Source: Cliona cf. orientalis (taxonomy: Eukaryota > Porifera > Demospongiae > Clionaida > Clionaidae). Taken from it: DNA of 64,000 nucleotides. The notes beneath the pieces were generated by a model, which was not told the origin of the DNA, ran no database searches, and saw only the letters and a list, made by a program, of their open reading frames with translations. Within the stretch, counting starts at the first letter, position 1, and every line of letters begins with the position of its first letter. The translations under genes and the position numbers were made by a program. The DNA lies in contig OZ005691.1 in the NCBI GenBank assembly GCA_963930775.1, positions 7,685,000-7,748,999 of the forward strand. Reading direction: 5' to 3'. Positions 1-64,000 of the stretch are shown one piece after another.

Positions 1-1335
1 TGCGCAGAGTTTTCTTCTCTGATTTCATTTGTATTGGAAGTTGTGCTCTATTGGAGCTGCTACTAGATACAGATTCTGTACTTACTAGGTCATCTGTTGT
101 GTTCATGGGTACCATAAATTTTTTGCCACTCTCTAGTAAAGTCTCTCCTTCGCTTGTCTTACAAATAATACCCTGAATTCCATAGTGCTGGCTTTGTTTG
201 ATAATTGATTTAAGTTCCTTCTTTACAACTCCAAGGACATGGCACTTTTGTATGAATAGCCACCACCACTTTTCACTGTGACCCTGAGAATTTCCATATG
301 ATGTGCATGATTTATTGTATGCATTAGTCCAAGCCAATCCACTTCCTCTTATCCACTGAGAAATCTTTAGCTCTCCTTTTGATCCTAGTGTTTGTACTGC
401 ATCATAATATACAGAATTTCTAATTCTTCAGTAAGGTCATGATCAGCCTCTGTCGATTCTGCTGTAAGTTCACACACGTCACAACAATTAGGATGTTTTA
501 CCATATCCTTGATGTCTTCACCAGTCTGAGAGAGCTTTCGAAGACATAATCTTCGACACTGATTGACTATATTTGACATAACATACTTCCATGACTCTGA
601 AAACTCATTTAGGACCCTTGAACAATGCTCCTGATTACCAAGGTGCCCTTTTATCTATGCATTGCCATAATCTATATTTGTGGTACTATAAAAAATGGTT
701 GCTCTTGCTGGATTTCCATCCCTTCCTGCACGCCTGAGTTCCTGAGCCCAACTGCATATGTTCTCGGGAACGCCATAATGGATTATGTGGCGAATATTGG
801 GCTTGTTGATACCTATTCCAAATGCACTAATAACCACCATAACACTTACATCTCCATTCCTCCATCTGTCAAAACTCTCATTTCTGGATCTGATATCCAT
901 TTCTCCATAGTATGCAACTGAATCAATGCCATAAGTACTTAGTTCACTCATGATAGGTCCAACATCGTCAATAAAATCAGTATGCACTATTGCGCATTCA
1001 TCACTCTGTATATAGCATTTCTGAAACTCTAGAAGCAAAATAGGAGAAGTCCTTTCTACGTATTGATGAAGGAATTTCCTCACAAGCAAGCATTATATTT
1101 GGACGATCAATACTCCCTTTGCTAATAATATTGTAGGGTTTCTAAGCAAATAATGTATGCTCTCTTCCACAGCTGGAGGAGCTATAGCTGTCAAACACAA
1201 TAATGGAGTTGAGGGAAAGTCGTGCTTCAGTGATTCTAATGTCTTATAGGCTGGTCTAAATTCTTGCCAATAATGAAACAAGTGAGCTTCATCAAGTGCA
1301 ATTAAGCAAAACTCTGTTTTCATCAATTAGTCGAT
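1..1335 (-). pseudogene. RecQ-like DNA helicase remnant, 3' part, broken
   Basis: A degraded RecQ-family ATP-dependent 3'-5' DNA helicase, read right to left and running off the left edge. Pieces lie in domain order: motif II DEAH followed by an LTAIAPP motif III (1093-1326), the second RecA lobe with motif VI QELRRAGRDG (655-1089), the RecQ zinc-binding module CRRLC...CCDVC (385-654), and a winged-helix RQC-like tail containing WWWLF (1-383). Visible breaks are an in-frame TAG at 655-657, frame changes near 1100-1130 (the original frame then meets TAA at 1093-1095), near 1020-1045 and near 395-410. Motifs 0, I and Ia are missing, so the 5' half was lost. No functional product is expected. 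RecQ-like genes are multi-copy in sponges; whether this copy travelled with a transposon is inference. Confidence 0.85.
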
Positions 1336-1664
1336 TTTAGCGCAATTGTTCTAGTGACTGTCCTGAGCATGCGCACTTGCGCGTGTGCGTGCGTGCGCAT
1401 GCGCGATTATCATAATAATGATTCAGGCATTTGAACAATGTTTCACATAAATCTTTCCTTTAGTATTAACTAGTGGTATCTATCTACAAGAGGAGAATTT
1501 ATTAAATTCAAGGAAAATCCCCTAGTCACTTTTAGGACTGAAATAATGATATTCATAGATAATTAAACATCAAATTTCAGGTTTTACTCTGTAGATGTGT
1601 TTTGCATAATTCCTTCCCATAATAATTATGCTGTTATATATTATCCATGATTTATGCAAAATGT

Positions 1665-1774
1665 GCCTTGCATAATTCCATCCCTAGAGTAACCCAAGGT
1701 GAGTTTTGCATAATTCCTCTCCTAGAGTAACCCAAGGGAATGCTTGCATAATTCAATCCCTAGAGTAACCCATG
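1665..1774. repeat. Short tandem repeat, about 3 units
   Basis: Three consecutive imperfect units of roughly 35-50 bp, each carrying TTGCATAATTC followed by CCTAGAGTAACCCA. A weaker fragment lies at about 1598-1620. The rest of 1336-1811 is AT-rich with no coding signal, apart from an alternating purine-pyrimidine GCGTGCG stretch at about 1366-1405. Confidence 0.7.
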
Positions 1775-1811
1775 GATTTTTTCATTATTTTATGCAAAAA
1801 AGTATAGGACC

Positions 1812-2033
1812 GCTAGAGAAAGCGAACTGAGAGAGACGCAATAAGGATATCATCGGATAGTCCACGATCTCTTCTACGCTAGGTTCGAATTCTGGGCCCC
1901 AACAACCTTTCATGCGCGCTAAACATTTTGAAACAGTCTTAACCGCATTTTCATCATCATTACTCATAATTACCTCATAATTACCTCATCGGTCGGCCGA
2001 TTTGTTTTTTTTCTAATTGGGACTCTGGACGTA
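1812..2033 (+). mobile_element. MITE family A, 5'-truncated copy
   Basis: Matches the right part of the full copies at 5014-5395 and 59517-59909, sharing a stretch with CTAGGTTCGAATTCTGGG and CAACAACCTTTCATGCGCG. It ends in the same terminal repeat GGGACTCTGGACGTA at 2019-2033. The left terminal repeat is missing. The open frame inside it on the minus strand recurs only because the repeat recurs. Confidence 0.75.
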
Positions 2034-2314
2034 ATAATTATGCATGATATTGCGAGAATGAAATAATTTTATCAATTTAGGAGCTTACAATTATTATTGT
2101 AATAAATTTTAATACACATGCATGCACCTAATATATTATAGTATATTGATTGAAAGAAACTATGATTGATTGGAACATTATTATAACATGTATCCCAACG
2201 TCACAAAAACGAAAGCAATTTTGCTCTTTGCTCTTTGCTCTGTACTTATTACTTCATCAAGCCTATCAAATCCAGAAATCGTTGAGCGCATGCATGATCA
2301 AGGGTGCATATAAT

Positions 2315-2363
2315 GGGGGGGGGGGGGGGGGGGGGGGGGATGAATCCTCCCCCCCCCCCCCCC
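2315..2363. repeat. G25 / C15 mirror tract
   Basis: A run of 25 G (2315-2339), nine mixed bases, then 15 C (2349-2363). Either strand could fold as a hairpin or the G run as a quadruplex. Run lengths in an assembly are unreliable here. Confidence 0.9.
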
Positions 2364-2524
2364 AGATTTTAATTATGTATATTTAAGGGCTTATCAAGCT
2401 GTGGATCAATAAGCCCTTGGTATAATACTTTCAATTTTGCCAAAAGGGACAAACCACTCCCATTACTTCATTGCTGCCACGGTGGCAATCCAATAAGACT
2501 TAGTAGCAGTGGTCACAAAATTGG

Positions 2525-2806
2525 GTGTGGCAACACAAGGCCCCCTCCACTACAAAAAAGTTATCTGATGATTTAGAACCAGGTGTTGATCCAGAAGTTT
2601 TGCATGCATGGAAGGAGGCTGATGGGATGGCTGCCGATAGCAAAGTATACTGGTGCAAAAGGCATGGTGGAATTAATTATGGAGGACGTGACTGTTGCAT
2701 AAAAGAACTAGCTAGTGAAGGGCTCTATATATCCACCCCACTGGATCAGCCTCTAGCTGAGAATACACTTACAATAATATTATGTGGAAAATTCCATTAC
2801 TGGTGA
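2525..2806 (+). other. Unrecognised open segment, 93 codons
   Basis: An open stretch with mixed, protein-like composition, including the pieces VYWCKRHGG and GRDCCIKELA with paired cysteines. The family is not recognised. No convincing splice partners were seen on either side. It could be an exon fragment of an old transposase or host gene, or chance. The nominal start is a non-ATG-supported guess, so only the open segment is reported. Confidence 0.25.
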
Positions 2807-2829
2807 ATAAAATGCTTGGAATCTAGCCT

Positions 2830-4600
2830 GTGTAAACTTCTGGACCATTAATTTTGTAGCAAGTGCATACACACCTTACAAGTATCCAGCAGCGAAAAAG
2901 GGGCACCTAGCCTCTGCTTGCAAAAAGTGGACTACAGTCAGGAGTGAGCCTAAATGTGAACAGGTCCATTAAGTCGTCAATGATGGCCGAGGAGTAGCTA
3001 GAGCTGGCATTGTATAGTAGGTACGTTGAAGCTACTGCTGGTGGCTAGCTAACACTGAACAGGGTTAAAACGGAAATGGAATAGGAAAAGGGATCGAACC
3101 TTGGTTTCCATATAGCGAATTAGTGAACAAAAGTACCAACAGTTGCCAAAGAACACCTCATGATCAATTAGCTAGCTATGTATAGTCTGTTGTAGCAGGA
3201 AAATAAACATGTAATTATGAGTGGGTAATTCACTGGCAAGAATATGCAGACCTGCACTATGATTGGTCCTTCCAATTAATTTAATAGTCATGACCTTGAA
3301 TTATCTGATTAAAGTGCTCAAATTCCTTTCCCTAGCCCAACGATTGTGTTCATATTTATCAGACCCCTTAATATTTTCCGCCTCAAAGATGGGGTCTGGG
3401 CATGAGACTATAATATTATTATCCAAAGTGAACAAGCACACAATTAAGTTAAGCTATTAGTGTCCTCGGCTCCGCAGAGGTGAAAGGAGCATAACCTTTG
3501 ATCATGACAAAAGGCATAGGACCATGCATGCCTACGTGGCAGGAACTGGCTAAATAGCATTGAGATAGGACTGGTATCCATCAGGAAGTTGTAGCTATCC
3601 CGATGTCTTCGTGGATGATTGGGGACATAAAAGGGCTCAAAGCAATTAATCATGAATTATTGAGGATTCATGTTGATCCAGAAGCCACATACTACCACAA
3701 ATTAAAGCAAGGTCAGTCCTCCTTACCTGAAGAGAAAACCAAGAGAAATTATTGTTTTTGAGTGGGCGGCACCAGTCACCACCTAAACTTAATTATCAAG
3801 TGTTAGAGCGATGAAAGCGTAAGATTAGTGTAGTTACTGTCAATTGCGAACGTGACCAAACTTAATAAGCACCCTCTTTCGCTGCGCTCATTGATGTATG
3901 ATCATAGGCGGCTGCAGACCAGGGCATACCAGGGCTAAGCCCGGGTAGAGATTGGGGCATATTCATTAAATATGGCCTAAAAAGTCAAAATCAGCAATAA
4001 AAATGAAGGTTATTGCATTAATGACCTGCCATGCCCGGGTTCCTTATGTGCTCTACAGCCGCCAGTGTGTATGATCCTTTTGCCAGGGGCCAAGCCGATT
4101 CTTAAATTATTACTGATCGAACAGATAGCCCACTAAAAGGCTGGCAGCTGTGACTAAAGTGGGCTGGGTGGGGTAGATAAAACTTGTGTACACTACATTG
4201 TGTGGTGACGTAAAAGGGCAGCATTCTTGAGTCAATGTTGTCAACAGGTGCTTTCCAGAGGGAGGCAACTCTATTCTTCTCTTGGGAGCCCTAATTGCGT
4301 GTGACTACTTCTCTATCTCTGATTGATAGAGTCACATGATGTGCCATGTGCAATAATCTATCAACATTTTTACCAGACGATCTTATAATGAACACTTGAC
4401 CATGCACTCAGTAGCTGCATACGTTGAAATAGTGTAGATGGTAAAGGTCGTCAATATAGTGGGTTCACTTCACTGTACAGTACGATGCCGGCGCCTCAGT
4501 TGCAGACTAGCCTCGGATCATCGGGAATCTGAGAGTGTCTCTGGACCTCGATAGTGAAAATTTCAACGCAAGCTGAGAACTTAACAGCGCAGTACAGCTA
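2830..4600. other. Intergenic stretch with one weak foldback
   Basis: No gene is supported. Around 3895-4075 two inverted segments (GGCGGCTGCAGA... and ...CTACAGCCGCC, each adjoining a CCCGGG) flank an AT-rich core and look like a small degenerate foldback element. Nothing else was recognised. Confidence 0.4.
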
Positions 4601-4602
4601 GA

Positions 4603-4660
4603 CTTAGCCTCGTCCCCAGGCCCCTCCCAACGTTGGGAGGGGCCTGGGGACGAGGCTAAG
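4603..4660. repeat. Perfect 2 x 29 bp palindrome without a loop
   Basis: Arms 4603-4631 and 4632-4660 are exact reverse complements centred on AACGTT. The arms contain GCCTCGTCCCCAGGCC, and the same motif recurs singly near 23195-23212. Such loop-free palindromes are normally unstable, so this is either very young or an assembly product. Confidence 0.9.
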
Positions 4661-4689
4661 CTAGACTGGTCTGGCGGCACGCTGCTCAT

Positions 4690-4965
4690 GATGATGGTGC
4701 GTGCTATATATAGCGCAGGGCTATCTATATATATCCACGGGATTACGTCAGCCTAGAGAACGCGTGAAGTTCGGCCGTCGCTGCTCGTCAGACAAGGCAA
4801 CACGCTGCTTGTAAGGTATTCGCTGGATACACGCGCAAGATACTCTATATATTTCACTAAATTTCAAGTCCCAGAAGGGCTCCATCGAGGCCCTGAATTT
4901 TCTCATAATTACCTCATAGATTACACCATAGGTTTCATCATAATTACTCATAATTATCTAATAAC
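4690..4965 (-). repeat. Dispersed repeat R2, copy 1
   Basis: Inverted relative to 58957-59240. Shared blocks are GCGTGCTATATATAGCGCA, CGTGAAGTTC, TTTCAAGTCCCAGAA and GGGCCTCG-type sequence followed by CTCATAATTACCTCATA. It sits immediately left of a MITE-A copy, as its partner does at 59 kb. Confidence 0.75.
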
Positions 4966-5013
4966 CGCAAAAAAGTAAATTGCTACTGAGTGCATAATGA
5001 AAAACTTAGAGAC

Positions 5014-5395
5014 TACGTCCAGAGTCCCTCATGAATACGCCGCCATAAATTCGAACTAGGACACATCGACAAACTGCGCATGCTCCGTATACGTGTACAA
5101 TATTGAGGCGCGCGGCTTGAGCCGTTCACCCGCCATGTGCTCGACTGAATAGGGAAATCCCCCCGAGTGCGAGCTCGCCAAAGAAAGCGAACCGAGAAAA
5201 TCGCCATATCTCATCGATAGTCCACGATGTCTTCTATGCTAGGTTCGAATTCTGGGTCCCAACAACCTTTCATGCGCGCTAAACATTTTGAAACAGTTTC
5301 ACAGAAATTACATCATAAGTTTCATCATAGGTTTCATCATAATTTCATCATAGCGAGAGTCGAATTCTTTGTTTCTAATTGGGACTCTGGACGTA
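5014..5395 (+). mobile_element. MITE family A, full copy with TIRs
   Basis: A 382-bp non-autonomous DNA element bounded by exact 15-bp terminal inverted repeats TACGTCCAGAGTCCC (5014-5028) and GGGACTCTGGACGTA (5381-5395). The right end runs into a short ACGTA tandem tract (to about 5415), which hides any target-site duplication. No coding capacity is convincing. Relatives lie at 1812-2033 and 59517-59909. Confidence 0.85.
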
Positions 5396-5529
5396 ACGTA
5401 ACGTAACGTAATAACGTAATTACCCACAGGCGTGTAGGTAAAGGTCGTTACGTAAAGTGATCTCGTATTATTACCCCGTGCGCATGCGCAAGAGGTTGTC
5501 TGTTTGTCGTCGTTGTAGGCATGAAATTC

Positions 5530-5800
5530 GCGTTTTAGGCACGTGTGCGTGGTATAAGTAAGACCAATCGATATACGCTTCCAATAGCTTAAAACGGCTT
5601 ACTAATCGTACATTTTTTTTTGTTCAGCATGCCCGTGGTTTATTGACCACACCCACTCTACTGACATGCTGATACGCATGCTCAAGCTCAGTGTTGCATG
5701 GAAAGGATCCTTAAGCTCTGAGTAGAGTGTTACAATACTACGCTGCAGTGGCTATAGAGCGCGCGGGGTATGTGCTCTTCAGAGCGCTAGTTATAATAGG
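5530..5800 (+). repeat. Dispersed repeat R11, copy 1
   Basis: Shares TTATTGACCACACCCACTCT, GAGTGTTACAATACTAC and GGGGTATGTGCTCT-type blocks with 27780-28035, and in inverted form with about 41040-41350. It is non-coding. The hAT-like element at 19162-19787 is inserted into another fragment carrying the same GAGCACATACCCC end. Confidence 0.7.
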
Positions 5801-6362
5801 CATGTCAGAACCCCAAAAAATTGCCTATAAAAAACCTGCACACATGTAAATATTACGAAGTTTCAGGGATCATAACTACTCACTACAATGTGCTACGAAC
5901 ACCAAACTTGCACCACAGGCTTCAGCAAAGATAGCAGTATCCAAAGTGTTGGGTTGTAACCACTTCCGGCATTGCGGGGCTTCATGTAAAGAAAAACATT
6001 TTCTAGTGATACCCTGTCAATTAATTACACCTCCAACTATTAACAACACCGTTTGGAATCATTAAAATTGCATTAGCTGACCATCAAGAATCAATATAAA
6101 GTGGCTAAATATCCATCAAGAAAGTAATTAAAATTTTATAGCTTATACCGTCAGGAAGTAATTATTGGTCTTCCGTGGGGGTGTATCCTTTATTAATGGA
6201 AAAGCCCATTGCTGGCTCACACACAACTGCTTGAGCGTCAGGCTGTCTCCTTTGAGCCATGTGCTGCACACTGCTGCTCTTCAAAGCGCGCGCGGGAACT
6301 GAACTCTGACCTTTAACCTCCTAGTCGAGTCCTAAAGGCTACTAAAGTCACACCATGTTGAG

Positions 6363-6390
6363 CCCCCCCCCCCCCCCCCCCCCCCCCCCG
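6363..6390 (+). repeat. C28 homopolymer
   Basis: Twenty-eight consecutive C residues immediately left of the R4 repeat copy. The region 5801-6362 before it holds no recognisable feature. Confidence 0.9.
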
Positions 6391-7334
6391 TAGTAACAGA
6401 GGCTTTGATTCAGTTACGAACTGACCATATTAAATAATAATTATATTATTATTCCCAGTAGCCACCTGCATAGAGTGACTCTCAACTATGATCATAGTAG
6501 CAAAACGTTTCGATGCTTCGATCACTCAACAAAGATGAATTCGACAGTGCAGCCCCTGAAATTTATCTCATAAACTACCTCATAATTACACCCGGGCCAT
6601 ATGGTTTGGTGATATTAACTCATATTATTGAACCACAGCCCGGCGTATATGGTAGCTAGGCACAGGCGCCGCACATGCCCAGGGAACTGAGCTCTTGAGC
6701 TCCACCCCTTTTGGTGGGGGTGTGGCTCCCAAGCCAGTTTCTTGCATGCTAAAATTTTCTAGGAGAGCACTGCCATAGCTTGGAGCAGTTCCCTGGCGTC
6801 ATCAATGTCCTGGCTATGCACTGACTACGGAAAAGTGAGGATGTGTGATACAGTCAGGTACCTTACCCTAGATCACTGATCAGAATCTGCAGAGCACATT
6901 AGCTACCCCATCCTACTAGAATGCTGTTCAAATAATTATTAATTTTGTTATTCTTATCTTGATTCCATTCAGTGAACAAACATATATAATATGCATGCAC
7001 AGTGAGATTGTGAAGAGTGTCTGACATAATCTCATTGTGTGTGCATATAATATATCATGCACATGTCATGTTATGCTTGCCAATGGTTATCTGATAATAT
7101 CCATCCACCTGTCATCTTCAAAACAAGTACAGTACTAAGTCGCTAATTTATGCAGGAATGTTAATTTAGTCAAGTGCACATGACGTATCATGATGTGTGG
7201 CCAATCTCCTGACATGATATGATCTGATCTGTGATCTGACGCCTGACAACGATATTATAATCGATTACCTTGCGCATACGCATTGGTAATTTTCCCGTAC
7301 CCCTTGTGCATGCGCCTGAGAGTTAACCACTAAA
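6391..7334 (+). repeat. ~950 bp dispersed duplication R4, copy A
   Basis: Closely matches 10208-11170 from GTAGTAACAGAGGCTTTGAT to TTAACCACTAAA, with scattered substitutions and small indels. Contains a local inverted repeat around 6999-7040 (GTGAGATT... / ...AATCTCAT). No coding frame. It ends just upstream of the lectin-like gene and may supply its promoter region. Confidence 0.85.
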
Positions 7335-7423
7335 TTTTAGCACGTGCACTCTACAAAAACCCTTTTATATAAATTAAACTGGTAGGTACGGTCTTGATAG
7401 TTCATAATCTTCTTATTTGCACG

Positions 7424-8372
7424 ATGAAAGTAACTCTAGCATTCGTGGCAATTGTTCTGGCCAGCTATTGCTTGTGTGAGTCAAGTGCTCATGTGGCAGA
7501 TTTCTCGGGTGTGAAAGGCACAAATAATATTACTGCATTATTTCACACACCCTCAACGCTGTTTTTTCAGCTACAAGCTCAATCAAATGGCAAATGCCTG
7601 AAACTCACAGCAAACAGGGTAATCTATGTGAATTGTAGTGACCGCGAGTCAACGATATATTTTCGTAATGGAAACAACATAGTCATCTTTGGAACAAGTC
7701 ATTGTCTTGACCGTGAACGTTACCACAGTAGTTATTCCAATCTCCGCTACTCTGTTTGTGACCATTGTGGAGCTAAAAACTGGGACATTAAAAGTGATGG
7801 ATCATTGAGAGATGGAAAACTCTGCATCTCTTCTATATCCTGCGATCATGCTGAAGTTCGACACTGTTCGTATAATGAGTTTTAAAGATTCAATGTACTT
7901 GTGCTTGGAGATCGTTTTCTCCTGAAGAGTGTGGACCATGGCGACTGTGTTGGCGGTAGTAAGTTTGTCGACTGTGACTGTGCTCCTTCCTTTTATGTTA
8001 CAGGCACACCTCGAAACTACAACATCAGACTTTACGTTCCTGGTGATATTAATGGTAAACTTAATATTTGCCTTGACCGAAAAAGCTGCCATTCATCCAC
8101 CTCGAATCTCGAGTATTCTAAATGTGATCACTGTGGTGCAAAACACTGGTCAATTGAAGGCAATGCAGTTGGAGAAGATGAAATGAAAAACTGTAGCTAT
8201 TAACCGAGGTAGTAAAAACACAACATATGTGTCACACTGTTCGGATGGACACGAACCACTCTCTTTTGAAGTCCTTCCATCTAAAAGTGTAAATGTCGAA
8301 AGTGGCTTGTACTGGAATAGCATTCTCAAATGTGGGCACTTAACAGAGGTGATTGAGGATTCTGTACTGTGA
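7424..8372 (+). pseudogene. Secreted lectin-like (beta-trefoil type) protein, broken
   Basis: The ATG at 7424 starts a clear signal peptide (MKVTLAFVAIVLASYCLC). The mature part contains two homologous modules, each with a Cys-Leu-Asp-Arg motif and a CDHCGAK-x-W motif (first module about residues 50-145; second from 7886). Spacing of the Cys and Trp residues resembles ricin-B-type beta-trefoil carbohydrate-binding domains; that assignment is tentative. The frame is interrupted by an in-frame TAA at 7883-7885 between the modules and by a +1 frame change near 8195; a further open tail reaches a TGA at 8370-8372. The first segment alone could still yield a one-module secreted protein. Nothing indicates a toxic enzyme domain. 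Confidence 0.6.
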
Positions 8373-9420
8373 GCACTATCTATAATAAAAAGTGAAATAT
8401 TAATGATTGGATTGAACTGTACTGCGTATAATTATTTGTATAATTGCTTAAAATTGTTTTCTTGGGTGCATGGTTCTAGAATCATGTGCTTACTTACCTA
8501 TATATATAGGGTGTTACAAGAGTGTTCATTAATTAATGTTATTATTTGTGCTAACTTGTGAATACTACTATTTCTTTTATTATTAAGATATGGAGTTTTA
8601 GAGTGATTCTTAGACTACTGACTAATGCATTACTGAATAAGTCATGTTCTGCATTTCCTAAAAAGAATCCTTTACATGAACTCTTATGTATGTATTCGTT
8701 AAGTACTAAAATTTAATGTAAACGGTTTAAAGGCTTGTGATAGCCGAAATCACAAGATAACTCAGCATGTAGCTACAATTGAAATTAGCTATAGCTATAT
8801 ATACAATAATAATATTTTATAGCTACTTAAACAAAAGCATGCTGAAAACAAAAATCCGAAAAGAGTGATACCCCAGAATGCCTTAGAACTGGCCAGTAGA
8901 TTGTATTATATATTATAACCATCTACAATATTATAAGGAAAGTCTCAGCTCAGTTGCATGCATAAAATCATGACTGTTGCATATCTTTGATAGAGTCATC
9001 AATTTTATACAATGCACATGCTCTTGCAAGCATCTGCATGCATGGATATAGTACGTACAGTTAATCACAGATGGTCTCAGTACCAATATATCACTTGTAC
9101 TCACTGCACACCTGCAAAGCAAGTAATACAGCATGCAACTACCTAGCATTGTAAATGGGTGCATGGATTGTATTAATCACCTATGGAAGGTCAAGTTGCA
9201 TTGATGGAGTCATCAGATTACACTAATTGTGCTCTCACTACACACCTGTAAAAGAATTAACACATGCAGCATGCAGCTATCTAGCATTGTTATTTAACTA
9301 TTACACACAGGTGGATTAACCATTGTGCTGACACTCACATGATTCCATTCATGCAACTGATCATGAGATATTCCTAATTTTATAGATCATCAGAATTTTA
9401 TTCGAATAAATTAAATATAA
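8373..9420. other. AT-rich intergenic stretch
   Basis: No gene supported. A degenerate direct duplication of about 80-150 bp is visible between about 8985-9155 and 9208-9285 (shared GAGTCATCA, ACACCTG, GCAGCATGCA and CTAGCATTG). Confidence 0.5.
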
Positions 9421-9424
9421 GCTG

Positions 9425-9610
9425 TACCTCAATTAACAGCCGCCCTAGAATGGTAGCCATGTGCGTGTGCAAACACAATTAAGTGGGTGTGGGCTGGCCA
9501 CGAGTGCAAGCGATGATCGAATGATCATTAGTTCAAGTCAAAAAGCATGACAAATGATTTCCTAGGCTTGATTCTGCTGCGTATTTTTCGATCATAGAGC
9601 ATTTGAAAAG
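9425..9610 (+). repeat. R8 repeat fragment (AGCCGCCCT family)
   Basis: Shares AGCCGCCCT, AATGGTAGCC, ACACAATTAAGTGGG and a downstream CTTGATTCTGCTGCG block with copies at 23320-23610, 23985-24080, 57184-58110 and 62327-62600. The TACCGTA end is eroded here. Confidence 0.6.
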
Positions 9611-10207
9611 CAGTACTAAAAACCTAATCTATCGTGTAAGTGTATCTGCTTGCAAGCTGTCAATTGAAATAGTGTCACCACACCAAACGTACCACATAGC
9701 TACATGTATATCACGCGTGATCTACTGCAACTGAAATGTGTAGCTATTATAGCTACTAATACCATGCAATTGCAGTGCACTGAGAGTGTTGTGCTCAAGA
9801 CAGCTCTAATTAAAATACAGTGCGTGTCATCACAGTACCACATGTGGAACTTGCTTTTCTGATAGTATCTACATTGTCATATTTGCACCAAAAAGTTATC
9901 TCTTCTAGCTCTAGAATGAATCACATGCATGCGTATGCATGGTTTTTCACCTCTGAGCATAGCATGTACATAATATAAACATATAATCCTACAATATCAT
10001 ATGATATACATGTACACATGCATGCACACAGTAACTACTGGTGTCATTTAATTTACGTAAAGGGCAAAAGGTTGTTTTAGACAAAGAAAACATCCCAAAC
10101 ACCAGCATAATAATATATAGTGTATAGTGTAAACTGACAACTGCAGAACAGCAGCAGCTGATTTCGCTTTGCCGGTCAATTGTTGTCAATGAATGGAAAA
10201 GGTACAA

Positions 10208-11170
10208 GTAGTAACAGAGGCTTTGATTCAGTTTACAAACTGACCATAATATTATCTCCAGTAGCCACCTGCATGGACTGACTCTCAACCATGCATGATC
10301 ATAGTAGCAAAACGTTTTAATGCTTTGTTGAGTCACAAGAAGTGCAGCCCCTGAAATTTATCGCATAAATTACCTCATCATTACACCATAAGCTAGGTTT
10401 GGTGATAATTAACTCATATTATTGAACCACAGCAGTGGGGTATACGTAGCTAGGCACAGGCACACCAGGGCACATGCCCAGGGAACTGAGCTCTTGAGCT
10501 GCACCCCTTTTGGTGGGGGTGTGGCTCCCAAACCAGTTTCTTGCATACTAAAATTTTCTAGGAGAGCACTGCCATAGATTGGAGCAGTGCCCTGGCGTTA
10601 TCAATGTCCTGGCTACACCACTGACCACAGAAAAGTAAATAGCTATTGAGGATGTGTGATACAGCCAGGTACCTTCACCCAACATCACTATCAGAATCTG
10701 CAGAGCACATTACCCCATCCTACTAGAACACTGTTCAAATTTGTTATTCCTATCTTGATTCCATTTGAACAAGAATAATATGCATGCACAGTGAGATTAT
10801 GACACTCTTCACAATCAGAATCATACGATCTAGCAGATCTAGATCGTATGCTTCAGATTGTGAAGAGTGTCTGACATAATCTCATTGTGCGTGCATATGC
10901 ACATGTCATGTTATGCTTGTTCAATGGTTATCTGATAATATCCACCCACCTGTCATCTTCAAAACAAGTACAGTACTAAGTCGCTAATTTATGCAGGAAA
11001 GTTAAATTTAGTCACGTGCACAGGACGTATCATGATATGTGGCCAATCTCCTGACATGATATGATCTGATCTGTGATCTGACGCCCAACAACAATAGTCG
11101 ATTACCTTGCGCATACGCACGGATAAATTTTCTGTACCCCTCGCACATGCACCGAGACTTAACCACTAAA
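10208..11170 (+). repeat. ~950 bp dispersed duplication R4, copy B
   Basis: Partner of 6391-7334 in the same orientation. It differs by an added hairpin at 10801-10871: arms GACACTCTTCACAATC and GATTGTGAAGAGTGTC, with a nested CTAGATCGTAT palindrome. Copy A has only one arm. Confidence 0.85.
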
Positions 11171-12780
11171 AGCACTCAAACAAGATATGTCTAGGGATAA
11201 TCACGTCCAATATAATATATATAATACTGTATAATAATGATATACGCATGCAGTGTCTATATAGAGTGCCGGCAAATTTATGTACAAATTTATATTGCCA
11301 TATGCAGATATAATATTATAATATAATATAATATTATATTATATTATGCTTGCTTTTTGAGTAGAGGGCGCAGTAATACAACAATCATGCAATATTGATT
11401 ATCCCCCTCACGAAGTATATATTGGAATTTCTCTCACGTGCATAGAGTCAAGAAGACTCAAATCATCAACAATATTAATAATGTGTTGGTGCACGGGTGG
11501 GACATCATGCTATGGCACGTCAAACGACGATCGATACTCACCGTCAACATCCAGGCACGATCCTCTGAGCTCAAGTCGTCGGGCAGAAGATTGTAGTATC
11601 GTGGTTAGCTATACAGTGAACGCCCGATGTTTAATGAGATATTGAATATGGGAGGAAGTAAATCTACGGGATAGATCGACATGCACCCTGTTTGAAACTG
11701 TTACGTCATTATGTCCCACCCCATTCACGCGGCGCAGCGCATATCGTTGGCCCGCTGGCGCCATGGCCGCGCGCTATACATCATGTCAACATTCAGCTCG
11801 AGCTCTGTACCAAAGTATGTTTCCTTCGAAGCTAGAGTCAGCAATCAAATATCAGTCACAACATATAATCAGACACCTGTATAGGCTCAGGAACAGAAGG
11901 AACTATGATCACCATTCTTGCGCTGACTAGTCGGGAGTCTAGATTCACTGGAACGTGGAACGGTGGAATGGAATAGTGGAATGGTTATTCGAGCGTGCAC
12001 ATGCACTATGCAGCTCGAGCAGAGTCAGAAAGGTGACAGAGAAGACTAGGTCGGGGATGTACACTCGGAGAAAGATAGAGACTCAGAGAGGCAAACTGAG
12101 TACAGAGCACGTGCTGATAATCTAGCTATAGATCTAGATCTACTCATACTTCCAGCACAGATAGAATATCTTCCGTAGTATGGTGCCTATTTAATTTGTT
12201 GCTCAGCCTGTTGCCATGCCATATGGCCTTGAATGCTATATCTCTGGCACTGCCTGGGACCAAGGCCTGGGTAGTTCTATCAATTGCTCTATGATTTGCG
12301 AAACCAGTCTGCTTATTATAGTTTTATTGTGAACAATCACAGTATCACACAATGCACAATACATACGGATGTACGTATTTCTAAATAATTATTAACGAAA
12401 GAAAGTAATATTTAATATAAATATATTATTAAATTTTGATATAATACATTGTAGTTTATTAATATTCACTACCGTAAAGTCTTAATAGTTTATATGAGTG
12501 CATATGACAGTACACGCAGCAGTGTTACGACGCAAACGCGAGCGCGATCAACCCCATAGGACACTAATGTGGTACGCGCGCCGCCATGCGCGCGCCGCTA
12601 TATCGCCAATTTGCGGGAAATTTTAAATTTTGTTATGAGCTACTGTAGTGCTATCGTGTATATGTACAGCACAAATGGCACAATCGAGGGGCTCTGGCTA
12701 GCCTGAGTTCATATCATGATCATAAAGTTGTGCCAGCTTTTGAATTTCAGAACTTCTGTGTCCACTGACTTAATTTTTTT
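11171..12780. other. Intergenic stretch, AT palindromes and a GC-richer block
   Basis: An AT-only near-palindrome occupies about 11305-11347. Fragments at 11185-11450 resemble the R12 family (GGGATAATC, GATTATCCCCC). A locally GC-rich block with CpG lies around 11730-11780. No gene is supported. Confidence 0.5.
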
Positions 12781-12804
12781 TTTAATTGTCTTCCTTCCGA
12801 GTCT

Positions 12805-12877
12805 GCCAAAGCGCTAGCCTCTAAACACAGCCAGGAGATCAATCTCCTGGCTGTGTTTCAGAGGCTAGCGCTTTGGC
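12805..12877. repeat. Long hairpin, ~35 bp arms
   Basis: Arms 12805-12839 and 12842-12877 are reverse complements with one or two mismatches (GCCAAAGCGCTAGCCTCT ... AGAGGCTAGCGCTTTGGC). It lies just upstream of the LINE remnant and is probably a minimal foldback element. Confidence 0.85.
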
Positions 12878-12924
12878 TCACAAACATCTGATGGCATACA
12901 ACTCGACTCCAACCATTTCATATG

Positions 12925-14330
12925 ACATTGTGCTGCTATGTACTTCACTGTCGGCGCCTCTCTCTAAGCTTTTCACTGCAGCTATGCTACAGCATGGCTA
13001 GCTATGTCCCTGAGTCCCTCAGAGACTGTGTTCTACACCTTATAGCTAAGCCTGGCAAGGATCCTTGTGATTCAGGCAGCTATAGGCCCATTGCCTTGGC
13101 TCCTACCTAAAGTAAGATCTTTGAATGGCGTATGCTGATTGATCATATGGCTCAGCATTTACCATGTCTTCTCTTCAATTTGGCTTTAAGCGTGGCCTGT
13201 CAACTCATCTGTGTACAGGTCTTATTTAGAATGTGGTTGCTTGCTACAGCATCGATCAATGACTCTCCTATCTATGGATGCTTCTTAGATGCTAGCAAAG
13301 CCTTTGATAGGGTCAACTACTCAATTCTTTTTGATAAACTCCTTCAACAAGAGGGTATGTGTCTTCTGGTAACCTGTACACAGATGAGTTGACAGACCAC
13401 GCTTAGCTAAAGCCAAATTGAAGAGAAGACGTGGTAGTTAAATGCTGAGCCATATGGTATTCTGACCAGAGGATGTGTGTCTCTTGGAACTCCAAGAAAT
13501 CTGATGAGTTTCCTGTCTCTAATGCATGGCATCCACCAAGGTGGTGTGCTCTTGATTGCTACTGGAATAAGCACTTCACTTTGGTGCCGTTTATTACGCA
13601 GATGACCTCACTCTACTGGCACCCTCACCCTCTGCAGCTCTTCATTTAATACTTAATACTTGCTTATCTTTTGCCACTTCTCACAATCTGATATTCAATG
13701 CAGACAAAACTCAACTCATTCGGTTCTCCCATACTCCTGAAGCCCTTTCAACTATGCAGCTTTTTCTTCATATAGCTAGTCGCTATCTTCAGCTTACGAA
13801 TTCAGTTAAATGCCTTGGTCATATTATCCTTCATTCAGATGATAAAGACATTGTTCGTGTGCAGAAAGATCTCATTCATAAAGCTAGCTAATTGCATGCT
13901 ACATTCGTTCTTGTGTTAAGACCAAGCTTTTCTCTAGCTTTTGTCTGTCGATCTCTTTATGGTCTTCTTCTTCCACCACATTAAGGTCTTTAGAGACAAC
14001 TTTAAGAATAATCTGCGTAAGATCTGGCTTCTTCCGCATATTAATATTATGTGTCATACTGGCATTCTTCACCAAGTTGCTCACTTGGATAATTAACATA
14101 GTCTTTCGTAGGTGTTCGAACCTTGTGCTATCTGCTCTTAAATGTGAATCGCAACCAGTTCGTGAAGTGTTCGCTGCTGCTCTTCTCAGCTGGTCTATAT
14201 AGCTACCACTCTTGGTTATAATTCTGCATTTAAATCCCGCCATCTGAAACTCTACACTGAACAGGATTGTTGTCAACGATCATTAAGTATTTTAGGTCTG
14301 TACCTGTTAGCTAAGAACTAGCTGTTATAA
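12925..14330 (+). mobile_element. Non-LTR retrotransposon (LINE) reverse transcriptase remnant
   Basis: Fragments of a LINE reverse transcriptase appear in the expected order: the KPGKDP...YRPIAL block (13045-13107), the SKIFEW block after an in-frame TAA at 13108-13110, the QFGF..G.ST block near 13175, motif A CFLDASKAFDRV (13290-13315), an HQGGVL-like motif B near 13535, and the catalytic YADD at 13595-13606 followed by a long open thumb region to about 13890. Several frame changes and stops make it inactive. A ~55 bp piece of the element is duplicated in inverted orientation at 13396-13452. Motif spacing fits CR1/Jockey-like clades, but the clade is not resolved. No endonuclease domain or poly-A tail is seen. 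Confidence 0.85.
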
Positions 14331-14545
14331 TTCTAATTACTATTGTAATATAATACTATTATTGTATTTTAATATAATATTTTGCTGCACCTGTTGTGGT
14401 GTGTCTTATCAAATCAATAATAGCTAATAGTAATAAGTAATTTCATCATAAATTTCACGATTGAGTTCTGAATACATACATTCTGGCATCCCAAATAAAG
14501 TTTGCACAGAGTTCATCAGAGTCACTATATTTTTTTTTCAATTTT

Positions 14546-15115
14546 CCCCTTGTCGTTCACGCAGTAATAGAATTATTCGTGGAGTCAGTGGGCGCTTGGA
14601 TAACCAAACGTCTCGCGATCGCGTCAACCAACGCGTTTGCAAGAGGCGCACCAAGGAGCAACCGAGCGGGGGAACTGGCCTCCCCTCGTCGTTCACGCAT
14701 TAATAGAATTATTTGTGGAGTCAGTGGGCACTTGAATGACCACTTATTCCAAACGTCTCGCGATCGCGTCAACCAACGCATTTGCAAGAGGCGCACCAAG
14801 GAGCAACCGAGGGGGGAACTGGCCTCCCCTCGTCGTTCACGCATTAATAGAATTATTTGTGGAGTCAGTGGGCACTTGAATGATCACTTATTCCAAACGT
14901 CTCGCGATCGCGTCAACCAACGCGTTTGCAAGAGACGCACCATACTAGTACCAAGGAGCAACCGAGCGGGGGAACTGGTCTGGACTCCCCTCGTCGTTCA
15001 CGCATTAATAGAATTATTTGTGGAGTCAGTGGGCGCTTGAATAACCACTTATTCCAAACGTCTCGCGATCGCGTCAACCAACGCTTTTGCAAGAGGCACA
15101 CCAAGGAGCAACAGA
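14546..15115 (+). repeat. Four-unit tandem array, 136-161 bp units
   Basis: Units begin at 14546, 14682, 14826 and 14987, each with CGTCGTTCACGCA, a GGAGTCAGTGGGC block, CGTCTCGCGATCGCGTCAAC and a GCGCACCAAGGAGCAACCGA block. Length differences come from short insertions near unit ends. Both strands stay open through much of the array, which reflects unit composition rather than a proven gene. GC content is higher than in the flanks. It directly precedes the Ty3/gypsy remnant. Confidence 0.85.
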
Positions 15116-15268
15116 AACTGTACAGTAAGTCTCCTCGCATTATTGAAAATAATAGTGGAGGTGGAGGATCAGTTAATAGCTAATGATTAATATTAGCAGA
15201 CTGCTACCACATGCGTGACAATTGTCTGATAATTGCAATCCACATCCTGTGGGCGTGGTATAATCTTA

Positions 15269-16312
15269 ATGTCAGAATCAAACGTGATGGATGATGATCA
15301 GTCTCAGCTGACTCTGATTCTGTTTAATATGTTGAGACAGCTGAGAGAACTGGATGAGCTAGGGGGATTTGTGTTATTCAGCTGCTCATGAGCGTCCTAG
15401 TGAAGTGAAATAGGGAATTTCGGAACCAGCTCAGTCTGTGGCCAGCTCCAGATCACTTGATGGGCTGTTGGTGGGGAAAACTTTGGTGGATGTAGCTAGC
15501 TAGATCAAGAGGAGTTGCCACTACACTTATTGAATCTGACTGATTATCTAAGGAAGGTAAAGCAAGGGACAGAGATTGCAGTCTGTCTAATGGTCCAGAG
15601 CGTAACTGTTACTTTCTCCTATGCAGCAACCAGTATACCACTCTGCCTAGCCACCTACAGGATCTGTACGAGAGGAGTGTGTTATGTTTAATGCCTGACC
15701 ACAAAAAGCAGGAGTATGATTTACTTTGTGAGTATTCTAATCTCTTCTCACAGGGTGTCCATGATCTGGGTAGAACTGACCTCATTAAACACTAAATTGA
15801 TACTGGAGATGCTCCACCTGTGCATCAGCAGCACCACAGACTAGCTAGCTACCCTGAGATCGTTGCACCTTTTGTGAAATTGTCAAGTCCTACTGGGCAT
15901 AGTAGGACATCCTCTGCTTGTACGACGGAGTTCTTTATCGCCTGTGGGAGAACTCGGCAGGCAACTACATCACAAAGCAGCTAGTATTACCAAAATCTCT
16001 TCGTGCTACCATTTTACATCATGCAGCTTCACTACTTGCCAACAGCACAATAAGACCATGGAAAAAGTTAAAGAAAGATTCTATTGGGTGAACAATCACA
16101 GTGACGTGAAGAAGTGGTGTAAGATCTAGACGTATATAATATGATGTTTGCATGTTCATCTAGATCTGGCCCTAAGAAGAAGCCGAGAGCACCACTTGGG
16201 CAGTATAATGTTGGTAACCCGATGGAAAGGATTGCAATTGATGTCCTGGGACCCTTACTTCTATTTGTAACATTAATTGTTACTATACTGTCTATTGCTG
16301 ATTTCTGCATGC
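15269..16312 (+). mobile_element. Ty3/gypsy LTR retrotransposon pol remnant
   Basis: Collapsed pol sequence. Around 15460-15600 lies the protease-RT linker (LVGKTLVD... KQGTEIAV-type reading). At 15645-15840 is the segment just before the reverse transcriptase, including LPSHLQDLYERS and LGRTDLIKH with one stop. The RT and RNase H are deleted. From 15930 the integrase follows: a zinc-binding HHCC-like part ending in KERFYW (16073-16087), then RAPLGQYNVGNPMERIAIDVLGP leading into the DDE core, which breaks off near 16312. Frame changes separate the pieces. A possible gag start (ATG 15269, 40 codons) is weak. No LTRs were identified. Inactive. Confidence 0.8.
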
Positions 16313-17768
16313 TATAACTATAAAAAGGCTAGTATTTCTTATGTGTGGATGCTCATGTGCTATCATTGCCAAATCTACATCAGAACTTAAACATCAGAAT
16401 CTTGAGCTATATATGTGGACGAAAACGGTGCCAAGAGGGCCCTCTTCTTGAATCGGTACTGCGCATGCGCTCCAGAACGCGCGCGAGCATGCTGCAGCGC
16501 TAGCGCTATAGCTGAGAACAACGCTCGTTGCGCTCGCTTTGCCACGCTGCGAAATGCATATGCCGCATGCAAGATCTGCACGCGTATTCGCACCACGGTT
16601 AATACGATGATTATGCATGGCGTGTTTACTCTGAGATCAAAAAGATTCGCCTTTGATAGTGTGATTTGCAATTGATAGCCATGGCTCACGATCCCACTGG
16701 TTTGTACGTGATTAAAATTGGGAATGATTCGCAATTTTAATATTGTGACAAACCAGCAAGTAGATCGCGCGCATGCACCGTTTGATATGATTCGGGCCAT
16801 TACTAGCGATATCCAAACCTCAGAATTTTGGAAGAGATGAATTATACGAGAGACTCGGCTGATTAAAGTCCTGCACAGGAAACCAGCCAGTGATAAAAGC
16901 CATTAATCATTCCGCTTTCCACGACTGCTTTTTAATATCTACACTAAAAATGATTTTATTAACTATACTGGGCCAGGCCTTCATTGTCATTAAAATAATA
17001 TCCAAAGATATCCGTACGTGAGCACCGAAGGGGCCACGCCCACTCATTTATGAATGCCGCTGACCAGGTAGTCTCCGCAAGCCACACCCTTCAATCTCGG
17101 AGATTGAAGGGTGTGGCTTGCGAGGATCAAGCTACTGACGCCTTAAAGGATATTCCATGCACAATTCAGATATTCCTTCCTAGTGCAGTTTTGTGAGCAT
17201 ACTCCTAGCCAGAACATGTTTCTATAGTTGTAAATGTAGATCTAGCGTATTAAAACTCACAGCGAAATTTGGTCCAAAATCATGTTGTAATCACTCTGTG
17301 ATTGAATAGTAAAACTATCTGTAAAATCAAACGCCTCTATAAAATCACTGAAATCACATAGAAGAATTGATTCTTGTAAAGATTTTACTATTCAATCTTT
17401 GATGGATTTTTGAATGTAGTGCATTGATTTTGGTAGTCTTTTTGCTGTGACTAAAATAATGATTTTAGCGTATCTGCACAATTCAAAGGCTTATTTCGAG
17501 TCTTAATCGGAAGTGCCATACGTTTTAAAATATATAATGTAGAGTATAAATATAATATAGAATATTAATGTAGAATATTATCAAGGGTATATAAGAGTAT
17601 ATGGTATTATTAATTCGCATTGCGCGTGCCGAGACTGAGAACATGGTAAAGGATCGCTCCATTTCGCTAAGGTTTAATACCTTGCGCTATAAATTCGCGC
17701 AGCGCTCGGCAGACTTTGTTTTCGAATTTCTTTGTTTTCTCAGCGCATTTGCAATCGAGCATTTTTAA
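16313..17768. other. Non-coding stretch with CpG-rich block and a 23-bp palindrome
   Basis: A GC/CpG-rich block lies at 16420-16600 and reads open in several frames because of composition. A perfect palindrome has arms 17076-17098 and 17100-17122 (CGCAAGCCACACCC...GGGTGTGGCTTGCG). At 17230-17480 short AAAATCA-type blocks recur in both orientations (GATTGAATAGTAAAA near 17300 versus TTTTACTATTCAATC near 17384), which looks like a degenerate foldback. No gene supported. Confidence 0.55.
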
Positions 17769-18315
17769 GACCACTCAATATGATTCACTGTTACCCCTTT
17801 CATCAGAAACCCTGGGGCATGCGGGCGGGCGGTTCATTATTCATTATACTATAGAGGGATTCCGCAAATCGATTATCCCGCGGCACTAATTAGCTAAGCG
17901 GCCGAAGTCGACGTTTTACGCCTACTGCCGTTCTCAGGCTTGTAAGGATCGTCTTGGATACCAAGACCGACTGCTTGGAGCTTCTCTTTGTAACGATTCT
18001 TCGCTTTATTGCTCAGACCTTCGAAATAGTCGTTCGTTTTCGAAAAAAACTTGACGCGTTTCAATACAACAACATGCAGCAGTTGGCCTTTTTGCCCACA
18101 AAGGGTGTGGCAGTAGGCGTGGTACGTCGACTTCTGCCACCGCGGGATAATCGATTTGCGGAATCCCTCTATACGTATTAGAGCGCCAGCAACATTGACG
18201 ACCCATGCCAAAGCTACTGTTAGACAACGAGATAAGAGCGGGTATACTAATACTGAATAAAATCTGGAAATTGTGGAAAGGATGCGGGCGGGAAATGAAT
18301 CATATTGGAGTGGCC
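17769..18315. mobile_element. PIF/Harbinger-like MITE with TAA duplication, host of nested element
   Basis: Ends GACCACTCAATATGATTCA (17769-17787) and TGAATCATATTGGAGTGGCC (18296-18315) are inverted repeats. They are flanked by TAA at 17766-17768 and 18316-18318, a TWA-type 3-bp duplication as in PIF/Harbinger elements. A second copy at 18654-18912 lacks the 316-bp nested insertion and shows the original uninterrupted sequence. Confidence 0.8.
17854..18169 (-). mobile_element. Nested 316-bp DNA element carrying a transposase-like first exon
   Basis: Perfect 30-bp terminal inverted repeats (17854-17883 and 18140-18169, starting GAGGGATTCCGCAAATCG) are flanked on both sides by TATA (17850-17853, 18170-18173), the target duplication. 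On the minus strand the interior is open and ends in a stop near 17894. It includes DYFEGLSNKAKNRYKEKLQ and then DDPYKPENG, a pattern resembling the N-terminal exon of ISL2EU/YqaJ-type transposon proteins; that resemblance is from memory and tentative. Composition is more GC- and CpG-rich than the host MITE, consistent with a recent insertion. It looks like an internally deleted, non-autonomous derivative. Confidence 0.75.
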
Positions 18316-18653
18316 TAAGTCTCGTTCCCAGCCCCAAATCCTCGGTCCGGGGGCGAGGCTATTCTCCACGGATCGTAGGCCCATTCCCCAGCTGCACATG
18401 TGCACACCCTGTGCCATCATTGAAAAGGTGATAGGTTCAGCTGTTGATTGTGACACTGGTTTTTGAGGTAGGTTTCTTCATTGTCATAGACAAAAGTCCA
18501 CAAAATTAGCACATTGATTATTTTGAAGTGTCTGTTAAAAGTGTCCAATTTGATTTAATAGGGGAGGGACTTCAATATTCTGTTGTAACCGAGTAGGGCG
18601 AGATTTAATTCAAAGTATCAATTATAAAAGGGGCTGGGGAGGGCCACATCTTA

Positions 18654-18912
18654 GGCTACTCCAATATGATTAGTTGTTTCCCATTTCCCGCCCACATCCT
18701 TTCCACAATTTCCAGATTTTATTCATTATAGTGTATTTAATAGTATACCTGTTTTTATCACATTGTCTAACAGTAGCTTTGGCATGGGTCATCAGTGTTG
18801 CTGGCGCTCTAATATGTATAGTATAATGAATAATGAATAATGAACCGCCCGCCCGCCCGCATACCCCAGGCTTTCTGATGAAAGGGAAACAGTGAATCAT
18901 ATTGGAATGGCC
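18654..18912. mobile_element. PIF/Harbinger-like MITE, empty copy, TTA duplication
   Basis: A 259-bp copy of the element at 17769-18315, inverted relative to it, with ends GGCTACTCCAATATGATT and AATCATATTGGAATGGCC and flanking TTA at 18651-18653 and 18913-18915. It lets the insertion point of the nested 316-bp element in the other copy be read exactly. Confidence 0.85.
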
Positions 18913-19161
18913 TTACGATGGACCTATAGACTGGCGATAAATATTACAGTTGGACAAGAGAGTGTCGAACTTCACATGCATATTCTCGTAGCTGATGTAA
19001 TCCCGTGGACATATAAACATTAATAACTTACTTGATTCTAATCCCCTCCCATCCAAATTTGTACAGGCCACCTCTATAAATTTTATTGCTATTACACATG
19101 TGCAGTAGCGACCCTATACCAAATATCTAGAAAACTATTGCTCTGTAGAGCACATACCCCA

Positions 19162-19787
19162 TAGTCTCGCGAGCTAGCCCCTCCTACACAAAGAGAGAGG
19201 GAGGGTCTGGTGAATGAACCTACTTCTGTTTGTTCTTAGGTACGATATAGGAACTACCAATAAGATTGCAGATTCATGTCATGTGACCAGTTAATGTACG
19301 TGCAAGGAATATAATTTTCGCGCGCAAAAGACTATTCTATGCCGTCTACAGACCCCTGAGTCAGTTATCAAGCACTAGCATGCCCACTGCATCTGCTGAC
19401 TAGGGTACGCCGACCATAGATGCGCCAACTAAGGAGAAGGTGATCTTAAATTTGTACAGTGACCAATAAAGTGTTTGTGCCTATACCTGGTGTTCGAGAG
19501 TCTGCTCATACCAAGGCTATCATTTCAAATATCGTCGTTTATCGGCTATTTTTTGGCATCGCTACTTGTCCTCCATTGCAGAGATCTTGAATTTCTTCTG
19601 CTGATCAAGGTCACACAGAAAATAGCAAATAAGCACACTTATTATTATTATCACGAAGCTCATTGCGGTTGGGTATAGATCACATAAACTGACTTAATGT
19701 ACATTCCAATGGAACAAACAGAAGTAGGTTCATTCACCAGACCCTCTCTCTCTCTCTTTGCGTAGGAGGGGCTGGCTCGCGAGACTA
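19162..19787. mobile_element. hAT-like MITE with 8-bp target duplication
   Basis: Long terminal inverted repeats (~75 bp; outer part TAGTCTCGCGAGC) at 19162-19240 and 19710-19787 enclose about 480 bp with no convincing gene. CATACCCC flanks both ends (19153-19160 and 19788-19795). An 8-bp duplication is typical of hAT and P elements. The target is the end of an R11-type repeat. Confidence 0.75.
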
Positions 19788-20104
19788 CATACCCCGCGCG
19801 CACATTGTGCAATCTATAGATTTACTTTTGATGCATGGCTATAATTAATTTTGTGAACTTGAAAGAAATAATGCAAATGCTGCTTAGTTGTCCTGGTCAC
19901 ACTTGAAACGGCGCTCTCTGCACCCAGACTAGGAAGACATGAACTTGAACCTATATTTTGGTGTAATAATAGTATAGCTATCTTACATAGTGATTGGTTC
20001 CATGGGGCTTCAGATTTCAGTCATTTTAGAGCATTATTTAGAACATTGATGATCTTTACCAGTCATACGCTTGTTAATTGTGCGCATGAGCAGAAAGCAC
20101 AATG

Positions 20105-20390
20105 GGCATGTATCATGCATTGATGGGCACTATCGATAGGCGTGGCTACGGTGGCCAACAAAAAGGCACCATTTGTGATGCTCGTGGACCATATCCCTCG
20201 ATTTGACACACACTGAAGCCGTTTTTTCACCAAATTCAATTGATTTATTATGCTTACAAGTCACTTAGACGCCTACATCTCGAGATATGGCGATTTTTAT
20301 GCTAACGACAATGGCAATGACAGCGACAACAACAACGACGACACAACCGATTACTCTACCACTTGCACATGCGCACAGGATAATAAGCTC
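20105..20390 (+). repeat. Dispersed repeat R10, copy 1
   Basis: Matches 56290-56545: shared TTGTGATGCTCGTGGACCAT-like, CCCTCGATTTGA, CGAGATATGGC and ACAACGACGACAC blocks, ending in a CTTGCACATGCGCAC segment. A short third copy lies at about 41425-41515. Non-coding. Confidence 0.75.
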
Positions 20391-20984
20391 TGGATAGTAC
20401 TGTTTCGAGTATCCTGATGAGTAAAAAATTTTATAATACGGCCTAAGGCTAGCATAATAGCATTATGTAAAGTAATTGATAAAATTGAAGGATGAAGTTA
20501 GGATGGCAGTGCCAAAAAATACACAAACAAGATTTGTAGGGATAACGTATCACACCACTAACTGACTAATCTTGGGTGGACAGAGGCTGGGCATGAGACT
20601 ATACATACCATGGTGACCTGATATTATGGTTTGCCTATTCATTAAAATTATTAAATGCATGGAACTAGCCGCCCTCTTTTTTCTCGACATAGCTACATTC
20701 AATTGTGCTCCAACAATACAATATTATAGGGAAGTAGGTACATGACTGATTCAGCGACCCTTAGCCATCGAGTTAGGCATCTATGGTACCCCAAACACAC
20801 CATGAGTTCAGACTTCAATACTCCTGTAAGTGTAAATCCCAGGCAGTCTTTTGATAGCTAGCTAGGACGTCTTCTTTTGCATCACACACTATTGAACATA
20901 CATCAGTGGGATTCTCGAGACAGCTCAGATAACCAGTGCCTAGACTGACCTGTAAATGAAGTCATGCCCCTCGTTACCTTGATC

Positions 20985-21650
20985 CTGAAGCTGGTTGACC
21001 AGCAAACTTGAAAGAAGGCTGTTTAGAACCAAGTAGCAATGAAAACCTTCTGTTTTGGGAGCGTATTTTTTAGGCCAGTAAGTTTACTGTTGGTAGTAAC
21101 CACCATAATTGACAGTTTACTGAGCTGATCAGCTGAGCACATGCTTGAGCAGGTCGATCCTGGATGCACCGGCGCACATGCGTCACTGACATCGGTCATA
21201 TGACTTCACACTGTATGAGCATGCACATTATATGACAAAATGGCTAATCAGACACACCCACTCGCATAATGCACTGTACACGTCCACAATTAAATCACTG
21301 TCCTGATAATACCAAACGAGTGTGCCACAGATGTCTGCGCTCCAAAATGGAGTGGATTTATACTCGACCTAAGATGAGCGGTCATGATAGTCTTGAGTTA
21401 GCCCAGGAAAACAGAAAGAAAGAAAGATTGAGAAATGACAATTTTTTTGAACATCTGGTTCTGGCATATACAATTGAGTTGATGAATGATCTTGGTCTTA
21501 TTAGATAGATAATTTGCTGAAGATTCTGATTTTGACACTTAGAAATTTCACCAAGTTACCTGTTTTGAGATATTAGGATATTTGTAATGTATTACATGTA
21601 TGGAGTATCCGTCCCATCCCTACTTATAGGGTCTACCGACTCTGTGATAT
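20985..21650 (+). repeat. Dispersed repeat R5, copy 1
   Basis: Shares GAAAGAAGGCT, AATGAAAAC, GACAAAATGGC, CAGACACACCCACT, GATTTATACT and a terminal CATCCCTACTTATAG block with 24097-24830 (inverted) and 63300-64000. The small open frames inside recur in all copies only as repeat sequence. Confidence 0.7.
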
Positions 21651-21675
21651 AGCATCATGCATGCGACATGCCATG

Positions 21676-21830
21676 CCACAACCAACTGAACTTTGGAAGC
21701 TATACTGCGCTGTCGAGTTCATCTCCTGTGATTGGTGCATCAAAACTCGTCAATGTCGGATCAAGAGTCTGTCTCAGACTCCATCTCTGACTGCAATTGA
21801 GGCGCTGTGGCTTGTAAATTGTGCATGCAT
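21676..21830 (+). repeat. Dispersed repeat R3, copy 1
   Basis: Resembles 59285-59400: GGAAGC.TATACTG, GTCGAGTTC.TCTC, ATTG..GCATC.AAACT and GACGCCATCTC-like blocks in the same order. Confidence 0.5.
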
Positions 21831-21969
21831 AATGTTGAAGAGCTTTATCATAGTGACTGAATTATGAACAGAGTGTTCAGGCAGTGACTGCAAAGCCAAG
21901 GGGGAACAGCTGAGGTATGGATGGAAAATCTTGGGACACCCCACCATCTATACAAAACACTGACTACCA

Positions 21970-22200
21970 ACGTGCATGCTTCCCTACACTTGGAACTCTG
22001 ATAGTTACAGTGTATCATCACATTCTCCACAGATTGACGGAATGGACAAAGAACGTGCAGATCTTTCCCATAATCTACTTCCCTATCACAAAATGTTTCG
22101 GCATTTCAGAGATGTAAAGTACAGTTTCTCTAGTGAAAGAATCAGCTATCGTAAGCGTAGGCGAGCTCGTAGTGTGTCTGGTCCTGCATCTGGAGCAAAG
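21970..22200 (+). other. Candidate coding exon, unrecognised
   Basis: Open stretch with protein-like composition: charged N-terminal part (DGMDKERADL), then HKMFRHFRDVKYSF and a basic YRKRRRARSVSGP tail that ends at a good donor, AAAG|GTATGT (22201). A possible acceptor CACAG precedes 22033. No family is recognised and no partner exon found. Confidence 0.3.
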
Positions 22201-22610
22201 GTATGTCATATCAGAACTGCTGTCTAGAGAGTGAATTTTAGAGGTCAGTAAGTTTAAATTATGTTATTCTTACCTCCCAGTTGTTGATCTTCAGTAACAA
22301 CGGTTATAACTGAGCAATTGTATTGGCTGTTGTATGCCCCTGAATTACCATAATCCACTCATGCACTACAACTTAACTTCTTTTGTCCAGAGGAGGTGGG
22401 ATGGACGATCACGTATCACCTCAATTACCGCGCTGATGAACATTCCACAGTCAATTAGCGCAAAAATTTAGATCAAACGGCACAGTTAGGACAGGTCATG
22501 GTGGGATTGCAAGGTTCTATCGGCGCCAAAGCTAACTAGAAGGCTGTTTTAAAGTATACCTGAGCAAAATACCTTCAAAAGCCGAAAAATTGTCCTTGAT
22601 TAGCCTTGTT

Positions 22611-22702
22611 CTCAGGCTCTCCCCCTCCTCTTTATTTTATACGCACGATTTTATTTACGCGAAATTATTATGCAGAGAGAAGGGAGGGGGAGAGCCTGGG
22701 AG
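22611..22702. repeat. Short foldback, ~20 bp arms
   Basis: CTCAGGCTCTCCCCCTCC (22611-22628) is mirrored by GGAGGGGGAGAGCCTGGGAG (to 22702) around an AT-rich core. A minimal MITE. From 22703 to 23320 nothing further was recognised except an isolated GGCCTGGGGACGAGGCTA motif at 23195-23212. Confidence 0.7.
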
Positions 22703-23319
22703 GCTTTGATCACGTATGGACACTGATGACGCGTTCAGTGGGCCATTGTGTCCACGTATCACGGTATGAGAGTCCAAAAGAACGAGAAAGAAGCCTGGAT
22801 CAGCGTGCTAGTAGGCTTTTGATGAACAAGACTTCCAGCCAACTTTTCGACGCCTCGCGCTCTTGAATCTCATACAGTACGAGTGAGTTGGCTGCTGTGA
22901 TCCAATGATGATCGATCTCAGAGAGTGCAGCAAAGGTCATCGAGATTTGGAGGGCTCTTGTTTCCAACGATTGAAAGGTACGGCCCAAATGCTTATTGCT
23001 GAGTCTAACACGATCCTGTTAGTTCCCAAACGAGTGGGAATCGAGCTGCTCGTACAGAAATTAAGCTCAGAATGGTAGCTTTGTTTTGTAGCCATTTTTT
23101 GGTCTTAATTTGCATAACGATGACGTCACTCACGTGACTTTAGATACCAGGCCCTCTCTCGTTTCTGCGTGAAACATTGAAAACATGGGAATGGCCTGGG
23201 GACGAGGCTACAATTATGTGCTTACACTAGTGGTCTGGCCGGCTGTTGTGTTTCACAAGGATTCGGTAAATTTCTTCTTTGAGCTTGCCCTCTCATTTTT
23301 TCCATTTCTAATATAACTT

Positions 23320-23610
23320 CCATTGCCGTATTTATTTGAATAGTAACCACAGCTACTATTAATTTCAGCCTTGCTGGAGTGCAGCTACTAATTGAGGGTG
23401 ACTTTTATTAATTTTGGAACGACATCTCTTAATGATATTGACACAGTAGACTCGTTTTTCAGTACTGATATTTGAATTTTTGAGCTATTATATTATGATC
23501 AAGAAATAAGCAGCAAAACCAAGCCAAGGACGTTTTCTGCCATGTTTTGCCTCAAACTAACGATCATTCGTGGCTTGCGATCGTGGCCGTGCCCACTCTG
23601 TGGATTATAA
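23320..23610 (-). repeat. R8 repeat, inverted fragment
   Basis: Inverted copy of the R8 family: CCAAGGACGTTTTCTGCCAT, GATCGTGGCC and the TATTTGAATAG end block match 57184-58110 and 62327-62600. Confidence 0.65.
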
Positions 23611-23984
23611 CTTTTTGTTGATGATCTGACAAACATCAGACCATATAATATATATTCCAGTTTGTTCAGACATCACCAACAGTTGGACCAACACAAGCAT
23701 ACATGTATACAAGTATACAGTTTTGTTCAGCTGCTGAGCGGTTCAGTTACCACAAACCACAGCATAAGAGCAGTGACTGTTGTAAGCTAAGTGGGTCTAA
23801 ATAAACTACTACTACTAACATACCCCAGTTACTGACCACTATCTGCCGGTAGTATTGGAACGCATGCGCATTGCGAACTATACTGGCAAGCGATAGTATG
23901 GCAGCTATATGTCCGACCAGTAGGCATGACTCCAGAAAAAATAAATACAAAACATTCGTAAAAGCAGCCTGAATGTGGCATACC

Positions 23985-24080
23985 GTATTTGTTCAAATAG
24001 AAGCCACACTCCAATTAGTAGCCGCCCTCGAATAGTAGCCGCGTACATGCACAAACACTATTAAGTGGTAGTGTGGATTA
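23985..24080 (+). repeat. R8 repeat, 5' fragment with TACCGTA end
   Basis: Begins ATACCGTATTTGTTCAAATAGAAGCC and continues with GTAGCCGCCCTCGAATAGTAGCCGC-type sequence, then breaks off and is followed by the inverted R5 copy. Confidence 0.7.
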
Positions 24081-24096
24081 TAACTGTTGGTTATCG

Positions 24097-24830
24097 GATA
24101 AAATCAGACCCATATGGCTCCACGGCCGCCCGAACCGCTAGAACATATGCAAAGAAAGAAATTTGGCTTTGAAAAGGAAGATGATTGGGGTTGGTAGACT
24201 CTATAAGTAGGGATGGCCCGGATATTCCATATACGTAATACATTACAAAAAAATTACTCAGAGCAAATAAAATTTTAAGACTTTCAACGTACATATTCAT
24301 GATCTACACCAGAATAGCTACATCTATCAAGCCCTGAAACACCCATGGAAACACATGCCTGAACCAGCAATTTTTTTAAAAATGCAAATTGTCAATCTTC
24401 TTTCATCTTATCCAGTGCTAATTTAAGACTGCTTCTACCTCTTATCTTAGTTCAAGTATAAATCCACTCCATTTTGTTGAGCGTACGTCCGTGGTACACT
24501 ACTTTTGCGTTATCATGATGATTGGTAAATCGTGGGTATATGCAGTGCATTTCACACAATTGGTCATCTCTGATACGCCATTTTGTCATATAATGCGCAT
24601 GCTCGTATAGTGTTGCTATGGTGAAGTCATGTGACAAATGATGTCAGTGCTAGTGGTGCACTCCGGCGTATAGAGCTCGAGCGATTGAACGCGCCATTGA
24701 ACGTCGAACTAGCTCGAGCGCTCGGCGACAACTGAATTGTAGCTGCCAACGCTAAACTTTGCTTCATAAACAGAAGGTACTCATTGCTCAAAACAGCCTT
24801 CTTTCAATTTTATCACTGTGACTGAGCCAG
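24097..24830 (-). repeat. Dispersed repeat R5, inverted copy
   Basis: Reverse-complement relative of 20985-21650 and 63300-64000, ending with GGCTGTTTTGAGCAAT..CCTTC-type sequence near 24800. No gene. 24831-25460 holds no recognisable feature. Confidence 0.65.
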
Positions 24831-25463
24831 CTACCTCCATGAACGAGTTGATGAGGGGTGTGGCTACATTCTCAGTTGTACAGCAATGCCATAGGATGAA
24901 GCTCTTGAGTATGGTATTCGGGGTACCAAGCTTATGCAAGGTATGAATTGAGCTCTAGCCACTGAGCCAGTGTTTGGAGACAAGGTCTGTTGCAACACCT
25001 TTAGCATAGCTAATAACATATCGCTTGGCAGAAGCCATCACCTACATGAAATTCCAATCGATAAATACATGTATCATTGTATATGAATGTACAAGTGAAG
25101 AACAGTCATTGAATAATGAAATTTAATTAATAGCATGTTTCTTCACAAGTGTCCACTGCATGTCCATGGTGCTTGGATGTGTCTGGTCAGCATGTTAGAA
25201 ACTTTAGGGTTACCATGCACTCTGGAGTCTTCCAGTAGCTACTAGTGGTTTTGCAACCTGAAATCGAAGGTTAATATTGTATGCGTATATATACTTGGGC
25301 CATGGGAGTGTATGCATGATATCAGCTACACGTATACATAATAATATGCAAGAACGAAAATCTTTGAAATTCTTCTGAACCTACTACTAGTTACACATTT
25401 ACAGAAGATAACTACAAGATAGTGAATGAATACAGACACAGTTTTACCCATGCATTGACAATC

Positions 25464-25947
25464 AGGGTTTCATTTAGGGGGGGTGGGAGGGGTCATTGCC
25501 CCCCCCCCCCTTGAGAGTAGCCACTATCCATACATGCAATACATGCACAAGTAAAAGATTTTAACGGTGAAAGTGTCCAAAGCGGCAGTTTTGCTCATTT
25601 TTAAGCCATAAATTAGCTATAGATTCGCGCTACGCGCAGTAGGAGACACATCCCACATCCTTGCAACATTTGACTTGAAATAGAGGGGAACCAGTGGATA
25701 TTATTGACAGACATTCCCCATCCGAGTGCTCAGAAGCCACCAGAAACAGTCTCAGAGGTTGAAGCATTAAAAAATTTTCTTGGGTGAGCATACCCCCAGA
25801 TCCCCTAATATAATGAAGTTAATGAGCAAAACCTCATTCTTTATGGATGGAAAAACATACTAACAACAGTCTTTGCCCCCACCTTAACTCTGGAATTGTC
25901 GCGTTTGCCCCCCCCCCCCCTTGACAAAAATCCTAAATGAAACCCTG
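25464..25947. mobile_element. Foldback element CAGGGTTTCATTTAGG
   Basis: Ends CAGGGTTTCATTTAGG (from about 25463) and CCTAAATGAAACCCTG (to about 25946) are perfect 16-bp inverted repeats, each followed inward by G or C homopolymers. ACAAT borders both outer ends, a possible 5-bp target duplication. The CAGGG terminus is hAT-like, but the duplication length does not fit well. Interior non-coding. Confidence 0.75.
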
Positions 25948-25994
25948 ACAATAAAGTCCAGCAACAGGCAAACCATGCCAAGTAGTGTTGAAAG

Positions 25995-26310
25995 ACATGA
26001 ATTGCTCAGAGGGCAATAAAAAAAGAACAGTTCCTACACTTGCTTTTTTGAGTAGGTGCAGGAATTAACTAAACAGGCAGGAATTCGACAATCAAAGCTG
26101 ATTATCCCCCACCCCCTACGAGCATATTGATTTCTTGATCCCACATGCATATAATATAGAAGATTCAAATTAGAATAGCACCAATGGGTCACCATCAATA
26201 GGCGCATGATACTCAAGAAAGCAAGCGTAGGGATGTATAGTGGATGTGATTAATATCCCTAACCTTGTTCATGTAGTTTTTGATCCTGCCATCCCTACCT
26301 CATCCATCAA
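25995..26310. repeat. R12 repeat, degenerate
   Basis: Shares GCAAGCGTAGGGATGTATAG, TGATCCTGCCATCCCTAC-like and AGAACAGTTCC/CTCAGAGGGCAAT blocks with the long-TIR element at 62628-62874 and its right flank. A further fragment with ACACAAACAAGATTTGTAGG lies at about 20500-20550. Confidence 0.6.
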
Positions 26311-27779
26311 TTTATTTATTATACTTGTACACATTGATCGTTGCCATGCTGAATCATAGTGAAGGCACGTACATGCAAAACATTGATACAACATCTTAAA
26401 TTTCCACAATTTGCAATTCAAGTCAGTTGCATCAAATTAGAAGGTATTGCTATATGTCTACACACTGTTTTTTTTAATAGAAGTCACAACTGTCTCCTGT
26501 CCAACGGGATCCCGGAGAGCATCAGGTTAATTAGTTCTGCACCATGCATGGACTGCTCTGGGTTATATGGAGCTTGAAGGAGAGAGAAGTAGAAAAGTGC
26601 CTGTATATTTCTGTCTTTTCTTGGTTACACCCTAAGTAGGAAAAAAACCGAAATTAATGTTATGTAATGTCAAACTCAGCTCCAGAACACACTACAGTTA
26701 TAATTCTAAGACCAGCAGATAGAGCATACAAGAACTAAACTTTAGACATTCCAGAATTTTCACTTTCACTTTCATTGTTGAGTTGTAACCATTTTCTTTT
26801 AACAAACATAACATAAAAAGCAAAATATCCAGAAAATACAGCTAATGGTATGAAACTTCCTTAGGTACATCATTCTACACAACTATGCCCAAGTATTCCA
26901 CAAGACCAAGACCCTTCAGTAAGTAAAGTGCAACCTATAACGTCTTTAGCCTGGTGGCTGAGGTGAAGTCATATAATAGATACATGTCATTAAGCCAGCG
27001 ATCCAAAATATGTACAAAAATTGCAGATCCCTCAGTATACTTAAGGCCAGGTACCAACTGGAAACTACTGCTGAAATGGGCATACTTCAAAGGCTGGTGC
27101 TGCCTCTAAATAAAAGTATAGAGGCCTCATCATGGTATTTTAATGAAAGACTAACTCAAGTACTTTGATGTTAATAATTAATCAACCGCAACCAATTAAC
27201 TAATTAAGTGCTATGCACGGCGTTTAGCCACGCCCTCTAGATTGCTAAATCGCGAGTTCCAACCTTGAAGCAGCAACTTTCAGCTGACCTTAACTATGAA
27301 GTAAGGAGCCTAAGACATTGATCTAAACTTTCATCGGAGGGATTGTGAAAATAGCGTTCTGGTCGAGTTTTATTCCACGTAGACACTGTTTTGGGAGTGC
27401 TGACGGCCTAATCTTCCGCATGTAAGTTCAAAACAAACAAACTTATTCGTAATCCCTCCGACAGATCCTCGAAATCCATCCCAACGATCACCTTCTTGCT
27501 GTCACACTTGCGAAATGTTGGGTAGAACAACCCTGGACGGCTTTTGCTCGAGATATTGAGCTCCAATCTGCAGCTATGCGGCCCCAACACCGTGGCTTGT
27601 ACGTGCTCGATACGATATGACGTCACAGTACAAGCGCTAATTGACCGCAACCACGAGCGATATACGCGATAAGAGGCCGTTAGTTGGGCGCGCGCTAAGC
27701 GTTCAGAACCTGGCCTTAAGTACACTGAGCCATGCATGCTGCAAATACAACCAATTGGTAGATATCGGTGAAAAACTGA
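26311..27779. other. Intergenic stretch, no supported gene
   Basis: A minus-strand open stretch at 27408-27600 (with SKKVIVGMDFEDL) is somewhat protein-like and CpG-rich, but no motif, start or splice partner supports it. Nothing else recognised. Confidence 0.35.
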
Positions 27780-28035
27780 TTTGTACACGCCTCGAATTGC
27801 TCAAAAAGGCTTACTAGTGCTACAAATCGTAAATTTTCTATTTAGCATGTCTGTGTTTTATCGACCACACCCACTCTTTTAGCATAATAGTATGTGTGCA
27901 TACTCAAACTCAATGTTGGAAAGGGTCACCAAGTCATAATATTATAATATGTGCAGAGTGTTACAATACTACACTACAGTGGCTACAGAGTGCGTGGGGT
28001 ATGTGCTCTACAGAGCTCTAGTTTTTATGCTGATA
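27780..28035 (+). repeat. Dispersed repeat R11, copy 2
   Basis: Counterpart of 5530-5800: AAAAGGCTTACTA, TTATCGACCACACCCACTCT, GAGTGTTACAATACTAC and GGGGTATGTGCTCTACAGAG in the same order. Confidence 0.7.
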
Positions 28036-28179
28036 CACTCACCTCACCTCACACACACTTCATCATAATTTATTGTGGCCAACATTTGGATTCTTGCTTG
28101 AAATTTTAACTACAGAGAAGGAATCCTTCCATATGGATGACGATGCCTCCTCCCTAGAAACTTTGTGCAATACAAAGAG

Positions 28180-28760
28180 TATATATATATCACAGCAAAA
28201 AATAATTGGTTACCATAATCCAAATTTTTGGGTTAAAATTACTGCAACTGAGGTAATCCACTTTCTGGGTTATGGTTACCAATATTCAGTCAGTTGTTGT
28301 TTTGACTACATTAACTACAGGCTACTATAACCAATAAAATGCTGGTAGTAATAACCATGCTTTGATAGTTGTACTGACCATTCAACTGGTGAGTTATACT
28401 AACTGATTGCATGTATTACACAAACCATTCAATTGATGAGTTATACTAACTACCTGCATACATTATAATAACCATTCAACTGAAAAATTACACTAACTGT
28501 ACACACATTACAATAACCACAATAAAACATCACTACAATCCCCAGGCTTGTTAGTCACATTAGTCCCTCCACCAGTGGGGTACACTAACAGGTTGGACTA
28601 ACCACAATCAAGGGTCACTACAATCACTTGTTCACAGATTATTATAACAACTGATTATGCAAAAGTAAACCACATGTTGGTAGCAATAACAATGTTAAGT
28701 GTGTACAGTAACCAACAGTAAAATTAATGATTGGTGTACGTTTGAAATAATTCACAAATT
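28180..28760. repeat. GTAACC-type repeat with internal tandem units
   Basis: Starts with an AGAGTATATATATATCACAGC end that recurs, inverted, at about 36978-37012. Inside, three units of about 50-57 bp (28376-28515) share AACCATTCAACTG, AGTTATACTAACT and an ACATTA block. Non-coding; related to the 36362-36970 duplication. Confidence 0.65.
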
Positions 28761-29067
28761 ATCATGATTACAGGTGTATGAATCAATCCTGAACCAGGAG
28801 AAGTAGAAACAGTTGTTGGCTACTATAAATGTTCAGTGTATGATTAATTACTGGGTTGTATGACTAAAGATTATGCTTAATGTCTGAAGTAGTGGCTAGG
28901 TATGTACCACTACGATCGTGAGAGTCAGGATGGCACACAATAAAATCTTGTAAGAAATAAAAGATATTTTTTTACTTAAGATGGATACTTTAGGTGATAC
29001 ACACATAATATGAGGCAAACATAAAAAATAGCATGTCTTGAAGGGAAGGATACTCACCAAGCACATC

Positions 29068-29390
29068 ATTAACCCTCGGCGCATGCGCGAGGGTTACGGT
29101 AGTTAGTTTGTGTGTCTGTCTGTCTGTCTGTTTGTTATCACGCTAGCTGCTACATACCTCGTTTGCGAGTCCAATTTGCGGTGTTGTAAGGTTCCTTATG
29201 GTGTTTCAAAGCCATGATTTGTGTGGATTTCTCCGAAAACGCTTTGTTCACCAGTTTTGGCGTCATTTGCCGATTCTAAGCTTCTTGACTTTGCCCGAGC
29301 TAGCGATAGCATGACTTAACGTATAAATAGGTTGCGCGCTATATACGGTATGTACGTCTATTAACCCTCAGCGCATGCGCGGTTACATCA
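29068..29390 (+). repeat. GCGCATGCGC / GTCT repeat
   Basis: AACCCTCGGCGCATGCGCGAG followed by a (GTCT)n tract at 29110-29133 and a conserved-looking AT/GC mosaic, with a second AACCCTCAGCGCATGCGCG end at 29361. This arrangement is familiar from Amphimedon dispersed repeats (recollection, not searched). Confidence 0.55.
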
Positions 29391-29430
29391 ATCCCGCAGC
29401 TCAGTCCACTGGTGAGCTTTTGACGATCGT

Positions 29431-29507
29431 GGGATGACAGTGGCTTCTTTTCAACTCTAAAGCTTAGCTGCTAAGTCTTAGAGTTGAAAAGAAGCCACTG
29501 TCATCCC
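29431..29507. repeat. Hairpin, perfect 30-bp arms
   Basis: Arms 29431-29460 and 29478-29507 (GGGATGACAGTGGC ... GCCACTGTCATCCC) with a 17-bp AGCTTAGCTG-containing loop. A smaller imperfect hairpin, TAGTCTCGTGCCCAGCCCC against GGGGGCTAGGCACGAGACTA, lies at 29757-29802. Confidence 0.85.
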
Positions 29508-30151
29508 ATGCTAAGCTGTCTGTACCCTTTGACTCTCTGGCTTGTATGCATGCATGGCATTTAATGCAGTGCTTGAACCCAAGTGAATTGTGATATTAAA
29601 ATTTGGACATGCAACATTGCACAGTGTACTTCAGTCTTGTGCCAAGGCTTTGCATCATAGTCCTTCAAGTTAAGATGTAGCTATCTAAGTCCCTAAGAAT
29701 TGGAGGTTAGGCTACAGTGAGGGAAGTTGAGTTGACCTCGACACCACAGTGTGGAGTAGTCTCGTGCCCAGCCCCTCCTACGGGGGGCTAGGCACGAGAC
29801 TAGTTGCTGCTATGAGCTGTTGCACCTTGAATAACACTGCTGTGCAAGTATAACATTAGCCTCATCCCAGTCTCGCCCCAGCCCCAGTCCTTTAGCTACC
29901 TCCTTTTCTGCATGCAACTGTTGAAGCATTTAGCTAATTTCATGCAGCGCGCCGAGGGTTTTGTGCTCGAGAGAGCTCTAGTTTTCTGCAGTGACGAAGT
30001 ACTGTACTTTGGCCATTGATGATATTAGAATCATTCTCGGAGCAGGATATGTTTCATGTAAAATTGTTTCCATGCTTGTAGTTTCCTGTAAGGTTTATAA
30101 TAATAGTAATGAGTGCTCCATATAATATTATTACATTGTTTTGAACTTACA

Positions 30152-32449
30152 TCATACTCCTGATACATGTAATTGAGCATGTTTTTTTCCAGATCGCACA
30201 GCAAAACATCCGCCTAAGATCTTCAATGCTACTTTTTGCTTGGAAAGTTCATCTGCATTATGCACAACTGATATACATGTACTTGTAGTAACTATGAACA
30301 CTTACCATGTTCATCTAGGTCCTCAATTATTGCAGAGATGGCACGTTTTCCACATTTTTGTCCATATGATATGATAGCTGGAACATACTTTGTACTCCAC
30401 TCTGCTATGAACTCCCTCTTAGCATGAGACTTTCCAAGAATTAGACCAAATTCCTGTTCAACCTGTATGACATTACCATTAGTATAGGGTTATAGCATGC
30501 ACAACGGCACAATATGAAAACAATAACCTTACCACAGCTGGTCTACTAAGTGCAGGGTATCGGTTCTTAATATCTCCGATGCTAGAAGAACCATTGACTA
30601 TAAACAACCTTCTTTCACCGTAAGTATTTTTCATCAAAGGCAAAAGAACTGTATCTCGTGGTTTGGACTTAGATAGCTCCTCAGTGATGGCAGCTTGATG
30701 TCTATCAACTGTAGATGGGTCTTCAATATCCATATTGGTAGATAAAACTGGATATCGCCGCGTAAGGTCAGCGTCTTGGACGTTCTTTTGGAGTTTAATT
30801 GGAGGATTAGACGAGCTATAATCTCCAGTTCGCCTTGCCTTCCTGGTATCATTTTTAATCACATTTCGAACTCATTCAATTATTTTATCACTCCAAGATT
30901 GCTGTAAAATAGTAATAAACAAAATTCTACTCCCCACCCCGGGCCCCTCCATGCAGTGCATAATAATTATTTCCAAATAATAATGCATATATGATTACCA
31001 AAAAACTTACATAGCCACATCCCAAATCATCCTTTGTAAAAGGGTATTTCAAAATTAGTTGCCGGGAAACTTGATCACAATCGCTTCGATCTGGTCTTTG
31101 TGACTTGGCAAAAAGTTGGCTGGCAACAGTGCGTACTATCTCATGACGGGCAGTTGGCGTCAAACACTTTTTGCGAATACACTCTTCAACCTCTGGGCAC
31201 CAGTGGTTAGGAATGGTAATGGAATGCGTATTCGCAGCAGCAGATGAAGCAATTGATGATCGCTCGGTGCAAATAGATCCAGACGGGGACTGTAGCTGAG
31301 CAGTTGGACTCATTGGTGTTGGAGAAGATAAGGGGGATGCAGGTGGCTCACTGACATGCTCTGCTGGCTTCTTCTGCATGTAACAAGTGCACATAACATA
31401 ATACCAGCATGGATGAACTAGCAACATTACAAACCTGCTGAATTAGGTATAAAATCTTTTTTACAAGGCCAATGGGGGGCACCATTTCAAGAATATCCTT
31501 CTCAGATAGCTGAAATAGTACTCCACCATCAACATAATTATCTGTATTGGTTGAATATCATTAATAATGTGCATATACTTTGTAAGGTTCCAAACAAACC
31601 TTCAAATGTTTCACAATACTCCAGTGGAAATCCTTCATCATGCAAAAAAGATGACAAGGAATCAACATCCATGGTTTTGAGCTTATCCCTCAGGGATGGA
31701 TCAATACATGAGATATCCTAGATGCATGGTATATGCACGTGGTATATACTTTTCAATTGTCTACTCAAGGCTCATTGAACCTGTTGTACATAAGGCAGTG
31801 TTCTCCCCAAACTAAATTCAAGGCATGACAGATTGGTATAGTTTGGGTGGAGCCTGTGGCCACAACAAAACTTATGGATTATCCGTATTCCCACCTCAAA
31901 AGAATTCTGTACTGAAGGCTTGTTGGGCTGACATGCCTTAGGTATGCTAGGGAGAACACTGTAGGGATGTAGTACATTCCTATATAAAGTGGATGGAACA
32001 ACCAGGGTTCACACAAGAGTTGGAGCTGGGTGTAGCTACGTAGTATCTATAATATCCTCCCAGGTGATTTGTGATAAAAAATGGTTGAGATGTAATGTAC
32101 TGTGATAAGGGAGGAAACTCCATGCACACTAAAAGAAATCCGGGCTAGTGGTAAGCATGCACCTCGGCTCCTACTTGTAATCCCTGAGCAACTCACTTTG
32201 GGTACGAAGGACACGATCTTTTTTGTTAGTCCTATAGGTGGGACAAGCTCATGCACATCATCTTCATTTAGCATCATAAACGCACAACCATCAATGTACT
32301 TTTCTAAGAAACATATACAAAATTAAGCGAAACGAAAAAAAGGCTAGCTACAACCCTACAACACTTGAAAAATAGCGGCTAACCTTCAAACACTTTACAG
32401 TACGTAGCTGGTATTCCTTTTCGTTCCAGATAGGAAGAGACAGTACATC
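30152..32449 (-). pseudogene. Two-SAM-domain (SAMD3-like) spliced gene, one nonsense codon, first exon displaced
   Basis: Eight exons, right to left: 32384-32449, 32197-32303, 31600-31717, 31435-31541, 31011-31373, 30533-30901, 30306-30462, 30152-30252, all with GT/AG borders and matching phases. Exons 1-2 and 3-4 each encode one SAM domain split at the same phase-1 site (YLERKGIPATYC..FE / YIDG...LVPPIGL and FLHDEGFPLEYC..FE / YVDGG...MVPPIGL). A Ser/Pro-rich linker follows, then the conserved region of SAMD3-like proteins (YPFTKDDLGCGY, LLPLMKNTYGERR, KNRYPALS, AEWSTKYVPAIISYG, ALKILGG). SAM domains mediate protein-protein interaction; the C-terminal part has no assigned chemistry. One in-frame TGA at 30872-30874 interrupts exon 6. 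No ATG lies in front of the first SAM exon; the fitting first exon is at 33372-33411 on the opposite strand (see findings). Such proteins are multi-copy and probably transposon-linked. Confidence 0.8.
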
Positions 32450-33164
32450 CCTGAAGTATTTTTCCTGTTTGAAACAAGTTTCGAGACCAGTGAAAGGGTG
32501 CGTTGCATCCAAAAATACCTCATCTAAGCCAGTGATAGTATCAGGATTAATCCCATCTTAGCACGGACACCAGCTTTTGTCCTTATTACAGACTGTTCAA
32601 GTACAGCTTCAATTCCTTCTACTACATCATCAATGGCTACCTGAGTTAGCCTTCTTTCCTCTTTTGGTTTCAAAAGGAAGAGGGCGCTCTCCGTTGCTGT
32701 TGGCTGAGATAACCAAGCAGGTAGTCGATATCAGCTTGAGCTTCATCTATATTATTAGAATAAATGACGCCATAAACAAAGCACCTGCTGCCCAATTAGG
32801 TGGGCATGCAAGCGTGTACATCATCATCATTATTAGCTAGCTACATACCAGGAATTATATCCATTGTTAGTTGTTCACAGTTGTAAGATTGATTTATCTC
32901 CATGCAGTCTACTCCTGTGGCTGTATTTGAAGTGTCGCTGAGATTCTGAGAGATACGGTTAGAGCTAGACCAGTGGCATCGATGTAGGTGTGAGTGGAGG
33001 CCAGAGTACTTGCGATATGTTCTAGCACAGCCATCAATACCACACATTACGTGAAATCGTGGATCGCTGGAATGAACGCTGCGTAGATGACTCAATACTA
33101 ACTTCACAGTAGGTGCGCTGAAAGAGCACATGGGGCATTTTTTTTTGCTGATTTTGGACGACAT
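32450..33164 (-). pseudogene. C2H2 zinc-finger 5' part of transposase-like gene, inverted away from its body
   Basis: Exon 32849-33164 starts MSSKISKKKCPMCSF and holds two C2H2 fingers (CPMC...HLRSVH and CGIDGC...HLHRCH). It ends in phase 1 at CCTG|GTATGT. The next exon begins at 32696 or 32746 and reads ESALFLLKPKEERRLTQVAI, then after a 1-nt frame change near 32548 NPDTITGLDEVF and GLETCFKQEKYF, ending at 32450. In relatives known to me from sponges and cnidarians this region is followed directly by the transposase-like body starting with a PEEI-type segment, which here lies on the plus strand at 33473. The frame change makes it a probable pseudogene. Confidence 0.75.
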
Positions 33165-33371
33165 TTTTCGATTCAACGACCAAATGCGGAGATAATACAC
33201 TTCTGCGCATGCGCATTTGCCAGTACACGTGGAGTTGTGTGCGTGTCACATGACAGCACTAGGAGCACGTGTTGCCTGTAGTTCAAAAAAGTTGACTGCT
33301 GCTTCAAGCTAGCTGCGGCCTCGCTTTTCAACGTCATATCCTTTTCTAACTTAAACATCAGCATCATCATC
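33165..33371. promoter_or_regulatory. Bidirectional promoter with NRF1-like palindrome
   Basis: About 207 bp separate two divergent ATGs (33164 minus, 33372 plus). TGCGCATGCGCA at 33204-33215 is a perfect match to the animal NRF1 binding consensus, and CACGTG occurs near 33266. No TATA box is obvious. GCGCATGCGC also occurs in dispersed repeats here, so function is inference. Confidence 0.5.
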
Positions 33372-33411
33372 ATGGACGTAAAAATGAGCACGAAAGATAC
33401 TAGGACTGTTG
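33372..33411 (+). pseudogene. Displaced first coding exon (MDVKMSTKDTRTV)
   Basis: ATG at 33372 followed by 13 codons plus one base, a strong donor G|GTAAGT at 33412, a 61-bp intron and an acceptor TTGATTAG ending at 33472. Spliced to the adjacent plus-strand exon at 33473 the frame is wrong (TGA within three codons). Spliced to the minus-strand SAM exon starting at 32449 it is exactly in phase. Confidence 0.6.
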
Positions 33412-33472
33412 GTAAGTATGAGTATCCGATAGAAATATGAAATGTCAGTTGATAGATTCATTTCTTGATTAG

Positions 33473-35374
33473 GAGCCTGAAGAAATACGGATTGGTGATC
33501 CAGAATTCATCCCAAGTGGAACAGGAGACAAGAGGAAGTTGGTTTCCAGGTGTGACATGATTCAGTATGTCCCCATATTAAGTACACTTGAGAAACTATT
33601 AAGAGATCAATGTATCCTGGATGAAATTGAGAGTTTGCCACAACGTATGCATAACAACGAATTATTAGAAGACTTCTGTAATGGAACACTCTTTAAGATG
33701 CATCCACTATTTTCAAGTGATCCTCATGCTCTCCAAATAATAGCATATTTCGATGAGCTTGAAGTATGCAATCCACTTGGATCGCATGTTAAAAAGCACA
33801 AATTAGGATTAGTTTTCTTTTCTCTTGGGAATATTCATCCCAAGTTACGATCTTCCTTGAAGGCTATCAATTTAGTGACAGTGGCTAGTTCTACTATGAT
33901 TGATCGATAAGTATGGAATTAACAAGGTTTACAGCCATTTGTACGAGATTTAACCATCCTGGCTACACATGGGATAAATGTTACCATAAATGGAAGACAG
34001 CGAGTTTTTAAGGGTGCACTGCTAGCTTTCTTGGCTGATAACCTTGCTAGCAATGCTTTAGGTGGCTTTAAACTTCATTTTCATTCTCATATCGATATTG
34101 TCGAACGTGTCTACTTCCGAAGGATGAAATAACCTCTTCATTTGACTCACATGACTTTGTACCACGCTGTACCGATAGTCATGTGAAACAGTGTATGCTT
34201 GTAGAAGGACCAAATGGACCTCACCATTCAACAACCTATGGAATTAATAATCGCTCATGTCTCCTTGATGTTAATTATTTTTCCGTTTTTGGCGGAGGAT
34301 AACCTCACGACTGCATGCACGATGTACTAGAAGGCGTTGGCCCAAAGGAACTTAAGTTACTGCTTATACATTGTATTTCATCCAAATTTTTTACTTTAAA
34401 CGAGTACAATGAGAGACTTGCCAACTTCAACTATGCCTATAGTGACAATGATAGACCTATCCCAGTTCTTTGTACGACTCTCTCAAGGGATACTACCATC
34501 CGTTCTCTCTGCTGCCCAGATGTTGACATTGTTTCGGAATTTACCCATTATGATTGGCCCCAAAATACCGGAAGGTAATGAGAACTGGTCCTGTTTTCTC
34601 CTACTAAAAAAAATTCTGGATATAATTATGTGCCCCGTTCTTCCTTCTAGTACATGTGCAACGTTGAAGATTTTAATAATTGAACACCACACTCTATACT
34701 GCTCACTTTGTGGTAATGACCAAGTCATTCCAAAAATGCATTTTCTTACTCACTATCCTGAGCAGATTATGGCAATTGGACCCATAATGCGGGCTTGGAC
34801 AATGCGGCATGAAGCAAAGCTCAATTTTTTCAAGCAAGCTCCACGCATATCTAATTTCAAAAACATTCCTCAAAGTGTCACCAGGAGGCACCAACGTTGG
34901 CAGTGCTATCAACTGGCAAAGTATAATCTATTGAATGTCCCCCTTCAATGTGGTCCAGGGAGACCAGCCTCGCTTTTGAGTGATGAGTCCGATGATTTGA
35001 GAACCATGATAATCCAGTCTAATCCTAACATTGACACAGCTTCGTCTGTTTTTCGTCCATCTTGGGCATGTTATGAAGGTATTTTGTACAAACCCAATAA
35101 TTGTTTCCTTATCAAAGCGTGCAATGGCTTAGATCCAGTATTTGTTAAATTAGTTGAGATTTTAGTCATTGGGAATAGTCTTGTCACATTTATTGTTCAA
35201 GAGTGTAAGATTTTATATTTTGAAGATAATTATCATTCGTATGCTCTAGAACTTCTACCGGCAAAGTCAGTTGTGTACCTTGAGGGTTTATATGACCGTA
35301 CTGTATTACATGGGCACACAATTAACTCTATAATACATATTGGTTTAAAGTATTATTTTCTGTCAGATCTATAG
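33473..35374 (+). pseudogene. Transposase-like protein body, several disruptions
   Basis: Reads PEEIRIGDPEF..., then YVPILSTLEKLLRDQ, DFCNGTLF.MHPLFS, LQIIAYFDELEVCNPLGS, KHKLGLVFFSLGNIHPK (to 33910), LADNLASNALGGF (near 34040), a CRTC motif, HSTTYGINNRS, PHDCMHDVLEGV (34303-34340), MIGPKIPEG, IPKMHFLTHYP and MRHEAKLNFFK, then a less conserved tail to a TAG at 35372. These blocks identify a C2H2-fronted transposase-like family that is multi-copy in invertebrates; its superfamily (KDZ- or Plavaka/CACTA-related) is uncertain, and the acidic residues in LADN and CMHD are only candidate catalytic residues. Lesions: TAA at 33908-33910 with a nearby frame change, a frame change near 34095, TAA at 34300-34302, and a frame change near 34460-34500. 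Confidence 0.75.
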
Positions 35375-35594
35375 ACTATCATAACATAAATTAGTCATAA
35401 TTATTCTTCACATTTGTTCACTATATCCAAAACAATATCAAGTGTACAACAGTCATAATAATAATAATTATTATGCTGCGCATAATATTGTGTGTGTATC
35501 AGCTGAGTTTATTATTACCTTGAGGGAGGTTTGAAACAAACCCAGCAACTTTGCATGTGACTATCACATGACTTAAGTACATGCAGTAATAATA

Positions 35595-36278
35595 ATGGCT
35601 TGCTTTCTAAGAGATCAGTTAGTGCCTCAAGGAGCTCAAAACAGATCTTCACCTGGTCCTAATGTGCCAGAATACTGGGATGATCAAGCCTCCTCTGTGG
35701 AGCTGTTTGAAGTATCTCCTGATACAAATGAATGGAGATTTTATGAAAAAAAATTTACCAGCTCTATACCAGTCACTGTGAAGCAGATAACCAGGATTCA
35801 GAACCTGTGGTTGTGGGAGGCATACCAATTCAACAAATATAGGATTCAACATAAAAATAAAGGGATTATCAATGAGCTGATGCTTTATCATGGCAGCAAA
35901 GAAAATGATCCAATGGACATATGCAAAGGCGAGGATGGATTTGATTTACGATTGAGCAACAAAGGAAGTTGGGGGGTTGCTCTCTATTTTTCTGAGAGTA
36001 TAAAGTACTCTGATAGGTTTGCTCATACTACTCCCGAAGGAGACAAAGAAATAATAATTGTGTATGTACTTACGGGAGAGGCATACGACTGTGGGACAAA
36101 ACAAAACAAAGAAATTAGAATGCCACCAGTGAAAAGCAGCTCACAAGATAACATTCAAAATGTTAAATACGATAGTATTTCTGCCATATCAAAGGATACT
36201 AGAGTATATATGCTTTATGAGACCAATAGAGCATATCCAGCCTACGTGGTGAAGTACCAGTATCAACAATTATCTTGA
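35595..36278 (+). CDS. PARP-family mono-ADP-ribosyltransferase-like protein
   Basis: An uninterrupted 227-codon ATG-to-TGA frame with a PARP catalytic domain (about residues 45-225) and a short N-terminal extension. Donor-loop and NAD-site motifs are visible: LYHGS with H99, GSWGVALYF with Y131, KYSDRFA, and EIIIVYVLTGEAYD. The C-terminal strand reads YPAYVVKY (214-221). No Glu is evident where PARP1 has its catalytic Glu, so mono- rather than poly-ADP-ribosylation is predicted; inactivity cannot be excluded. The closest resemblance is to the PARP10/14/15 group, but no macrodomain, WWE or SAM domain is attached. Intronless, which could mean a retrocopy or a naturally single-exon gene. It lies 220 bp downstream of the transposase-like remnant on the same strand, with no sign of shared transcription. 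Confidence 0.85.
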   Translation: MACFLRDQLVPQGAQNRSSPGPNVPEYWDDQASSVELFEVSPDTNEWRFYEKKFTSSIPVTVKQITRIQNLWLWEAYQFNKYRIQHKNKGIINELMLYHGSKENDPMDICKGEDGFDLRLSNKGSWGVALYFSESIKYSDRFAHTTPEGDKEIIIVYVLTGEAYDCGTKQNKEIRMPPVKSSSQDNIQNVKYDSISAISKDTRVYMLYETNRAYPAYVVKYQYQQLS

Positions 36279-36361
36279 TTGTATGCCACTTTGTGCAATA
36301 TTTAATGGCAGTGTTCTTCCCTTGACTAACTGTCCAATATTATCAGATTCTGAGAAAAATA

Positions 36362-36970
36362 AGAATACCATGGGCTATAACTATCATTGAAGGTGCATGA
36401 TATGTAGTAAACATGCTAATGATCATAATTACTAAATACCATGGATTATTAAATTAACTATAGTATGCATAGAGGTTACAGTAACGTAATAATTATCATT
36501 ATAGTAATCCACATAGGTAAATATAATCAAGTAATATCCATTAATAGTAACTACTTACTTACTTACTTACAGTAACCCTATAGATGGTTACATCAACCGT
36601 AGTGAAGGTATGATAACTATAGAACATAATAGTTGTATTACACCATCGTGGTTACTGTAACCTCCACACTCTTGATAAGAATGCCATGGGTTAAAATTAT
36701 CCATAGAAGGTGATAGTAAACATACCAATGATCATAATTACAACATACCATGGATTATATTAACTAATATACTCTTGCTAATATGCATAGAGGTTACAAT
36801 AACCTTAATAATTATTATTATAGTTATCCATAATTAGGTAAACATAATCCAACATTAGTAAGTATTATTCATTGATAGTAGCAGTAACCCTAAATGGTTA
36901 CATCAACCTTATTGAAGGTATGGTAACTAGTATAATAATAGTTGTATTACACCATCGTGGTTATTGTAAC
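36362..36970 (+). repeat. Tandem duplication, 2 x ~300 bp
   Basis: 36362-36664 and 36680-36970 share TACCATGG, CATAGAGGTTACA.TAAC, GGTTACATCAACC and GTTGTATTACACCATCGTGG in the same order with many substitutions. A (CTTA)n tract lies near 36554-36575 in the first unit only. The right edge has the same TATATATA end as the repeat at 28180. Confidence 0.8.
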
Positions 36971-37228
36971 CCAACACTTTTTGCTGTGATATATATATAT
37001 ACTCTTTTCTTTGGCACTTGTTTTTGGACAGATATATAATAATATATTATTATTATATCTTCAAAAAGACATGGAAATACCACGTGGTTGTACTAAACTT
37101 TTATAATTTCAATGCCATGAAACTTTGGAACTGCTTGATTGGAAAAATTTCGTTTCAGTCTCATATTGTAGAGCAACACGAGAGCTATTGAATGGTGCTT
37201 GAATTATGGGAATCAGTCCAAGGGAACC

Positions 37229-37450
37229 TACCGTATAGCCGGAAAATTTGGCGGGGAATTAAATTTGGCGGTTTGGCGGTCTATTATTACAACCGCCAAA
37301 TTAAAATCCGCCAAAATTTCCTACTCGCATATATACGTATGGCAATCCCGTACCGAACCACCAAATTTAAATCCGCCAATATTCTTTTAATAGCGATTTT
37401 GGGCTCAACCGCCAAATTTAATGCCCGCCAATATTTCCGGCTATACGGTA
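37229..37450. mobile_element. TACCGTA foldback MITE, 222 bp
   Basis: Ends TACCGTATAGCCGG and CCGGCTATACGGTA are exact inverted repeats; the interior repeatedly alternates GGCGG/CCGCC with AAATTT in both orientations (for example TTTGGCGG, AACCGCCAAATT). Non-coding despite open frames. Confidence 0.85.
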
Positions 37451-38379
37451 ATTGCCCCACTTTCACACAAGATTGTGAGGCGCTTGCGAATAGCATGCAC
37501 AGAAGTGCTTGCTGTGGAGCTCAACAATGTCTTCAGATTATATGATCTGAATAAGCAGAAATTGGAACAGTTTCTCTGTCTTCTGGTCTTTATTTAGAGT
37601 AAATAGAGTAGGAAGCAATCACACGTTGCGGGGACCACCGATACAAATTGTGGGTGTGGCTTTGATTACTGACTTTTGTGATCACAATTATTCTTTTGTA
37701 GAGGTCATATTTTAGCAGGCTTTTGCAAGGAAAGTCTGATACATAAAAGAATACATAAGGGCTATGTGTCAAGCTTGATTCCCCCCCCCCCTCCCCCATT
37801 CCTACTCCACTGAGAAGTGAAAGGTGGCCTAGATAGAAGAGATAAAAAATAGATAAATGCAGCAAAATTGCATGCACTGGAGTGTGCCACCAGATGCACT
37901 TCCTGAATCTACAACAATGTGACTGCTGGCTTAATGATTGAATATGGATGTTAATAAATATAACCTCTGTAGGTTAAGGTTGTTTATATTTCTTATAGAA
38001 TTTCATAGATCATGTGCACGAAAGCAACATCAGTAGTAAGGTGTGGTGTAATTACCTAAAATATCGGATTGCATGACATTGTATACAAAATGTTATAGAC
38101 TGAAGTTGGGGGTGTAGAACACTCAGAAGCTCCTGATTTAAGTCTCCTAGAGGTATGATAATTAATTATAAATGATGTTGATAGTCATATATCGTTAATA
38201 TAGAATGAAACAAGGAATCGCAGTTCCATGGGCATTAATGCTCTTATGACATACTGTCTACTTCTCAAAGATGAAAATGCCTATTCGTGTTGTGATTATA
38301 GCCACACTTCATTCGTATTGCAAGATTTTGATGAACCAAACAAAAGATTGAAGGTGCATAAATAATAATATTATTATAG
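37451..38379. other. Intergenic, no feature recognised
   Basis: AT-rich sequence with a C10TC5 tract near 37781-37797; no gene or repeat boundary supported. Confidence 0.4.
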
Positions 38380-38580
38380 TATAATATACAACAAAAAATA
38401 TTTTTCAGAGCGACAATTTTTTTATATAGTCCGTGTCCTAACCTGGAGGGCATAAAAGATGCACTCTGCTATGTACAAGTTCAGATGGCACACAATTGTT
38501 CAGAATTGCAGCCATAGAGATGCATTTTCGAACACACGGTGTGAAGCGCCACGCGTTCCAAGAGGCCAGCCACCAGTGCA
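38380..38580 (+). repeat. R6 repeat, 5' fragment
   Basis: TATTTTTCAGAGCGACA, AGTCCGTGTCCTAACCTGGAG and GGCATAAAAGATGC match, inverted, the right end of the copy at 61375-61760. A (GT)n microsatellite follows at about 38757-38775. Confidence 0.65.
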
Positions 38581-39489
38581 TTAAGTAAAGGGAATGTAAG
38601 GTAATTCAGGTAGCAAGGGGTCATCAGGGTCATCTTCGTCACTGGTGGGGTTGTCTCTGTTGAATAGGAGGAGTGGTGAATGAGATGGCAGCTCTGCTGT
38701 TTCAGATGTCTGTTGTGTTAGCTACTACCGATATTGCCTCCATCAAACAGTAACTAGTGTGTGTGTGTGTGTGTACGCTTGTCTGTCTGTCAGTCCATCT
38801 TTTATTGCCGAAGAAGTATGATCTCTTATCCTTGGATTTATCACAGTACTATAGTATTAACAAGACTTTGCATAATAATAATTATTATAGCTAACCACAT
38901 CATAGTCAAGTATCTTTATTTTGTCATGCTGCTCATGCATAGCATTGTAGTTTTCTCACAATAATAGCTTAATTTCTCCTTTAAGTTACTGTTTCATCAT
39001 TAATACCCGAGGCGGCCATACAGCATAGCCACTGGGTGCATAATAATATCAATGCATGGTTGATGTTTTGGCACTAATAATTAGCTAAGTGTTACATTTA
39101 TTAATTAAAGGTGTGTTTGTTGTAGCTCCTGATTTACCATCCACCGCCACCGTCCATGTCTTTTTTTATGCATGTGGGTGATTAATTAGCTGTATTGAAT
39201 AATGGAGGAAGAGGGTCTATAATAGGAATTACAGCCCACACAAGTACAGTAACTGCAATAACAGTGAAATTGCATGCACGAATGATAAGTATGACATTGT
39301 CATCTGGTGATGGTATGCAAAGTTTTGTCAGCAGAGTTACTGTACTAATATGATATATGCATGTACAGTTGCTCAAATTTAAGTGTCTTTCTAGTAAAGG
39401 TTTGTTAGAGACTCACTGCATGGCTACTGCTTCATTCTTTATCCAGTAAGCAGAGTGAATACATTCATGCATATGCAGTATACTTGTTA

Positions 39490-39940
39490 TACTGTATACA
39501 ATGAAAAACATTTTTCAGGCAGTCCGCGTCTTGAATGCACCCAGTTGCTATGAACGTGCGGCGTGGGCAGAGAGAAAGTCCACATTACAAGGCTCAGGAT
39601 TCATTAGAATTGTAGGGTCTTGTGCACAAAGAAGAGTGGCCTTAATGCCTCAGGCCATAGCTATAGCTAGAGATGCATTGTTGCACGTTTCAAGCGGCCT
39701 ACTAAGCAGGCGCTAGTGCTAGCGCTAGCTACCAAGCCTCGAGCAAAGCAAGAGGCGAGGTCTGTTCTTTGTTATACCTGTCAGTAGTCTGGTAGCAACG
39801 TTCAAGCTGAGCGAGAACATCGCCATTGCAAACTTAGTTGCTGCTTGCTGTGAGGGCTGTGGCCTCTGCAATAGTTGGTACAGGTTCAAAATTTATCCCG
39901 CTTCCATCTGCGCATGCACACGGTACTAATACACAGACAG
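39490..39940 (+). repeat. R6 repeat, near full copy
   Basis: Begins ACAATGAAAAACATTTTTCAG and ends with ATCTGCGCATGCACACGGTACTAA, both shared with 61375-61760 (inverted). A further 3' fragment with GGGGTGTGG..TATACCAGGTTC and ATGCACACTGTACTAACTG lies at about 40500-40620. Open frames inside are not supported as genes. Confidence 0.65.
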
Positions 39941-40639
39941 GATACTGTTTGTGCATGAACTACCTACGTTTCTCTTTTGTGAAAAGTGTCCTTAAGGACT
40001 TGTAATGTATGTTTGTGGGGTGATCATTTCAGTGAGGAGAGAGTAAATAGCATAAGGTAGTGGTCGTCATGCGCTATGCATACTGCACATGATCTTAATA
40101 ACAGCTTGGGCACTGAGCATGAGATGGCCTGTACAGCATAGGCAAGGGCATGAAACTGGAAAGGTGAGTGCTGGACCACCCTGGCAAGGTTCAGGTCCAC
40201 AATTAGCATCTCTGGTATATCTACATCCCCGAACATAAAAATAACTGATGAAGGCTTGTCTATGGCTAGGCTTGGACTCATAATGTGTGATCAACATCAT
40301 AGGACTACTAGCTAGCAAATTTTCACTCTCGTGGTATCTATGGTGGTAGCTTCTCAGGCCTATGTTATTACTACTCATGCAACTCAGTGACTGACATACT
40401 GCTGTTGTTTGGGATACCAGCTCCATGCTTTTGTGCTCTCAAAGATATTTGCGAAAGCTCGGCCCGCACAGATGATTTTCATCATCGCTAGTCTAACAGT
40501 AGATTCGACATTCTCACTCTGCTCGAACAATGTGCAGGAAGGGGTGTGGTCTATACCAGGTTCAAAGTTTGATGCTGCTTTCATCTGTGTATGCACACTG
40601 TACTAACTGTACTGAGCATGCTATTTTAGTAGCTCATGC

Positions 40640-42390
40640 ATATTAGCCTTATTATCCCATGATTGTGACATCAAACATAACACTATTTGTTATTTCGCAA
40701 ATTTCATTTACTGTTTTATGCAAATGTTTTACTACAGAGAAATAAATATATAATTGTTAGAAGAAGAGGAATTGAATTTCTAGATGTTTGTGATTGGATT
40801 TACTGGTGTTCTTGTGACAATAAAATGAACTCGCTGAAATCAATGAATAGTACAGTTAACGTGAAAATGGAAGGTACGTTCCAGCAATATTTACAAAAAA
40901 TTCCATAATGCCATATATGCTGAGTTTTCTCAGAGATGGTCACAAATTGTGAGTATAAATATACTCATAAAAATAGTCCCATCAAACTATTTGTATAAGT
41001 GAAGCTGATATATCGAGTGCACTCATAGCTGTAGCGTTGCTGTTGCTATGACTTGATGACCCTTTCCTACATTGAGCACGAGCATGCGCGGTCACATGCC
41101 AGTTGAGTGGGTGTAGCCGATAAACCACAGGTATGCTGATAGGGTTTCATCTGGCGATAAATGAGTGGGTGTACTTAAACACACCAAGTTCCTTGGTATA
41201 TATTTTTAGGAGAATTTTTTTAATTATTTCGGGTAATTTTTGTCAAAAATAAGTGCTAGTGGTTTGATTTGGTGACTTATTAGCTGGATGAATCCCTGGC
41301 TAAACAGAAAATGCATGACCTGTAGTGCTAGTAAGCCATTTTCATAGAGTTCTATGCATCTGTGTGTATAGCACTACAAATCAGGCATCTGTGTGTGCTT
41401 GCAGCACACACAGATGTCTAGAACTCAAGATCTGGCAATTTTTGTGCCAACGATGAGAGACGGACAAACCCATTGCTTTACCCCTTGCACATGCGCACGG
41501 GGTAACAATGACTGTGTCCAGTACAAACTAAGCTCAGTACACATTATTCACCATGTCACTCTAAATGTAATACCACCATAGAGCTAACTCACCTACAAGT
41601 TTGAGACCGCTCGCTTGCTTCATGTAGGAAGTACGGCACTTTGTTCATGATCTCACTTATATGCATAGAAATGAGAAAATTCAATCTAAAGGTATTGCTA
41701 CGTACGTCATAAGCGTTTCTGCACACTATGTATGAACAGGAAATCAATTAAATGGATCTGGACAGAGCCGTTCAAAAAATAATGAAAAAAATTTGAGTGA
41801 GTGCCAAATTTTATCATTGGCAATGACAGCCACTTCTACTTCTGTCTTAGAAGCTAAAAAGTTTGAGCAAGCTTACAGTATTTGATGAATCTAGCTGTAC
41901 CAGACTAAGTTAGCGCACTTAGCAACGGGCTTTGTGTACGGCAGCTGTACATACTAGATACATTACCGAGAGTTAACATCCTTAGACAAAGGTAGAGGTT
42001 AGTAGAAAGGTTCCTTGACATGAATATGACAAACATTTGACATGATAATCTGAAGTACTAGAAATATGCATTGCGCAAGAAGCCTATGGACTCCATAGGG
42101 GCATAGGAACAGGTCCGGCAGAACCAGCGGCTGCCTGACCAATGTTTGAGCCTGCCTTCATGATACAATTGAAAACCTTACCTGCTATGTTCGTGAAATT
42201 TAGCTAGCACTCTGCTCGAAGTTCTGAATAGCACTCACTTTTAATAATACAAGCATGGTACTGTATATGTTTTAATATAAGTGCCCTTTGAGACCTGCGC
42301 AATTTTTTCAATTCTAATTTAAAGTGCTTTTCTGATTATTTTTAGGCGGCGCGTATTTAATTGGAACGTATTGCCACATGTGCAATATCG
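40640..42390. other. Intergenic with R11 and R10 fragments
   Basis: Inverted R11 fragment at about 41040-41350 and a short R10 copy at about 41425-41515. A 73-codon open stretch at 40690-40908 has mixed composition but no recognisable motif. Nothing else supported. Confidence 0.45.
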
Positions 42391-42462
42391 CGAACCGTCC
42401 ATCGAGTCAATCTATCAAGCTAGTGGCGAACCGTCCATCGAGTCAATCTATCAAGCTAGTGG
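42391..42462 (+). repeat. Exact 2 x 36 bp tandem duplication
   Basis: CGAACCGTCCATCGAGTCAA-containing 36-bp unit occupies 42391-42426 and is repeated without change at 42427-42462. Perfect identity implies a very recent event or an assembly slip. Confidence 0.9.
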
Positions 42463-42663
42463 TATAGATGTCAAACTAAGCTATCTCTTACATTTTATTA
42501 TGGGCACTTACCTACTCAAGCTACTGCTTTGATATCTTTCTGGAGCTAGAGACAACAGTTCTGATGGCTATAATACCAGTAACTCAAGCATAATTCAGCG
42601 ATCAGAGTGAAACTTCCAAAAATAAGTGAAATTAGAACCTTATTTTTGTTGTTTTCACCACTG

Positions 42664-42823
42664 ATACCATACTTAATCTAATAGTATGTATGGCAATTTT
42701 AGAAAATGCGCACTTTTCTGGTAATGGTCGTCAATCGCTCCATATATACACGTTATGAGAATTTGTAAAATGCTAATTTTTACGTTAGATTGGATCATAC
42801 GTTGTATTCGATTAACTACGGTA
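42664..42823. mobile_element. R9 MITE (TACCGTA family), copy 1
   Basis: Left end TACCATACTTAATCTAATA, right end ATTCGATTAACTACGGTA; internal TTTCTGGTAA.GGTCGTCAATCG shared with 49904-50079 and 52249-52425. The stretch 42880-43025 to its right contains another TACCGTA-ended segment (minus strand from TACCGTATAC at about 43025). Confidence 0.8.
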
Positions 42824-43084
42824 TAATCACTGCTACTAAATAATGCCGATCAGTGATAGTGCTTGTGCTCTGGTAAACTTCCAGAACCGTTCTAACTGCA
42901 GCTCTTAGGCGCCTCCCCAATTTAAGCGTCCTTTAACCTGCTCGCGAATTTTTCTGTTCTAATTGGAGGCGCCCTTGCTATCTGTAATTATTTTTTAGCG
43001 ACGCCTATATTAGAAAGTATACGGTATTAACAGGAATAAATTTTGACCCATCGCCTCGTAGCAAAGGAATTCTCCTGTAAGTGG

Positions 43085-43385
43085 ATGCTGCTTTGGGAGG
43101 GGAGCACATCATGCCTGGCCAACCAAATTTACTTCCTACACCCCTGCTTTATGTGCGGGATTTGTCAGATATGGTCATATACGCTAGATGGATATGCTAT
43201 ATAGGGGATCAATATGCAGGGGTAGGGAACAGCTACCCTCTTTGTGACCCTACTGTAACATGAACATTATTTATCTTGTTCGTAGAATTCAGTGCTCCAA
43301 ATTGCATTCATATTGATGCAACCAAATTATTTGTTAAATCTTATGATGAAAGAAACGAACTATTTCCAAGCAATTTCTTACATGG
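43085..43385 (+). other. Two weak candidate exons
   Basis: 43085-43262 is open with mixed composition. After an acceptor near 43285, a second open piece (APNCIHIDATKLFVKSYDER) runs to a donor CATG|GTCAGT near 43384. No family recognised; offered only as a possibility. Confidence 0.2.
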
Positions 43386-43565
43386 TCAGTATAAGTTTTT
43401 GCTAATTATTTATGGCACGTTTGCATAGCACATATTATGGAAACTAGCATGAATACTACACTATTATGGTTTGGTAATCATTGTCTGATGTCATGGGTGT
43501 CTAAGGTCTGGTTATTAAGCCCATGCGCTTATCACTCTCGGTGGTAAGGAAACTTAATATGCACT

Positions 43566-43965
43566 TACCCTAGAATCCCACGATTACGCTCCCCCTTGTG
43601 CATAAGCCCCCCCCTCCCCTGCATTTTTAGCTCAAGTTCCTGCATAGGTAGTTTTGTCTCGCGTATAAGTCCCCCCCCCTCTCTGACTGTAAAATGCAGA
43701 CATTACAGACCATTAGCCTAGTAAAAACAGTCACAACTAACAAACTAGCTATTTGTGTCTTTTTTATGCCTTATATTATCATTTTTCTTGAGTTTTGCCC
43801 ACCAAACATCGAGACAGAGTACAGAGATCGCGCGCCCACATGGCATTCGACGGTCGGTAATGGTCATTAAACGGAAATGTTAGGATCCTGCATATAAGCC
43901 CCCTCCCCGCTTTTTCCCAATGCTAGCATGCACAAAACGGGGCATAATCGCGGGATTCTATGGCA
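43566..43965. mobile_element. Foldback MITE TACCCTAGAATCCC
   Basis: Ends TACCCTAGAATCCCACGATTA and its inverse TAATCGCGGGATTCTATGGCA (two mismatches). Several CATAAGCCCCCCC-type stretches lie inside, as in the element at 57392-57945. About 400 bp, non-coding. Confidence 0.75.
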
Positions 43966-44383
43966 TTAGATGCTGTGTGCTTAATAGAGGGCAAAGCTTT
44001 GACCACACCCACTACCAGCATGATCAAGTGATCAATCACAACACTAGCAGATTATAAATTCAGCAATTCATGATAAAAGCTCTGGTATAGTTCATGGACA
44101 TATAATCAGAAGCCATTACTGGAATAAAACTGGCCAACTTCTTTGGCCATATTCACATTGTAGTGGAGGTGAAGAGTCCGATTCCATCTCAGAGGAATAT
44201 CACTGTTGAGTATAGCCAATCTCACACAGCTGACTATCCGATAAATAATTGGAGAACAAATTCTAGGCATGCAGAGCATGGACAACTCTTGATCGAACCG
44301 TGAATATTACTATCGTCTATAAATTATATGTATTGGGCACATGTACTTAATGTAGGTACTTATTAATTAGACTTTATGATAAC

Positions 44384-44750
44384 AGAAACTGGTTGTTAAG
44401 CGCATGCACTTATAGCACGCGGAAGCAAGAAAAAATGCGCTTAATAGGAAGCATGCGCTTAATTAAAAGTGCTAAAACAAGGTAGGTGGGGTGTGCGTAA
44501 AGACTGTGTCGAAGGTAGATAGGCCTACAACGGTGGCCAAGAAGCGACCAGAGAGCGTAATTCTCGACGTCTTCTTCTCCAGCCTACTTCTAGCCTTCTT
44601 TCTGGGCTCATATAACCGATCACTCATCGTTCAGCTGGCTTGCTGGGCATATGTGCCTAACAAAGAGCGGTAAAGCTCGCACAAAACTATGCGCTTAATA
44701 AAAAGTATGTGCTTAACAGCGAGCAGCGCTTAATAACCAGTTTCTACGGT
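44384..44750. mobile_element. Foldback MITE with CTGGTTRTTAAGCGC ends
   Basis: GAAACTGGTTGTTAAGCGC (from 44385) is mirrored by GCGCTTAATAACCAGTTTC (to 44744), extended at the right to TACGGT. A solitary relative, CTGGTTATTAAGCCCATGCGC, lies near 43509. A 60-codon open frame inside is unsupported. Confidence 0.8.
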
Positions 44751-44938
44751 TGCACTAGTCACAATTGATGTTGTAAGTCTGGGTTACAGGAACAATACTG
44801 TGGTTGTACATAAATTTGCTTGTTGAAGTCTATAGTATCGCATATACTGTTATCAGGGACAGTGAACTTAACTGATTTTATATTTTTTAGATCCCAATAC
44901 ACCATTAGTTCGTGATGAGTTTAAACAAGGAGGCGGAG

Positions 44939-44947
44939 TATAAAAGG
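44939..44947 (+). promoter_or_regulatory. TATA box TATAAAAGG
   Basis: A canonical TATA box within GGCGGAGTATAAAAGGGGAG, 174 bp upstream of the ATG at 45121. A near-identical, inverted GGCGGGGTATAAAAGGGGGAG lies at 49765-49792, upstream of the minus-strand companion gene. Confidence 0.7.
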
Positions 44948-45120
44948 GGAGTGGCCCGGTCAGAAAAATGGCCGACAGGAAACGGATTGCAGCAAGATTC
45001 AAAAATGTCTGCGAGCTAGCTGTACTATGAATACACACTATACACACATCGCACTTTTTGAAGCGCAAAATAAAGCTATCAAAGCACAGAACACGTGGTA
45101 TTTCTAATTAAAGAGCGAAA

Positions 45121-47697
45121 ATGGCGAGTTCTTCGAGGAAACGTAAACGTGAACGCTACGGGTTTGACTTGAGCTTCGCGACCCTGGAGGAGAAAGAAGC
45201 TTTTCTACAGAGGCTACAGAACGTCCGTAGATTGATGACACCAGCAGGAGCCCCTCTGCTCGAGAACCAGAACCTTGTCTATGCCCTACTTGATCTTGCT
45301 GAGTCTGGCTCCCGCCCGACCCTTGACCCCCATAGCGATAATGCTGGCCCAGCTACTAGGTCTTTCATGCGCAACAGTGGTAAGTTATGGAAAATGCTAT
45401 TGCATGAGTTTACAAATACAGCAGTGAGTATAAGCTGCTATCAATAATTTTAGGAATGTACACTGACGGTGCGTCTTCTGAGGAGCAGTCTTTGTTTATT
45501 GCAGAAAGACATTGCTTCTCTGATTTAGTTGAAGGCCTGTCAACGCAATGCCCATGTGGAAAGACGAGCGCTCCCTGGGTACTAGAATCTGTTGTACAGG
45601 TATGAAGATCAATGTGAAACTTTAGCCGTGTATGTCAATCCACTACTATCCCAGAAAGGGCACTCTATCCGAGCTCTTTTCTGTTGTCGTCGCTGTAAGC
45701 AGCAAAGACGTACATGGTCTAGTTCCCGTGTGCTGGCAGGGCACTATATAGTGAACCAAAAGTATGTCTCATTGCCAGCTTAGAACATGAAATACATAAT
45801 AATATTGTTTGTATAATTGCTATTATAGGATGGTGCATGCATTCACATGTGCGGGGATGTTGCCTTCTCAGTATACCCACTTGAGTATGTTTTCTGGCGT
45901 AGGAATTGTTGGTCATGCTTACATCCGCCGAGGTTGTCTTACCCATGGTTGACAAAATATTATGTACATTTATTTGTTGTCTACCTTTAGTGTATCAAAA
46001 GCTAGGGTACATTGAAATAGTTGGAAGAGCTGCTGAGATGAGTATGCGTGTTAGTGTGGAAGAAGTGCAAGCTCTTCCGGAGTACTCAACCAAAGGAGAG
46101 GTACAAGTGACTGCAAACCAAATGCTGTAATTTTATTGTCTCCACAAACTTTAGTGGGTCATTACTGATGCACGGCATGATTCCACAGCCAATGCATACC
46201 ACAGTACAGTGCCATGCTTGTCTGGAAGGTATACACGTAGAACTTTTAGGGTTCTTGTCATCAGTTAATAGAATTTTTATGTGGCACAGTACGCACAAGA
46301 TTGTTGGTATCAGCACCATCTCTCGAGCTGCTCATGCTACTGCACAGACTAGGGAGTTAGCTTGTACCAAAGATGTTCTGCCGCAGGTTATTGACCGAGG
46401 TTAGTTCTTGTGCTTGTGTCAAATTTCATGTGAATTGAGTATGTGCGATATAAATATAGGTCTCCATGTTGTTGAAGTTGCTCATGACATGCAGGCGCAA
46501 GTGGCCAAGTATATTAGAGAAACGCTTGGACTAGTTAACTCTTATGATACTTGGCATGGTATGGTTGTATTTCAGCAACATACGTTGTTAGCTATGTTTA
46601 TTGTGATGATGCATAGGAACAAAGAATGTGGCTAGGGAGATGAAGAAGATCACTGAAGGCCGAGTGAAAGACAAGGGGAAGACATGGTTCCCACAGTTTG
46701 TGGACAAACGTAAGGATGTCTGTATTATTTCAGTACTATTTGACATAATATAAGATTATGTATTCACATTAATAATAGGAAGGAGTGTGAAGATACATCT
46801 CTACTGGGCCATGAAGAATTGTAGTGATTCACCCAGTAAACTCCAGGAACTGATTATGAATATCCCCTGTCACTACCAGGTATATAATTTTGCACATTCA
46901 CTGGGGCGAGCCTAGCCTCACAACAGGCCTTGTACACCATAATAGCTATGACAGTGTACTTACAATTGTGTACATGTACATGTGCACACACAGGGCCAGC
47001 ACTCCAAATGCCCATCTATCTCCCCTTGCCACACGCCAGCCTACACACCGAGTAAGATCAAGCTGGATAATGAGAAGGCCATCGAGAGCTTACACCAGCA
47101 GCTGAAGTCTACCTACATATACCGCAGTGCTGAAGATTTTTGCAGAGTGAGCACCACACGTGTACAATGGGATTATTGTTTTATGTCTGTCTATTGTTCT
47201 AGTGTCGTGACACCTACTGGGTAGAGTCCTTCAATCATCAGCTGTTGACTTACTTACCAAAGCGGATTCACTTCTCGACTGTGACGTTCAATATGAGAAT
47301 GAATTTGGCAGTTCTAGACTGGGTTAGGATGTTTGATACCTTCACATGACATTGTACGTGTACACTTGACTAACTGCAGAACGAGAACGTGAATCGTGCT
47401 TACACCAGTGTACGTAAGGTGAAAGACCTCAGGAGACCAGATCGGCGCACTCCCTTGAAGGTGCTGGTGAAGAAGAAGTACAGCTTTGTGGAGTTGCTCT
47501 GGGCTATGTTTGTCACTCGAAATAAAGTTGACTTGATGTAAGTACTTTTGTGCCTCACTTTAGAGATGACTTTATTGAAATTTTATAGGGAAATTGATGA
47601 TGACGATGAAGGTGGTGGTGACGATGGAGAGGAGTTTGAAGATGGGGAACAACTACCACCTGAATCAGACTCAGATGAAAGTGAAGATGAGTGCTAA
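45121..47697 (+). CDS. 14-exon transposase-like gene, intact (580 aa)
   Basis: Exons 45121-45379, 45454-45599, 45655-45761, 45829-45932, 45991-46100, 46155-46228, 46290-46399, 46460-46558, 46617-46709, 46779-46879, 46994-47146, 47203-47322, 47380-47537, 47589-47697. Every junction has GT/AG and every phase matches, giving 1,743 nt without a stop. Features: a basic N-terminus (SSRKRKRERYG); a zinc-ribbon-like pair CPCG (119-122) and CCRRC (145-149); a transposase-like core with TDARHDST (D247/D251), VAHD (D313) and YWVESFNH (E460), a plausible DDE triad; a TWHGTKN and GKTWFPQFVDK segment between; and an acidic Asp/Glu-rich tail. The family occurs in many invertebrates, and I recall it as transposon-derived; superfamily unassigned. 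Intactness with 13 introns suggests either a recently active element or domestication. Confidence 0.85.
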
Positions 47698-48760
47698 AGG
47701 TACGTATGCTAAATCTACTTGTATCCCCATGTACATGTGTGTGACATACATGTATATTTGTAGTCAACAGGCTCTGAGGGGAACTCTTGCTAAATAGTCA
47801 CTACCCTAAATTGTTTTCCTTTTTCTTGCAAAAAATGTAAGTACATGTACACCAGATACGTCTTGCAGGACTAGTTGATATTACATGTACATGTACATAC
47901 ATGAATCCTGCTAGGAACTGCTGTCTCGTGTGTCACTCAGTTGCCTACAAATTGTCGTGTCTGTGTAGCCATAGTGGTTTTGCTGAATATGCACTGTTGT
48001 CCAATACATAAGATAAGTGTATACGTATTATTAAATTTTAGCGTCATAATACACATTCTGTGACGTCACATTCATGTATCCATTCTCATTTACCATGTAC
48101 TGTTATGCCTCCTTTCGAATTTCTTGCTAGAAACGCCTCTGGTGCCACTCCCCAGAAGTATCGTGTGTGTTTGATGTTCCTTCTCTGCCGTGTGCTGAAT
48201 GCATTTTAGGAGATCCTTACTCAATGGCTCGTGGATATTTATAATACATGTACGTGAAATAATTATTCGTATGCACACATACATGTACATGTACATCTTG
48301 CATAATTTTACATGATTACTGGTACTGTGCACCAAATAGAAATTGTTTTTGTATCATGTGTACTAAGTCAAGCAGTATAAGGCCATGTACATGTACACTT
48401 ACGATTATTGTAATAAATATAATTCGTACGTATATGCAGGGCAAGCAGTCTAAAAACTGCTCCAGTTCAAGGACGTTCAGAAGGAGGATTTGGCTGATCT
48501 GGATTAGGTTAGTGCTATTTTTATGCTCATGCTATTGCAGAACCTTACGTATGTATTAAATTTTATGCACGTATATAATTATCACCTAATCACTCACTGA
48601 ACACCAGGTACATGTGTAACCATATAGAAATTCCCCCTTGTGGATTCTCTTTCTGGACTACGTCGGTCAATGCATGCAAGGACAGGTATCTAAAAGTTTA
48701 TAAATTTTTATAGGAACAAAGGGAGGGACTTCAGCTGTTCTCGTACTACTCTATTGCAGG
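47698..48760. other. Convergent intergenic stretch, TACATG-rich
   Basis: Between the two convergent genes. Rich in overlapping TACATGTACATG runs (for example 47836-47850, 47882-47898, 48282-48296, 48384-48398). No coding signal; no AATAAA was located near the upstream stop. Confidence 0.5.
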
Positions 48761-49240
48761 CTAATCTTCTGGTGGGAACTCGGCCTCAGGCTCGTCATTC
48801 GCCATGTCTGCCTCGAAGGTGGACTTGTAGTCTCGATAATTCCCATCATGGCTGGGGTACCTGGACCTGATCTCCTGGCGAGTGTAGAGAAAGGTAAGGA
48901 TTTATGTAGTGTGGATACTGTAGTGTACGTGTACTTACAGTAACAACACATTTGGGCATAATTTCCCTTTTATCATGAATGACGGTCCTTCCCTCCTTCC
49001 TCCGCAGGTACTCCTCATCATTCCACAGCCCAACGTCACTCAATACCTTCCAGAAGAGGCGGTAGAGCCTGAACCTCTTCTCATCGTTGGCTGGATGAGG
49101 ACTAGCTGACCCACGGAGGAAGTCGGGAGGTAGCTGGATGATACAGGGAGTGCAGAGACAGTGGTGGCAGTGATCCGGTCCTCGAAGCACTGGGTACCGA
49201 GGATTCTCCCGATATCCACGGGGGTGACTAGGGAAATAAC
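48761..49240 (-). CDS. Cys-rich companion protein, last two exons
   Basis: Exon 48939-49240 (phase-1 acceptor CATGTAG) encodes CHHCLCTPCI, then a FRLYRLFWKVLSDVGLWNDEEYL block and KREIMPKCVV. It splices in phase 0 (ACT|GTAAGT) to exon 48761-48874, which ends in DEPEAEFPPED and TAG. The C-x2-C-x-C-x2-C cluster and the F-W-x(7)-G-x-W-x(4)-Y pattern match small proteins that I recall accompanying the transposase-like family of the neighbouring gene in other invertebrates. The 5' exon(s) between 49240 and about 49735 were not resolved; a candidate ATG with ATGGCGGCTACA lies at 49730-49732. Convergent with the 14-exon gene; its promoter would be the inverted TATA region near 49780. Function unknown. 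Confidence 0.6.
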
Positions 49241-49774
49241 CTACATGCAGTTGCAAATTTCAGCATCAGTACCAGGCTTCGTGGTGAACCTTTAGTAACT
49301 TATCCCCTACTTGAGGCATCCACTGGGTCAGGACTATCAGAGGCTGGAGAGATGCTGTGACTCCACCTCAAAGCAACAGAGGAGTTCGGAGGCTGATTTG
49401 CCATAAAAAAGTCTGTGACCATGGCTACAAAGGCTGGAGGAACCTGGGCTCCTTGACTCTCTACTCTCACCTATCAAGTGTGGAAGACTTTACATGTAGT
49501 TTTTATGTTTTTATATTGAGTTACTATTCAATCTTACAGTTATTTCAGTCTGTTCTGTGCCAGAAGCCATTGGTAGTAAACACGCTAACAGTGGTTGCCA
49601 AAAAAGGTTTCAGTAGTAACCAAGACAAGTTGCCACGTGTTCAAGAGCTCTGACAGAGCTTACTGCGCGTGTGCATGGCTATGTGTAAGGCCACAGTGGA
49701 GGGAGTTTTGAAAGTTTGAATGTAGCCGCCATTTGCAGGTGCATACTAACCAACTTCCGGTACCGGGCCCTCCC

Positions 49775-49783
49775 CCTTTTATA
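49775..49783 (-). promoter_or_regulatory. TATA box TATAAAAGG (minus strand)
   Basis: Within GGCGGGGTATAAAAGGGGGAG on the minus strand, followed by GGCCCGGT as at the left promoter. It is about 45 bp upstream of the candidate ATG at 49732. Confidence 0.6.
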
Positions 49784-49903
49784 CCCCGCCCCGACCTCGC
49801 GACTGCGCGATCTCCAAGCGCGCAATCTGGTCTATTTTATGCGCGAGCTCCTCGTTTAAGGTTAGTTCATCATTTACTTAGTATCAAGTATTAATTTTGT
49901 AAT

Positions 49904-50079
49904 TACCGTACTTAATCTAATACCACGTATCGAAAAAAAGAATTTCAATTTTGAAAAACGCGCGTTTTTCTGGTAAATGTTGTCAATCGCTCCATATTAT
50001 ATAAACGTTATGAGAATTCATAAAATGCTAATTTATTGCATTAAATTGGATCATGCGTTGTATTCAATTAACTACGGTA
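49904..50079. mobile_element. R9 MITE (TACCGTA family), copy 2
   Basis: TACCGTACTTAATCTAATA at the left, ATTCAATTAACTACGGTA at the right, 176 bp, same interior as 42664-42823 and 52249-52425. 50080-50878 to its right holds only a (GTA)n tract near 50537-50553. Confidence 0.85.
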
Positions 50080-51394
50080 TAAAAGAAAAATTTCGCCAAA
50101 TCGAGATACTTTTGTATTACACAAACGTTCCGTAAATTATTGCCGAGCACGAAGTATTGGATCATCTTCAGAGTCCCTCTGTTATAACATATACTTAGCT
50201 TTCTAGCTGCTACTCCAGCACAAAGTATGTTCTCTCGTCTTCATGTGCCACATTTTCTGGACCTGGAGTTAAATCTAGTGATCTTTACTAGAAACACTAA
50301 TGCATAATGGACATACTATTATACATACGTTCATACATACAACGCTAGCTGCCAATCTCTGAACCACTGTCTATAAGACATAGCCTCGTTCCCTTACCTC
50401 CATCTTTTCAGGATAGCCATCCCCAGGCCTGCTCAAAGAGCCTAGATAAGGCTAGAGAAACAGAGGCTAGATGAAATTTGCCCAGTAAGAGCCTCCATTC
50501 TGAAGATTCATAGCAGCGAACGTTGAGTATCAAAATTTAATGTAGTAGTAGTAGTAGTCTCGCCTTCCAACATGTATACAAGTCCAAAACTTGCAGTCAG
50601 TGACTTCCACTGAGTCAGACTTGTAGTATTAAACTAGCAGAGCAACAGAGTCTGTACCAGCTATCAAAAGTAGCTATGCATGCCCAATCATTCCTTTCCT
50701 CGCACGCGGCACTATTAAATTTGCACCATGTGTACTCATAGTAAAGTATTTGCAAGTATAGCAAAGCTTGCTACACCCATAACAGATCTAGAACAGGCGA
50801 AATTTTTTCTGATTCGAGCTAATAGTGATATGATTTCATTCATTCTTATACTATATTATATATAACAGACGCAACTGGATGGTTTATTTTCAATTGGAGG
50901 AAATGGTATCATCTGCATCTATCTGATAGCAGATGATGATCCTTATGGAATCATTACAGTTGTGTCCAATAAGCTCCAGTGCTTACTATGCAACCATGAG
51001 TGTAAGCATGTTGCTTACATTGAAAGCTACTTAGAATCAGAAGATCCTCCAGAAGTGCTTGAACAAATGATTTCTATCCTTAACACACCATTAACTGGTA
51101 CTAAGTCAGTTTCTCCGATGGGAATATCATGGAAAAAGTCAGCCTTTGAACTGCCTGAACATATACAGAGTATACTGAGAGACGGTGTTTTGCAATCATT
51201 TCAGTGTAATGCTGAAGGAGACGTTATACTTCTAAGTGAAAGTGACAATAATCTGTGTACTTCCTGCAAATCTGAGCTTGGCTATGAGGATGAAAAACTT
51301 CCCTTGATCACAGAACAAAGGATATTTACAGCAATTGGTAAAAAGCTACGATCTCTAGTCTAAGAATACTGTATTAGGCCAACAGTAATAATAT

Positions 51395-51632
51395 CCTTGT
51401 TTCCTGTCCCCATCAGGATGCCATGAGTATGCGGGCAGGCGGTTATTATCTATTATTGACTAAGAAATTATTATTCATAGTCCACTATACTATACAGACA
51501 TTATTATGCTGCTGCTTACTCCATGGATATCATTACAGGCCCATCTGCTAATGAGAGTCATAGCATAAAATGCAATAATAATTGTAGATGCAGTAGCCTA
51601 AAAGGCATACAGGCGGGTGACAGGAAACAAGG
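51395..51632. mobile_element. MITE with CCTTGTTTCCTGTC ends inside KDZ gene
   Basis: 14-bp perfect inverted repeats CCTTGTTTCCTGTC (51395-51408) and GACAGGAAACAAGG (51619-51632). Internal ATGCGGGCAGGCGG resembles the ATGCGGGCGGGCGG of the Harbinger-like MITEs at 17.8 and 18.7 kb. Its right end abuts the KDZ exon, and AACAAG could serve as that exon's acceptor. Confidence 0.75.
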
Positions 51633-52248
51633 AATTTACAAAGCATGGCCTTATTGATAATTATTATGATCATACTTCAGTTCGCAGATTGAAGTGTATT
51701 AATTGTGGATTATTACACCATTTTGATGGTTATGAGAAGGGGATGCTCAATATGGGGGTGTGTGTAGTCTCCTATAGTGTTTTGAGATCATATATGCATC
51801 ATTTTTTTAATGCCAGGTAAGTGCTCATGATCTTTCAAACATTCCAGATGTTAATATAATATTATTTCTATCTATAGATGTCCTATGTACACATACTATA
51901 CCATCATGGCTTCATTACACCGAGATGCTGGAGAATTTAATTTGCCTTCTAAATTCCCTTATCACTGGTTTAAAGCTTCTTGGTATCACTACTTAAGTAT
52001 CTTGGACATAGATTATGAAAACGGTTTCAGATGTCCCAATTGTACTGTTGATGGCAATCCTCCCGACATCATCATATGTGATGCCACCTCACTGGCATTT
52101 CGTCGTGATCTACAAGAAGGACCTGATTTTAATGTACCATCACAGGGTTATGTTTTGGATGGAAGGTAAATACCTAAACAATAATACAGTACCTTCGATT
52201 CACGAAAAGGACCCATGGGAGGTGCACCTTACGTTGGTGGGATGAGAT

Positions 52249-52425
52249 TGCCGTACTTAAACTAATACTACGCGTGGAAAAAATTTTTTTTCAATTTTGA
52301 AAAATGCGTGTTTTTCTGGTAAAGGTCGTCAATCGTTCCATAATATATAAACATCATGAGAATTCATAAAATGCTATTATATTGCGTTAAATTAGATCAT
52401 GCATTGTATTCGATTAACTACGGTA
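52249..52425. mobile_element. R9 MITE (TACCGTA family), copy 3
   Basis: Right end ATTCGATTAACTACGGTA exact; left end one base off (TGCCGTACTTAAACTAATA). It lies 83 bp after a KDZ exon. A separate TACCGTAATTCACGAAAA end occurs at about 52607, and AAAATTTTTTTCGTGAAAA near 52664-52682 mirrors it. Confidence 0.8.
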
Positions 52426-52689
52426 TACCTACCACAAATCCTGTGAATCACAGTCCCAGTTTGTTATGCTCACGCTTGCGCAGTCAATTAATACACTTGC
52501 TGAATGGTCACTTGTTACTATGGATAGCAGCCAGGACAGCGGTCCCAATAGCTACAAGTACATGTATACCTTCGTTGAAAATAACAGCCAGCCCATTTCA
52601 GCCTTGTACCGTAATTCACGAAAATTTCATTGTTAAACAATTTTTATTTCGCGCGAGGAGACGAAAATTTTTTTCGTGAAAATAGTTTA

Positions 52690-53829
52690 TCTGTATATAC
52701 TAACTTATACAGTGAATATATGGCGCATGCTTAAAGTTGACGAAATTACACGAATATATTTCAAATTAATTTTTTGCAAACAAAATTAAGTTAAACAGTA
52801 ATAGAGTGTAGCAAAGGTGTTTGGTCTTGGTTTTTCATAGCAAAGGTCAGCTATGTTGGTTATCTGTACCTGAACACGTGGCGATCTAATACATGAAAAT
52901 AAAATTCATTGAAATGGGTGGAGCTCAGCTTGCTTGTTAGCAACTCAGTAGAGCAGCCATCTCAATATAGTGGCCATCATACTCTGGTCCCATGGTGACT
53001 GCTATAATGAGATTTCTCTATATTATAAATGTCAGCCCCACGCCATAGCACGCAGTCACTAATGTTATTTGCCTACCTCATGACCTAAACTCTCTCTTTG
53101 AGAAAGCCTAGAAATGGTGCTGTAGACAATCCTTACCATCAACACTTTCAGATTCTGTCAGGCTATTTTCACCAGAGATATACTGAAATGGATCCAGTTC
53201 TGTAGATATCAGCTAGGAGACACCTGAGGAGTCGTTGCTCTGGTGTTTCTCTTCTTAGGAATTGTTACTGAAAATAACCCACTTCACACTGCCAGCAAGT
53301 CTGAGGCTCCCCCAGCTCACTGGCATATCCAGGGAGTGTTCAGGCTTTGGTGGAATGCAATTATAATAATGTACTTGACCATTACTATTAGTGGCTAATT
53401 AATATTATAATCGTTGCTCGTTTATAAATGCTATACTGCTTTGTATCATCGCTTGAAATTTCGACCAACCTACTAGACCAAGAAGAGAGAAAGGCTACTA
53501 GCAGCTAGCAGCTGGGTGAGTATTGGTATAGTCTGCTTTTGTATAGTATTACACATCCATTAACGTATAGTTCAAAGTACATGATAATGCACGAGCACAC
53601 TTGCTTGACTATAACAAGCAGGCTAGCTGTTTTGGTGATTTATCTAACCAGCAAAACAAGAGATGTCCCTTCTTAAGCTTTTCCAAATAGCAGCAGCAGT
53701 CTCGCAGTACAAGTAGCGGCTACTTCTATTGTAGAAGAGGATGACATAGATGTCACTTGTAAACTATCACTTATAAATTGCAGTACAGATCTTAAACTCT
53801 TAGTAACTATGCATGATAATAATAAAAAT
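52690..53829. other. Intron sequence without recognised feature
   Basis: AT-rich; no exon, TIR or repeat boundary could be supported. Confidence 0.4.
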
Positions 53830-55960
53830 ACAATATCAATGTGGACTTGAGTAGCTCCGATGAAGAGGAGTCACCATGTTCTAGTCTGACCAGTGTTACC
53901 AGTGATGCTGATGAGAGTAGTGACTTGGATGATCCTCCTATGGCAGAACATCCTGCTTTAGCCACATCAGAGTATGTCAAAGTAGCTAACTTTGTTCGGT
54001 CCAGATCTCTTAGCGCTGACTTCCGGTATAACTTGCTCAAGAATCACTTCAAGCCTGGGGTAAATTACAGCTTTCCAAAGAGCACCAGTACTGGTCGATC
54101 ATTTCAGTATTGGTGGTCTTACAGTTTCCCTGGCTTGTATACAGTAAGCCGATGCCTTCCCTGCAATATATCTTTGCCTCTACTATAAAGATGCTAACTT
54201 AGATCTGACAACCTTTTTATGATAATGATACACCAATAGACAGATGTACGATCTCAACTTAACCTGGCCATGGCATGATAGAGTTGCTTCTATCTTCATG
54301 TTTCCTCAATTCTCATAATGATGTCAGCAAATAATAATACTTATAATAGGCCAAAGAAATATTTGACTGTGTATACAGTGATTCCCATCTGTGGTTAGTA
54401 AATTTTTTCATCATTATATTATGGGGCTACCTTCCTGTGGTGGAGTGAGATCCTCCCATATGACAGCGCTACCCTCAGTGTTGGCAGCCATCAGAAGCTA
54501 TCATCTATATTCAATACAATAGTTCTCTGTGGATAATAAAGTATCGCATTATATAGACACCTTGATAATGCCATGGATATCAAGAGAGATCTTACAGAGG
54601 TAGAGAGTCATGGCAAGCTCTATTAAATGTCAGAGTGGATGCAGGTAACACTGTAGATATTGACACTCTCTTAGTTCGGGAAGACCTACTTGGCTTCCTA
54701 AAGTGTGATACTGGGATTCAGGCCATGATTTAGCAGGCAAGATAACTAGCACTTTACTGGCTTATGGTTTGGACCTCTCCAATTTTCAAAGGTAGGCGTA
54801 TGATGGAGCAGGTAACATGGCTTGTTCTGTTAATGGTACCGCAGCTCTCTCATCACAGCAGATTACCTCTAGCACTACCTCAACCTCAACCTTGCTGTTG
54901 TGAGTTTGCTACAAGTCACACGTTTTCGTAACATGATGAGTGTTGGGAAGAGTATTTCAATTCTTTGCTGCTCACCCCAAATGACGCAGGCACTTGAGAC
55001 ACTCAGCCAGCATCAAATGTTCACAAGCTGAAGGACCATTGTCATACTAGGTGGATTCAGAGTGTATCGATGCCATGGAAATCTTTGCTCCCTTCACCCA
55101 GTCCATTGTTGCCTACATGGAGAGCATCTGTGATGATGGTCCTCGCTTATGGGCACTACTGATGCCAGGAGCCTGTTGCTTGCTATCAACATGACTGATT
55201 TCATCTCCGCTTTGATCATCACTATAGTGCTTGTCTCAAATATCTCCAGGCCTTGACATTCAACCTTCAAGCGGAAACTAAAAACATCGTAGCTGCTATG
55301 GAGAGATAGACAGTCAATTCAACACTACAAGATGTTCGAGATAACATCGACACTTATCATCACTCATTGTATTGTAGAGAAGATGTGTAGACACAGAACC
55401 ATCTGTTCCACAGAGATGTAGTTGTCAAACACATTGAAGCAACTTTCCCGCCAGCACTCTATCTGAGTACTACTGCTATTCATTATCTATTCCTTTGGTC
55501 CATCATCTTCTACCTGAGATGCAGTCAGCTCCAATCAACAAAGAGTTTTGTTGGGTCTGTCTATTTTACCATCGATCATTGTCACTTTATCATCTGAGGA
55601 ATGTGATAGCAAGGTTATTGAGCTAGCTGTTGTGTATTGATGTGATCTTCCATCACAAGGTTGCATCACCTCAGAGTTACAATGCTGGCAGATGAAGTGG
55701 CGGCAGCATCTAAAGGATCATGGACAAAACAGTTTGCCTTCCAGTTCTGCTGCTGCTACTCTCAGGCATGCTGCTGTACCCAAATATGACAGCACTAATA
55801 AGTGTCCTGTACACTCTACCTGCTGCTCGGCTGAGAGATCTTTCAATATAGTCTAAAGTGAATCATAACTCCTTTTCGATCATCCACGACTACACATGTA
55901 TGTATGTTATTGTGTGGGAAGGGTATATAGACATTTCACAAGTATGATAACTTTAATTCT
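53830..55960 (+). mobile_element. hAT transposase remnant (TTF/ZMYM-like type)
   Basis: A decayed hAT-superfamily transposase. From 53841 an acidic N-terminus leads into YSFPKSTSTGRSFQYWW and FPGLYT, the TTF-type finger start. Near 54765-54850 GLDLSNF..YDGAGNMA appears with a stop in between. At 54950-55010 there is an SVGKSISILCCSPQM-like piece. At 55795-55850 the C-terminal CSAERSFNIV, the hAT dimerisation signature, is followed by a stop. Multiple frame changes and stops throughout. No TIRs or 8-bp duplication were pinned down. It lies in the KDZ gene's large intron. Confidence 0.75.
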
Positions 55961-56166
55961 AAGGTGTGAATAAAAACTTTGCTTCCAAGAAATTTTCAGG
56001 TGCGATCCATTCTGCGTGCTCATTTGAATACTTTGTCATGGATAGCTTCCCAGAGTCTCTCTCTGTCTGTGTAATTTAATGCCTGCTGGTTTTGCCCTAC
56101 TTCAATCTTATAAATACATGTTCCCAACATTATCACTGGCTGTAAAAAAACATTGGAAAAAGATTG

Positions 56167-56247
56167 GTCCAGGCGGGATTTGAAGTGGCATACACGTTTG
56201 ATGTGACTTGGAAGTCATTGAGCTTAACCACTAGACCATCTGGACAG
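56167..56247 (-). tRNA. tRNA-like sequence or SINE head (degenerate)
   Basis: On the minus strand GTCCAG...CTGGAC can close a 6-bp acceptor stem over 79 nt. An A-box TGGTCTAGTGG and a B-box-like CTTCAAATCCC are in tRNA positions. The anticodon arm (GACTTCCAAGTC) is a short palindrome that does not leave a proper 7-nt loop, and the T-stem does not pair well. More likely a tRNA-derived SINE or tRNA pseudogene than a working tRNA. Confidence 0.45.
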
Positions 56248-56289
56248 TAGCATGGTTGTGGTTTCTGTGTTTTGACAAGGACATTAACT

Positions 56290-56545
56290 GCACAATACAT
56301 TGAGTGGGCACTGTCAATAGGCATGGTTACGAAGGCTAAGTTACAAAATGGCACTATTTGTGATGCTTGTGGACCATGTCCCTCGATTTGAAGCACACTG
56401 AAGCCCATTTTTACCAAATTCGACTGATTCGTTGTGCTTATGAGTCGCTTAGATGCCTAGGCATCGAGAGATGGCAATTTTTGTGCTAACAACAACGACA
56501 ACGACGACACGACCGATTACTTTACCTCTTGCGGATGCACATGGG
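56290..56545 (+). repeat. Dispersed repeat R10, copy 2
   Basis: Partner of 20105-20390, ending in CTTGCGGATGCACATGGGG. It begins just beyond the tRNA-like sequence, so the two may form one SINE-like unit, although copy 1 lacks an evident tRNA head. Confidence 0.7.
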
Positions 56546-56888
56546 GTAATGATCGTCATTATGAGTCAGTGTTACCTTCCCGCTCTTAGACACCATATAA
56601 GATAGACAGCAAAATTTTAATAATCATAACAATTAATGGTACAGTACAAGTATAGTTCTGCTTCATTTACAAAAAATTGTCCACAAATTGTTTTGGCTCA
56701 ATAACCAATGCCCATTGTTCCTTCAAAGTATGCTTTGGCTATGACACGGAAAATGCAGTTAAACACATCCCAAGGGATATATCAAGCGTCTGCTGGTACT
56801 TTTTGGAGAGGAACAACACAAGCACATGCAGAATAATCAATATTTTGATGTTCCAGGAAAGAGGCTAGAAGTGCTAATGCATCGGTAC

Positions 56889-57012
56889 TTGTCCAGGATT
56901 GCCATTGGGTGTCCTGGGTTATCCTGGGGTTAGGGGATGGGTATGGGGATAGGGTTAGGGTTAGGGATAGGGAACCAGGACATCTCGGGACGTTCACCGG
57001 CAATCCTGGACA
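56889..57012. repeat. Foldback with telomere-like core
   Basis: TGTCCAGGATTGCC and GGCAATCCTGGACA, and inside them TGTCCTGG and CCAGGACA, face each other. The core holds GGGATAGGGTTAGGGTTAGGG (56946-56968), i.e. two to four TTAGGG-type units, the metazoan telomere repeat. Confidence 0.75.
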
Positions 57013-57183
57013 TCCCTGAATGCATCTCAGAGGTCATGTTTGTTGGCATAGCAAGCTTACTCATGCGGAGCTTATTGGAGCCTTTTATAAAGGACAACAG
57101 CTGTAACTTACTATCTAACTGTCATGCCCTTTTATCACTTAACATACTAAAAGACGTCTCAGTTTTCATCTTTCCGTGCCAAA

Positions 57184-58110
57184 TACCGTATTTATTCAAA
57201 TAGAAGCCACACCCCGATTAGTAGCCACCCTCAAATAGTAGCCACACATGGAGCTCTGCAAAAGAAATAGCTGCACGCATGCGTGAACACAATTAAATGG
57301 GCGTGGTCATGATCACAAGCCATGAACGATAGTTAGATCAAGGTAAAAATATGGCAGAAAACGTCCTTGGCTTGGTTCTGCCGCTTAATATTACCGTATC
57401 CTCCCGAAAATAAGCCCCCTCCCCTCTTTGACCTTCAAGTTCTTGCACAGGTATGTTTGCCTCGATTATAAGCCCCCCTCCCACCAAGTAGATAGACTAG
57501 ACTGCACATATACACGCGCGCGAGCACGTACGTACGTACGTAACCCCGCCCTTCAATTGACTACGAATACAAAGATAGTGCTGGCTTTTAGAAAAGCCTG
57601 TTTTGAAGTCATTCTGTTATGATGGCACTTCTAGCTTGGCGAAGACACTTACGAGCCGGTCAAGATGCTTTTACTTTCCTCTAAAGACGTACACACACTG
57701 AACAACAAGTCCTTTTCCCCCCGCCGATCCTCGTGTTGCCGTCTACTTGACAGGTCATCTCGCTGCCGCTCTTTTGGAGAAAAGACGAGCAAACTCTGGA
57801 GATTCCCGCGGTACGTGACCAACGATGGTGGCTAAGGGGGGCTTATATTCGAGGGAAAGTGCATATTCGAAAATAAGCCCCCTCCCCAGTCTAGGTCATG
57901 TCTACTGCTGAAAAAGGGGGGGCTTATTTTCGGGAGGATACGGTATATTGATCATCTATCTCAACATTCGAAAATCAGTCCTGAAAATCGAGTCTATTGT
58001 GTCAATGTCCACCAAGAGATGCTCCAAATCAATAAAAGCCGCCCTCGATGAGTATAATATAACCACACTCCAGCAAGGGTGAAATTAATAGTAGCCCTGG
58101 CTAGTAATAC
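57184..58110 (+). repeat. R8 repeat, split by a nested MITE
   Basis: ATACCGTATTTATTCAAATAGAAGCC start (57184), AAAACGTCCTTGGCTTGGTTC, then interruption at 57392-57945 by another TACCGTA element, then continuation with AACATTCGA...GTCCTGAAAA and CACCAAGAG, as in the uninterrupted copy 62327-62600. Confidence 0.75.
57392..57945. mobile_element. TACCGTA foldback MITE nested in R8
   Basis: Ends TACCGTATCCTCCCGAAAA and TTTTCGGGAGGATACGGTA are exact inverted repeats, with GCCCCC/GGGGGC runs just inside. Insertion into R8 at a TA is readable by comparison with 62327-62600. An imperfect ACGT tract lies at 57527-57541. No gene. Confidence 0.85.
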
Positions 58111-58956
58111 AGTAGTCTTTGTGTGAGCATTTGATTAAGGGTGGGTGCTTATTAGGTATTCCATAGTGGGTCCCTTTCATGATGGTATGGTATTGTAATG
58201 TTATACTTATCATATACTTAATTTATAGTTCTATAGGTGACAGGGTCTTCATTGATGATCAAGCATGCAGATCTCTTCTGTCTAGATATGCCAAAACTGC
58301 TACATGTAATCATGAATTGCGAGACTTTTTGGATTCAGATGCCGATGAACTAGTGACCATGCTGAACACATTTTGTCCATCGTTGGCCAATCTTATTATA
58401 CATTTTGACAAGAATATTCCTTGCCCTAGTGCATGTTCGGAATTACTTACTGCTTTATCTTCATGTTCACCTGTTTGTGCACTTATTTTGCCTACACCAA
58501 CTATCATACGTCTTGTACAGAGGATATGTGAAGGTGTGGAAATCCGCAAGCTACCCAGTGAATGGAAACTGCTTCATGAAAATGTGCCTATAATTTATCG
58601 CTTAATATGTAATCATAGTGAGACTTCACTGCCTCCAGAGTATAGGCAAGTAGTAAACGAGATGTTACTGAAAGCTCAATTACCTTTTTTAAAGACTGAA
58701 AAACATTCACTAATTCCAGTATCTACTTCAGTGCTTGAGAACCTTTATGAATACTTTCCTTCGCTTGAAAAGTATTGTTCCAGGCCAACTTACGTGTCTG
58801 ATAAGAGACGTGAAAACTATGTGTGCTCGAAGGCTTACAAGGGTCATCCATCTCTACTACCAGGGATATTTACTCTCTTCTGTCCACATGGTTAGTGTAT
58901 GTATCCTTTACTTTGTATTATTATCTCCCCAGTAGAAATTTACTTTTCTGTGGTTA

Positions 58957-59240
58957 TGAGGTAATTATGGTGTAATGTATGATGAAACCTATGGTGTAAT
59001 CTCTTAGGTAATCTATGAGGTAATTATGAGAAAATCCAGGGCCTCGCTGGAGCCTTTCTGGGACTTGAAAATCAGTAAATATGTAGAATATCTTACGCGC
59101 GTATCCAGCTAATACATTACAAGCTGAGCGCTACTTTCTCTGAGAAGTACTGTTGGTTGAACTTCACGTGTTTCCTTGGCTTACGTAACGCCGTGGATAA
59201 ATAAAGCTAGCCTTGCGCTATATATAGCACGCATCACTAT
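58957..59240 (+). repeat. Dispersed repeat R2, copy 2
   Basis: Reverse complement of 4690-4965, located between KDZ exons and followed, as at 5 kb, by a MITE-A copy. An R3 copy (59285-59400) lies between. Confidence 0.7.
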
Positions 59241-59516
59241 CACAAGGGGCTGGCCCGCACGGCGACTGCAGCAGCGTGACCAACCTGAAATTCGGAAGCC
59301 TGGAATACTGTGCAGTCGAGTTCGTCTCTGTAATTGAAGCATCGAAACTTGTCGCTATCAAGGTTGAGAGTCGATCTTAGACGCCATCTCCATGATTTCT
59401 GGGGCCAGCATCGATCGATGTGTACGCATTCTATTGACGACCTTTTACCACATGCACCATTACACTGTGCAGCTACTGGGGAGATGGTCAAGTGTTCATT
59501 ATGAAAAAACTTAAAC

Positions 59517-59909
59517 TACATCCCTTGTCCCTCATGAAAAGTATTACACCGCGCTACTGTACGCCACCATAATTTGAACTAGGACACATCAGCAAACTGC
59601 GCATGCTCCGTATACGCGTATATTGGGGCGCACGGCTTGAGCCAGTTGACCTGGACATGACCTTCACCTGCCATGTGCTAGACTGAATAGGGAAATCCCC
59701 CTGAGTGCGAGCTCGCCAAAGAAACAAACTGAGATAATCGCCATCGATAGTCCACAATCTCTTCTATGCTAGATTCGAATTCTGGGCCCCAACAAGCTTT
59801 CATGCGTGCTAAACATTTTGGAACAGTCTTAACCGCATTTTTGTCATAATTTTCATCATAATTACCTTATAATTACCTCATCAGTTGGTTGATTGGGACT
59901 CAGGATGTA
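59517..59909 (+). mobile_element. MITE family A, second full copy
   Basis: 393 bp between TACATCCCTTGTCCC (59517-59531) and GGGACTCAGGATGTA (59895-59909). The TIRs have diverged from each other and from the exact pair at 5014-5395, so this copy is older. Confidence 0.8.
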
Positions 59910-60151
59910 ATTATAAATTTACATTCTTTAGTTCACTAAAGGCCTCAAAGCCTTGAATGGTTTATGTGAATTCCATGCAAGAAGTGGGTGTACGATGAGG
60001 TGTACATAGCTTGAACTCGTGTGCATAGAATACTTTAAGGCTGTAGTATATGTGACTGGTAGTTTGTATGCATCACCTAAGCATAGCCTCCTGTTTGCAG
60101 CTGGGCACATGAACTAAATATCTAATTCTCTGTATCATAACCATGTAAAAC

Positions 60152-60555
60152 CAGAGGAGGTTCGACAGGGTCAAAAGGTCAGCCGTTAACGAGCATTCTT
60201 ATACTTTGACCCCGAATTTAGACAGTCTTGATTTATCATGGTGACAGGCACTGCTTTCTCCAAGGTGGGTGACAGACATTTTAAAAGTAATCGGCGCCTT
60301 TTCTATGCCATCATTCTCGCTACAACAGCCTACCTTGCTGTCCAAGGTCGCAAAGGTCAGCCAGATGGTAGCCTAGAAAATAGTTTACGAAGGGTACAGG
60401 GCTCGAACTAGTATTAGACACGACGAAAAACACGATAGAGATACTTTCGTAGCAAGATAACTGGGGTACAGCGGTGAAATCAGTACTCCCATACAAACAT
60501 ATGGGAGCACGTGATTAGCTAATTGTGACCTTTTGACTCTGTTGAACCTCCTCTG
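60152..60555. mobile_element. 404-bp TIR element with exact 9-bp target duplication
   Basis: About 30-bp inverted repeats (CAGAGGAGGTTCGACAGGG... mirrored with two mismatches by the right end) flanked by ATGTAAAAC at 60143-60151 and 60556-60564. A 9-bp duplication fits Mutator-like (or Merlin-like) elements. Interior non-coding. It sits in the intron between KDZ exons 58237-58890 and 61006-61089. Confidence 0.85.
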
Positions 60556-61374
60556 ATGTAAAACATTAATGACCAGTAGACATCGATTTTCGGAGTTGTA
60601 CAGGACAATTACAGACAAGCATTATAACAGTATTGCACAGGCTATACTAGTTACATGATTCTTGACACTTGTACTAGCTAAGACTTGACATCATCGTTGT
60701 TTTCTCATAAGCATTAAAATTTCAAAAATCCTTTTTAACCCGACTCCTTTACCTACTCTCTCCATACTGCCAATAGCAACAGTGTTGCTCCATCATAGAT
60801 CTGTGCCTCCATTGCTTAGCTTACAAAATTAATTACAACCAAGAGATTACATACTGCTAGCTATAGCTACCTGTGCCTTTAGACTCACAGTATGTCACTA
60901 CTATATCAATAAATCTCATAGCGTTGGGCAACCAAAGGTATTCATTATTCAGTATGACTTCACATATAATTGTACTATCCCTCTCTCATATGCTCTTGAT
61001 TTTAGGTATTTGTTATGGATTCGAGATTATGGTTTCTCATGAGTCTCCTATTGTTCCTTTTACTATTTTTCTTACAAGATTCAAGCAAGGTTAGACTCTG
61101 TGATTGTACTATCTGATGTTATAAACCTTGTGTTTCATTAGCACCAAAAATTATAGTCTATGACAATGCCTGTGGATTGCATACTTACTGTTTAAAGAGA
61201 GATCCTCATTTTTTCAAAGAGACGAGATTTTTGGTTGATCGCTTTCATTGGAGCAATCATACTGGTACAGCTATTATTAGTACTACTTACATATCATATT
61301 ATACAAGTATGTTTGATGTCACACAATCATGGGATAATATAATGCTAACAGCATGGTATGTACAATCGAGTGCC

Positions 61375-61760
61375 AGTTAGTACAGTGCGCATGTGCAGAT
61401 GAAAGGCAGAACTTCCCTATGGTGTAGACCACACCCCTCACTGCACGAACGTCAAATCTAACATCAGACCATGACAAAGAGCAGACATCGCCTCTCGCTT
61501 TGCTCAAGGCTCGGTGGCCTGCCGAGCAGGCCTGTCGAAACGTGCGGCGCTTGCACCGCTCGCTTGAGCTTGAGAATGCATCTCTATGGCCCCTAGGCTC
61601 TGGCAGCCTCATTTGTGCACACAGCACAACAATTTTGACCAATCATAAGTCTTCTGAACTTGTAGGGGAGCGCATCTTTTATGCCCTCCAGGTTAGGACA
61701 CAGACTATATAAGATAACTGTCGCTCTGAAAAATATTTTTCATTGTATATAGTATAATTA
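61375..61760 (-). repeat. R6 repeat, inverted copy overlapping the KDZ 3' end
   Basis: Starts AGTTAGTACAGTGCGCATG and ends GTCGCTCTGAAAAATATTTTTCA. The stop that closes the last KDZ reading (61377-61379) lies at its edge, so its insertion may have truncated the KDZ gene. Confidence 0.7.
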
Positions 61761-61832
61761 TGCAGAAATGTTTGCCAATTTCATCACTGGTTCTCTATAG
61801 TGAAATTTTAATATTACCTTTGTCCTGCATAA

Positions 61833-62272
61833 TACCATATGGCGGGTAATTTTTGTGGGGGCTAATTTTCATGGAAAGTCCGAAAAAAGGCCCTCAAAAT
61901 TAATTTTCATGGTTTCAAATTTCGTGACAGCAACCAGCCCAGGGGCATGGCATTGCTGCACAAGCGATGATGTAATCAATACGTGCGCTCACGATCTTTT
62001 TTGTTACTAAGCCATACCTACAGAGACTTGGACAAACAGCAAGAGATAGAAGAATATTAGTGTCAAAGATGCTATCAGCTGGATGGCAATGGCTACTATT
62101 GCTTGTTAATACTGGGAAGTGTTGGCCGCGCTGCCACAATGTTTGTAGCCACGCCCATCATCATGGACTTGCATATCACTGTAGGGATTAATTTTCGTGG
62201 ATGGGAAAATTTTGTGAATGCCAAGTCAACTACGAAAATTAGCAACCCACGAAAATTACCCACCATACGGTA
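61833..62272. mobile_element. TACCGTA foldback MITE, 440 bp
   Basis: TACCATATGGCGGGTAATTT at the left and AAATTACCCACCATACGGTA at the right, followed inward by alternating TTTTCGTGG/CCACGAAAA-type blocks. No gene. Confidence 0.8.
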
Positions 62273-62326
62273 AACCTTCACTGCATTGGCAAAATTTTTA
62301 CCGAAATATTTCCACAATAGAAATAC

Positions 62327-62600
62327 CGTATTTATTCGAATAGAAGCCGCCCTCAAATAGTAGCCGCACATGGAGCTTTGTGAAAGAAATGGTAGCTACC
62401 CTCGAATAATAGCCGCATGCATGCATGAACACAATTGAGTAGGCGTGGCCACGATCACAGCCATGAACTATTATTAGTTCAAGGCAAAAACATGACAGAA
62501 AATGTCCTTTGTTTGATTTTATTAATCTATATTGAATGTTGGTCCTGAAAAACTAGTCTATCATGTCAATGTCACCAAGAGCTGTCACTCCAAAATTTAC
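62327..62600 (+). repeat. R8 repeat, uninterrupted copy
   Basis: ATACCGTATTTATTCGAATAG start, GAAAATGTCCTTTG and TCACCAAGAG blocks; serves as the reference for the empty insertion site of 57392-57945. Confidence 0.7.
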
Positions 62601-62627
62601 AAGTATAAAAGAGGAATTGAGATGAAG

Positions 62628-62874
62628 TAGGAATGGCAGGGCCAAAAAGTACACAAACAAGATTTGTAGGGATAATCAAATCCACTATACATCCCTACGC
62701 TTGCTTGCTTTTCTCAATAATAGTAATATTATTATTATCATGCGTGCACCTATTATCAATAATTATGTTAGTCACTAAGTGGTCTAGAAGCAAGCGTAGG
62801 GATGTATAGTGAATTTGATTATCCCTACTACAAATCTTGTTTGTGTACTTTTTGGCCCTGCCATCCCTACTTTG
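62628..62874. mobile_element. Long-TIR MITE (R12 family)
   Basis: Two arms of about 85 bp, AGTAGGAATGGCAGGGCC... to CCCTACGCTTGCTT and the inverse AAGCAAGCGTAGGG... to GGCCCTGCCATCCCTACTT, around a short AT-rich core. Each arm includes ACACAAACAAGATTTGTAGG. Degenerate relatives are at 25995-26310 and about 20500-20550. Confidence 0.85.
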
Positions 62875-63063
62875 TCTTTTAACTTTCAATTCTTTTTTAT
62901 ACTTGTTACTGTTCCTTTTTTTACTGCTCTCTGGGCAACTAATAATTTGTATGTTTGTGCATGACTATGAACGGAACCCGTGTTGAAGAACAAAGGTCAT
63001 GTGCTGGATTGATTTTACTACACCATTAATTTATTTCAATGCCAATAGTAATACAAATATTAG

Positions 63064-63252
63064 AGGGTTGATCACACGTCAAAATATCCAAGTGGACTTT
63101 ATGATGAAGGTATCAGTGAGTTATTTTGTATAGTCGGAGTGAGGGATGGGATAGACTTGGCCTATCAAGTGCAAATTCAGTCTACTGATGGGATATCTTC
63201 ATTCAATGTATCATATCATATACAATTGAACATGCGTCAGTGGGACGCTTGA
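63064..63252 (+). other. Candidate coding exon, unrecognised
   Basis: After an acceptor ATATTAG (63063) a 62-codon open stretch reads HTSKYPSGLYDEGISELF, then GIDLAYQVQIQSTDG and FNVSYHIQLNMRQWD to a TGA. The alternating hydrophobic pattern resembles an extracellular beta-sandwich domain, but no family is named. Shadow of an R5-flanking repeat cannot be excluded. Confidence 0.25.
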
Positions 63253-63299
63253 GAGATATAGCTGCAGGTAACCAGTGTGCGCCATCATATCCGATGCAG

Positions 63300-64000
63300 T
63301 GAAGTAGCCAAGCCCCTCGATTTCATTAGCTTGTTTCTGAAGAAAGCTGGGACAAATCTGAAAGAAGGCTACTTCACGCCGAGTAGCGATGAAAACTTCT
63401 TATTAAGGAGGCCAATAAGTTTATTGTTGATTGTAGCCACCATTATCAATAGTTCATTGAGCGGCTTGAGCGCACGCAAGCGCCATGGACCATATGCTGC
63501 TTGACTTCGGTCACATGACAAAGATCTCACCATGGGAACAGTGTAGGAGCAGGCACATTATAGGACAAAATGGCATGTCAGACACACCCACTTTTTAGAC
63601 GCGCTGCGTAAAATCCACGATTCAGCTACTATCACGATAGCAAAAGTAGCGCGCTGGGAAACCTACGTTCAACAAAGTGGAGGAGATTTATACTTAGACT
63701 AAGGTGAGAAGTCACGCCAGTCTTTAGCTAAGCCCTGGATAAGATGAAAGAAAGAAGAATGAGGAATTACACTTTTTTTACAAACTTGAAAACGACTGGT
63801 TCAGGCGTATCTGATTGTTTCCATGGATGTTTCAGGGCTTGATAGATAGATATTCTGGCGTAGATTACAAATATGAAAGCTAAAAATCTTAAAATTCAAG
63901 TCGTTCTGATTTATTAACATTTTTGTTTTGTATTTACATATATGGCATATCCTGGCCATCCCTACTTATAGAGTCTACTGACTCTATGATAAAAGCCACT
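63300..64000 (+). repeat. Dispersed repeat R5, copy 3, runs off the window
   Basis: Same block order as 20985-21650, ending with CATCCCTACTTATAGAGTCT at the window edge. Confidence 0.7.

Follow-up and report, generated by a model that had tools for sequence, protein, structure and literature searches.

Gene content and arrangement of the locus

The window analyzed here is a stretch of 64,000 nucleotides from the genome of the sponge Cliona cf. orientalis, and coordinates are positions in it unless another locus is named. Within it we found an 8.8-kb element of the CACTA/EnSpm type with three genes: a SAM-like gene on the minus strand and, on the plus strand, a transposase gene with C2H2-like and TNP2-like parts and a gene with a PARP catalytic domain. 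The features of the element are as follows.

28191–36988 (no strand): whole CACTA/EnSpm-type element, 8.8 kb, with CACAGCAAAAA terminal inverted repeats at both ends
28191–28201 (+): left terminal inverted repeat, CACAGCAAAAA
30306–32303 (−): SAM gene exons 2 to 7, comprising the second half of SAM-like repeat 1, SAM-like repeat 2 and a tail; the model ends at exon 7
32303–32197, 31717–31600, 31541–31435, 31373–31011, 30901–30533, 30462–30306 (−): ends of these SAM exons, read by eye from splice-site sequence
32384–32441 (−): remainder of SAM exon 1, severed from its start, with TACT before it on this strand and the donor GTTAGC from 32383
32446–32746 (−): inverted part of transposase exon 2 (middle exon), with frameshifts near 32690 and 32556
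32849–33164 (−): C2H2-like first exon of the transposase, inverted here; relatives have it on the same strand as the body
33165–33371 (no strand): presumed shared promoter, 207 bp between the two start codons, inside the inverted segment; function suggested by the layout
33372–33397 (+): displaced 5' part of SAM exon 1, with the start codon and first codons, followed by TACT
33402–33411 (+): unmoved end of transposase exon 2, AGGACTGTTG, preceded by TACT
33412–33472 (+): native transposase intron, 61 bp, phase 0, GTAAGT...TTAG
33473–35374 (+): body of the transposase (exon 3), broken; called TNP2-like on the basis of its relatives
35577–36278 (+): gene with a PARP catalytic domain, the element's third, with a 233-aa open frame
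36978–36988 (−): right terminal inverted repeat, CACAGCAAAAA read on the minus strand

The sole gene name in the window that passes a Pfam cut-off is that of the PARP gene (PF00644, 45.9 bits against a cut-off of 26.7). The second SAM repeat reaches 19.1 bits with SAM_1 (cut-off 23), the first has no SAM_1 match, and all Pfam zinc-finger matches of the C2H2-like exon fall below the cut-off. We therefore keep the names 'SAM-like' and 'C2H2-like', which follow the motifs and the label used in the first-pass annotation, an earlier reading of the bare sequence. That annotation had placed the C2H2-like and middle exons on the minus strand and the transposase body on the plus strand, and had noted that the ATG at 33372 and its first codons lie on the plus strand while the SAM exons on the minus strand have no start; both observations are correct. 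It described the locus as a head-to-head gene pair. The two genes are indeed divergent, but they are part of a decayed CACTA/EnSpm-type transposon.

Layout of related copies in the genome

Homology searches of the same assembly (217 Mb, 149 contigs; E up to 0.001, or up to 0.01 for the C2H2-like exon) returned at least 71 matches to the transposase body, at least 47 to the C2H2-like exon, at least 30 to the SAM tail and at least 49 to the PARP gene, the window being included in these lower bounds. A body lies within 4 kb of 45 of the 47 C2H2-like matches (the other two have none), and the C2H2-like exon is upstream of the body in every such pair. Exon and body share a strand in 44 of the 45 pairs, many of which are related or near-identical copies, so that the 44 are not independent trials; the sole opposite pair is the copy in the window. 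Pairs of SAM gene and body within 9 kb, again including the window, are divergent in 24 of 24 cases, and six of the 30 SAM matches have no body in range. Comparison with the other genomic SAM/C2H2 copies, a check that the annotation had suggested, thus yields the inverted order in none of the 44 other pairs, and the layout of the family on both sides bears out the annotation's view that a single flip reunites both genes.

At the DNA level, the inverted order is present once in the assembly, by a genome search that short diverged matches may escape. Specifically, an exact-pattern scan of the genome contigs for a junction flank gave no match, and a search with 33340–33480 returned the window only; the same search missed a 40-base match to the relic described below, so short diverged matches do escape it. 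In addition, the presumed promoter contains GCGCATGCGCA and then GTACACGTGG, both kept in the window and in its nearest relative, L064 (about 1487–1517); we take GCGCATGCGCA to resemble an NRF-1 site.

Placement of the inversion endpoints

Three features define the proposed inversion.

32442–32445 (+): AGTA, left copy of a 4-bp inverted microhomology; one block of the relic match ends at 32442
32446–33397 (no strand): inverted segment, unambiguous core of 952 bp
33398–33401 (+): TACT, right copy of the 4-bp inverted microhomology; the other block of the relic match ends at 33398

We scored 6,588 endpoint pairs (32420–32480 by 33385–33492) by the fit of both rebuilt genes to the peptides of five relatives each, with any GT-AG intron of 30–400 bp allowed. 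The top seven pairs all have the same endpoint sum (i+j=65843). Ranks 2 to 6 are the five TACT-equivalent pairs, from 32442/33401 to 32446/33397, which score 138.4 each and rebuild one identical sequence because AGTA and TACT are inverted copies of each other; the best single pair, 32441/33402, scores 138.6 and lies one base outside this set. A single flip rebuilds both junctions without loss or gain, to within a few bases.

The SAM side of this placement rests on a relic, L002 on C9. L002 also matches the left end of the element (28435–28223) and so looks like the remnant of a related element. Against the present window it aligns in two blocks, 33359–33398 and 32442–32371, which adjoin in L002 (1462–1501 and 1501–1571), whereas against the rebuilt order it gives a single alignment of 114 columns at 81% identity (E 5e-24) across the uninverted SAM junction. 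L002 favors the TACT set, but its alignment contains a gap of 3 bases next to the junction. Moreover, in seven loci of five families (a DNA-level reading), SAM exon 1 continues uninterrupted by any intron from the ATG into the SAM-like domain, and the C9 relic has no intron there either.

The transposase side rests on peptide length and on DNA comparison, for which the nearest relative spanning the junction has only about 68% identity. L064 matches the rebuilt order across this junction in one block (33105–33416 in flipped coordinates, 115 bits) and the present order only up to 32462 (106 bits), a small gain from the flip. In eight of nine loci of relatives, exon 2 ends in YF[RK] or an equivalent plus six residues, followed by a GT-AG intron and EP; the nine include near-identical copies, and the remaining locus, L015, is not in frame there. 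The six residues are, for example, DVLGLL, ETLGLV, DHFDLR or DRFNMV, in reads such as YFKDVLGLL, YFRETLGLV, YFRDHFDLR and YFRDRFNMV. The rebuilt window reads FRDVLGLL, intron, EPEEI on the transposase side and MDVKMSTKDTVSSYLERKGIP at the other rebuilt end.

These comparisons preserve the central idea of the first-pass annotation, a single inversion by which the genes of a head-to-head pair had their 5' parts and presumed promoter exchanged, which has on its side the 44 other pairs and one DNA-level relic across the junction; they do not preserve its endpoints, its intron assignment or its hairpin. It had flipped exactly 32450–33472, giving the 61-bp intron to the SAM gene and a hairpin to the right junction. 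Such a flip restores an open frame in both genes, but it loses the six residues before the phase-0 intron that relatives have, gives SAM exon 1 an intron found in none of the seven loci, is contradicted by the C9 relic and ranks 456th of the 6,588 pairs; we give it practically no credence. Its left endpoint lies 4 bp, and its right endpoint 75 bp, from the corresponding end of the inverted core. Across its left boundary (32450/32449), EKYFR-DVL runs unbroken on the minus strand and is native exon sequence as in the relatives, and the 61-bp intron belongs to the transposase, whose acceptor is in place. The proposed hairpin (CTTCAGG-GAG-CCTGAAG), which was derived from the wrong endpoints, is absent from the rebuilt junction, where the transposase intron parts arms that would need to lie three bases apart. 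The annotation had also counted the restoration of two frames at once as strong evidence. The frames are restored, but because wrong endpoints restore both as well, frame restoration alone is weak evidence; what looked decisive was a tempting misreading, corrected once relatives were used to place the breakpoints. The idea of a hairpin goes back to CCTGAAG, which is a direct repeat at 32450–32456 and 33476–33482, the right copy starting 3 bases past the boundary.

A second set of endpoints would join ACAGT (32440–32444) to ACTGT (33405–33409), with i+j=65849. Its 5-bp microhomology is longer, and both frames are kept at rank 72. However, it would place the end of transposase exon 2 two codons before the position seen in eight of nine relatives (the ninth being out of frame), and the relic lacks the extra TAGGAC that SAM exon 1 would then contain. 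We consider this version very unlikely, and its endpoints were set aside after the endpoint scan and the comparison with the L002 relic.

Proposed mechanism of the inversion

On the strength of these sequence comparisons, the locus is very probably an old, inactive three-gene CACTA/EnSpm-type transposon in which the 5' parts of two genes were flipped by one inversion at TACT/AGTA. In the normal state, the 207-bp presumed bidirectional promoter would drive the SAM gene to its left and the transposase gene to its right. The DNA would have broken at two points, within SAM exon 1 and 14 bases short of where transposase exon 2 ends, and would have been rejoined inversely at the 4-bp motif, with no loss or gain of bases required. 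Both genes would be left without their 5' parts because the promoter was carried off by the flip, together with the start of the SAM gene and exons 1 and 2 of the transposase. The cause may have been end-joining or template switching at the microhomology: two rejoined breaks or a template switch at these 4 bp would be the simplest account, although four bases are no proof of mechanism. Homologous recombination is unlikely because the region 29000–37500 contains no inverted repeat of at least 16 nt that would pair the ends of the segment. Small microhomology-joined inversions have a few bases of inverted identity at their ends and no long repeats, and need no net gain or loss. The event in the window is alike in all these respects; that it struck a transposon whose genes lie back to back is incidental.

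We also considered that the genome itself is uninverted and that the flip stems from a chimeric read or a consensus error, that is, from an artefact of the library or the assembly. A single copy of the region was found in the one assembly examined, so the flip has no support from a second haplotype. Against an artefact stand the lack of any N at the junctions, the joins at a 4-bp microhomology, the lack of a pairing inverted repeat noted above and the length of the contig (12 Mb), and we judge it improbable. One microhomology-joined inversion in an old element is the most likely reading.

Decay of the copy in the window

The transposase gene of the window carries six frameshifts and one stop in total. 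Compared with the open bodies of L005 and L075, its body has four frameshifts (near 33896–33905, 33927, 34073 and 34495–34507) and one stop (34300), the two references placing two of the frameshifts 9–12 bases apart. The two frameshifts of the middle exon were read against a single reference, L064. Among control bodies, L006 has no lesion but L004 has two frameshifts, which means that the nearest relative is broken too. No lesion was found in the C2H2-like exon or in the open frame of the PARP gene, and the one stop reported for the latter precedes that frame. In the SAM gene, exon 6 contains an in-frame stop (TGA at 30874–30872). A contrast between an intact SAM gene and a decayed transposase was dropped, there being no stop-free frame for SAM exon 6. 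Given the SAM stop and the frameshifts and stop of the transposase, the copy is dead and the inversion is one lesion among several.

A flip with a function, such as a reversible promoter switch or one used by the host, would fit with the whole presumed promoter turning together with the segment. Yet both genes bear further stops or frameshifts, the inverted order occurs in none of the 44 other pairs, and no long inverted repeat pairs the ends; we regard a function as next to impossible. The flipped stretch of about 950 bases within a decayed cut-and-paste transposon is probably a real but ordinary scar, and it shows how one transposon copy decayed.

A sister copy, L034 (C4:2832447–2835956), is 89–91% identical over parts of the SAM gene. 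Its first SAM intron apparently contains an inserted repeat, and a PARP fragment lies immediately beyond the copy. It has no match to SAM exon 1 and is thus uninformative on the inversion junction.

A three-gene CACTA/EnSpm-type element

The more useful by-product of this analysis is the element itself, which is of CACTA/EnSpm type and bears SAM-like and PARP genes in a layout seen repeatedly in the genome. Copies L075–L077 have the same layout, and the termini are inverted repeats of the form CAC...GTG both in these copies (CACTGCAAAAA) and in the window (CACAGCAAAAA), as in CACTA/EnSpm elements. The C1 and C7 copies, at different genomic places, are 99.9% identical over 8,029 bp, and the C5 copy is 96–97% identical to both over the main blocks. 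Target-site duplications are 2 bp long in the C1 copy (TG) and the C7 copy (TA) and ambiguous in the C5 copy (AGCT repeat); that of the window is ambiguous because both flanks are AT repeat. The 2 bp of these two copies differ from the 3 bp expected, which is the length that one study gives for its EnSpm families (PMC12730594), and compare with 2–5 bp across the wider CMCT clade.

Two bodies were tested against the TNP2-type Pfam family Transposase_21 (PF02992, cut-off 28.6), and one of them passes (L075, 29.8 bits; L005, 22.8 bits). A Pfam search of the window found no Transposase_21 match in its own broken body pieces, which we call TNP2-like by their homology to the bodies of L075 and L005. 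A protein search gave 375 transposase relatives among 7,991 scored candidates, of which 120 were listed, and we aligned nine of these 120 with two bodies from the source genome. D94, D188, C209/C212, H425/H429 and E449 are invariant in all 11 proteins, a series that corresponds to D, D, C(2)C, H(3)H, E; the same study (PMC12730594) defines the clade by D, D and E, with C(2)C and H(3-4)H located after the second D and before E. D94 and D188 are candidate catalytic residues, a choice of ours among several invariant D residues. The element thus shares with CACTA/EnSpm transposons (CMC/CMCT clade, TNP2 transposase) a TNP2-like body (by its relatives), the residue series, the CAC...GTG ends and near-identical dispersed copies. 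Unlike CACTA/EnSpm elements in general, it has a divergent SAM-like gene and, in the seven copies found (window included), a PARP gene.

Eight of the 49 PARP matches, from these seven copies, lie 2.1–4.3 kb downstream of a body and on its strand; in L075 the gene is at 7325–8056. The copies at C1:15.50 Mb and C1:1.01 Mb have no PARP match beside them among the matches listed. Another 22 of the 49 matches are on C10 or C18; many of them occupy long open frames, and they are probably host genes. The best relative of the element's PARP among solved structures is PARP15 (E 6e-21). Poly-ADP-ribosylating enzymes have a glutamate at the last catalytic position. By eye, the element's PARP seems to lack it, which points to mono-ADP-ribosylation as its predicted activity.

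Enzyme genes captured by DNA transposons include the TET/JBP dioxygenases in fungal EnSpm, Zisupton and other elements (PMC12730594). The likeness lies in an enzyme gene riding beside the transposase; the difference is that the passenger here is a PARP-domain gene. Among the matches listed in a literature search with partial coverage, titles and abstract openings described no EnSpm element bearing a PARP or SAM gene. It is possible, and we suggest it tentatively, that the element represents a scarcely described CACTA/EnSpm-type lineage, with a divergent SAM-like partner on a promoter common with the transposase and a captured gene for a PARP15-like mono-ADP-ribosyltransferase that might oppose silencing by the host or assist repair where the element has been excised. 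In that case the inversion would be a natural separation-of-parts scar in this lineage.

Neighboring features

A possible nested small element lies within the left part of the transposon (29068–29985), with GCGCATGCGC, a GAGCTCTAG end and a 39-nt inverted repeat at 29430–29508; similar ends occur at 28001–28027 and in L002 and L034. Just right of the CACTA/EnSpm-type element, 37222–37457 is MITE-like sequence with 44-nt inverted arms (80%). Elsewhere in the window, 14465–15040 is a repetitive open frame of 191 aa that contains repeated ASPRRSRINRIICGVSGHLNDHLFQTSRDRVNQR units.
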